Origin: Alicyclobacillus acidiphilus NBRC 100859
GTDB lineage: Bacteria; Bacillota; Bacilli; Alicyclobacillales; Alicyclobacillaceae
Length of the DNA stretch: 34,191 bases
Assembly: GCF_001544355.1 (NCBI RefSeq)
Contig: NZ_BCQI01000029.1
Location: 1 to 34,191 of the forward strand
Reading direction: 5' to 3'
Positions 1 to 34,191 of this stretch are shown one piece after another. The notes below the pieces were generated by a model. That model saw only the letters and a list, made by a program, of their open reading frames with translations, was not told the origin of the DNA and ran no database searches. The stretch's first letter is position 1; the number at the start of each line of letters is the position of its first letter. The position numbers and the translations under genes are program-made.

Positions 1-443
1 ATACGATTCTTAAGAATACTGATATGCTTATTACTAAATGATACGCCTCATGTGTTGACGTAGAGTTAGTTCATTGTTCACTCGACCGGTCGGAAGAATT
101 GTTGGAAGATAAAACCTAAGCTTTTCGTCAATCACAACCGGCGATGGTGATTGGCGAGTATTAGATGAGGTGTCTTTGCGATGAACGTATAAAATCGTAT
201 TGTTGGCCCTCCTTCCGCCGCCACTGTCCTTCGAACGATGAGGAGAGAGCGGCAAATTAGAAAGCTTCGCTTGATTGAAGTGAAGATTCGTTAGGTGGTG
301 CAATTTAAACTTTGCGATAACGTCACTAAAAAATGTATCGCTCAGCGGTACTACACATGCTTACCTGAGACTTATAGTTGAATCTGTATTAATGGACAAC
401 AATCAAGAGATATTCGGGCATTACTGAGGGGGCGAACGCGTGT
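1..443. other. Leader region without a supportable gene
   Basis: No convincing coding region is visible on either strand. The longest open frame, on the minus strand at 34-303, has low-complexity content, no ribosome binding site and no family resemblance. A plus-strand frame near 190-292 is short and lacks a start. The last 20 bases carry the purine-rich ribosome binding site (about 425-433) of the flippase gene. I saw no clear promoter or terminator. Confidence 0.5.
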
Positions 444-1904
444 ATGGGAGAAGGCCGTAACTTCAGAACGATCGCCGTGAGGGGCGCAAGTGTGACTGTA
501 ATCGGGCAAGGAGTGAAGTTGCTCCTTAATACCGCGTCGATCGTTGTCTTGGCTAGGATCCTGACACCTGAGGACTATGGGATAGTCGGGATGGCGGCGG
601 TGGTCTTTTCATTCATTTCTCTTCTAAAGGACTTGGGGTTAACGTTTAGTATCGTCCAGTCACCGGATGTGAATGACGAGCAATTGAGTTCGCTCTTTTG
701 GACAAACCTAATTTTTGGCTTCCTTTTGTGTGGATCCGGAATTCTAATTTCACCGTTCCTTGCGAGGCTCTATGGTGAGGCGCGGGTTGCCCAGGCGATG
801 GAGATTTATTCCCTAGACTTCGTCTTATCAGGCCTTATTACGGTTCATCAATCACTTGTAAGGCGAAAAATGCTATTTAAGCGGTTGGTTACTATCGACG
901 TCTCTAGTACGTTCGTTGGCTTGGGTGCAAGCGTTATGTTGGCTCTTCTGGGATGTGGGTATATTTCCCCTATCATAGGGGCTATAGCTACGGACTGTTG
1001 CACAGCTGTTATGGTGTGGTTTGTGGCACAATGGCGTCCAAAGGCGATGTTAAGGTGGTCTTCAATGAAGGATTTGATGGGATTTGGAGGGCAGTTGATG
1101 GGGTTCAACATTTTGAATTTTTTGTCTCGAAACCTAGACAACTTCTTGGTTGGTAAATACATAGGCCCTACCGCACTCGGATCTTATTCTCGGGCATATA
1201 GTCTTTTCCTTCAACCAATTAATCAGATTAATCTGCCCATATCGTACGTTGCTACTCCCGTGCTTAGCAGGCTGAGGGATTCAGAGGACAGTTACCGGCG
1301 TGCGTACACACAAATTCTTCAGATTGTTACTCTAGCAGCATTTCCTTTAGTTATTTATTTATATTTTTCTTCGAGTGCTCTTGTGTCGCTATTTCTCGGG
1401 GACAAATGGATAACTGTAACGCCTATACTGCGGTTCTTGTCAATCGTTGGTTTGGTACAGCCAATTTCGAACACCACGGGGTGGCTGTTTGTGAGTCAAG
1501 GTAGAGCAAAGGATCAGCTGATTTGGGGAGTAATAGACAGTGTCCTTACAATAGCTGCTTTTATCGCCGGTCTTCCTTGGGGCGTTGAAGGTGTGGCAGC
1601 GTTCTATTCTATTACTGGCGTAGTTATCAGGACTCCAATTCTCATTTGGATAGTTGGTCGCAAAGGCCCGGTGCGGAGCCATGACTTGGTGAAGACTAGC
1701 CTTCCAGCTCTAGGTATAGGCGCGGTCCTGGTCGCGGAACTTAGCATCTGCGAATATGCACTTCGGTTGCCAAGTCCCTTGGTCGTAGCAGTGGTTAATC
1801 TATTAATTGTCCTAATGACAAGTCTTGGACTAGTCTTTCTGAAGAAACAAGGGAGAGATGGCATTCGAAGATTTGTTAAAGAAGTGAGTAAAGCGATGGG
1901 GTGA
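444..1904 (+). CDS. Wzx-like polysaccharide flippase
   Basis: This 486-residue integral membrane protein resembles the MATE/MOP-superfamily oligosaccharide flippases (Wzx/TuaB type), which move undecaprenyl-linked sugar repeat units across the cytoplasmic membrane. The sequence shows an amphipathic N-terminus, then many hydrophobic segments spread over the whole length. The early stretch ARILTPEDYGIVGMAAV is the typical first-helix/loop signature of the family, and LxxLGLTFSIVQS follows. Length is normal (450-500). The ATG is preceded by GAGGGGGCG with about 10 bases between. Downstream is UDP-glucose dehydrogenase, which makes UDP-glucuronate, so a role in export of an acidic exopolysaccharide is a reasonable inference. 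Base composition is clearly lower in GC than in the catabolic operons, as is common in surface-polysaccharide loci. Family assignment is firm; the substrate is unknown. Confidence 0.88.
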   Translation: MGEGRNFRTIAVRGASVTVIGQGVKLLLNTASIVVLARILTPEDYGIVGMAAVVFSFISLLKDLGLTFSIVQSPDVNDEQLSSLFWTNLIFGFLLCGSGILISPFLARLYGEARVAQAMEIYSLDFVLSGLITVHQSLVRRKMLFKRLVTIDVSSTFVGLGASVMLALLGCGYISPIIGAIATDCCTAVMVWFVAQWRPKAMLRWSSMKDLMGFGGQLMGFNILNFLSRNLDNFLVGKYIGPTALGSYSRAYSLFLQPINQINLPISYVATPVLSRLRDSEDSYRRAYTQILQIVTLAAFPLVIYLYFSSSALVSLFLGDKWITVTPILRFLSIVGLVQPISNTTGWLFVSQGRAKDQLIWGVIDSVLTIAAFIAGLPWGVEGVAAFYSITGVVIRTPILIWIVGRKGPVRSHDLVKTSLPALGIGAVLVAELSICEYALRLPSPLVVAVVNLLIVLMTSLGLVFLKKQGRDGIRRFVKEVSKAMG

Positions 1905-1927
1905 CCAGTGACAGAGCTGCTAATGCA

Positions 1928-2150
1928 GCAATAGCGGTCGGGAGCATAGGTTTTGCATTTACTACACGAATGGTGTACACGACATTGCGTTTGCTACAGT
2001 TGGCACACCTTTTCTTCCAAGCGGAGAGGCGAATCCTAAAGCACCGAACCTAGAATACAGGAGCAAGGCAACGATACGCCTCGAAGGTAACCTGACGGGG
2101 CGAAGAAGAGTGCCTGCCTATAGTCTCATATACGACCGCACTGGTCAGAT
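1928..2150 (+). pseudogene. Decayed UDP-glucose 6-dehydrogenase fragment
   Basis: Translation from 1981 (frame of 1981) gives DIAFATVGTPFLPSGEA, which matches the conserved UGDH stretch that the intact downstream gene carries as DIAFIAVGTPSLSTGEA. The residues that follow (NLEY..KATIRL..NLTG) fit the next UGDH helix loosely. Just upstream, the piece matching the preceding UGDH strand (GSIGFAFTTRM) lies in a different frame (that of 1901), so a frameshift near 1975-1980 is needed to join them. No start, no Rossmann GxGxxG and no catalytic Cys segment are found, and stops end all frames by about 2230. This is a short remnant, diverged at base level from the neighbour, so it is an old copy or one of foreign origin. 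Boundaries are approximate. Confidence 0.55.
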
Positions 2151-2412
2151 GACTTTTACGGCTCGCTCGGCACCGTAATTCGCACGGGCAAGTATACACC
2201 AATTGACGCGACACCGCATTCCATCTGAATTCACTTCTTCATAAATTTTCACTGTATAAAAAATCCTAGCATAGAAGTGATTATGAATTATAGAACATGA
2301 AGGCAGCTCTATGTGCTATCATAAGTGTATGTCATAGGCTAGGCGAGCATTGGTCTGAGCGTGGGCTTCAACTCGATATAGGCCGGTTTCGGGGTTAGAG
2401 GGGGCGGGTCGT
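2151..2412. other. AT-rich spacer upstream of UDP-glucose dehydrogenase
   Basis: There is no supportable gene. A perfect 8-bp inverted repeat, TCACTTCT at 2231-2238 and AGAAGTGA at 2273-2280, brackets a TATAAA box at 2255-2260 that is preceded by TG. This could be a regulated promoter for the dehydrogenase gene, but the -35 match is poor. A frame at about 2124-2228 (ending TGA) encodes a peptide containing YGSLGTVIRTGKYTPID, which I could not assign and which lacks a start. The final 17 bases hold the ribosome binding site for the next gene. Confidence 0.4.
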
Positions 2413-3732
2413 TTGATAGTAACGGTTGTTGGTACGGGCTATGTAGGTTTAGTCACCGGTCTGGCTTTTGCGAAGCTAGGGCACGAAGTCATTTGCATCG
2501 ATAAGGAAGAATCAAAGATTGATGCGTTAAAAAGAGCACAGGCTCCGATTTTTGAGCCGGGACTTGAAGAACTGTTGAAGGAGCAGACAACCAACGGGAA
2601 TATTCGGTTTGCGACTTCGATGTCTGTCCCTTGGTCATCGGATATCGCATTCATTGCGGTAGGTACCCCATCCCTGTCCACTGGCGAAGCAGATCTCACG
2701 GCGGTATTTGAAGTCGTAGACGAACTGGCGCAAATGCTCCAACGGAACAGCATAATTGGCACGAAAAGCACGGTTCCAGTCGGAACAGCTCATAAAATAA
2801 GAATGCGTCTAGCCCTCCTAGGTAGGCAGGATATCTCAGTGGTGTCAGTGCCCGAATTTCTTCGCGAAGGAAGCGCGATTCACGATACGTTCCATCCTAG
2901 TAGGCTGGTATTTGGCGTCCGTGACCAAAGAAGTGAACAGGTACTCCGTGAACTGCATGCGGGATTGGACGCGCCTATAGTCGTCACCGAGAATGAGACA
3001 GCAGAGATGATTAAATATGCATCGAACGCGTTCCTGGCCACAAAAATCTCCTTTATCAATGAAATTGCAAATATTTGCGATAGAGTTGGTGCGGATGTTG
3101 CAACGGTGTCAAGGGCCATGGGATTGGATCCGCGCATTGGCTCATCGTTCTTGAGGGCTGGACTGGGGTACGGCGGATCATGCTTTCCCAAGGACACCAA
3201 GGCTCTGGTCAATATTGCTGGACAAGCCGACTATGATTTCCTTCTTCTCAAAGCAGTTGTTGAAGTCAATCAATTGCAACGACTTCGACCGTTGTCCAAA
3301 TTGCGCGAGTGGTTAGGGGAACTCCGAGGCAAGACGGTTACGCTTCTAGGAACCGCATTTAAGCCAGGAACTGACGACGTTCGTGAGTCACCTGCGCTTG
3401 ATCTCGCGCAAGTGCTAGAGGCTGACGGCGTGATCGTACGCTTTTGCGACCCTGTTGTACGCAGTTTGGAAGGTGTGTTCGGCGACCCAATCGATGTCAT
3501 TGCGGATGCTTACGAAGCACTAACCGATGCGGACGCAGCGGTCCTAGTAACTGAATGGAACGAGTTCATTGAATTGGACTGGGCGCACGTTGCCGACATT
3601 ATGGCGTCGCCATATATATTTGACGGACGGAACGTGCTTGATCCGAGAAAAATGCGGACATGCGGGATTGTTCTGTCTAACATTGGGATGTCTGCCGCTT
3701 CACAAAACTTGACGGGGGCAAATCAATTGTAA
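2413..3732 (+). CDS. UDP-glucose 6-dehydrogenase
   Basis: The enzyme oxidises UDP-glucose to UDP-glucuronate with two NAD+ in the cytosol, supplying uronic acid for surface polysaccharides. The 439 residues match the family length. The N-terminal Rossmann motif VVGTGYVG lies at residues 5-12. KSTVPVGT follows in the first domain, and PEFLREGSA begins the central linker. The catalytic cysteine is Cys257 in YGGSCFPKD. The C-terminal UDP-binding domain has GTAFKPGTDDVRESP. The start is a TTG at 2413, chosen because the Rossmann strand begins immediately and AGAGGGGGCGGG sits at a normal distance upstream. A decayed paralogue lies just upstream and a flippase before that, which fits an exopolysaccharide locus. 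The same family includes other nucleotide-sugar dehydrogenases such as UDP-mannuronate enzymes, but the motifs favour UDP-glucose. Confidence 0.93.
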   Translation: MIVTVVGTGYVGLVTGLAFAKLGHEVICIDKEESKIDALKRAQAPIFEPGLEELLKEQTTNGNIRFATSMSVPWSSDIAFIAVGTPSLSTGEADLTAVFEVVDELAQMLQRNSIIGTKSTVPVGTAHKIRMRLALLGRQDISVVSVPEFLREGSAIHDTFHPSRLVFGVRDQRSEQVLRELHAGLDAPIVVTENETAEMIKYASNAFLATKISFINEIANICDRVGADVATVSRAMGLDPRIGSSFLRAGLGYGGSCFPKDTKALVNIAGQADYDFLLLKAVVEVNQLQRLRPLSKLREWLGELRGKTVTLLGTAFKPGTDDVRESPALDLAQVLEADGVIVRFCDPVVRSLEGVFGDPIDVIADAYEALTDADAAVLVTEWNEFIELDWAHVADIMASPYIFDGRNVLDPRKMRTCGIVLSNIGMSAASQNLTGANQL

Positions 3733-3824
3733 ATTCCTCAGTTTTCTTCAGCCCCTGTTGTGTTCGTCAATCGAAAGCTTGACCGGGGCGCTAACGGAAT
3801 TGTTGACAAAGAGATTGGAATGGG

Positions 3825-4217
3825 ATGAATCAAGAGCTAGAGTTCCCCCTCAATGAATTCTTCAGTCAGATAAAGTTATCAGCCGCCAGTACATCTAGAG
3901 ATTTCGAGGTGTCGGAACTTAAGAAGGATCTCACACTGTTGGATGAATTCGAAGCGGTGCCGGGAGTACATCTCTTCACACAACACGGAGTCATGAAGTA
4001 CGTAGGCAGGGCATTGTCATCGGGACTGAAGAGCCGAATTAAGGACCGGATAAAGAATCGCACTTCGAGTCCAAATGGATGGCATATATTCATTCAAGAT
4101 GAGCAAGTCATGTGTAAATTAATAATTTTTCCAAGGTCAGATTGGTTCTTCGCTGTAGCCCTGGAGGTACTTCTAATTTCAAAATTCAATCCGAGATTTA
4201 ATCGCAGAGTTGGGTAA
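3825..4217 (+). CDS. GIY-YIG-like small nuclease-domain protein
   Basis: This 130-residue protein resembles a stand-alone GIY-YIG domain. The region from about residue 47 runs PGVHLF, then MKYVGRA (the YIG half), then an arginine/lysine-rich helix with SGLKSRIKDRIKNR. Near the C-terminus ALEVLLISKFNPRFN places the catalytic glutamate and the NP.FN ending common to these small proteins. The first tyrosine of the GIY half is replaced by His (GVH), so catalytic competence is uncertain. About 45 N-terminal residues are unassigned. The upstream ribosome binding site is weak. Single-domain members are often of unknown role in DNA repair or mobile elements. Nothing nearby shows an intron or homing context. 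Confidence 0.6.
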   Translation: MNQELEFPLNEFFSQIKLSAASTSRDFEVSELKKDLTLLDEFEAVPGVHLFTQHGVMKYVGRALSSGLKSRIKDRIKNRTSSPNGWHIFIQDEQVMCKLIIFPRSDWFFAVALEVLLISKFNPRFNRRVG

Positions 4218-4579
4218 CCGCCGTCCTTCGGTGTTACTGACGTAACGTAGTGTCCGGAAACTGACCGCTTAAGTTGACCACGAATCGACGGATTCAGTGT
4301 CCAAGAGTTTTTACAGGAATAGGAAGGAGCTTGGCCAGCCCTTCCCAAAGTGTTTCTATAGGTCGACCCTAACCGCGTATCGTCGGTTTCTAAGAGGCCT
4401 CACAGCGATTTCCACCAACTTAAATATGCCAACCGCGGTAAGCAACCGACCATCAGACAGTGCCTCTACGCTTCATAACACACACGACAAACTCTTTTCC
4501 CACCCCACCTGTGCCGAAATACCCAATCAGCAACACAAAAAGACTATTGATCGAGCTTCAATTGCCTGATACCTTAAAT
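4218..4579. other. Intergenic region before the LacI operator
   Basis: There is no gene I can support. The open frame here is only an in-frame extension upstream of the LacI start and has no matching domain content. The stretch around 4250-4312 has short repeated pieces (ACTGACC, TTGACC, two TGTCC) that faintly recall the end of an insertion sequence. No transposase remnant or target duplication is seen. A TTGATC at 4547-4552 could be a -35 element, but the matching -10 is weak. Confidence 0.4.
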
Positions 4580-4627
4580 GCAAACGATTACGCAAACGTT
4601 TGCGCCATCGTTTGCGTAATCGTTTGC
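4580..4627. promoter_or_regulatory. Nested palindromic LacI-family operator
   Basis: Two 19-bp arms, 4580-4598 and 4609-4627, are perfect reverse complements around a 10-bp spacer. Inside is a separate perfect 14-bp palindrome, CGCAAACGTTTGCG at 4591-4604, the classic shape of a LacI-family operator with a central CG. Four copies of the half-site GCAAACG/CGTTTGC result, plus a partial fifth (CGTTTG, 4643-4648). It lies 34 bp before the lacI start, so autoregulation and control of the whole sugar operon are likely. The DNA is the direct observation; binding is inferred. Confidence 0.85.
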
Positions 4628-4660
4628 TCGGCATTTGCTTATCGTTTGGGATGTGATGAA

Positions 4661-5680
4661 GTGAGCACAATCAAAGATGTTGCAAGGGTTGCTGGAGTCT
4701 CAACGACGACGGTGTCCCACGTGTTGAATCGAACCCGGTTTGTTTCGCCGGAGACGGTGGAGAAGGTCATGCAGGCTGTTGAGGCGCTGCAGTTCAACTT
4801 GAATACGGTTGCAAGAAATCTTCGCGCTTCCAAGACAAAGATGATAGGTGTTCTGATTCCGGACTTGTATGGATCGTTTTTTACCGACTTGATTCGGGCC
4901 ATTGAGCGGGAGCTTGAGGCAAATGGATACAAATTTTTTCTGTTTCACTCGGATCGAAAGGCGGAGCGAGAGGCCGACTTTATTCGTCAGTTGGTGGGTT
5001 ATAAAGTCGACGGGCTGATTGTCGCGGTGACGGATCCGGTGGAGAATGGCTCCTTATACGAATGGATTCAATCGCAGGACATACCTATCGTCTTTGTGGA
5101 TCGGGCGCCGCCGGAAGGCATCTCTGGTCCGACTGTGACAACCAATAACTTTGACGCGGCGTTGTCGGCGGTACAGCATCTCTTTGCATCTTACCGAGAA
5201 GTACCGATGATCACGCAATCGCCGGCGCCTACGCCAATTTTGGAACGTGAAGCGGCGTATCACGAGGCTTGCAAACTGTTTGGTAAGAGCCCGCGAGTGT
5301 ACACGATGGATGGCTGGGGTTCGGACGTTGGGTATCGGCAAATGGAGAAGATTCTCGCGGACCGTGGTTCTGACCCTGTTGGCGTCTTCTGCGTGACGAA
5401 CTCGGTGACTCGTGGGGCGTTTCAGAGCTTGAAGGAAAACGGGATCGCCATTCCGGACGAGGTTGGTCTGGTGGGATTCGACGATGCTTCCTGGACGACG
5501 CTTGTGACGCCGGAGGTAACGGTCGTGCGGACTCAGCCGATGGAGATGGGGATTCGCGCGGTGCGGCGCTTGATGGCTCGGCTGAGTGAAGAGGACGCGT
5601 CCGAATCGGTTCATGACTTGATTGATGCGGAGCTGATTATTCGACATTCGTCCATACGGCAAAGGGAGACGGCACAATGA
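4661..5680 (+). CDS. LacI-family transcriptional regulator
   Basis: This is a sugar-responsive DNA-binding repressor of 339 residues, the normal family length. The N-terminal helix-turn-helix is STIKDVARVAGVSTTTVSHV at residues 2-21, followed by the hinge helix region NLNTVARNLRASKTK. A periplasmic-binding-protein-like effector domain then starts at IGVLIPDLYGSFF and includes the conserved VGLVGFDDASW near the C-terminus. The GTG start at 4661 puts the HTH at the very N-terminus. The open frame extends about 200 bases further upstream, but those codons run through the operator and have no domain content. GGGATGTGATG lies just upstream as ribosome binding site. The gene leads the operon, overlapping the kinase by 4 bases. 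The effector is probably the imported sugar or its phosphate, which is inferred. Confidence 0.93.
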   Translation: MSTIKDVARVAGVSTTTVSHVLNRTRFVSPETVEKVMQAVEALQFNLNTVARNLRASKTKMIGVLIPDLYGSFFTDLIRAIERELEANGYKFFLFHSDRKAEREADFIRQLVGYKVDGLIVAVTDPVENGSLYEWIQSQDIPIVFVDRAPPEGISGPTVTTNNFDAALSAVQHLFASYREVPMITQSPAPTPILEREAAYHEACKLFGKSPRVYTMDGWGSDVGYRQMEKILADRGSDPVGVFCVTNSVTRGAFQSLKENGIAIPDEVGLVGFDDASWTTLVTPEVTVVRTQPMEMGIRAVRRLMARLSEEDASESVHDLIDAELIIRHSSIRQRETAQ

Positions 5681-6606
5681 TTCGGGTTCTTGGGGCAAAT
5701 CCAGCGATGGATCGAACACATATCATTCAAGCTTTGCATCTTGGGGAAGTGAATCGCGTCGATTCGACGAGGGCGTTTGCGGGTGGAAAAGGACTTGATG
5801 TGGCGAGAACGGTCCGTCGCCTTGGGATACCGGTTGCGGCGTACGGCTTTCTTGGCGGCGAGATTGGCGATGCCGTGCGAAGTGCGTGCAGGGCGGCTGG
5901 GGTGGAAGATCGGCACACTCAAATTTCTGACAATACGAGAGTGTGCAACATCTATCTCGAGCAGGAAACGAAACGGGTGACGGTGGTCAATGAGCAGGGA
6001 CCGTTCGTCACGGAACAAGAACAAGCGTCGCTTGTTCAGCAACTGCTTTCCGACGTGGAGGATGGAGATTTCGTCGTTTTTTCCGGAAGCGTGCCAACGG
6101 GTGTGCCGGATGACTTCTACGCGCGGATGATCCGCAGGTTGGCGACCAAGCGAGTCTACACCATCGTGGACGCGGGCGGGAATTTGTTGAAGGAAGCCGT
6201 TGCGGCAAGACCGTGGATGATTAAGCCGAACATCCACGAGTTTAAGCAAGTGTATCCGAACGTGACGGATGAATTGCATTTGCCGGCCGTCATGAAAGAC
6301 ATCGTCGCAAGCGGTATCTCACATGTCGTTGTCACGCTCGGAGAGAAGGGCTGCGTTGCGGCGAGCGCCGACCGCCTGTTTTATGTGCGGGTCCCTTCGG
6401 TGGAAGTGGTGAACCCCATTGCGTCTGGAGACACCTTCATAGGCGGATTCCTCGCGAAGTACGTGGAAGCTGGCGATTTTGAACGCTCGGTACGGTTTGC
6501 GAGCGCGTGTGCCATGGCGAACGCGATGAACGCCATGCCTGAGCTACCGCAGAACTATGACTTGGATGACCTGACAGAGTCAACCAAGGTGGAGGCGGCT
6601 GGATGA
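5677..6606 (+). CDS. PfkB-family sugar-phosphate kinase (1-phosphofructokinase/tagatose-6-P kinase type)
   Basis: This is a 309-residue ATP-dependent ribokinase-fold kinase. The substrate-binding motif AGGKGLDVARTVRRLG is at about residues 34-49. VFSGSVPTGVPDDFY and KPNIHEF, typical of the FruK/LacC/TagK branch, follow. The signature VNPIASGDTFIGGF carries the catalytic base Asp252. Members phosphorylate a ketose monophosphate to the 1,6-bisphosphate. Its ATG overlaps the lacI stop (ATGA) and has AGGGAGA upstream. Followed by an FGGY kinase and a bisphosphate aldolase, it most plausibly makes the aldolase substrate. Fructose-, tagatose- or sorbose-phosphate cannot be told apart from sequence. 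Confidence 0.88.
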   Translation: MIRVLGANPAMDRTHIIQALHLGEVNRVDSTRAFAGGKGLDVARTVRRLGIPVAAYGFLGGEIGDAVRSACRAAGVEDRHTQISDNTRVCNIYLEQETKRVTVVNEQGPFVTEQEQASLVQQLLSDVEDGDFVVFSGSVPTGVPDDFYARMIRRLATKRVYTIVDAGGNLLKEAVAARPWMIKPNIHEFKQVYPNVTDELHLPAVMKDIVASGISHVVVTLGEKGCVAASADRLFYVRVPSVEVVNPIASGDTFIGGFLAKYVEAGDFERSVRFASACAMANAMNAMPELPQNYDLDDLTESTKVEAAG

Positions 6607-7925
6607 AGACCATCGGGATCGACATGGGGACAACCAACACGAAGGCGATCTTGTTCGATCCCTTGCGTGCGACAGTCGTTCAAAAGGTCAGCGCCCCGAC
6701 CCCGGTGACGGAAGGGCCATGGGGAACGGTTCGGGATGCCGAACAACTCGTTGACCTGGTGAAATCACTGATCCTCGATTTGGGAAAGCTAGCGGATCTA
6801 TCGGATGTTGTCGGGCTGTCTGTGAGCTCGGTCGGCGAAGAGGTTGTTCTGCTGGACGACAAGCATCGGCCGCTCTGTCCGGTGATTCCGTGGTACGACG
6901 CTCGCAGTTGGGGCGAGCGCGACCAGTTCTTTGAGACGTATGGGACCGCGGTGTTTGCCGGTGTGAATCCGGGACCATGGTACACCTTGTTCAAATTGCT
7001 GTGGTGGAAACGGCACAGTCCGCAAATCATGCGGCAGGCGCACCGATTCACCGACATTGGAAGCTTTATCCTCGGGACACTCTGCGGGCGATATGTGATG
7101 GATTGGTCGCATGCGTCGAGGTCAGGCGCTTTCAATCTCGTCACCAAGTCGTGGAGCGAGGCTGTGATTGAAGCGGCGGGGCTGTCGAATGCGATATTTC
7201 CAGAGTTGGTTCCGTCCGGAGCGAATATCGGATCGATGGACGATCACGTGGCCGAAGAGCTTGGACTGCCAAGCGGGGTGCTGATCTACGCTGGCGGACA
7301 TGATCACTTCTGCGCGGCCTATGCTGGCGGGGTTCGACATCCCGGAGACATTCTGGTATCCGCGGGAACGTCGGAAGCGTGTTTTGTGTTGCTCGATAGG
7401 CCAATCCAGGACGTCAGCTGTCGTTTTCCGGCTGAACAAGGGTGCTTTGTGGATGACGAATTGTATTACCTGATGATCTCCATACCTTCGGGGCACCACT
7501 TTCAGCAGTGGAAGAAGTTGATGTACGGGGATTCAGACGACGATGTGATTTATCGCGAAATGTCCCGTGTACCGCCGGGGAGTGAAGGGCATCGGTTCGC
7601 ATTGGCGGATGATCTGACAACCTGGACACTGACGGGAACAGACCGGTTCGTGAATCGGGGTGTTCTCATGAGGGCCATTCACGAGGGATTGGCGGAGACA
7701 TCGAAAGAGATTGTCGATGTCCTCTCTGCTCTATCGAATCAGGAAGGTCAGCTCTATGTCACCGGTAAACCTGCTTCGAAAGAGTTTTGGCGGAAGCTGC
7801 GGGCTGATGTTTACGATAGAGAATTTCAGATCATTCGCGAGGTTGAATCGGCAGCGCTGGGTGTTGCCATGATGGCGAGCCGCGCTTGCGAAGAAGAGAC
7901 TTCGAGGACCGGTCGGATTGGATGA
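6603..7925 (+). CDS. FGGY-family carbohydrate kinase
   Basis: This is a two-domain actin-fold sugar kinase of 440 residues, shorter than the usual 480-510. The first phosphate-binding motif IGIDMGTTNTKA is at residues 4-15. SVSSVGEEVVLLD replaces the SxQxHG-type substrate segment of xylulokinases. YAGGHDHFCAAYAGG holds the putative catalytic aspartate, and SAGTSEA is the second nucleotide-binding turn. The C-terminal adenosine segment is compact, with VTGKPASKEF followed by ESAALGVAMM. It overlaps the PfkB gene by ATGA and has AAGGTGGAGG upstream. In this operon it probably makes the first phosphorylation of the imported or isomerised ketose, before PfkB acts. Sequence does not identify the sugar. 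Confidence 0.87.
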   Translation: MKTIGIDMGTTNTKAILFDPLRATVVQKVSAPTPVTEGPWGTVRDAEQLVDLVKSLILDLGKLADLSDVVGLSVSSVGEEVVLLDDKHRPLCPVIPWYDARSWGERDQFFETYGTAVFAGVNPGPWYTLFKLLWWKRHSPQIMRQAHRFTDIGSFILGTLCGRYVMDWSHASRSGAFNLVTKSWSEAVIEAAGLSNAIFPELVPSGANIGSMDDHVAEELGLPSGVLIYAGGHDHFCAAYAGGVRHPGDILVSAGTSEACFVLLDRPIQDVSCRFPAEQGCFVDDELYYLMISIPSGHHFQQWKKLMYGDSDDDVIYREMSRVPPGSEGHRFALADDLTTWTLTGTDRFVNRGVLMRAIHEGLAETSKEIVDVLSALSNQEGQLYVTGKPASKEFWRKLRADVYDREFQIIREVESAALGVAMMASRACEEETSRTGRIG

Positions 7926-7962
7926 AGCTGCTGGACAAAGTTATCGATGGAGGGGATTCGAC

Positions 7963-8817
7963 ATGACGCTGTTTCGTGAATTGCTGGAAGACGCTAGACA
8001 AAACCATTACGCGATACCTGCCATCAACGTGCAAAGCGCGGAGACGATGGATGCGGTGTTTTCAGCCGCCGAGGCGAGCAAGTCGCCAGTGATTGTCGCC
8101 TTGGCCCATTCTCACGCGGGCTACACATACAACTATACGCATATTTCCACAATCGCGGCTCTTTTTGAAGATGCTAGAAAGCGCTATCACGCGACAGCGT
8201 GTTTGCATGTGGATCACGGTCGGACCTTCGAATTCATTCGGCAGGCTGTAAATCTGGGGTTTGATTCCGTGATGATCGACGCGTCTGAACATCCATACCA
8301 GAAGAACGTCGAGATCGTGCGGGAGGTCGTAGCGTACGCCCACGAACGCGGTGCATCGGTTGAGGCGGAACTTGGCCATGTGGGAAAAGGGGAGTCGTTT
8401 GATTCGCAGGAGGCCGTGGAGAATGCGTTCACAAATCCCGATGACGCGAAATCCTTCTTCGAAGATACCGGGATTGACGCCCTGGCCGTCGCGTTTGGAA
8501 CGAAGCACGGCGTGTATAAGCACACACCGAAGCTGGATCTCGACAGGTTGAGCCATATTCGCGAGATCGTCGGGATCCCACTTGTCATGCACGGCACATC
8601 CGGATTGTCGGACGCTGACATCCAACGCGCGATTGCGTCGGGGATTGCGAAAGTCAACGTCTTCACGGAGTTGGCAGAGGCAGCGAAGCAAGCGTTTCTG
8701 AAGGCGGTGGAGAACCCGAAGACGAGGTTCCCTGACGCCATGGTCGCCGCTCGGGAAGCGTTTCAGAAACGCGTCGAGCACTACATGCGCGTCTGTGGAT
8801 CGGCAGGGCGTGCGTAG
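7963..8817 (+). CDS. Class II ketose-bisphosphate aldolase (GatY/FbaA/KbaY type)
   Basis: This zinc-dependent aldolase cleaves a ketose 1,6-bisphosphate to dihydroxyacetone phosphate and glyceraldehyde 3-phosphate. The 284 residues match the family. The catalytic acid is Asp84 in HVDHG, and the zinc ligands are His85, His182 (GTKHGVY) and His210 (HGTSGL). These sit at nearly the same spacing as in the E. coli tagatose-bisphosphate aldolase. KVNVFTEL supplies the phosphate-binding end. The open frame begins at a TTG at 7918, but ATG 7963 has a textbook GGAGGGG 7 bases upstream and gives the canonical N-terminus MTLFRELLEDA, so I place the start there. Stereospecificity (fructose versus tagatose bisphosphate) is not resolved. 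Confidence 0.93.
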   Translation: MTLFRELLEDARQNHYAIPAINVQSAETMDAVFSAAEASKSPVIVALAHSHAGYTYNYTHISTIAALFEDARKRYHATACLHVDHGRTFEFIRQAVNLGFDSVMIDASEHPYQKNVEIVREVVAYAHERGASVEAELGHVGKGESFDSQEAVENAFTNPDDAKSFFEDTGIDALAVAFGTKHGVYKHTPKLDLDRLSHIREIVGIPLVMHGTSGLSDADIQRAIASGIAKVNVFTELAEAAKQAFLKAVENPKTRFPDAMVAAREAFQKRVEHYMRVCGSAGRA

Positions 8818-8862
8818 CGGCGACGGTGGTCAGGAATCCAGCATAGAAGGGAATGAAGAACG

Positions 8863-9648
8863 ATGCGTGGGGATCAACCGCTTTTGCAAGTGTCACACGT
8901 GAGAAAGCATTACGGTGCGATTCAGGCTTTGCGCGATATCAACTTCGACGTCTACCCCGGAGAAGTGGTCGGACTGGTTGGCGACAACGGGGCGGGAAAA
9001 TCGACGACCATCCGCATCCTGTCCGGTGTGGAAGTGCCAGATGGTGGCGACGTCATTTTTGAAGGATCCAAAGTGTCTTTGAAGGGTCCGCTGGATGCAC
9101 AGATGCTGGGGGTTGAAACTGTGTACCAGGATCTGGCGCTGGCTTTGCACCTGGATGTCGCCTCCAATCTCTTTCTCGGCCGAGAGGAACTGCAGCGTGG
9201 GTGGCGGGGGAGATTCGGATTTTTGAACAGGAAAGAGATGATGCGCCAGGCGGAGGAGATTCTTGTTCAGATGAACGTCCAAATTAAGGACATCCGACAA
9301 AAGGTCGGGGAGTTGTCTGGAGGGCAGCGGCAGTCCATCGCGATCGCCCGCGCCACGTCCCGCGGCGCCAAGCTGATTCTCCTCGACGAACCGACTGCGG
9401 CGCTCGGCGTACAAGAGTCTGCCAAGGTTCTCGAGTTGATCAAGAAGCTTCGGAGCCAAGGTGTCGCGGTGATTCTGATCAGCCACACGATGCCGCACGT
9501 CCTCGAAGTGACAGATAGGATTGTGGTTCTGAGAAGAGGTCAAGTCGGCGGGATTTTGACGACCAAGGACACGACCCTGGAGGAAGTTGTCCAATACATC
9601 ACAGGCGCCAAATCGCAACATTCAGAGAAAGAGGGTGTGTTGGCATGA
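8863..9648 (+). CDS. Sugar ABC importer ATPase, single-domain
   Basis: This is a 261-residue cytosolic ATP-binding subunit of a carbohydrate uptake (CUT2/ribose-fructose type) ABC importer. Walker A is GDNGAGKST at about residues 41-49, the Q-loop is VYQDLAL, the signature is LSGGQRQSIAIA, Walker B is LILLDEPTAAL and the H-loop is ISHTM. It carries one nucleotide-binding domain rather than the tandem pair of RbsA, as in the FrcA group, so it should work as a homodimer. Start ATG 8863 follows AGAAGGGAATG. It overlaps the permease gene by ATGA. The second ABC system in the window (25365) uses the tandem form. Confidence 0.93.
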   Translation: MRGDQPLLQVSHVRKHYGAIQALRDINFDVYPGEVVGLVGDNGAGKSTTIRILSGVEVPDGGDVIFEGSKVSLKGPLDAQMLGVETVYQDLALALHLDVASNLFLGREELQRGWRGRFGFLNRKEMMRQAEEILVQMNVQIKDIRQKVGELSGGQRQSIAIARATSRGAKLILLDEPTAALGVQESAKVLELIKKLRSQGVAVILISHTMPHVLEVTDRIVVLRRGQVGGILTTKDTTLEEVVQYITGAKSQHSEKEGVLA

Positions 9649-10646
9649 GCAACCCAATGCCGACTGCTACGACGCTGAACTCCACGAAACATCAGCGTAT
9701 CAACATCATGGAAAAACTTGGCGATTACTGGACGCTGTGTGTGCTCGTGGTCATCATTCTGGTTTTTGGTATTCTGGCCCCCAGCTTCTTCTCGGCGTTT
9801 AACTTTTTGAGCACGACCACATCCGCCACGGAGATCCTGCTGCTCGCGATTGGCGAGACGTTCGTCATCATCACGTCTGGGATCGATCTCTCCGTCGGCG
9901 CGGTGCTCGGGCTTTCCGGGATCACGGCAGGCATGGCGATGCAGGCTCTCGGAAACGACGCTTTGTCGCTGATTGTGGGCATCCTGGTCGGATTGCTGAC
10001 GGGGCTGATTTTTGGGCTCGTGAATGGGTTTGTGGTTGCCAAAATGAATATCACCCCGTTCATCGCGACACTCGGCACCATGGGCATTGCGAGCGGAATA
10101 ACGTTCTTGCTGTCCAACGGCGCAGATATTACTGCACTGCCTACTCCGCTGACGAGTTTCGGGAGCGGCAACATCGCCAGTTTCATTTCGTATCCCGTGA
10201 TCGTAACCGCTTTACTCTGCGTGATCAGCGGAATTGCGCTTGCAAAAAGCAGATTCGGTGTTCACACCTACGCGATCGGAAGCAACCAAGAAGCCGCACG
10301 GCGAACCGGTATCAACGTGCCGAGACATATCATCAAAATCTACGGCATTTCCGGCCTGATGGCCGGAGCGTCGGGCATTATTGTGGCGGCTCGATTCGCA
10401 TCAGCATCGCCGATTTCCGGTCAGAACGACGAACTGAACGCCATCGCCGCAGTGGTCATTGGCGGCGCGAGCCTGTTTGGCGGACGAGGAAACATCCTTG
10501 GTACGGTTGTCGGTTCCATCATCATCGCGGTTCTGGCAAGCGGATTGGTCATTGTCAACGTCCAAGCCTACTGGCAAACCGTCGCGGTCGGGATGATCAT
10601 CATTGCGGCAGTCTTCGTCGAACAGTTGCGCCATCGAAACAAGTAG
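9645..10646 (+). CDS. Sugar ABC importer permease (RbsC/FrcC type)
   Basis: This is a 333-residue polytopic membrane protein of the BPD_transp_2 family, forming the channel for the imported sugar. Family marks include ILLLAIGETFVIITSGIDLSVGA early on, NGFVVAKMNITPFIATLGTM in the middle and GGASLFGGRGNILGT towards the end. Repeated hydrophobic segments run from about residue 25 to the C-terminus. About 25 hydrophilic residues precede the first membrane span. The start overlaps the ATPase stop (ATGA), and GAGGGTG supplies the ribosome binding site. It should pair with the ATPase at 8863 and the binding protein at 10762. Confidence 0.93.
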   Translation: MSNPMPTATTLNSTKHQRINIMEKLGDYWTLCVLVVIILVFGILAPSFFSAFNFLSTTTSATEILLLAIGETFVIITSGIDLSVGAVLGLSGITAGMAMQALGNDALSLIVGILVGLLTGLIFGLVNGFVVAKMNITPFIATLGTMGIASGITFLLSNGADITALPTPLTSFGSGNIASFISYPVIVTALLCVISGIALAKSRFGVHTYAIGSNQEAARRTGINVPRHIIKIYGISGLMAGASGIIVAARFASASPISGQNDELNAIAAVVIGGASLFGGRGNILGTVVGSIIIAVLASGLVIVNVQAYWQTVAVGMIIIAAVFVEQLRHRNK

Positions 10647-10669
10647 CCCAATCATCTGGTACCTTCGTG

Positions 10670-10725
10670 CCTTGAAAGGGGTGATTCGTTTTCCAGCGTT
10701 CCGTGCAGCGTAGAGTCTTTCAAGG
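10670..10725 (+). other. Intercistronic stem-loop between permease and binding-protein genes
   Basis: CCTTGAAAG at 10670-10678 and CTTTCAAGG at 10717-10725 form a perfect 9-bp stem with a loop of 38 bases. There is no T-tract, so it is not a standard terminator. Its place just before the binding-protein gene suits mRNA processing or stabilisation that raises binding-protein output over the membrane parts. Confidence 0.45.
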
Positions 10726-10761
10726 GGTAGTCATAGGTGAAATCATGAGGAGGTTACAAGA

Positions 10762-11748
10762 ATGACATTGAAGAAGAAGGCTGCAGCGCTCTTGGCAAGT
10801 TCCGTTTTGGCGGGGATGGCTCTCGCAGTTCCCGCAGGTTCCGTGTATGCTGCTTCAAAATCGTACACGATCGCGTTGGTGCCAGGCATGACCACCGATC
10901 CGTTCTACATTACCATGAACAACGGCGCGCAGGCAGAAGCGAAGAAACTCGGCGTGAAGCTGCTGTTCCAGGGATCGACGGCGATGGTCGCGTCCGAGCA
11001 GTTGCCGGTGGTGAACAGCCTGATTGCAAAACACGTCAACGCCTTGCTCGTTGCACCTGCTGACGCCAACGCGTTGACGCCTTCGCTGAAGACGGCCGCC
11101 AAACAAGGGATTAAAGTACTGACGGTGGATACGACGACAGCCGATCAAAGTTTCCTCACAGCCGCCGTAACAAGCAACAACTATCAGGGCGGTGAGGCAG
11201 CCGCGGACGCTCTGGCCAAAGCGGCGCACGATCACGGCGATGTCGCCATCATCAACTTCGACAAAGGCGTTACGACCGCGGATGAACGAAACGCCGGTTT
11301 CATGGCGGAGATGAAAAAGTACCCTGGCATGAAGGTCGTGGCCAACGAGTATTGCAATGATTCCCAAACCACAGCGGACAGCCAGGTCTCGTCGATTCTG
11401 CTCGCGCACCCGAATTTGGTCGGCGTATTCGGCACCAACACGTACGCTGCCGCAGGTGCAGCTGAAGCGGTGAAATCGAGCGGCATGTCCAAGAAGGTCA
11501 AGGTCATCGCCTATGACGCGGAACCGGAGGAAATTCAAGACATCAAGTCCGGTTTCATCTACGGAACAGTCGCCCAGAATCCATATAAGGAAGGCGAACT
11601 TGCTGTCGAGTACGCCTATGAAGCAGTGACAGGAAAGAAAGTGAAAATCCCGAAGTCCACCAAGCTCAATAACCTGGTCATCACACAGCAGAACGTCAAC
11701 AAGCCTAGCACCAAGCAGTGGATTTATGCGGAGAGTACCCAGAAATAA
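10762..11748 (+). CDS. Sugar-binding protein of ABC importer (type I periplasmic-binding fold)
   Basis: This 328-residue extracytoplasmic receptor captures the sugar for the importer. A Sec signal peptide is clear: KKK at residues 4-6, a hydrophobic core to about residue 22 and VYA-AS as the probable cleavage site. There is no lipobox cysteine, unlike most monoderm binding proteins. The mature part fits the RbsB-like Peripla_BP_4 family, with LVPGMTTDPFYITMNNGAQAEA at the first lobe, DANALTPSLKTAAKQGIKV, then TNTYAAAGAAEAVK and VIAYDAEPEEI in the second lobe. AGGAGG at 10747-10752 precedes the ATG. The ligand is not evident; the surrounding enzymes suggest an aldose or ketose. Confidence 0.9.
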   Translation: MTLKKKAAALLASSVLAGMALAVPAGSVYAASKSYTIALVPGMTTDPFYITMNNGAQAEAKKLGVKLLFQGSTAMVASEQLPVVNSLIAKHVNALLVAPADANALTPSLKTAAKQGIKVLTVDTTTADQSFLTAAVTSNNYQGGEAAADALAKAAHDHGDVAIINFDKGVTTADERNAGFMAEMKKYPGMKVVANEYCNDSQTTADSQVSSILLAHPNLVGVFGTNTYAAAGAAEAVKSSGMSKKVKVIAYDAEPEEIQDIKSGFIYGTVAQNPYKEGELAVEYAYEAVTGKKVKIPKSTKLNNLVITQQNVNKPSTKQWIYAESTQK

Positions 11749-11763
11749 CGCTGCGTAAGTTTG

Positions 11764-11772
11764 TGATAGAAT
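11764..11772 (+). promoter_or_regulatory. Possible extended -10 promoter before the isomerase gene
   Basis: TGATAGAAT has the TGnTAxAAT form of an extended -10 element (TAGAAT at 11767-11772, one mismatch to TATAAT). No good -35 hexamer lies at the right distance. It might give the isomerase gene its own transcript. Evidence is limited to this motif. Confidence 0.3.
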
Positions 11773-11814
11773 GGCCGAAACAGCACGGTTGCTCAAAGGG
11801 GGACGGCGAATTTG

Positions 11815-12345
11815 ATGTCCACGCGTGAACGGGAAGAGATGAGGCAGCAGGTGATAAGGCTCTTCAATCAGGCCCACATCGTCCTGACGGAGGAAGAGCA
11901 GGGCCGGATCGAAATTGCCGACTTCGGGCTTGGCGACTATCAGACGACAGGACTGGGGCTGATTACCTACGTGAACAATGACCTGTACTGCGCAAAGGAG
12001 CTGGCTTTGTTGCCGAATCAGACGTGCCCGGAGCACAGACATCCGCCGATTGGCGCGATACCCGGGAAAACCGAGACGTTCCGGTGCCGCTGGGGCAAGG
12101 TTTGGCTGTATGTCGAGGGTGAGCCCACCGAGCCGATCCAGGCTCGCATTCCCGACGAAGGCAGGGCGTATTACACGGTGTTTCACGAGATTGAGCTGAC
12201 GCCCGGGCAACAGTACACGATTCCCCCGAACACGCTGCACTGGTTTCAGGCGGCAGACGACGGCGCGATCGTATCGGAGTTTTCCACGACGAGCAGAGAC
12301 GAGTTCGACATCTTTACGAATCCGAATGTCGTGCGTGTGCCGTGA
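11815..12345 (+). CDS. D-lyxose/D-mannose ketol-isomerase-like cupin
   Basis: This small metal-dependent aldose-ketose isomerase of 176 residues resembles the D-lyxose isomerase (YdaE-like) family, which interconverts D-lyxose and D-xylulose, D-mannose and D-fructose, and related pairs. The cupin metal set is visible as His74 and His76 (EHRHPP), Glu87 (GKTETFRCRWG) and His142 (NTLHWF). The GKTETFR stretch is characteristic of the family. The start is either TTG 11812 or ATG 11815, which are adjacent codons. AAGGGGGA upstream serves both, and I use the ATG. It is the last gene before the operon terminator. Its presence implies that the imported sugar is, or becomes, an aldose with the lyxose/mannose/talose configuration at C2. 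Confidence 0.82.
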   Translation: MSTREREEMRQQVIRLFNQAHIVLTEEEQGRIEIADFGLGDYQTTGLGLITYVNNDLYCAKELALLPNQTCPEHRHPPIGAIPGKTETFRCRWGKVWLYVEGEPTEPIQARIPDEGRAYYTVFHEIELTPGQQYTIPPNTLHWFQAADDGAIVSEFSTTSRDEFDIFTNPNVVRVP

Positions 12346-12384
12346 AGTGACGGCGGCACAGTACGAAGCTGATACGGCATTGCG

Positions 12385-12415
12385 AATCCCCGCTGGTGGT
12401 CGGTGGGGATTTTTT
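12385..12415 (+). terminator. Rho-independent terminator of the sugar operon
   Basis: AATCCCC at 12385-12391 pairs with GGGGATT at 12405-12411, with a 13-base loop, and runs straight into a T-tract (12410-12415). It lies 40 bp after the isomerase stop codon and separates the LacI operon from the PucR locus. Confidence 0.85.
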
Positions 12416-12495
12416 GTGTGGGGCTTCTGGGTGGCGTGAAGACTGTTTTATCGGGAACCTTCAAATCGAACTGACCATCCTCCAAAATCCGGTCA

Positions 12496-12525
12496 TTGTT
12501 TTCTGAAAAAAACAAATAGTACAAT
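12496..12525 (+). promoter_or_regulatory. Candidate promoter of the pucR-like gene
   Basis: TACAAT at 12520-12525 is a five-of-six -10 match. TTGTTT at 12496-12501 lies 18 bp upstream as a weak -35, with an A-rich spacer. The gene start is about 60 bp downstream. Confidence 0.5.
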
Positions 12526-12585
12526 CATAAATCATATCCAAGAGCACATGGTCTGGGACAATCGGATGAGCAAGGGGGAGGTTAC

Positions 12586-14322
12586 ATGATTCCAGTTCGG
12601 GAGTTTGTCGCGGGGTTCGAATACGAAGCAGATGTCTTGGCCGGAGATCTTGGATTGAGTGAGCTTTGTCGAGACGTAATCTTCGTAAGCGACCCGAAGA
12701 TCTGGCTGCAAAATGTCAATGACGCGATGTACGAACATACGCTCGTGTTTCTGCAAGCTGGTCAATTTCCGGGCTACTCCCCCACATTTGATTTGCTCTT
12801 GCGCTTTTTCCACCAGACGGGCGTTGTAGGTGTCCTGTTTCAGGGCGGCAAGCGTTCGGACTTTCCAAGGTCGACGCTCGTACTTGCGGATCAGTTGGAA
12901 ATACCGCTGATTTGGTTCAAGGATTCGCTCGATTATTCTCTGATCGCGAGACAATTTTATACGACTGTTCTTGAGCAGCGTCAAAGCGCCGAGAAACAAT
13001 TCGCTGAAGCACGAAGACGATTGGAAAGACAATTTGAGGAATCAACGTCATTATCCGCATGGTTGGATCAGGTTGAGCACGTATTGTTTGTGAAAGCGAA
13101 ACTAGCGTGGGCGAAGACAGATGCGAACCATCGTCGGAATGAACGATGGCATACATTTGGAGGCGGCAGAACTTTGCAACTTCCGATTCAGGTGTTGGAT
13201 CGCGTGTTTCTTCTGCAGTTGACCCCAGAGCCGCACTGTTTGCTGTATCGTCCGGATTACGAAACGATGTGGTTGGAAGAGCTCACTGGCGTGCTCACTT
13301 CGCAGACGGGATTTTTTCTACTGGTGGAGCTTCCCGGAATTCTTCGGCAGAGTGACTGGGCGTGCTCGTTTGAGAGTGTCGTCTACTATTCGATCTCGCG
13401 GTTGCCTATTATGAACGCGAAGGTCTTTGGCGCCCCACGTCAGTCCACCGCACCGACATGGTTGCAAGACGTGCTGGAGACATTGTCCATACGGCGCAGG
13501 TTGGAACTGATTGAAACTCCGCCGATTGGCGCGATAAGCATGCTGTGGATATGTGGCGTGGGCGGTACTTCGAATAGAACGGCCACTCAGACTCGTATTT
13601 CGGACAGGCCGTACGCCTATCGTCGATTTGCGGATTGCACGTTATACCTTCGCGATCAGGCGTTGGTCCTTTCTCACGATATGCAGTTCGCCTCGGGGAA
13701 GGCGTCCACTCTAACCTCTGTTGTCCCTTGGGCGGACTGGCGTGGGAATCAAGGTGTTGCCCTATTCTGGTTTTCCGAAAACGAGGATGTAATGCATCAA
13801 ATGGAACATCGCATTGGACAGTTGATGGAACAACTTCACTTTCGGATGCAAATTCCTTTGCGTTCCTATTTCGTGACGGAGACCTTTGAAGGCATTCATC
13901 GTTCGTACGAAATTCTTGAACGGGTCGTCGAACTGACAGAGCGCTCGTATTTCGATTTTTTGAGCACGTTGTCGCAGTCGAAGATGGTCCAGTTTGCCGA
14001 CAACCAGAACGATTTGGCCAACCGGATATTGCCGAAACCGGGGGAGGACTCGTCCTATGATCACGCCGTCCGCTTGTTGAAGCGGCTAATCGACGAGACG
14101 AATGGAAGTCCCTTGCTGGAAGCTTTGGAGGTCTATTTAGAGTGTGGGGCCAAAATGCAAATGGCCGCGGAGAAGCTGTATTTGCATCGAAACACCCTTC
14201 GGTATCGGCTGAAGCGAGTGGAAAAACTGTTGGGCATCAATTTGGAAGACGATCAAACTCGCTTCACTTACCAGTTGGCGATACGGACTTGGCGCCTACG
14301 CAATCCGAATATCGTTCTGTAG
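12586..14322 (+). CDS. PucR-family transcriptional regulator
   Basis: This is a 578-residue regulator. The N-terminal PucR domain covers roughly residues 5-125, containing LVFLQAGQFPGYSPTFDLLLRFF and GVVGVLFQGG. A long central part without an obvious domain follows. The C-terminal PucR-type helix-turn-helix is at about 510-570, LEVYLECGAKMQMAAEKLYLHR followed by a recognition helix (NTLRYRLKRVEKLLG). Founding members activate purine or allantoin degradation genes. Others control amino-acid or hydantoin utilisation. The start is supported by AAGGGGGAGG upstream of the ATG. A terminator follows, so it is transcribed separately from the permease operon, which it probably controls. Some family members have a GGDEF-like middle, and I cannot see intact motifs of that kind here. 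Confidence 0.88.
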   Translation: MIPVREFVAGFEYEADVLAGDLGLSELCRDVIFVSDPKIWLQNVNDAMYEHTLVFLQAGQFPGYSPTFDLLLRFFHQTGVVGVLFQGGKRSDFPRSTLVLADQLEIPLIWFKDSLDYSLIARQFYTTVLEQRQSAEKQFAEARRRLERQFEESTSLSAWLDQVEHVLFVKAKLAWAKTDANHRRNERWHTFGGGRTLQLPIQVLDRVFLLQLTPEPHCLLYRPDYETMWLEELTGVLTSQTGFFLLVELPGILRQSDWACSFESVVYYSISRLPIMNAKVFGAPRQSTAPTWLQDVLETLSIRRRLELIETPPIGAISMLWICGVGGTSNRTATQTRISDRPYAYRRFADCTLYLRDQALVLSHDMQFASGKASTLTSVVPWADWRGNQGVALFWFSENEDVMHQMEHRIGQLMEQLHFRMQIPLRSYFVTETFEGIHRSYEILERVVELTERSYFDFLSTLSQSKMVQFADNQNDLANRILPKPGEDSSYDHAVRLLKRLIDETNGSPLLEALEVYLECGAKMQMAAEKLYLHRNTLRYRLKRVEKLLGINLEDDQTRFTYQLAIRTWRLRNPNIVL

Positions 14323-14359
14323 GTTTTGTGAACTTACTGTACATTCCATGTGAGATATC

Positions 14360-14401
14360 GGGGCCGTATTGTGCATTGCGCACAAGTTCGGCCCCATTTT
14401 T
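14360..14401 (+). terminator. Rho-independent terminator of the pucR-like gene
   Basis: GGGGCCG at 14360-14366 pairs with CGGCCCC at 14389-14395. A second inner stem forms from TTGTGC (14369-14374) and GCACAA (14380-14385). ATTTTTG follows at once. It is a strong two-tier hairpin with T-tract, 37 bp after the stop codon. Confidence 0.88.
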
Positions 14402-14434
14402 GTTCAAGGCGGCGATACACGCACATTCGGAATC

Positions 14435-14449
14435 GAATTAAGATAATTC
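14435..14449. promoter_or_regulatory. Small palindrome over a -10-like box before the permease gene
   Basis: GAATT (14435-14439) and AATTC (14445-14449) form a palindrome that overlaps GATAAT at 14442-14447, a five-of-six -10 match. There is no good -35, as expected of an activator-dependent promoter. A PucR-type activator is encoded just upstream. Whether the regulator binds here is a guess. Confidence 0.35.
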
Positions 14450-14476
14450 AAACAATAGCAGAGGAGGAAGATTCGG

Positions 14477-15808
14477 ATGACTCAAGCGGAACCCATCAAT
14501 GAAAAGCTCGATGACTATTCGTTATCGAGAGTTCCGGAATCGGACCGCCGACACTGGTTCGGTATCGCAACCATGCGGTTTGGTCAGATGTCAGCGCTCT
14601 CTCAATTCCTGTTGGGCGCGACATTGGGTTTTGGTATGAGTTTTTGGCAGTCGTTTTGGGCCTTGACGCTCGGGGCCGTGATTCTGGAAATCGTTTCGAT
14701 ATTCGTCGGGATCGCGGGGATGAAAGAGGGACTCAGTACCACCATGTTGGTTCGGTGGACTGGTTTTGGCAGGTTTGGTTCCGTCCTCGTCAGCCTGGTC
14801 GTCGCAATATCGCTGGTCGGCTGGTTTGGCGTGCAGAATCAGGTCTTCGCAGATGGGCTGAACCAACTGCTCGGCGGGCCCATTTGGGCATGGTCCATTG
14901 TTACAGGAATCCTGGTCACCTTGGTCGTCATTTACGGGTTCTTGTCGATGGGGTTTACGGCCTACATTACGGTGCCGCTCTTTATGCTCATTGCCTTCAT
15001 CTCGATTGGCCGGGCGCTCGGACATTATTCGCTGGGACATCTCGTCTCGATGCACGCGCCGGGCAGCGCTTTGACGCTGGGTGCGGGTGCGAGCATGGTC
15101 GCGGGTGGATTTATCACAGGGGCCATCATTTCTCCGGATATGACGCGTTACAACCGTTCAGTTGGCGATGTCATTAAGCAAACCGTGCTCGGGATTACCC
15201 TTGGTGAGTATCTCATTGGTCTCATTGGTGTACTTCTTGCACATGCGATGAAATCTTCCAATGTCATCACGATTGTCATGTCGACGAGTGGTGTGGTTGG
15301 CACGGTTGTACTCGTGACGGCGACGCTGAAGATTAACGACTGGAACTTGTACTCTTCTTCGCTCGGTATCGTGAACTTATTTGATGTCGTGTTCAAGAAA
15401 CGCGTCAGTCGCGTCGGTGTCACGATTTTGTTTGGCGCGCTTGGCACGTTGCTCTCCGTCCTCGGTATCCTGAATCAATTTGAAGGTTTCCTTTCGTTAC
15501 TGGGTGTGGCAGTGCCGCCAGTTGGCGGCATTATGGCTGTCGAATATTTCTGCATACGGCGATATAAAGACGAGCTTTCACAGTCGAGAGAACAAGGCGT
15601 CCTGCCGAGTTCGTATGAGTCCTGGAATCCCCTCACGCTGATTTGCTGGATTGGGGCGTTCTTGGTCGGCGAGTTCGTGAAGTGGGGAATTCCGTCCATC
15701 AACTCGCTCGTCGTGGCGGCCGTGGCGTACTTCGTATTGAACAAGCTGGTCAATCGGAACCGGACTGTGACATTTGGAAGCGTGAGTACGAAGGAACTCG
15801 CGAACTGA
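14477..15808 (+). CDS. NCS1-family nucleobase/allantoin-type permease (CodB-like)
   Basis: This 443-residue secondary transporter has about 12 hydrophobic segments beginning near residue 35. The cytoplasmic N-terminus ends with YSLSRVPESDRRHWFGI, a typical CodB-like lead-in. FGMSFWQSFWALTLG, SLVGWFGVQNQVFADGL and ISPDMTRYNRSVGDVI are family marks of the cytosine permease branch, which imports purines, pyrimidines, hydantoins or allantoin with H+ or Na+. GAGGAGGAAG precedes the ATG. It is the first gene of the transcription unit that continues with DUF917 and HyuA genes, and presumably brings in their substrate. The specific substrate cannot be named. Confidence 0.9.
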   Translation: MTQAEPINEKLDDYSLSRVPESDRRHWFGIATMRFGQMSALSQFLLGATLGFGMSFWQSFWALTLGAVILEIVSIFVGIAGMKEGLSTTMLVRWTGFGRFGSVLVSLVVAISLVGWFGVQNQVFADGLNQLLGGPIWAWSIVTGILVTLVVIYGFLSMGFTAYITVPLFMLIAFISIGRALGHYSLGHLVSMHAPGSALTLGAGASMVAGGFITGAIISPDMTRYNRSVGDVIKQTVLGITLGEYLIGLIGVLLAHAMKSSNVITIVMSTSGVVGTVVLVTATLKINDWNLYSSSLGIVNLFDVVFKKRVSRVGVTILFGALGTLLSVLGILNQFEGFLSLLGVAVPPVGGIMAVEYFCIRRYKDELSQSREQGVLPSSYESWNPLTLICWIGAFLVGEFVKWGIPSINSLVVAAVAYFVLNKLVNRNRTVTFGSVSTKELAN

Positions 15809-15812
15809 ATAT

Positions 15813-15843
15813 GACGGGAGACGGGGCCAACTGTCTCCCGGTC
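15813..15843 (+). other. Strong intercistronic hairpin after the permease gene
   Basis: GACGGGAGAC (15813-15822) pairs with GTCTCCCGGTC (15833-15843) with one bulged base and a 10-base loop. It begins 5 bases after the permease stop. No T-tract follows, so it looks like an mRNA processing or stabilising element or a partial terminator within the operon. Confidence 0.55.
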
Positions 15844-15871
15844 ATGTTCTAACTTGACGATAGGCGGTGAC

Positions 15872-16963
15872 ATGGTGAGAAGACTGATTCACACAAAAGA
15901 CATCGATCACCTTGCTTTAGGCGCAACAGTTCTTGGTACCGGCGGCGGTGGAGATCCCTACATCGGTGCCCTGATGGCAAAGCAGGCCATTGAGAAATAT
16001 GGGCCTGTGGAGATGGTTTCGATAGATGAGTTGCACGATGACGATTTGGTGATCCCGTCGGCGATGATGGGAGCACCTACGGTGATGGTTGAGAAAATGC
16101 CGAGCGGCGATGAGCCGGTGAAGGCATTTACGCAATTGGAGAAATTCCTCGGTCGCAAGGCTGCAGCGACCGTGTCGATTGAAGCGGGTGGGCTGAATTC
16201 GACGATCCCGTTCGTGGTCGCGGCAGAACTTGGCATCCCTATTGTCGACGCAGATGGCATGGGGCGTGCGTTCCCAGAGATTCCGATGACGGCACTGCAC
16301 TTTGGCGGCATTTCGGCGACGCCGATGATGGTCGCGGATGAAAAGGGGAACACGGTTCTACTGTCTACTGTGAATGGGGCTTGGACGGAGGCGCTGTCGA
16401 GAAATGCGACGATTGTCATGGGTGGATCTTCCATGTTGGCGCTTTACGGAGCCAATGCGGATAAGATGGCGTCAAATTTGGTACATGGGACCTTATCGAC
16501 AGCCATGAAGATTGGTGAACTGCTCGAAGCGAAAGAGGATGCGGCAGTTCGCCTCGCAAACCTCCTCAAATTCACGGATGGTGTGGAAGTGTTTCGCGGC
16601 AAGTTGACGGACGTCATGCGTCGGACCGTCGATGGATTCGCCCGTGGTACCGTGACGATCGAAGGGATGGGTGTGGACAGCGGATCGGTCTGCAGACTCG
16701 AGTTTCAAAACGAGAATCTCATCGCGATGCGCGATGGGGAGCCCGTTGCGACGGTGCCAGATTTGATTACGGTTTTAGATCAAGAGACGATTCACCCCAT
16801 TACGACGGAAGAGCTGCGCTACGGCCAACGCGTGATTGTCATCACGATGCCTTGCGCACCCGTATGGCACCGGCCCGAGTGCTTGGAGCTGGTCGGGCCG
16901 AGGTACTTCGGATACGATTTCGACTTTAAACCGCTTCGGCCACTGACAACACAGAACGCGTAA
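15872..16963 (+). CDS. DUF917 protein, copy 1 (S-methyl-thiohydantoin desulfurase-like family)
   Basis: This 363-residue protein belongs to the DUF917 family. From memory, Pfam has renamed the domain after S-methyl-thiohydantoin desulfurase, and the exact reaction here is unknown. The N-terminal glycine loop LGTGGGGDP is at residues 21-29. MMGAPTVMVEKMPSGDE, DADGMGRAFPE and the C-terminal PDLITVLDQET...ELRYGQRV are all typical. The open frame begins at a TTG at 15854, but ATG 15872 follows AGGCGGTGA and suits the family N-terminus. It is directly before a HyuA-like gene, the standard partner of this family. Copy 2 (18571) is its close paralogue. Confidence 0.85.
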   Translation: MVRRLIHTKDIDHLALGATVLGTGGGGDPYIGALMAKQAIEKYGPVEMVSIDELHDDDLVIPSAMMGAPTVMVEKMPSGDEPVKAFTQLEKFLGRKAAATVSIEAGGLNSTIPFVVAAELGIPIVDADGMGRAFPEIPMTALHFGGISATPMMVADEKGNTVLLSTVNGAWTEALSRNATIVMGGSSMLALYGANADKMASNLVHGTLSTAMKIGELLEAKEDAAVRLANLLKFTDGVEVFRGKLTDVMRRTVDGFARGTVTIEGMGVDSGSVCRLEFQNENLIAMRDGEPVATVPDLITVLDQETIHPITTEELRYGQRVIVITMPCAPVWHRPECLELVGPRYFGYDFDFKPLRPLTTQNA

Positions 16964-16997
16964 GTGACTGACTCGAGAATGGCTAGGAGGAAACTGT

Positions 16998-18584
16998 ATG
17001 ACTTACCGCTTGGGAATTGACGTTGGTGGGACGAATACGGACGTCGTTTTATTGGATAAGGAAAATCGTGTGATTGCGAAGACGAAAACGGCAGTCACTT
17101 CAGATATTGTCACGGGTATTCGCGCCGGCGTAGGCCGAGTTCTTGAGCAAAGTGGCGTGGATGGTGCACAAATTTCCCACGCAATGCTTGGCACGACGCA
17201 GGTGACCAACGCCATTATCGAGCGCCGCGAACTGAATGATGTGGCGATTGTTCGCTTGGGCGCGCCGGCGACGCGGGCTGTCAAGCCGTTAGCCGGTTGG
17301 CCCGACGATTTGCGCGCCCGCTACGCCGAGTACTCCTGGATTGTCGGTGGCGGACACGAGTTCGATGGCCGTGAAATCGCATCACTCGACGAGGCGGAGA
17401 TTCGCAGTATCGCCGAATCGGTGAAGGGGAAAGTTCAGGCAGTCGCCATCACGGGCGTGTTCTCACCTGTGAATACGGACCACGAGGAACGCGCAGCAGG
17501 GATTTTCCGCGAAGTCCTCGGCGAAGAGATTCCTATCTCTCTGTCCTACCAATTGGGCAGCGTTGGGCTGTTAGAGCGAGAGAACGCCACGGTGTTGAAC
17601 GCGGCTGTGTCGAGTGTCGCGAAGCGGGCGACGATGTCGTTCCAGCAAGCGTTAGCCGATCTCGGTGTGCATGCCGCACTCTACCTGGCGCAAAACGATG
17701 GCACGTTGATGTCCGTGGAGTACGCCCTGTTGTATCCGATTCTCACTATCGCCTGCGGACCCACGAATAGTATGCGTGGCGCGGCGTACCTCACGGGCTT
17801 AAAGAATGCGATTGTCGTCGATGTCGGCGGCACGTCGACGGACGTTGGGGTGCTTGTGAATGGATTCCCGAGGGAATCTTTTGTCGCGGTCGATGTGGGC
17901 GGTGTGAGAACCAACTTCCGCATGCCAGACTTGTACTCGATTGGTCTGGGTGGCGGAAGCCGGGTGACCGAGTCGGAAGTTGGCATCGAAGTGGGGCCAA
18001 AGAGTGTGGGTTATCGCATTGTGGAGGAAGGGCGCGCATTCGGCGGCGACACGACGACCTTCACGGACATCGTCGTGGCGCTCGGCAAAGCCACTGTAGG
18101 GACGCACGCGGTCCAATTGCCGACGGACTTCGCACAGAGGGCCTACGATATCGCAATGGCAAAGACGGCGGAGGCCATCGACAGGATGAAGACGAGTGCG
18201 GAGCCTGTGCCGCTGATTTTGGTGGGCGGCGGCAGCGTCTTGCTTCCGAGCGAGTTGGAAGGCGCCTCGGAGGTCCATCGTCCGGAGAACTTTGACGTAG
18301 CCAACGCAATTGGCGCGGCCATTGCTCAGGTGAGTGGACGGGTGGATCGGATATTCGCGATGGATCAGAAGTCGCGCGAGGAAGTCCTGGAAGAGGCCAA
18401 GTCTATCGCGATTGCAGAGGCCATTCGAGCGGGGGCGGAGGCGTCGACCATCGAGATCGTCGAAATTGAAGAGATTCCGATTGCTTACCTGCCGGGCAAT
18501 GCTGTGCGAATCAAAGTGACTGTTGCCGGAACGCTTGCGACGTACAACTTCGGTTCTAAGGTGGGCGCTTATGCGAATCACTGA
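16998..18584 (+). CDS. HyuA-like hydantoinase/oxoprolinase subunit, short form
   Basis: This 528-residue protein combines the hydantoinase/oxoprolinase N-terminal domain and the Hydantoinase_A domain. The ATPase-type phosphate loop GIDVGGTNTDVVLLD is at residues 5-19, and a second loop VVDVGGTSTDVGVLV is near 273-287. YSIGLGGGSRV and ILVGGGSVLLPSEL follow. Family enzymes open 5-membered cyclic imides or lactams, often using ATP. It lacks the long C-terminal extension of full-length 5-oxoprolinases, as is usual for members paired with DUF917. AGGAGG precedes the ATG. Its last 14 bases overlap the start of DUF917 copy 2, so the two products are probably made together and may form a complex. The substrate is unknown. 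Confidence 0.88.
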   Translation: MTYRLGIDVGGTNTDVVLLDKENRVIAKTKTAVTSDIVTGIRAGVGRVLEQSGVDGAQISHAMLGTTQVTNAIIERRELNDVAIVRLGAPATRAVKPLAGWPDDLRARYAEYSWIVGGGHEFDGREIASLDEAEIRSIAESVKGKVQAVAITGVFSPVNTDHEERAAGIFREVLGEEIPISLSYQLGSVGLLERENATVLNAAVSSVAKRATMSFQQALADLGVHAALYLAQNDGTLMSVEYALLYPILTIACGPTNSMRGAAYLTGLKNAIVVDVGGTSTDVGVLVNGFPRESFVAVDVGGVRTNFRMPDLYSIGLGGGSRVTESEVGIEVGPKSVGYRIVEEGRAFGGDTTTFTDIVVALGKATVGTHAVQLPTDFAQRAYDIAMAKTAEAIDRMKTSAEPVPLILVGGGSVLLPSELEGASEVHRPENFDVANAIGAAIAQVSGRVDRIFAMDQKSREEVLEEAKSIAIAEAIRAGAEASTIEIVEIEEIPIAYLPGNAVRIKVTVAGTLATYNFGSKVGAYANH

Positions 18585-19737
18585 AGAGGATTTAGAGGCT
18601 TTGTCTATCGGTGCGGCCATTCTCGGGACGGGGGGCGGGGGGGATCCCCTCATCGGAAAATGGATGGCACAACAGGCCATCCGCGAGCATGGCCCGGTTG
18701 AACTGATTTCTTTGGATGAGGTCGAGAATCATGACGTCGTCTTTCCCGTCGCGATGATGGGGGCACCGACGGTCTTTTTGGAAAAGGTGCCGGCCGGGGA
18801 GGAAGGGTATGTCGCGGTGCGGCGCATGGAGCGCCATTTAGGCAAATCGGTGACGGCGCTATGCCCGATTGAATGTGGCGGGATGAACAGCATGATTCCG
18901 TTTGTCGTCGCCGCCCGGATGGGCTTGCCGGTCGTCGACGGAGATGGTATGGGGCGCGCGTTTCCGGAGTTGCAGATGGAGACGTTCCACATCCTTGGCG
19001 TCTCGGGAACGCCAGCGTGTATTGCAGACGAGTGGGGGAATGTCGTGCTGTTTGAGACGGTGGACAACTTCCGGCTCGAATCGTTTGCGCGCGCGTGCAC
19101 CGTCAAAATGGGCGGGTATTCCCATCTCGTCGATTATCCAATGACGGGTGAACAGGTGAAAAACACCGCCGTTCGCGGGACCGTGACCATGGGGATTCAA
19201 TTGGGAAGGGCTGTTCAAGCAGCGCATCGCAATCATTCGAATCCCGTAGAAGCCGTCCTTGCGGCCACCCGCGATACCATCTATGGGCACGGAATTGCGC
19301 TTTTTCGAGGCAAAGTTGTCGATATTTCGCGACGGACTTCGGACGGCTTCGCAGTCGGCCAAGCGCATCTGCAGGGCTTTGAGGAAGATGCCGGGAAAGC
19401 CATGGTGATCGACTTCCAAAACGAAAATCTCATTGCGAAAGTAGACGGGCAAGTTGTCGCGAGCGTGCCGGATTTAATCACCTTACTCGATCCCGACACA
19501 GGCCACGCTATCACCAATGAACGCCTGCGCTACGGCCAACGCGTCGTCGCCATTGGGATTCCGACACCGGAAATGATGCGCAGTGAGGCGGCACTCACGG
19601 TATGGGGGCCGAAGCACTTTGGCTACGATATCCCGTTTGTCCCGCTTGAGCAAGCGTATCCGGCGTTTTATCAACAGGCCGGCGTACCAAACGAGAAAGA
19701 GAAGTATCTAGTTCAATCATCTGATGCTTCGCGTTGA
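18571..19737 (+). CDS. DUF917 protein, copy 2
   Basis: This 388-residue protein closely resembles copy 1. It has LGTGGGGDP at residues 18-26, MMGAPTVFLEKVPAGEE, DGDGMGRAFPELQM and PDLITLLDPDTGHAITNERLRYGQRV. It has about 25 extra C-terminal residues rich in Glu, Lys and Tyr. The open frame extends to a TTG at 18523, but ATG 18571, preceded by AAGGTGG, gives the family N-terminus and only a 14-base overlap with hyuA. The high similarity to copy 1 on the other side of hyuA suggests duplication, or a heteromeric pair sharing one HyuA subunit. Confidence 0.85.
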   Translation: MRITEEDLEALSIGAAILGTGGGGDPLIGKWMAQQAIREHGPVELISLDEVENHDVVFPVAMMGAPTVFLEKVPAGEEGYVAVRRMERHLGKSVTALCPIECGGMNSMIPFVVAARMGLPVVDGDGMGRAFPELQMETFHILGVSGTPACIADEWGNVVLFETVDNFRLESFARACTVKMGGYSHLVDYPMTGEQVKNTAVRGTVTMGIQLGRAVQAAHRNHSNPVEAVLAATRDTIYGHGIALFRGKVVDISRRTSDGFAVGQAHLQGFEEDAGKAMVIDFQNENLIAKVDGQVVASVPDLITLLDPDTGHAITNERLRYGQRVVAIGIPTPEMMRSEAALTVWGPKHFGYDIPFVPLEQAYPAFYQQAGVPNEKEKYLVQSSDASR

Positions 19738-19752
19738 ACGGGAAAGCGATTT

Positions 19753-19780
19753 GGGAGGGTGCCACCTAGGCATTCCTCCC
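19753..19780 (+). other. Intercistronic hairpin between DUF917 copies 2 and 3
   Basis: GGGAGG (19753-19758) pairs with CCTCCC (19775-19780), and an inner TGCC (19760-19763) pairs with GGCA (19769-19772). The sequence after it is pyrimidine-rich (TTCCTCTTT) but not a strong T-tract. It may attenuate or process the message before the third copy. Confidence 0.5.
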
Positions 19781-19819
19781 TTCCTCTTTAAAGCGACTGA
19801 ATGGATAGGAGTGTGTGCC

Positions 19820-20917
19820 ATGACGAAGCGGCAATTGACCGTTCGTGATGTGGAAGCGGCCGTATTGGGCGGAAAGTTTCTCGGCGGCGGCGGGGGTGGC
19901 TGGACAGCGGATGGTCTTGCCCTTGCAAACGAGGCGATGCAGACGAACGCGCCGATGCTCATCAGCCCAGATGAGTGCGGCGACGACGATATCATTGTGA
20001 CGGCTGCGTTGGTTGGTGCGCCGGCTGCCAAAGACCAATACGTCGAACCGGCTCACTTTGTGCGGACCATCGAACGAATGGAGTCGGCATTAGGAACCAA
20101 GGTGGCTGGGGTCATTACGAACGAAAACGGCGCGGCGGCTACGGTGAACGGATGGATTCAAGCCGCGAAGCTGGGCATTCCAGTCATTGATGCACCCTGC
20201 AATGGTCGCGCACATCCGACGGGTGTGATGGGATCTATCGGTCTCCACCAACTGAAGGACTTCGTCAGTATTCAAGCGGCAAGTGGTGGCCGCCTGGATA
20301 AATACGTGGAAATCGTCGTGAAAGCTTCCTTGGAACGCGCGGCCACACTCGTTCGGAACGCATCTGTTCAGGCAGGCGGTGTGGTGGCGGTTGCGAGGAA
20401 CCCTGTCACCGCAGGTTATGTGATGCAACATGGTGCCGTTGGCGCCATTACCCAAGCCATCGAGTTGGGGCACGCCATGCTGCGGGCGCAGGCGCATGGT
20501 GCGCGGGCCGTAGTGGACGCCGCTTTGGACTTCATGAGTGGAGCGCGCATTGCGACGGGTAAGGTGGCGCATGTTTCGCTGCGGACAGAAGGCGGCTTTG
20601 ATGTGGGGGAAGTCACCATCGGCGACGTGGATATGACGTTCTGGAACGAGTACATGACCTTGGAGAGAAACGGTGAGCGGCTAGCGACGTTCCCAGACCT
20701 CATCATGACGATGGATACGAACACGGGGATGCCGCTATTAACGGCAGAGTTGCAGCCTGGATTGGATGTCACGGTCGTCTGTGTCCCAAGGGCTCATGTC
20801 AAACTCGGCGCGGGTATGCATGACGAAGCCTTGTTCAAAGTCGTTGAAACTGTCGTGAACAAGGAGATTTGCAAATACGTATTTGCGCCATCGATTGGGA
20901 CGGCGCAGACGGTGTAA
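19820..20917 (+). CDS. DUF917 protein, copy 3 (divergent)
   Basis: This 365-residue DUF917 protein is clearly more distant than copies 1 and 2. The glycine loop reads LGGGGGGW (21-28) without the DP. The DGMGRAFPE motif becomes CNGRAHPTGVM, and the C-terminal ELRYGQRV becomes ELQPGLDVTVV. PDLI followed by MD is retained. The start ATG 19820 follows TAGGAGTG. The open frame extends upstream to 19724 through the hairpin and is not used. The changed motifs suggest a different substrate or a structural role rather than a redundant enzyme. Functional assignment is open. Confidence 0.83.
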   Translation: MTKRQLTVRDVEAAVLGGKFLGGGGGGWTADGLALANEAMQTNAPMLISPDECGDDDIIVTAALVGAPAAKDQYVEPAHFVRTIERMESALGTKVAGVITNENGAAATVNGWIQAAKLGIPVIDAPCNGRAHPTGVMGSIGLHQLKDFVSIQAASGGRLDKYVEIVVKASLERAATLVRNASVQAGGVVAVARNPVTAGYVMQHGAVGAITQAIELGHAMLRAQAHGARAVVDAALDFMSGARIATGKVAHVSLRTEGGFDVGEVTIGDVDMTFWNEYMTLERNGERLATFPDLIMTMDTNTGMPLLTAELQPGLDVTVVCVPRAHVKLGAGMHDEALFKVVETVVNKEICKYVFAPSIGTAQTV

Positions 20918-20977
20918 CTGAAGTGGGTTTGAACGCGCAGGATTGCTACATCGATTTGAGACGAGGAGCGGTGTGTG

Positions 20978-21928
20978 ATGACATTGAAGCAGACATTGGA
21001 CATTTATGAACTGTTGGATGACGCAAACGTCAATGGGGAACAGGTGCGGGATTTTTTCTTGCGCCGCGGCGCGGGGCAAGTAGAAGTTGAGCGGGTGGAG
21101 GGAGAATCGGGATGGACCGATTTTATTCAGGTGTGCATTCCCGGCCGCAGCGGTAAGACAACGGGTGGCGACGCGCCGACGCTTGGGATTATTGGGAGAC
21201 TTGGCGGCATTGGTGCGCGGCCTGAGCGAATTGGACTTGTGTCGGATGGCGATGGTGCCATGACTGCACTGACGAGTGCGCTGAAGTTAATTGAAATGCA
21301 AGCAAAAGGCGACAAGCTGCCTGGAGATGTTCTCGTGGCGACGCACATCTGTCCGAATGCGCCCACGATTCCGCACGAGCCGGTTGCCTTTATGGGATCA
21401 CCTGTGGATATGATGACGATGAATCAACACGAAGTGAGTCCCGAGATGGACGCGATTCTCACCATCGATACGACGAAGGGAAACCGCGTGTTTAACCACC
21501 GTGGCGTCGCGATTTCGCCGACGATTAAAGAAGGCTGCATCCTTCGAATCAGTGATGATCTCGTCTCCCTCCTCGAAATCTCATCCGGCCAATTGGCGCA
21601 TACATTCGCGGTGACGATGCAGGATATCACGCCGTACGGAAATAACTTGTATCATATCAACAGTATCATGCAACCGTGCACCGCGACGAACGCACCGGTC
21701 GTCGGCGTCGCCATCACGACACAGAGCACTGTTCCAGGATGTGCGACAGGGGCAAGTCACGAGACGGATATTGCGATGGCTGCGCGGTTTGCCATCGAAG
21801 TGGCAAAGGCGTATGGTGCAGGAAACTGTTCCTTTTACGATGAAGAGGAGTTTCAACGATTTCAAGCGCTGTACGGGTCGATGAACCACCTGCAGACGCT
21901 TGGCAAGTCTGTGAACGCAGGTATCTGA
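20978..21928 (+). CDS. DUF1177 family protein
   Basis: This 316-residue protein of unknown function matches the DUF1177 family over its full length. It begins MTLKQTLDIYELLDDANVNG and contains LVSDGDGAMTALTSALKL, VATHICPNAPTIPHEPVAFMGSPVDM and TTQSTVPGCATGASHETDIAMAARFA. Conserved Cys, His, Asp and Glu residues (for example HICPNAPTIPHEP) suggest a metal or catalytic site, but this is inference. GAGGAG at 20963-20968 lies 9 bases before ATG 20978. A GTG one codon earlier is possible. Its position between DUF917 copy 3 and an M29-like peptidase recalls known associations of this family with amide-degrading enzymes. Confidence 0.85.
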   Translation: MTLKQTLDIYELLDDANVNGEQVRDFFLRRGAGQVEVERVEGESGWTDFIQVCIPGRSGKTTGGDAPTLGIIGRLGGIGARPERIGLVSDGDGAMTALTSALKLIEMQAKGDKLPGDVLVATHICPNAPTIPHEPVAFMGSPVDMMTMNQHEVSPEMDAILTIDTTKGNRVFNHRGVAISPTIKEGCILRISDDLVSLLEISSGQLAHTFAVTMQDITPYGNNLYHINSIMQPCTATNAPVVGVAITTQSTVPGCATGASHETDIAMAARFAIEVAKAYGAGNCSFYDEEEFQRFQALYGSMNHLQTLGKSVNAGI

Positions 21929-21944
21929 TTTCTTACCAGAGAAG

Positions 21945-22898
21945 GTGGACAACATCGGACTTTTGGAGACCTCACGGAAGCTCCTGTCGCAAGCACTCGC
22001 TGTGAAGGCCGGAGAAAGTGTCTTAATCATCTCCGATGGAACGAGGCCGGAGATTTGCAACGATTTGCATCAGGCGGCACAAAGCCTCGGTGCGGAATCG
22101 ATGATCTTGACGATGAAACCGCGGCGGAGAAGCGGTGAAGAACCACCTGAAGTCGTCGCCTTCGCGATGCAGAAAGCGGATGTCGTCATTTGTCCGACAG
22201 AGCACTCGTTGACGCACACATCGGCGCGAAAACGCGCATCTGAACAGGGGGCCCGGGTTGCGACGATGCCGGGCATCACCCTTGACATGTTCGAAAACGG
22301 GCCGATGACCGCCGATTTTCACCAGGTGGCCGATCTCAGCCGACGCGTAGCGGACGTGCTGACGAAAGGAGATTACGTTCGCATCGAAAAGGATGGGGCT
22401 ATCCTGGAATTTCGGCTGGGGACGCGATTGGGCATCGCCAGCACAGGCATGTACACCGAGAAGGGACAATCGGGGAATATGCCATCGGGAGAGGCTTATA
22501 TTGCGCCGCTTGAGGGGACTGCGAATGGGGAATTGATTGTCGACGGATCGATGGTCGGACTTGGCCTGCTCTCCTCACCCATCAAGCTGACGATTCGAGA
22601 TGGCCTGCTTACTCATGCCGAAGGTGAGCGTGCAGATGAATGGCTCGACAAGCTCGGAAGTAGCCCGAGTGCTCGAAATGTCGCCGAATTTGGCATCGGC
22701 ACCAACGACAAGGCGAGGCTGACTGGCGTCATCCTCGAGGACGAAAAGGCGCTGGGGACCATTCACGTGGCGTTTGGCAGCAATGCGACATTCGGTGGAA
22801 CAGTCGAAGCTGGCGTTCACTTGGATGCCGTGGTGACCAAGCCGACGGTCCATTTGGACGGGAATCTTGTGATGCGGGATGGGGGGTTGATGGTGTAG
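21945..22898 (+). CDS. M29-like leucyl aminopeptidase (AmpS/PepT type)
   Basis: This 317-residue putative metallo-aminopeptidase is shorter than classical M29 enzymes (about 400). The M29 metal set seems present: Glu248 (EFGIGTN), Glu265 (ILEDEK), His274 (IHVAFG), His292 and Asp294 (VHLDAVV). It would release an N-terminal amino acid or hydrolyse an amide product made by the preceding enzymes. The start is uncertain. GTG 21945 is the first possible codon, but it lies inside the ribosome binding site AGAAGGTGG. The next in-frame options are a rare ATC at 21954 at ideal spacing and a TTG at 21963. It is the last gene before the operon terminator. Confidence 0.8.
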   Translation: MDNIGLLETSRKLLSQALAVKAGESVLIISDGTRPEICNDLHQAAQSLGAESMILTMKPRRRSGEEPPEVVAFAMQKADVVICPTEHSLTHTSARKRASEQGARVATMPGITLDMFENGPMTADFHQVADLSRRVADVLTKGDYVRIEKDGAILEFRLGTRLGIASTGMYTEKGQSGNMPSGEAYIAPLEGTANGELIVDGSMVGLGLLSSPIKLTIRDGLLTHAEGERADEWLDKLGSSPSARNVAEFGIGTNDKARLTGVILEDEKALGTIHVAFGSNATFGGTVEAGVHLDAVVTKPTVHLDGNLVMRDGGLMV

Positions 22899-23093
22899 GG
22901 GCGGGATCGCGCAGGTGCTGTGGCGTGAGAGAGTATCGAAGGAGCCCTGATACCGGAACAAATAAATTTGTTTTGATGCATTTTGGTTACATGTTGAACA
23001 ACGAAGACGTTATGGGTCGAACAGACTTTGCGATTCGGTGCCAAGGACAAATTGGATAAATCAATCTTGCTTGAAAGTTCATACATTGCGTCT

Positions 23094-23151
23094 CCCCGTA
23101 GACTTTATCAAGGCCATCTGTTACCTAGATAAAGACAACGGGGTTGTTTTT
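23094..23151 (+). terminator. Long-stem rho-independent terminator of the DUF917/HyuA operon
   Basis: A 16-bp stem, 23094-23109 against 23128-23143 with two mismatches, has an 18-base loop and is followed by TTGTTTTT (23144-23151). It lies about 200 bp after the aminopeptidase stop. The 195 bases between (22899-23093) show no gene. The stretch from 23152 to the end of the convergent deoR gene also shows nothing clear. Confidence 0.75.
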
Positions 23152-23221
23152 GCTTAATTTCCATTTAATCGGAATCATGAAGGCAAGTACCCATTCGTGA
23201 TGGTGAGAAACTCGAGTCACG

Positions 23222-24028
23222 TTACTTATGTAGCGTTTCATGCAACCTATCGAGCAACGTATCAGTCGTTGGTGCAATGATGACTTCAATTCCGGTCGCT
23301 TTGATCTGAGAAATCACTTCGGAATCCAGGTGATCGTCGACAACCAATTGATCGAAGTCCGTAAACTCCGCGAAGCGGTTGAATGCTCTTACATCGTACT
23401 TGGAGCTATCTATCACTAAAGTTCTGATCTTTGAGCTTTGGGCCATCAGACGTTTCACTTCGGATTGCTGAATATTGGCGTCCGTGAGTCCGTGCTGGAC
23501 AGAAAATCCTGTGGCAGTAATGAATGAGCGATTCACATGCAGAGATTTGATGGTTTCAGTGACCGCTGAACCTATCGTAAGTTGAGGGGTATGTTGCAGC
23601 GGTCCACCCAGAACCAGGACTTCGATACCAGGTTTATTCACAAGCACATTGACGACAGGGATGGCGTTTGTCACTACCGTTATGCCTAAGTCCTCGGGTA
23701 AGTGACGGGCTACCTCCATCATCGTGGTCCCTGCGTCCATGAAAATGGTATCTCCGGGTGCAACCAAAGTTGCACACAACTTCCCTAAGGCGGTTTTCAG
23801 GTGTTGGTTCTCAGAGGAACGAACATCGACTGGTACATCCGTATTTTGTCCTGCAGGAATGGCACCGCCGTACGTGCGGCGAACAAGTCCGAGTTGTTCA
23901 AGCTTCACCAGATCTCGGCGAATGGTCATTTCCGACACGCCAAACATCGTGCTAAGCTCCTGCACGGATACTTCTTCTTTGGTCAGGATATAATCCAAAA
24001 TTGTCTTCTGCCGAACTTCAGCTATCAT
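23222..24028 (-). CDS. DeoR/GlpR-family transcriptional repressor
   Basis: This 268-residue repressor has an N-terminal DeoR helix-turn-helix at about residues 8-60, VSVQELSTMFGVSEMTIRRD, followed by LGLVRRTYGGA. The C-terminal DeoRC sensor domain has the phosphosugar-binding isomerase fold, with DAGTTMMEVARHLP and VTNAIPVVN, then TGFSVQHGLTDANIQQSEVKRLM and DSSKYDVRAF. Such proteins respond to a sugar phosphate. The gene diverges from the polyol operon. Its AAAGGAG (24039-24045, minus strand) is 10 bases before the ATG. The effector is probably a xylulose- or arabitol-phosphate, which is inferred from the neighbours. Confidence 0.92.
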   Translation of the reverse strand: MIAEVRQKTILDYILTKEEVSVQELSTMFGVSEMTIRRDLVKLEQLGLVRRTYGGAIPAGQNTDVPVDVRSSENQHLKTALGKLCATLVAPGDTIFMDAGTTMMEVARHLPEDLGITVVTNAIPVVNVLVNKPGIEVLVLGGPLQHTPQLTIGSAVTETIKSLHVNRSFITATGFSVQHGLTDANIQQSEVKRLMAQSSKIRTLVIDSSKYDVRAFNRFAEFTDFDQLVVDDHLDSEVISQIKATGIEVIIAPTTDTLLDRLHETLHK

Positions 24029-24075
24029 ACCCAGGTGTCTCCTTTCCTGTAATTGTAACCATTGTACTACACAAA

Positions 24076-24105
24076 TATGAACAGTTTGAGTATGAACGGT
24101 TTGAA
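24076..24105. promoter_or_regulatory. Tandem direct-repeat operator for the DeoR regulator
   Basis: Two adjacent 15-bp copies, 24076-24090 and 24091-24105, differ at only two positions (TATGAACAGTTTGAG and TATGAACGGTTTGAA). DeoR-family repressors commonly use such repeats. They lie just upstream of the importer promoter -35 (24113) and over the -35 region of a deoR promoter whose minus-strand -10 is TACAAT at 24061-24066, so one site could control both directions. Confidence 0.65.
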
Positions 24106-24112
24106 CATATCT

Positions 24113-24140
24113 TTGACTATATCACGATCTTTTTGATAAA
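24113..24140 (+). promoter_or_regulatory. Candidate promoter of the polyol operon
   Basis: TTGACT at 24113-24118 (five of six for -35) and GATAAA at 24135-24140 (four of six for -10) are 16 bp apart. The binding-protein start is about 78 bp downstream. Confidence 0.55.
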
Positions 24141-24141
24141 A

Positions 24142-24181
24142 GTGATTGCTTAATTTGGAGTTATGTGATAAAAACAATCAC
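24142..24181. promoter_or_regulatory. Inverted repeat in the 5' leader of the polyol operon
   Basis: GTGATTG (24142-24148) and CAATCAC (24175-24181) form a perfect 7-bp inverted repeat. TGATAAAA occurs directly before the left arm (24134-24141) and again at 24166-24173, directly before the right arm. It may be a second operator, or form a hairpin in the leader just upstream of the ribosome binding site. Confidence 0.4.
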
Positions 24182-24217
24182 GTAATCTGTGAACAACAAT
24201 CATAAGGGGGAAGTGTT

Positions 24218-25195
24218 TTGAAGAAGGTTACGGGATTTCTCGGAGGGGCAGCACTCGTAGCATCCTTAGCTTTGAGTGGGAGCGTTGTAAGCGCTTCATC
24301 CACTAAGTCCGCACACAAGTTTACAATTGGCGTTTCAATGTACTCGCTTACGAATCCTTATTTCGTAGCAATGGAAAAGAGTTTGATTCAAACAGGCGAG
24401 AAGTACGGTATGACCGTACACGTTGAGGGTTCGAACAATGACCAAGCAACACAGTTATCCCAAATTGACAGTTTTATTAATCAGAAAGTGGATGCGTTGG
24501 TGATTGTTCCTCAAGACTCGAAGTCGATTGTCACAGCGGTCAAGGAAGCCAATCAAGCCCACATCCCAGTCTTTTTCATTGACTCTGACGCGAATCAAAC
24601 TGTGATGAAGCAACAAGGGGCGTCCGAAGTTGAGGTTGTTGAATCCAACAACTATCAGCTCGGTGTAGACTGTGGCGAAGAGCTTGTCAGTTATCTTGGC
24701 AAAAACCCCAATGCTGAAATCGGTGTGGTGAATTTTCCGACCGCACTGTCTACCCAATTGCGCGACGAAGGTTTCATGAGTGTCGTGTCCAAGTACAAGG
24801 GAATCAAGATCGTTGACACGCAAAATGGCGACGTTTCTGAGGTGACTGGGCTGCAGGTTGCTTCGGAGATGCTTCAAGGCCATCCCCAAATTAAGGCGAT
24901 CTTCTCCGACACAGAGCCAGCAGCTATTGGAGTCATGCAGGCCATCAAGAGTGCCAATGATACAGGCAAGGTTGCGGTGTTCGGTGAAGCGAGCGCCAAG
25001 ACGACCATTCAAGACATCGAACAGAATTCCATCTTCAAAGCGGGGGCCCAACAACGGCCGATCCTGGAGGCTCAGGTTGAAATTCAAAACATCCACAAAT
25101 ACCTCACTGGCGGGAAAGTGCCGAAAACTGTTTTGATTCCTGTTCCAAAAGTGACAAAGAGTAACGCGAAGCAATGCTACGCCGACGCATTCTAA
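24218..25195 (+). CDS. Polyol/pentose-binding protein of ABC importer
   Basis: This 325-residue type I periplasmic-binding-fold receptor has an N-terminal signal (KK, then a hydrophobic core to about residue 24) with VSA-SS as the likely cleavage. No lipobox cysteine is present. The mature protein shows IGVSMYSLTNPYFVAMEKS, VDALVIVPQDSKSI and AIFSDTEPAAIGVMQAIKS, typical of RbsB-like proteins. The start is a TTG after AAGGGGGAAG. It is the first gene of the polyol operon. A hairpin after it probably sets its expression above that of the ATPase and permease. The likely ligand is a pentitol or pentose, judged only from the neighbouring dehydrogenases and xylulokinase. Confidence 0.9.
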   Translation: MKKVTGFLGGAALVASLALSGSVVSASSTKSAHKFTIGVSMYSLTNPYFVAMEKSLIQTGEKYGMTVHVEGSNNDQATQLSQIDSFINQKVDALVIVPQDSKSIVTAVKEANQAHIPVFFIDSDANQTVMKQQGASEVEVVESNNYQLGVDCGEELVSYLGKNPNAEIGVVNFPTALSTQLRDEGFMSVVSKYKGIKIVDTQNGDVSEVTGLQVASEMLQGHPQIKAIFSDTEPAAIGVMQAIKSANDTGKVAVFGEASAKTTIQDIEQNSIFKAGAQQRPILEAQVEIQNIHKYLTGGKVPKTVLIPVPKVTKSNAKQCYADAF

Positions 25196-25203
25196 AATCG
25201 CGC

Positions 25204-25240
25204 AGGAAAGAGGGCGTTGCCTGCAACGTTCCTCCTTCCT
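25204..25240 (+). terminator. Attenuating hairpin between binding-protein and ATPase genes
   Basis: AGGAAAGAGG (25204-25213) pairs with CCTCCTTCCT (25231-25240) with one mismatch. Inside, CGTTGC (25215-25220) pairs perfectly with GCAACG (25223-25228). The weak T-rich tail (CCCTTTTGTTT) suggests partial termination that lets some transcripts continue to the ATPase gene. About 125 bases without a gene follow. Confidence 0.6.
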
Positions 25241-25364
25241 ATCCCTTTTGTTTGAATAAAACACATTGTTGGTCGGATTGCGTTAACACTGAACACGCGG
25301 AGAAGTTAGCGAATCCAACTCTATCGCTGAATCTCATTCTTGCTTCACGTTCGGGGGTGACTGT

Positions 25365-26885
25365 ATGGCATCAATATTTCAAGCGAATGGCATTGCGAAA
25401 CAATATGGGCCTAATCGCGTTCTGAATGACGTGAATCTTCAACTACACACAGGGAAAATTCATGCCCTGGTAGGTCACAACGGCGCGGGCAAGTCTACCC
25501 TACTCAAGATCCTGTCCGGTGTCGAGAGACCCAGTGAAGGCAGTTTGAGTCTGGATTACAGGAATGTCGTCTTCAATTCCCCTAGGGACGCCCATAATGC
25601 TGGTGTCATCTGCGTGTACCAGGAACTTCGGTTGGTAAATGAGCTGACTGTTGCTGAGAACATCTTTCTTGGCCACGAGATCAAGGCTGGCGGAATTTTG
25701 GATCGGAAGAAGATGAACAGACTGGCGTCGGAATTGTTGAACAGCCACGGTCTCGACATCGACCCGACGCTCAAAGTCATTCATTTATCGCATCCGGAGA
25801 AGCAGTTCGTCGAGATTCTTGCCGCTTTACAGCTGAATGCTAAATTTCTGCTGTTGGATGAACCAACGACGTCCCTCGAATTCAATCAAATTGAAGATTT
25901 TCTCAAGACCATCCGAGACATCGCCGACACGAAGGATGTGGGCATCGTCCTAGTGACGCACAAGCTTGATGAGGTCTATGCAGTGGCCGACGAAATCACG
26001 GTTCTGTGCGATGGCGAAGTGAAGCAAAGCGGGTCCATCAACAATATCAGCAGGGATGAGATCGTATCATTCATCATTGGCCGAGAGGCTGAAGGAACCG
26101 AGATCACTGCACAGACTGGTGCGGCGGCCTCCAGTATGAAGAAGACTGGTGAACCTGTCTTATCGGCGAAGAATGTCCGAACTTCAAAAATTCAAGACGT
26201 CTCACTGCAGGCCTATCGAGGTCAAGTACTCGGAATTTATGGTCTAGGTGGGTCGGGCCGTACTGAATTCCTGCGAGCTTTGTATGGATTGGATCCGCTC
26301 ATTTCCGGTCACATTTTGTTGAACGGAAAACCTTATCAGCCGAAGAGCCCTATCCATGCAATTCGCTCTGGTATCGCTTATATCACCGAGGAGCGAAAGG
26401 TCGACGGATTTATTCCGGAAATGGACAGCATTGTAAACGCCGCTCTACCTTCCATGAGGAAGTTCTCAAAGGGTGGATTCGTGCAAAAGGACCGAATGAG
26501 AGCAGCCGTTATGGATGTATTGAAACAACTGCAAATTCGGGGAAATCCCGAGGAACCTATTCGTGGACTCAGTGGCGGCAATCAACAAAAAATCTTGTTT
26601 GCCAAGGTGATTTTGCAGGACGCTGAGCTGTTGCTCTTTGACGAACCTACCAAGGGGATCGACATTGGCGCCAAGAGCGAGATTTACTCGCTGATTCGTA
26701 GGTTGGTGGAAGAAAGAGATGTATCTGTGATTGTGGTCTCTTCAGAGGAAGATGAAATTTTGGCAGTAAGCGATCAAATCGCCATATTCAGGGCGGGCCG
26801 ATGTTCAGGAAAGCTCTATCCGAGAGAAGAAATGAATGCTGCTTTACTGCGAAGTATCTCACTTGAGGATAAGGTGATGGCATGA
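25365..26885 (+). CDS. Sugar ABC importer ATPase, tandem-domain (RbsA/XylG type)
   Basis: This 506-residue protein carries two nucleotide-binding domains. Domain 1 has Walker A GHNGAGKST (about 37-45), VYQELRLV, a degenerate signature LSHPEKQFVEI and Walker B FLLLDEPTTSL with THKLDEV. Domain 2, from about residue 265, has a Walker A with Arg in place of Lys (GLGGSGRTEF), the ITEERKVDGF insert, a full signature LSGGNQQK and LLLFDEPTKGID. This split of good and poor motifs is normal for the RbsA group. GGGGGTGA precedes the ATG. It overlaps the permease by ATGA. Confidence 0.93.
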   Translation: MASIFQANGIAKQYGPNRVLNDVNLQLHTGKIHALVGHNGAGKSTLLKILSGVERPSEGSLSLDYRNVVFNSPRDAHNAGVICVYQELRLVNELTVAENIFLGHEIKAGGILDRKKMNRLASELLNSHGLDIDPTLKVIHLSHPEKQFVEILAALQLNAKFLLLDEPTTSLEFNQIEDFLKTIRDIADTKDVGIVLVTHKLDEVYAVADEITVLCDGEVKQSGSINNISRDEIVSFIIGREAEGTEITAQTGAAASSMKKTGEPVLSAKNVRTSKIQDVSLQAYRGQVLGIYGLGGSGRTEFLRALYGLDPLISGHILLNGKPYQPKSPIHAIRSGIAYITEERKVDGFIPEMDSIVNAALPSMRKFSKGGFVQKDRMRAAVMDVLKQLQIRGNPEEPIRGLSGGNQQKILFAKVILQDAELLLFDEPTKGIDIGAKSEIYSLIRRLVEERDVSVIVVSSEEDEILAVSDQIAIFRAGRCSGKLYPREEMNAALLRSISLEDKVMA

Positions 26886-27898
26886 GTAAGAATACGGTCA
26901 AAAAGCGGCGATTCCCAAACGAGCTAGGGATTCTTGCGGTTCTCATTGTGGTATTTGTAATCTTCGGTGTGCTCTCACCCAACTTTTTTACGGTTTCCAA
27001 CACGATGACCCTGTTGCTCAATACTACGGACATCGCGATTCTTAGCATCGGTCAGACGTTTGTTCTGCTAACCGCTGGTATTGACCTGTCGGTCGGTTCC
27101 GGAATTGCCCTTTCGGGCGTCGTCGCAGCACTAAGCCTTCAGGCAGGTATGCCTTGGCCCGTAGCCGTGATTCTTGCCTTGCTTTCCACGGTGCTTATCG
27201 GGCTGTTTAATGGCGCGATCATTCATTATGTTAAGGTGCCCGCTTTCATTGTCACATTTGCGACAATGGGTGTAGCTTCCAGTATACCGCTTATTGTAAC
27301 GAACGCAATGCCGATCGCAATTCTTAATCAAACGTTTGGAAAGATTGGACAGGGATTCGTTGGGCCAGTTCCCTTACCGGTTTGCTTGTTGATAGTGTTT
27401 GGGCTCGCGGCGTGGATATTGCTCTCCAAGACAGTATTCGGGATGCATGTTTTTGCAGTAGGCGGTAACCGAGCCTCTGCAAGGCTAGCGGGTGTAAATA
27501 CAGCCAAAGTCGATTTGTTAGTCTATACCATCAGTGGATTGATGTCGGGTTTCGCAGGGATTGTCGATGCCTCTCGACTGATGTCCGGTTATCCGACGGC
27601 TGGATCCGGCAACGAGCTATTCTACTCCATTTCGGCTGCTGTCGTCGGTGGGGTTAGTCTGTTTGGCGGCATCGGATCCATTCCTGGCGCATTGATCGGA
27701 TCGGTCCTCATCGGCACGATCAGCGACGGTATGAACGTACTCAACGTAAACAGTAACTGGCAGCCACTTGTCATCGGCTTGATCATTCTAATCGGAGTAA
27801 CTGTGGATACGTTGCGCACGGCCCGTCAAAATCAGCAGACATTTTGGAAGACGCTTTCGATGCGATTTGCATTCATGAGGCAAAATACCGCAGCCTGA
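26882..27898 (+). CDS. Sugar ABC importer permease (RbsC type)
   Basis: This 338-residue channel subunit of the second ABC system is homologous to the permease at 9645. Family motifs include ILSIGQTFVLLTAGIDLSVGS, NGAIIHYVKVPAFIVTFATMG and GGVSLFGGIGSIPGA. Hydrophobic spans run from about residue 15 to 318, and the C-terminal 20 residues are basic and hydrophilic. The start overlaps the ATPase stop by 4 bases. It should assemble with the tandem ATPase (25365) and the receptor (24218). Confidence 0.93.
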   Translation: MSKNTVKKRRFPNELGILAVLIVVFVIFGVLSPNFFTVSNTMTLLLNTTDIAILSIGQTFVLLTAGIDLSVGSGIALSGVVAALSLQAGMPWPVAVILALLSTVLIGLFNGAIIHYVKVPAFIVTFATMGVASSIPLIVTNAMPIAILNQTFGKIGQGFVGPVPLPVCLLIVFGLAAWILLSKTVFGMHVFAVGGNRASARLAGVNTAKVDLLVYTISGLMSGFAGIVDASRLMSGYPTAGSGNELFYSISAAVVGGVSLFGGIGSIPGALIGSVLIGTISDGMNVLNVNSNWQPLVIGLIILIGVTVDTLRTARQNQQTFWKTLSMRFAFMRQNTAA

Positions 27899-27972
27899 CA
27901 TTAGTTACATAAATCGTCGTTGAACAGTTACCTGAAGCGCAAGGACCAACCAATTACAAGGAGATGGGAATC

Positions 27973-28959
27973 ATGAAGGCAGCTGTGTTGAGGGGTATTA
28001 TGGATCTTGCGATAGAGGAAGTTGCTGCGCCAACGATCGTTCCGCCTGGACACGTCCGCGTCAATGTGAAGGCTGTTGGAATATGTGGTTCTGACGTTCA
28101 CTATTATCGTGAAGGAGCTATTGGCAGTTATGTCCTAACCGATCCAATGATCTTAGGACATGAGGTTGGCGGCATTGTTGATGCAGTAGGAGAAGGGGTC
28201 GATATCCCTGTCGGTTCAGTGGTTGCGTTGGAGCCGGGAATCCCATGCGGTACATGTTCGCACTGTCGGACTGGGCGTTACAATCTGTGTCCTGAAGTGA
28301 AATTTTTCGCAACGCCGCCAGTTGACGGAGCCATGACGAATCAAGTGATCCACCCGGCGGCCTACACGTTTGTGGCGGATGGATTAACGCCGGAAGAAGC
28401 CGCGTTGGCTGAACCCATGTCCGTTGGCATTTATGCGGTGCGTCAGGCGGACCTTCATTTGGGACAGAACGTGGCAATCCTCGGGGCCGGACCGGTTGGT
28501 CTACTTACAGGTCTCGCCGCGCGTGCAGAGGGTGCGAACATTGCTCTGTTCGATGTGCAACAAAATCGAGTGGACACTGCTCGGCAATTTGAATTCGATG
28601 CCTATCTATTTGGGCGCGGGCCGGAGACGGAATATGACGTCGTCATCGATTGCAGCGGCAATGGCAATGCGATTCGCTGGGGACAAAGTGCTGTACGCCG
28701 TGGAGGCAAATTGATTCTTGTAGGTATGGGCTCTGAAGAAGGTATGAAGCTTAGCGGATTGGATTTGTGCCTCCGAGAAGTGTCAGTACAAGGGATCTTC
28801 CGCTACACCAATACATTCCCAGCGGCGATAGCGCTCATTAAGAAGAACAGAGATGTTCTGTCGTACTTCACACAGACGAAGATCACTATGGACGAGTTGC
28901 CCCAGTACCTTGCAGAAGAGAAGTATCTCAACTCGATCAAGACCATAGTCACAATATAG
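27973..28959 (+). CDS. Zinc-dependent polyol dehydrogenase (sorbitol/xylitol dehydrogenase-like)
   Basis: This 328-residue medium-chain dehydrogenase oxidises a polyol to a ketose with NAD+. The catalytic zinc site is Cys38 (GICGSDVHYY), His63 and Glu64 (LGHE). Structural zinc cysteines are 92, 95, 98 and 106, and Glu147 is in AEP. The Rossmann motif GAGPVG is at 171-176. The early region through GILGHEVGG-like residues matches sorbitol and xylitol dehydrogenases most closely. It is about 20 residues shorter than usual, the gap falling between the Rossmann fold and YDVVIDCSG. ATG 27973 is chosen over ATG 27964 because AAGGAG (27958-27963) abuts the latter and lies 9 bases from the former. Substrate is inferred to be a pentitol. 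Confidence 0.88.
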   Translation: MKAAVLRGIMDLAIEEVAAPTIVPPGHVRVNVKAVGICGSDVHYYREGAIGSYVLTDPMILGHEVGGIVDAVGEGVDIPVGSVVALEPGIPCGTCSHCRTGRYNLCPEVKFFATPPVDGAMTNQVIHPAAYTFVADGLTPEEAALAEPMSVGIYAVRQADLHLGQNVAILGAGPVGLLTGLAARAEGANIALFDVQQNRVDTARQFEFDAYLFGRGPETEYDVVIDCSGNGNAIRWGQSAVRRGGKLILVGMGSEEGMKLSGLDLCLREVSVQGIFRYTNTFPAAIALIKKNRDVLSYFTQTKITMDELPQYLAEEKYLNSIKTIVTI

Positions 28960-29134
28960 GACCACTTTTACGGAGAGTTCGAACGCGACTGTTACTTCGT
29001 TGCGATCGCGTTTGATATGCAGGTTCCACGTCGCAAGTTTGGTGGGATCACCGTCGAGCAGTGTTCATGCATTTCTCGGGGGATCCCACAGCGCATATTA
29101 CGATTACTTCTCGGGGATCGACATCGGGGGCAAA

Positions 29135-29944
29135 ATGTATAACATGATTAGGTTAATTGTGAGCGATTTGGATGGAACCTTATTGGAACATGACAAGACC
29201 ATTCGAGACATGAATCGTGCTGCACTCCTTGATGCTGAAGAGCATGGATGTGAGATTTGTCTTGCCTCGGGGCGAGCGTTCCCGGAGATTAAACGGGTCA
29301 TGGACGATCTTGGCAGAACATATCATGCCATAAGCCAGAATGGCTCATTCGTTCATACGAAAGCAGGCCAATTGCTGAAGTCATCAAGGTTCGAACCTGA
29401 CGTTGCACGCAAAATATTTCAATTTGTCTCTGAATATAGCTTTCCATGCTATGTATTTTGTGAAAGTGAAATCTATACTCCTTTGAAAACCGAGTTATAC
29501 AGCCAATATGAGTGGCGGATATTCGCTGCCTGCATACAGTCTTCTACCATTCTGCAGGATATCGGAGAGTCGATTTGGCCATCCAGATTTGCGCTATATG
29601 GTGATTTGACAGAACTAAAATCTATGCGATTGAAACTGCAGGAACGTTTTCGCGGCCAACTCAATGCCGAACTCTCCGATTCTGACTGTTTGGATTTGAT
29701 GCCTCCCGGTGTGTCCAAGGGCGATGGACTGAGGATCTTAATGAACCACTTCGGTTACAGACCGGAGGAAGTTGTCTGTATTGGCGACAACTATAACGAT
29801 TTGTCCATGTTCAGCCGGACACCTCACAGCTTTGCTGTATCGCATAGTCCACCGGACGTACGCGGCCGTGTCTCACACGTTGTGGACTCAGTACATGAAT
29901 GTATTCGATGGGCGCGTGAACTGGAGTGTGCTTCTTCGCATTGA
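29135..29944 (+). CDS. HAD-superfamily phosphatase (Cof/IIB type)
   Basis: This 269-residue cytosolic phosphatase has motif I SDLDGTLL with Asp11 and Asp13, motif II SGRAF, motif III lysine in GVSKGDGLRIL and motif IV GDNYNDLSMF. The type IIB cap lies between motifs II and III. Family enzymes hydrolyse sugar phosphates or flavin phosphates. The open frame extends upstream to 29000 without domain content. ATG 29135 follows GGGGG at short spacing, and ATG 29144 is an equal alternative. Between two polyol dehydrogenases and a xylulokinase, it may remove toxic or dead-end phosphates, or prepare an imported phosphate ester. That role is inference. Confidence 0.88.
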   Translation: MYNMIRLIVSDLDGTLLEHDKTIRDMNRAALLDAEEHGCEICLASGRAFPEIKRVMDDLGRTYHAISQNGSFVHTKAGQLLKSSRFEPDVARKIFQFVSEYSFPCYVFCESEIYTPLKTELYSQYEWRIFAACIQSSTILQDIGESIWPSRFALYGDLTELKSMRLKLQERFRGQLNAELSDSDCLDLMPPGVSKGDGLRILMNHFGYRPEEVVCIGDNYNDLSMFSRTPHSFAVSHSPPDVRGRVSHVVDSVHECIRWARELECASSH

Positions 29945-29981
29945 GAGGTATTATCATAAAGTAGGCGGAAAGCGTTCGTTG

Positions 29982-29987
29982 TATAAT
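29982..29987 (+). promoter_or_regulatory. Isolated consensus -10 box before xylB
   Basis: TATAAT matches the consensus exactly, with TTG directly in front. No acceptable -35 lies 16-18 bp upstream, so it would need an activator or be chance. It is 40 bp before the xylulokinase start. Confidence 0.3.
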
Positions 29988-30026
29988 GTAAAGATTTCAA
30001 TCGCACAGACTGGAAGTGATGTTGGT

Positions 30027-31523
30027 TTGAAGTACGTGATAGGCGTTGATTTAGGTACAAGCAGTGTGAAAGTGTTATTGGTCGACGAACATGGGCATGT
30101 TTGCGGAGAGGCCGCTGAGCAGTATCAACTCATTCAAGAGAGATCGGGCTGGAGTGAACAGAACCCTGAAGACTGGTTTACCAGCACGAAACTGGCGCTC
30201 AAGAAGCTCGTCAGCCAAGCTGGCATTCCTAAGGATTCTGTAGAGGGAATCAGCTTTTCGGGACAAATGCATGGTCTTGTCCTGCTTGATGCCGAACATC
30301 GAGTGATTCGGAATGCAATCCTATGGAATGATACGCGGACAACTGAGCAATGCCGCGTGATCGAACAGGTTCTGGGAGACACATTGCTGGAGGTTGCCAG
30401 AAACAAGGCGCTGGAAGGCTTCACGCTGCCCAAATTGCTGTGGGTGAAGGACAATGAGCCGCGAAATTATGAGCAGATCGCGACTTTTCTACTGCCGAAG
30501 GACTACTTGCGCTTCCGGTTAACCAACTGCCTTGCTACCGAATATTCGGATGCAGCTGGAACCATCATGATGGACGTACGAAAGAAACAATGGAGCCCGG
30601 AAATCCTGCAAGCGTTCGGTATTCCGCAGGATATCTGCCCGCCTTTAATGGATTCGGGGGCTGTGGCAGGAACGTTGTTGCCCGAGGTTGCGGATGAAGT
30701 GGGATTGACGGACTCCGTGAAAGTGTTCGCCGGCGGGGCGGATAACGCCTGCGGCGCGATCGGCGCTGGCATCCTGTCTCCAGATGCGACCTTGTGCAGT
30801 ATTGGCACATCCGGTGTTGTTTTGAATTACGAGGAAGACAGCGAGCAGGACTACCATGGTCAGCTGCACTTCTTCAATCATGGAAAACGTGACGCGTACT
30901 ATTCGATGGGCGTCACGTTGGCCGCAGGTTTTAGTCTGAGCTGGTTCAAAGACACATTCGCGCGTGCGTCATCGTTCAATCAATTGTTGGAACAGGTGGG
31001 CAACGTTCCAATCGGGGCCGGTGGATTGGTATTTACGCCATACCTTGTTGGCGAGCGAACCCCGCATTCAGACTCCGTCATTCGCAGCAGCTTCATCGGG
31101 ATCGACGCGGGCCACACACTGCATCACTTTGCGCGAGCCGTCGTGGAAGGGATCACGATGTCTTTGCGTGAGTCCATCCAGATCATGAGTGATGCGGGTC
31201 GACGTATCAACACGATTGTATCGATCGGCGGCGGATCGCGAAGTGACACATGGCTTCAAATTCAGGCTGACGTATTCGGCGCGGAGGTCGTCAGGCTCGA
31301 AAGTGAACAAGGGCCGGCATTGGGCGCAGCGATGTTGGCTGCGGTGGGCTGCGGTTGGTTCAGTAATCTCGACGAGTGTGCAAAAGTCTTTATCTCGCGT
31401 GCGAAGACGTATTCACCCATCGCGAAGAACACAGAATTGTACGATCAGCTGTACGCGATTTATCGCGAGGTTTACCCAACCACACGTTCGTTGAATCAGA
31501 AGCTGCAACAGTTCCGAATCTGA
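30027..31523 (+). CDS. xylB: Xylulokinase
   Basis: This kinase phosphorylates D-xylulose to D-xylulose 5-phosphate with ATP, feeding the pentose phosphate pathway. The 498 residues are the usual length. VIGVDLGTSSVKVLLVD opens the protein, SGQMHGLVLLD gives the Met-His substrate segment, and LWNDTRT follows. The catalytic base is Asp239 in GGADNACGAIGAG, and IGTSGVV and IGGGSRSDTW bind ATP. The open frame begins far upstream in the HAD gene, but TTG 30027 has GGAAGTGATG six bases before it and starts exactly at the conserved strand. The kinase fits the two polyol dehydrogenases, which would produce xylulose. Related ribulokinases differ in these motifs. Confidence 0.92.
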   Translation: MKYVIGVDLGTSSVKVLLVDEHGHVCGEAAEQYQLIQERSGWSEQNPEDWFTSTKLALKKLVSQAGIPKDSVEGISFSGQMHGLVLLDAEHRVIRNAILWNDTRTTEQCRVIEQVLGDTLLEVARNKALEGFTLPKLLWVKDNEPRNYEQIATFLLPKDYLRFRLTNCLATEYSDAAGTIMMDVRKKQWSPEILQAFGIPQDICPPLMDSGAVAGTLLPEVADEVGLTDSVKVFAGGADNACGAIGAGILSPDATLCSIGTSGVVLNYEEDSEQDYHGQLHFFNHGKRDAYYSMGVTLAAGFSLSWFKDTFARASSFNQLLEQVGNVPIGAGGLVFTPYLVGERTPHSDSVIRSSFIGIDAGHTLHHFARAVVEGITMSLRESIQIMSDAGRRINTIVSIGGGSRSDTWLQIQADVFGAEVVRLESEQGPALGAAMLAAVGCGWFSNLDECAKVFISRAKTYSPIAKNTELYDQLYAIYREVYPTTRSLNQKLQQFRI

Positions 31524-31591
31524 CGGCGCAAGTTGACTGGGCAGGATCGGCAAGATGCACAGGTACTGTGAAACCAGAGGAGTGTTTTCGG

Positions 31592-32617
31592 ATGAAAGCT
31601 GTTCGCTACGTGGAGCCGAGGAAGTTTGAAGTCACAGAAGTAGACACGCCGAAGCCGAATTCGAATCAGGTTCTCATCAAAGTGGCGACGTGCGGCGTGT
31701 GCAAGACGGATGTGCATATCCACGAAGGTGAATTTCTCGCCGAGTTTCCACTGACACCTGGGCACGAGTTCACAGGAACGGTGGTTGAGGTCGGTAGCGA
31801 TGTGACCGCGTTGATGGTGGGGGATCGCGTTGCTGTCGACAACACGGTCCTGTGCGGCCATTGCTACTATTGTAAGCGGAATCAACCGTTGTACTGCGAG
31901 AATTTTTACTCACTCGGCTGCAACGGGCCTGGAGGTTTCGCGGAATACGTTGTGGCGACGCACGATAAGGTATTTCCCATTGGCGATCTCTCGTTCGAAG
32001 AGGCGGCGATGATCGAGCCCACGGCATGCGCGGTGCACGGGCTGGACGTGATTGACGTGAAGCCAGGAGACGATGTGCTGATGTTCGGGACGGGGCCAAC
32101 CGGCATTGTGCTCGCACAATTGCTGCGACACGCTGGGGCTGCGAACCTTGTCGTTGTGGGAAGCGATCCCGTCAAGCTGAACCTCGTCGGCCGGCTCGCG
32201 AATGCGAAGACGGTGCTGATGGATAGGGCGGATTACAGCGTCCACACGAACGCGTTGATGGCGTCCTTTCCGCATGGATTTGACGTGGTGATTGACGCGA
32301 CGGGCGCGGTGGAAGTGCTGCAGCAATGTCCCCAGTTCGCCAAATTCGGAGGCAAGATTGTCGTCTACGGGGTGACCAATGAGGCGGATACGATGACCGT
32401 CAGTCCATATGAAATTTTCCGCAAAGAGCTGAAGCTGATCGGCTCCTTCGCCCAGACACATTGTTTTGATAGAGCGATTTCGTATATTCAATTGGGGATT
32501 GTCAACGTCAAAGATATTGTGACGCATCGGTTCTCGCTGGACGAGTACGATAAAGCGCTCGAGCAAGTCGCTGCTGGCAAAGGGCATATCAAAGTGATTA
32601 TGGATCTGAGACAATGA
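31592..32617 (+). CDS. Zinc-dependent alcohol dehydrogenase, arabitol/polyol type
   Basis: This 341-residue medium-chain dehydrogenase has catalytic zinc ligands Cys37 (TCGVCKTDVHIH), His58 and Glu59 (PGHEF). Structural cysteines are 88, 91, 94 and 102, and Glu142 is in IEP. The Rossmann motif GTGPTG is at 166-171. The sequence resembles polyol dehydrogenases that convert D-arabitol or similar polyols to ketoses. AGAGGAG lies 7-8 bases before ATG 31592. The open frame further upstream runs over the xylB 3' end and is not coding. Two dehydrogenases of the same superfamily but different subfamily in one operon suggest two polyol substrates or two steps. It ends the operon; no terminator is visible after it. 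Confidence 0.88.
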   Translation: MKAVRYVEPRKFEVTEVDTPKPNSNQVLIKVATCGVCKTDVHIHEGEFLAEFPLTPGHEFTGTVVEVGSDVTALMVGDRVAVDNTVLCGHCYYCKRNQPLYCENFYSLGCNGPGGFAEYVVATHDKVFPIGDLSFEEAAMIEPTACAVHGLDVIDVKPGDDVLMFGTGPTGIVLAQLLRHAGAANLVVVGSDPVKLNLVGRLANAKTVLMDRADYSVHTNALMASFPHGFDVVIDATGAVEVLQQCPQFAKFGGKIVVYGVTNEADTMTVSPYEIFRKELKLIGSFAQTHCFDRAISYIQLGIVNVKDIVTHRFSLDEYDKALEQVAAGKGHIKVIMDLRQ

Positions 32618-32814
32618 GCAGACAGTGAAGAAGTGAGCCTTGATTGCCAGGCGAGTCGTTGAGCGGTTCATGGTGTTGGACAACGTCGGGCAGGGATTGG
32701 TGTTACGGGCGCGGGCATATCCTGATTTCCGATGCATCCATTCGCTAACGCGATATCTCATACCCCCCTCGGCCTGTATCCGCTACATTGAAGGAAATGG
32801 AAGGGGACTTTGTG

Positions 32815-33063
32815 ATGGGATATTCGTTCTACGGTTTCGATCACGTTCAACTTGCCGGCCCTGCCGGCTGCGAGGAGGAGGCACGCCGCTTCTTCGGCGA
32901 CATTCTGGGGATGGAGGAGATGGAGAAACCGGAGGCGCTGAAGGAACGGCTGGTCAGCCACGGCATCCCGGTCCAGGATGACGAACTGCTGCCCGGGGCC
33001 GATCGGTTCTACGTGGACGACCCGTTCGGGAATCGGATCGAATGCCTCGAGTGGAAGGAGTGA
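32815..33063 (+). CDS. VOC-fold (glyoxalase-like) protein with probable internal deletion
   Basis: This 82-residue protein starts like a complete VOC-superfamily protein (GFDHVQLAGP, then EEEARRFFGDILGMEEMEKPEA) and ends like one (DRFYVDDPFGNRIECLEW). It is about 40 residues shorter than normal. The middle, with the second strand cluster (usually WF....GxxLHL and VDD-type residues), is missing. The join falls at about residues 40-43 (32929-32944), where PEAL meets KERLVSHGI. The frame is kept. GGAAGGGGA precedes ATG 32815, and the stop overlaps the ribosome binding site of the methyltransferase. It is likely non-functional or half-fold. Base composition here is richer in GC than upstream. Confidence 0.75.
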   Translation: MGYSFYGFDHVQLAGPAGCEEEARRFFGDILGMEEMEKPEALKERLVSHGIPVQDDELLPGADRFYVDDPFGNRIECLEWKE

Positions 33064-33068
33064 CCGGG

Positions 33069-33845
33069 ATGCCGATTAACTTCCATGACGAGAAGAACCG
33101 CGGCTCCTATGCGAACCGCAACGCGGATGAGGCTTGGAAGAATCTTGCGCGGACACTGGTGGACCCGGCCGGGCTGCGAGTCGCTGATGTGGGTTGCGGC
33201 GGCGGGATCTACACGAGAGCGTGGGCGGAACTGGGTGCACAGGAGGTCATCGGTGTGGACTCGTCTCCCGTGATGGTCGAGGCCGCCCGGGAACAGTGTT
33301 CCGCCCTCGCAAATGTTTCGTTTGTGGTGGGCGACGCCGCCGCAACAGGATTGAATGACGCCTCGGTCGATCTCGTCTTCGAACGAGCCTTGATTCACCA
33401 CCTGACGGACTTGGAGTCTGCCATGGCCGAAGCCTGTCGTCTGCTGAAGCGGTCGGGGCATCTCATCATCCAGGACAGAACGCCAGCGGACGTGGCGTTG
33501 CCGGGATCGGCCGAACACATCCGGGGCTATTTTTTCGAGCGGTTTCCGAGGCTGCTCGCCATCGAGCAGGGGCGCCGCTGGCCGGGGGAACAGGTGCAAT
33601 CCGCGATGGCAGCCGCTGGGTTTACGGATGTTACCGAGATGGTCCTTTGGGAACCGCGCCGGGTATACCCCAGTTTTTCCGAGTTGGCGGAGGAGTTGCG
33701 AAATCGAACGGGAAGGTCCATCCTGCATGAGTTGACCGACGAAGAGTTGGAAGATTTGATTGACTTTGTTGGGAAGAGGTTGGATCACGACAAGGTCATC
33801 GCCGAAGGAGATCGCTGGACGATTTGGACGGGGCGGCGAGGGTAG
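33069..33845 (+). CDS. Class I SAM-dependent methyltransferase
   Basis: This 258-residue Rossmann-like methyltransferase has motif I VADVGCGGGIYTRAWAELG at about 45-63, VIGVDSSPVMVEAAR as motif II (acidic loop), then VGDAAATGLNDASVDLVFERALIHHL. The C-terminal part (YPSFSELAEELRNRTGRS) resembles the UbiE/Methyltransf_11 type. The substrate is unknown. ATG 33069 is chosen because AAGGAG (33055-33060) lies 8 bases upstream. An earlier TTG in the same frame overlaps the previous gene. It is translationally coupled to the VOC gene. GC content in rows I counted is about two thirds, above the operons to the left, suggesting different ancestry for this pair. Confidence 0.88.
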   Translation: MPINFHDEKNRGSYANRNADEAWKNLARTLVDPAGLRVADVGCGGGIYTRAWAELGAQEVIGVDSSPVMVEAAREQCSALANVSFVVGDAAATGLNDASVDLVFERALIHHLTDLESAMAEACRLLKRSGHLIIQDRTPADVALPGSAEHIRGYFFERFPRLLAIEQGRRWPGEQVQSAMAAAGFTDVTEMVLWEPRRVYPSFSELAEELRNRTGRSILHELTDEELEDLIDFVGKRLDHDKVIAEGDRWTIWTGRRG

Positions 33846-33859
33846 CGGGAAGACGGGAA

Positions 33860-33891
33860 GGCGAGAAGGCGAGAAGGCGAGAAGGCGAGAA
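33860..33891. repeat. 8-bp microrepeat, four copies
   Basis: GGCGAGAA occurs four times head to tail (33860-33867, 33868-33875, 33876-33883, 33884-33891), with a partial fifth (GGCG) that leads into the 63-bp array. It starts 15 bp after the methyltransferase stop. Its sequence also occurs inside the 63-bp units (GGCGAGAA in units 2 and 5), so the two repeats probably share origin. Confidence 0.9.
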
Positions 33892-33894
33892 GGC

Positions 33895-34191
33895 GTAAGG
33901 GACAAAAGTTCCGTTACGAAGGTGGGAAGTCGCCGACCCGGGAGAAGGCGAGGCGTCGTAAGGGACAAAAGTACCGTTACGGAGGCGAGAAGTCTCCGCC
34001 CCGGGGGAAGGCGAGGCGCCGTAAGGGACAAAAGTACCGTTACGGAGGTGGGGAGTCTCCGCCCCGGGGGAAGGTGCGGCGTTGTAAGGGACAAAAGTAC
34101 CGTTACGGAGGCGAAGAGTCACCGACCCGGGGGAAGGCGAGGCGTCGTAAGGGACAAAAGTTCCGTTACGGAGGCGAGAAGTCTCCGCCCC
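33895..34191. repeat. 63-bp tandem repeat array, at least 4.7 units, continues past window
   Basis: Units begin at 33895, 33958, 34021, 34084 and 34147; each step is exactly 63 bp and the fifth is cut by the window end. A core of about 23 bp (GTAAGGGACAAAAGT, then A or T, then CCGTTACG) is nearly invariant, while the rest varies. The core folds as GTAA.GG/CC.TTAC with one mismatch and a 9-base loop. Further palindromes follow: CGGAG with CTCCG, and CCCCGGGG. Because 63 is divisible by three, long frames with 21-residue repeats stay open on both strands, but they lack ribosome binding sites and family resemblance and are probably not genes. Confidence 0.92.

Follow-up and report, generated by a model that had tools for sequence, protein, structure and literature searches.

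The described systems closest to the locus studied here are the ATP-dependent hydantoinases, 5-oxoprolinases and caprolactamases (HyuA–HyuB and CapA–CapB), the (S-methyl) thiohydantoin desulfurases of ergothioneine catabolism, the M29 aminopeptidases (AmpT, AmpS, and PepS), the clan-MH metallopeptidases (M28, M42, and M20) and the non-CDPS cyclodipeptide-oxidase clusters. In caprolactamase, the CapB subunit has an Asp-His-Asp-His metal site (PMC8453981). DUF917, AroM, and hydantoin racemase genes are enriched around cyclodipeptide oxidases, and the non-CDPS clusters are additionally enriched in OPT/ABC peptide transporters, many of them with peptidase genes; this source (PMC11055893) calls the DUF917 family experimentally uncharacterized, suggests that its members are hydantoinases, does not name DUF1177, and leaves the function of its clusters open. 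A 2013 study found none of its peptidases able to cleave cyclic dipeptides, which are widespread, and its authors regarded the responsible hydrolases as unclear (PMC3852281). Paenibacillus chibensis DSM 329 hydrolyzes cyclo(Asp-Phe) and cyclo(Asp-Asp), recombinant D-hydantoinases did not cleave cyclic dipeptides, and whether one set of enzymes handles both hydantoins and cyclic dipeptides was left open (PMC3852281). In the portion of the literature that was searched (most subscription papers lie outside it), other mentions of DUF917 occur just in tables or gene lists, and DUF1177 appears just in a fungal study that is unrelated judging by its title and the start of its abstract.

Here, we analyzed a 34,191-nucleotide stretch of the genome of the soil bacterium Alicyclobacillus acidiphilus NBRC 100859 (hereafter the window), in which eight open reading frames lie on the forward strand at positions 12586–22898; Pfam matches bear out the families that had been assigned to them from the sequence. 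These genes are best read as serving the catabolism of a small cyclic amide. We propose, with a confidence that falls somewhat short of even, that they form a catabolic cluster of two conserved modules, one opening a ring and the other cleaving to amino acids, with cyclic dipeptides (2,5-diketopiperazines), perhaps Asp-containing, as the leading substrate class and hydantoin-like rings as the next candidate. Neither a cyclodipeptide oxidase nor, by Pfam, a CN-hydrolase is among the eight genes.

The cluster is probably under the control of the PucR/CdaR-like transcriptional regulator that precedes the permease gene (12586–14322, forward strand; 578 aa; Pfam HTH_30, 1.8e-21), whose PucR domain lies below the Pfam threshold (25.7 bits against a cut-off of 33.5). 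A gap of 154 bp separates it from the permease gene and contains a GC-rich stem-loop followed by a U-run (14360–14397, forward strand; z -1.79, weak), a possible terminator or attenuator. From the permease onward, the intergenic gaps range from -14 to +82 bp when measured with the likely starts, which were chosen for the three DUF917 genes and DUF1177 from translations and homologues.

The permease (14477–15808, forward strand) belongs to the NCS1 family (Transp_cyt_pur, 1.3e-24; 87 bits, cut-off 23.5), and would, by family, be a symporter importing a small neutral cyclic amide as the first step of the proposed pathway. Its nearest solved structure is the cytosine permease CodB (1.7e-32), the hydantoin permease Mhp1 being more distant (3.6e-8). 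It scores under the cytosine permease equivalog cut-off (191.7 against 326), so the family match does not fix its substrate; a CodB-like importer suits rings resembling nucleobases or hydantoins more than it suits peptides.

The putative ring-opening module (module B) is built around a short HyuA (16998–18584, forward strand; 528 aa), an ASKHA-type ATPase subunit in which Hydant_A_N (2.7e-37) and Hydantoinase_A both exceed their Pfam cut-offs and both DVGGT phosphate motifs are present. It thus resembles the A subunits of HyuA–HyuB and CapA–CapB in its N-terminal domain, its catalytic domain, and its two DxGGT motifs, but it is short, and only other short forms align with it from end to end (the long forms align to residue ~337). 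Its neighbor is DUF917 instead of HyuB. A search of 199 Bacillota genomes recovered 25 short-HyuA loci, the window included, of which 24 have an adjoining DUF917 gene and none has HyuB within 1.5 kb; HyuB is also missing from the eight cluster genes. By regular expression, both DxGGT motifs were matched in 23 of the 25, the misses being L129, a long-called ORF with its first motif outside the first 40 residues, and L149, where the contig end cuts the gene; the residues flanking the motifs are invariant in 12 aligned short HyuAs. The pair also occurs on four annotated plasmids, in Haloferax mediterranei, Listeria innocua, Rhizobium, and Parageobacillus. As the second step, the short HyuA would spend ATP in activating the ring amide, and DUF917a and DUF917b would replace HyuB as its partner in opening the ring, a chemistry that we infer from caprolactamase and 5-oxoprolinase. 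No His or Cys is conserved at ≥80% in the HyuA-linked DUF917 clade, and there is hence no sign in it of a CapB-type Asp-His-Asp-His site.

DUF917 is a fold with one solved structure, to which no function has been assigned. All three copies in the window match S-Me-THD_N/C, as originally predicted; what that prediction missed is that the DUF917 tree divides by neighboring gene into two clades with different partners. The first holds 31 DUF1177-adjacent entries, one other and DUF917c (19820–20917, forward strand; ORF opens at 19724), which carries a conserved Cys/His motif, CNGRAHP, with C159 and H164 in ORF numbering. The second holds 29 HyuA-adjacent entries, 10 others, DUF917a (15872–16963, forward strand; ORF opens at 15854), with DGMGRAFPE and GPxxFGY motifs, and DUF917b (18571–19737, forward strand; ORF opens at 18523), which falls in a subclade apart from DUF917a and whose start overlaps the HyuA stop.

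Another reading is that the cluster degrades thiohydantoins or S-methyl-thiohydantoins in the manner of ergothioneine or methylhistidine catabolism, one of the DUF917 proteins being the desulfurase. DUF917c is the copy nearest to these enzymes, which share its Pfam family, and its match to the thiohydantoin desulfurase model spans the whole length (5.4e-93), but with the two desulfurase models it scores 312 and 283 bits, and DUF917a and DUF917b 103–129 bits (at best 129 and 108, respectively), all under the curated NCBIfam equivalog cut-offs of 440 and 450 for thiohydantoin and S-methyl thiohydantoin desulfurase. Among 199 Bacillota genomes, none reaches the cut-off for thiohydantoin desulfurase; ten genomes, the window included, have a match at ≤1e-50, which lies beside DUF1177 in nine of them. 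Thiourocanate hydratase is a member of the urocanase family. That family (PF01175) has no match at 0.001 in the organism's own genome, which is 99.96% complete, and the best score for the TIGR01879 carbamoylase there is 35.4 bits against a cut-off of 204. We therefore regard a thiohydantoin route as very unlikely. The original prediction was right to set the plain ergothioneine route aside, and its idea of a gene set that catabolizes a small cyclic amide is supported, whereas the emphasis on thiohydantoin-like compounds is not sustained by the desulfurase scores.

The remaining genes appear to belong to a second module. DUF1177 (20978–21928, forward strand; ORF opens at 20975; Pfam DUF1177, 3.1e-137) is predicted to adopt the clan-MH (M28/M42/M20-like) metallopeptidase fold, but no PDB entry matches its sequence credibly, and its profile alignments to M42 and M20 score below significance. 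By secondary-structure order, D90, D164, and H261 seem to be kept, while other residues seem to occupy the His-x-Asp and Glu-Glu positions, and the protein may therefore lack metallopeptidase activity. The M29-like metalloenzyme (21945–22898, forward strand; Peptidase_M29, 4.2e-10; 39.4 bits, cut-off 27) is 317 aa long instead of the ~410 of M29 aminopeptidases, and its N-terminal part holds an invariant SxxHT motif. E183, E248, H274, H292, and D294 are invariant in 35 aligned proteins; the first three align with E250, the Glu of LGEV, and H345 of AmpT, which we take to be metal-binding, and H292/D294 with VHVD of PepS. The best PDB sequence match is NicX, a 2,5-dihydroxypyridine dioxygenase, which we rejected as a model: H292/D294 align with its HLD, presumably part of its His-His-Asp iron site, but NicX has His at the position of E248. 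On the predicted fold and the aligned ligands, DUF917c, DUF1177, and the M29-type enzyme would, as a third step, break down the linear product, or else a second cyclic form, into amino acids.

The families of DUF1177 and M29 had been correctly named, but not their membership in what gene neighborhoods suggest is a separate module (module A), linked to peptide transport, AroM, and racemase. Among 80 DUF1177 loci, which are the best matches to the window protein rather than a random sample and from which the neighbor profiles were themselves built, AroM occurs in 72 (directly downstream in 61), M29 in 57, PucR in 55, racemase in 46, DUF917 in 40 (directly upstream in 35) and an OPT or Opp peptide importer in 65. 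In an evenly drawn set, Opp genes lie on the same strand within 1.5 kb of DUF1177 in six of 22 other genomes. The order in one archaeal cluster is Opp-DUF917-DUF1177-AroM-aminopeptidase-racemase, and two Enterobacterales plasmids carry OPT-DUF1177-AroM-PepE-racemase without DUF917, the PepE being annotated as a dipeptidase. Neither the window nor the rest of its genome contains AroM, the module racemase is absent from the window, and the window regulator scores only 106 bits against a profile of the module A PucR proteins.

The order NCS1-DUF917-HyuA-DUF917-(DUF917)-DUF1177 recurs in five of six further genome stretches (L093 and L095–L098; not L094). The cluster is therefore not a chance assembly, and its genes are not scattered through all related genomes, the outcome that the original prediction had named as counting against it. 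Its ends are less constant than its core: PucR is upstream in L095, L096, and L098 and was not found in the L093 and L097 stretches examined; L093, L095, and L098 have an intact DUF917c, L097 a broken one, and L096 none; and M29 comes after DUF1177 in L093 as in the window and was not found in L095–L098. In some genomes (L061 and a Planococcus plasmid), the two modules are divergently oriented, as might be expected if module A acted on linear isomerized or D-residue (e.g., aspartyl) peptides, with racemases and peptidases converting and cleaving them, and the HyuA module were merely a neighbor with another substrate. The peptide importers, M20/M29/PepE peptidases, and Asp/Glu-family racemases of module A are in keeping with such a role. 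However, the Alicyclobacillus relatives and genome G016 have the HyuA module and DUF1177 in one co-directional cluster, the module A DUF917 is related to a ring-acting enzyme family, and cyclodipeptide-oxidase-like genes lie nearby in three of 80 loci; we consider such a role for module A improbable.

A more serious competitor, though still an unlikely one, is a hydantoin- or dihydropyrimidine-type ureide route, in which NCS1 would import a 5-substituted hydantoin or nucleobase-derived ring, HyuA/DUF917 would convert it by ring opening into an N-carbamoyl compound or something related, and DUF1177/M29 would be the amidohydrolase releasing the amino acid. The best solved relative of the window HyuA is N-methylhydantoinase, the suggestion that DUF917 proteins are hydantoinases would suit this route, a PucR-type regulator is in the cluster, and NCS1 and an Asp/Glu/hydantoin racemase-family gene accompany 15 and nine of 20 module B stretches, respectively. 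A CN-hydrolase, as a carbamoyl route would require, is in the cluster of three DUF1177 loci with NCS1 and HyuA (L033, L041, and L092), and L126 has a partial match after HyuA; the window cluster, however, is without one and its genome without a TIGR01879 carbamoylase above cut-off, the usual module A importers are peptide transporters, and the permease is nearer to CodB than to Mhp1.

The cyclic dipeptide reading, which we prefer, draws on the likeness of module A to the non-CDPS cyclodipeptide-oxidase clusters, in which DUF917, AroM, racemase, peptide transporter, and peptidase genes likewise meet, although the oxidase-like pair lies beside module A in only the three loci mentioned (in L061, the one pair checked, it consists of Pfam nitroreductase and DUF6092). 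Furthermore, the genome of P. chibensis NBRC 15958, which is not labeled as the assayed strain DSM 329, encodes module A, two short-HyuA/DUF917 pairs, and one long HyuA. Against this reading stand the CodB-like permease, the CN-hydrolases of the three DUF1177 loci, the absence of AroM and, in the window, of the racemase, the apparently replaced positions in DUF1177, and the loss or breakage of M29, PucR, or DUF917c in some close relatives. Its boldest form, which we hold to be doubtful, is that the cluster is a dedicated cyclic dipeptide pathway, in which short HyuA and DUF917 would be a new two-component ATP-dependent ring opener with DUF917 replacing HyuB, and DUF917c-DUF1177-(AroM)-M29 a second, independently distributed peptide module of archaea and bacteria, with DUF1177 as a new clan-MH enzyme class.

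The two partner-specific DUF917 clades and the short-HyuA/DUF917 pairing define precise, assayable complexes, and the gene families concerned occur in Bacillota, Proteobacteria, and archaea. As a control, Haloferax volcanii gave matches to the DUF1177 and DUF917/HyuA families. The cluster is a testable candidate for the microbial degradation of very stable cyclic dipeptides.

The eight plus-strand genes at 12586-22898 form a real, recurrent and composite catabolic cluster, in which a DUF1177-centred, peptide-type gene set (module A) is combined with a short HyuA and its DUF917 partners (module B). All eight give Pfam matches over cut-off, the sole exception being the PucR N-terminal domain, and the family calls of the original prediction hold, as does its general idea of a catabolic cluster. 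The window is one 34,191-base contig of a 3.86-Mb genome, every one of whose three DUF917 genes lies inside the cluster; DUF917a and DUF917b belong to a HyuA-linked clade and DUF917c to a DUF1177-linked one. Sugar-type sets flank the cluster upstream (LacI, PfkB, FGGY kinase, class II aldolase, ABC and lyxose isomerase-like genes) and downstream (DeoR, ABC, dehydrogenase, HAD and FGGY genes), and since DeoR (23222-24028), the first gene 3' of M29, lies on the opposite strand, the cluster probably ends at the M29 gene. Between PucR and NCS1, a GC-rich stem-loop followed by a T-run (14360-14397, z -1.79) is possibly a terminator or attenuator.

Among 41 genomes from the same genus, family and order, 9 encode DUF1177 (E 0.001; 8 over cut-off). 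The window copy shares 95% identity with its Alicyclobacillus suci counterpart, from which an Alicyclobacillus host is assumed. When relatives were compared through stretches from six other genomes (L093-L098), the run NCS1-DUF917-HyuA-DUF917-(DUF917)-DUF1177 was seen again in five (L093, L095-L098); the sixth, G001 (L094), carries the common module A instead (DUF917c-type, DUF1177, PucR, racemase, AroM, OPT, M29). The cluster ends vary, because PucR, DUF917c and M29 are patchy: a window-type PucR (39-53% identity) lies 5' of the run in L095, L096 and L098 and was not found within L093 and L097; an intact DUF917c exists in L093, L095 and L098, whereas the copy of L097 (A. suci) is broken and L096 has none, each of its three DUF917 being 27-31% identical to DUF917c; and M29 occurs only in L093 (93% identity) and L094. 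The A. suci DUF917c is broken up into two frames of 164 and 131 aa (L097 12006-12807; L013 9029-9830), and what lies downstream of DUF1177 is a long HyuA, not M29, which suggests that module A is in decay or has been replaced in this species.

The usual company of DUF1177 is module A, not HyuA, as neighbour counts in two samples show. Scanning a DUF1177 alignment against a public genome collection gave 376 stretches encoding a relative; in the best 80 loci, which are top matches and no random sample, profiles built from their own clustered neighbours found AroM in 72, M29-like in 57, PucR in 55, Asp/Glu racemase family in 46, DUF917 in 40, OppA, OppB and OppC in 35 each, M20 peptidase in 34, OPT in 31, HyuA in 8 and NCS1 in 7. 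AroM is immediately 3' of DUF1177 in 61 of these 80 (median gap 45 bp) and DUF917 immediately 5' in 35 (median gap 21 bp); OPT or Opp is present in 65, NCS1 alone in 5, and all three are missing in 10, some ending at contig ends. Because this sample was not random, 199 evenly drawn Bacillota genomes were searched, and 23, the window's included, encode DUF1177. Among the other 22, AroM lies within ~1.5 kb in 10 (and in an adjacent locus, L178, in one further genome, G048), a c-type DUF917 adjoins DUF1177 in 8, and same-strand Opp genes are nearby in 6. The DUF1177 of G053 (L205, L207) consists of two overlapping reading frames. Module A can be mobile, since a conjugative plasmid of Klebsiella pneumoniae, of cattle-faecal origin (L209 6559-11966), carries IclR-OPT-DUF1177-AroM-PepE-racemase flanked by insertion sequences.

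A search of the same 199 genomes with the window HyuA (1e-40, long forms included) returned 35 positive genomes. For short forms, whose open frames are mostly 517-585 aa, the alignment covers the full length, whereas for long forms (mostly 650-720 aa) it stops at residue ~337. Loci were obtained for 25 short forms, the window's included, and five long ones. Same-strand DUF917 adjoins HyuA at 24 of the 25 short-HyuA loci, L128 being the exception, and HyuB is absent within 1.5 kb at all 25; at the five long-HyuA loci neither DUF917 nor, in their flanks, HyuB was seen. HyuB lies directly 3' of long HyuA in L013 and L092. Of twenty larger stretches, drawn from 26 full-length short-type HyuA rows excluding the window's, 15 contain NCS1 and 9 carry a gene of the Asp/Glu/hydantoin racemase family. 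Plasmid records matching HyuA at 1e-60 number 121 in all, and four annotated plasmid loci pair short HyuA with DUF917: Haloferax mediterranei (three DUF917 and an ABC importer, of peptide type judging by gene order), Listeria innocua (PucR, cytosine permease), Rhizobium (ABC importer, racemase) and Parageobacillus (cytosine permease). In Evansella (L061) and a Planococcus plasmid, NCS1-DUF917-HyuA stands alongside DUF1177 in divergent orientation, unlike the joined arrangement of the window. A Clostridioides difficile permease-DUF917-hydantoinase trio (CDR20291_1615 to 1617) appears among the changed genes in a passage of an hcpR study (PMC12915319).

The M29-like protein scores 39 bits in Pfam, and its E183, E248, H274, H292 and D294, unchanged throughout 35 aligned proteins, align with the ligand positions of AmpT and PepS. 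Its top PDB sequence match is the dioxygenase NicX; E248 replaces a NicX His, making a NicX-type dioxygenase less likely, and on these alignments a hydrolase is the more likely reading. The M29-like position is occupied by an annotated dipeptidase PepE in two Enterobacterales plasmid clusters, which have no DUF917; a Salinigranum cluster carries an aminopeptidase.

The earlier emphasis on thiohydantoins does not stand: all three DUF917 score under the desulfurase cut-offs, 0 of 199 Bacillota genomes pass that of the thiohydantoin desulfurase model, and in 9 of the 10 genomes matching this model at 1e-50 or better (the window's included) the match adjoins DUF1177. The plain ergothioneine route was rightly excluded, the window's genome having no urocanase match. 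That genome also has no AroM match and no hydantoinase/carbamoylase family member over cut-off; its one Asp/Glu racemase lies outside the cluster. Caprolactamase offers an analogy for the mechanism: PMC8453981 proposes ATP-driven activation of the lactam by CapA and its hydrolysis at a metal site of CapB. According to a related paper, PMC6061476, lactamases or cyclic dipeptide hydrolases may lie behind many 5-oxoprolinase annotations. Short HyuA retains the phosphate motifs, as in CapA, and would perform an ATP-dependent ring opening with DUF917a/b standing in for CapB. However, because DUF917a/b lack the His ligands of CapB, the second step must proceed in another way than in caprolactamase. 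Gene content, pairing, clades and the conserved ligand positions are shown directly by the sequences, whereas the folds are predicted, and we infer the substrate, the ATP-dependent ring opening and the order of steps.

A carbamoyl route would require an enzyme such as the CN-hydrolase (nitrilase superfamily) found in three DUF1177 loci with NCS1 and HyuA (L033 6884-7741, L041 10903-11715, L092 8937-9755), which might act as a carbamoylase; together with the NCS1 importer of the window and the suggestion in PMC11055893 that DUF917 proteins are hydantoinases, this argues against cyclic dipeptides as substrate. In their favour, module A carries peptide importers, peptidase-type enzymes and racemases, cyclodipeptide-oxidase-like pairs occur in 3 of the 80 best DUF1177 loci (L046, L061, L081; Pfam check on the L061 pair), and PMC11055893 describes an enrichment of genes for DUF917, AroM and hydantoin racemase around such oxidases. 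Paenibacillus chibensis DSM 329 degrades cyclo(Asp-Phe) and cyclo(Asp-Asp), according to PMC3852281, and both modules occur in the P. chibensis NBRC 15958 genome (module A, two short-HyuA/DUF917 pairs and one long HyuA), although the assayed and sequenced strains differ. With points on both sides, cyclic dipeptides would be the leading, though not certain, candidate for the compound that this cluster degrades.
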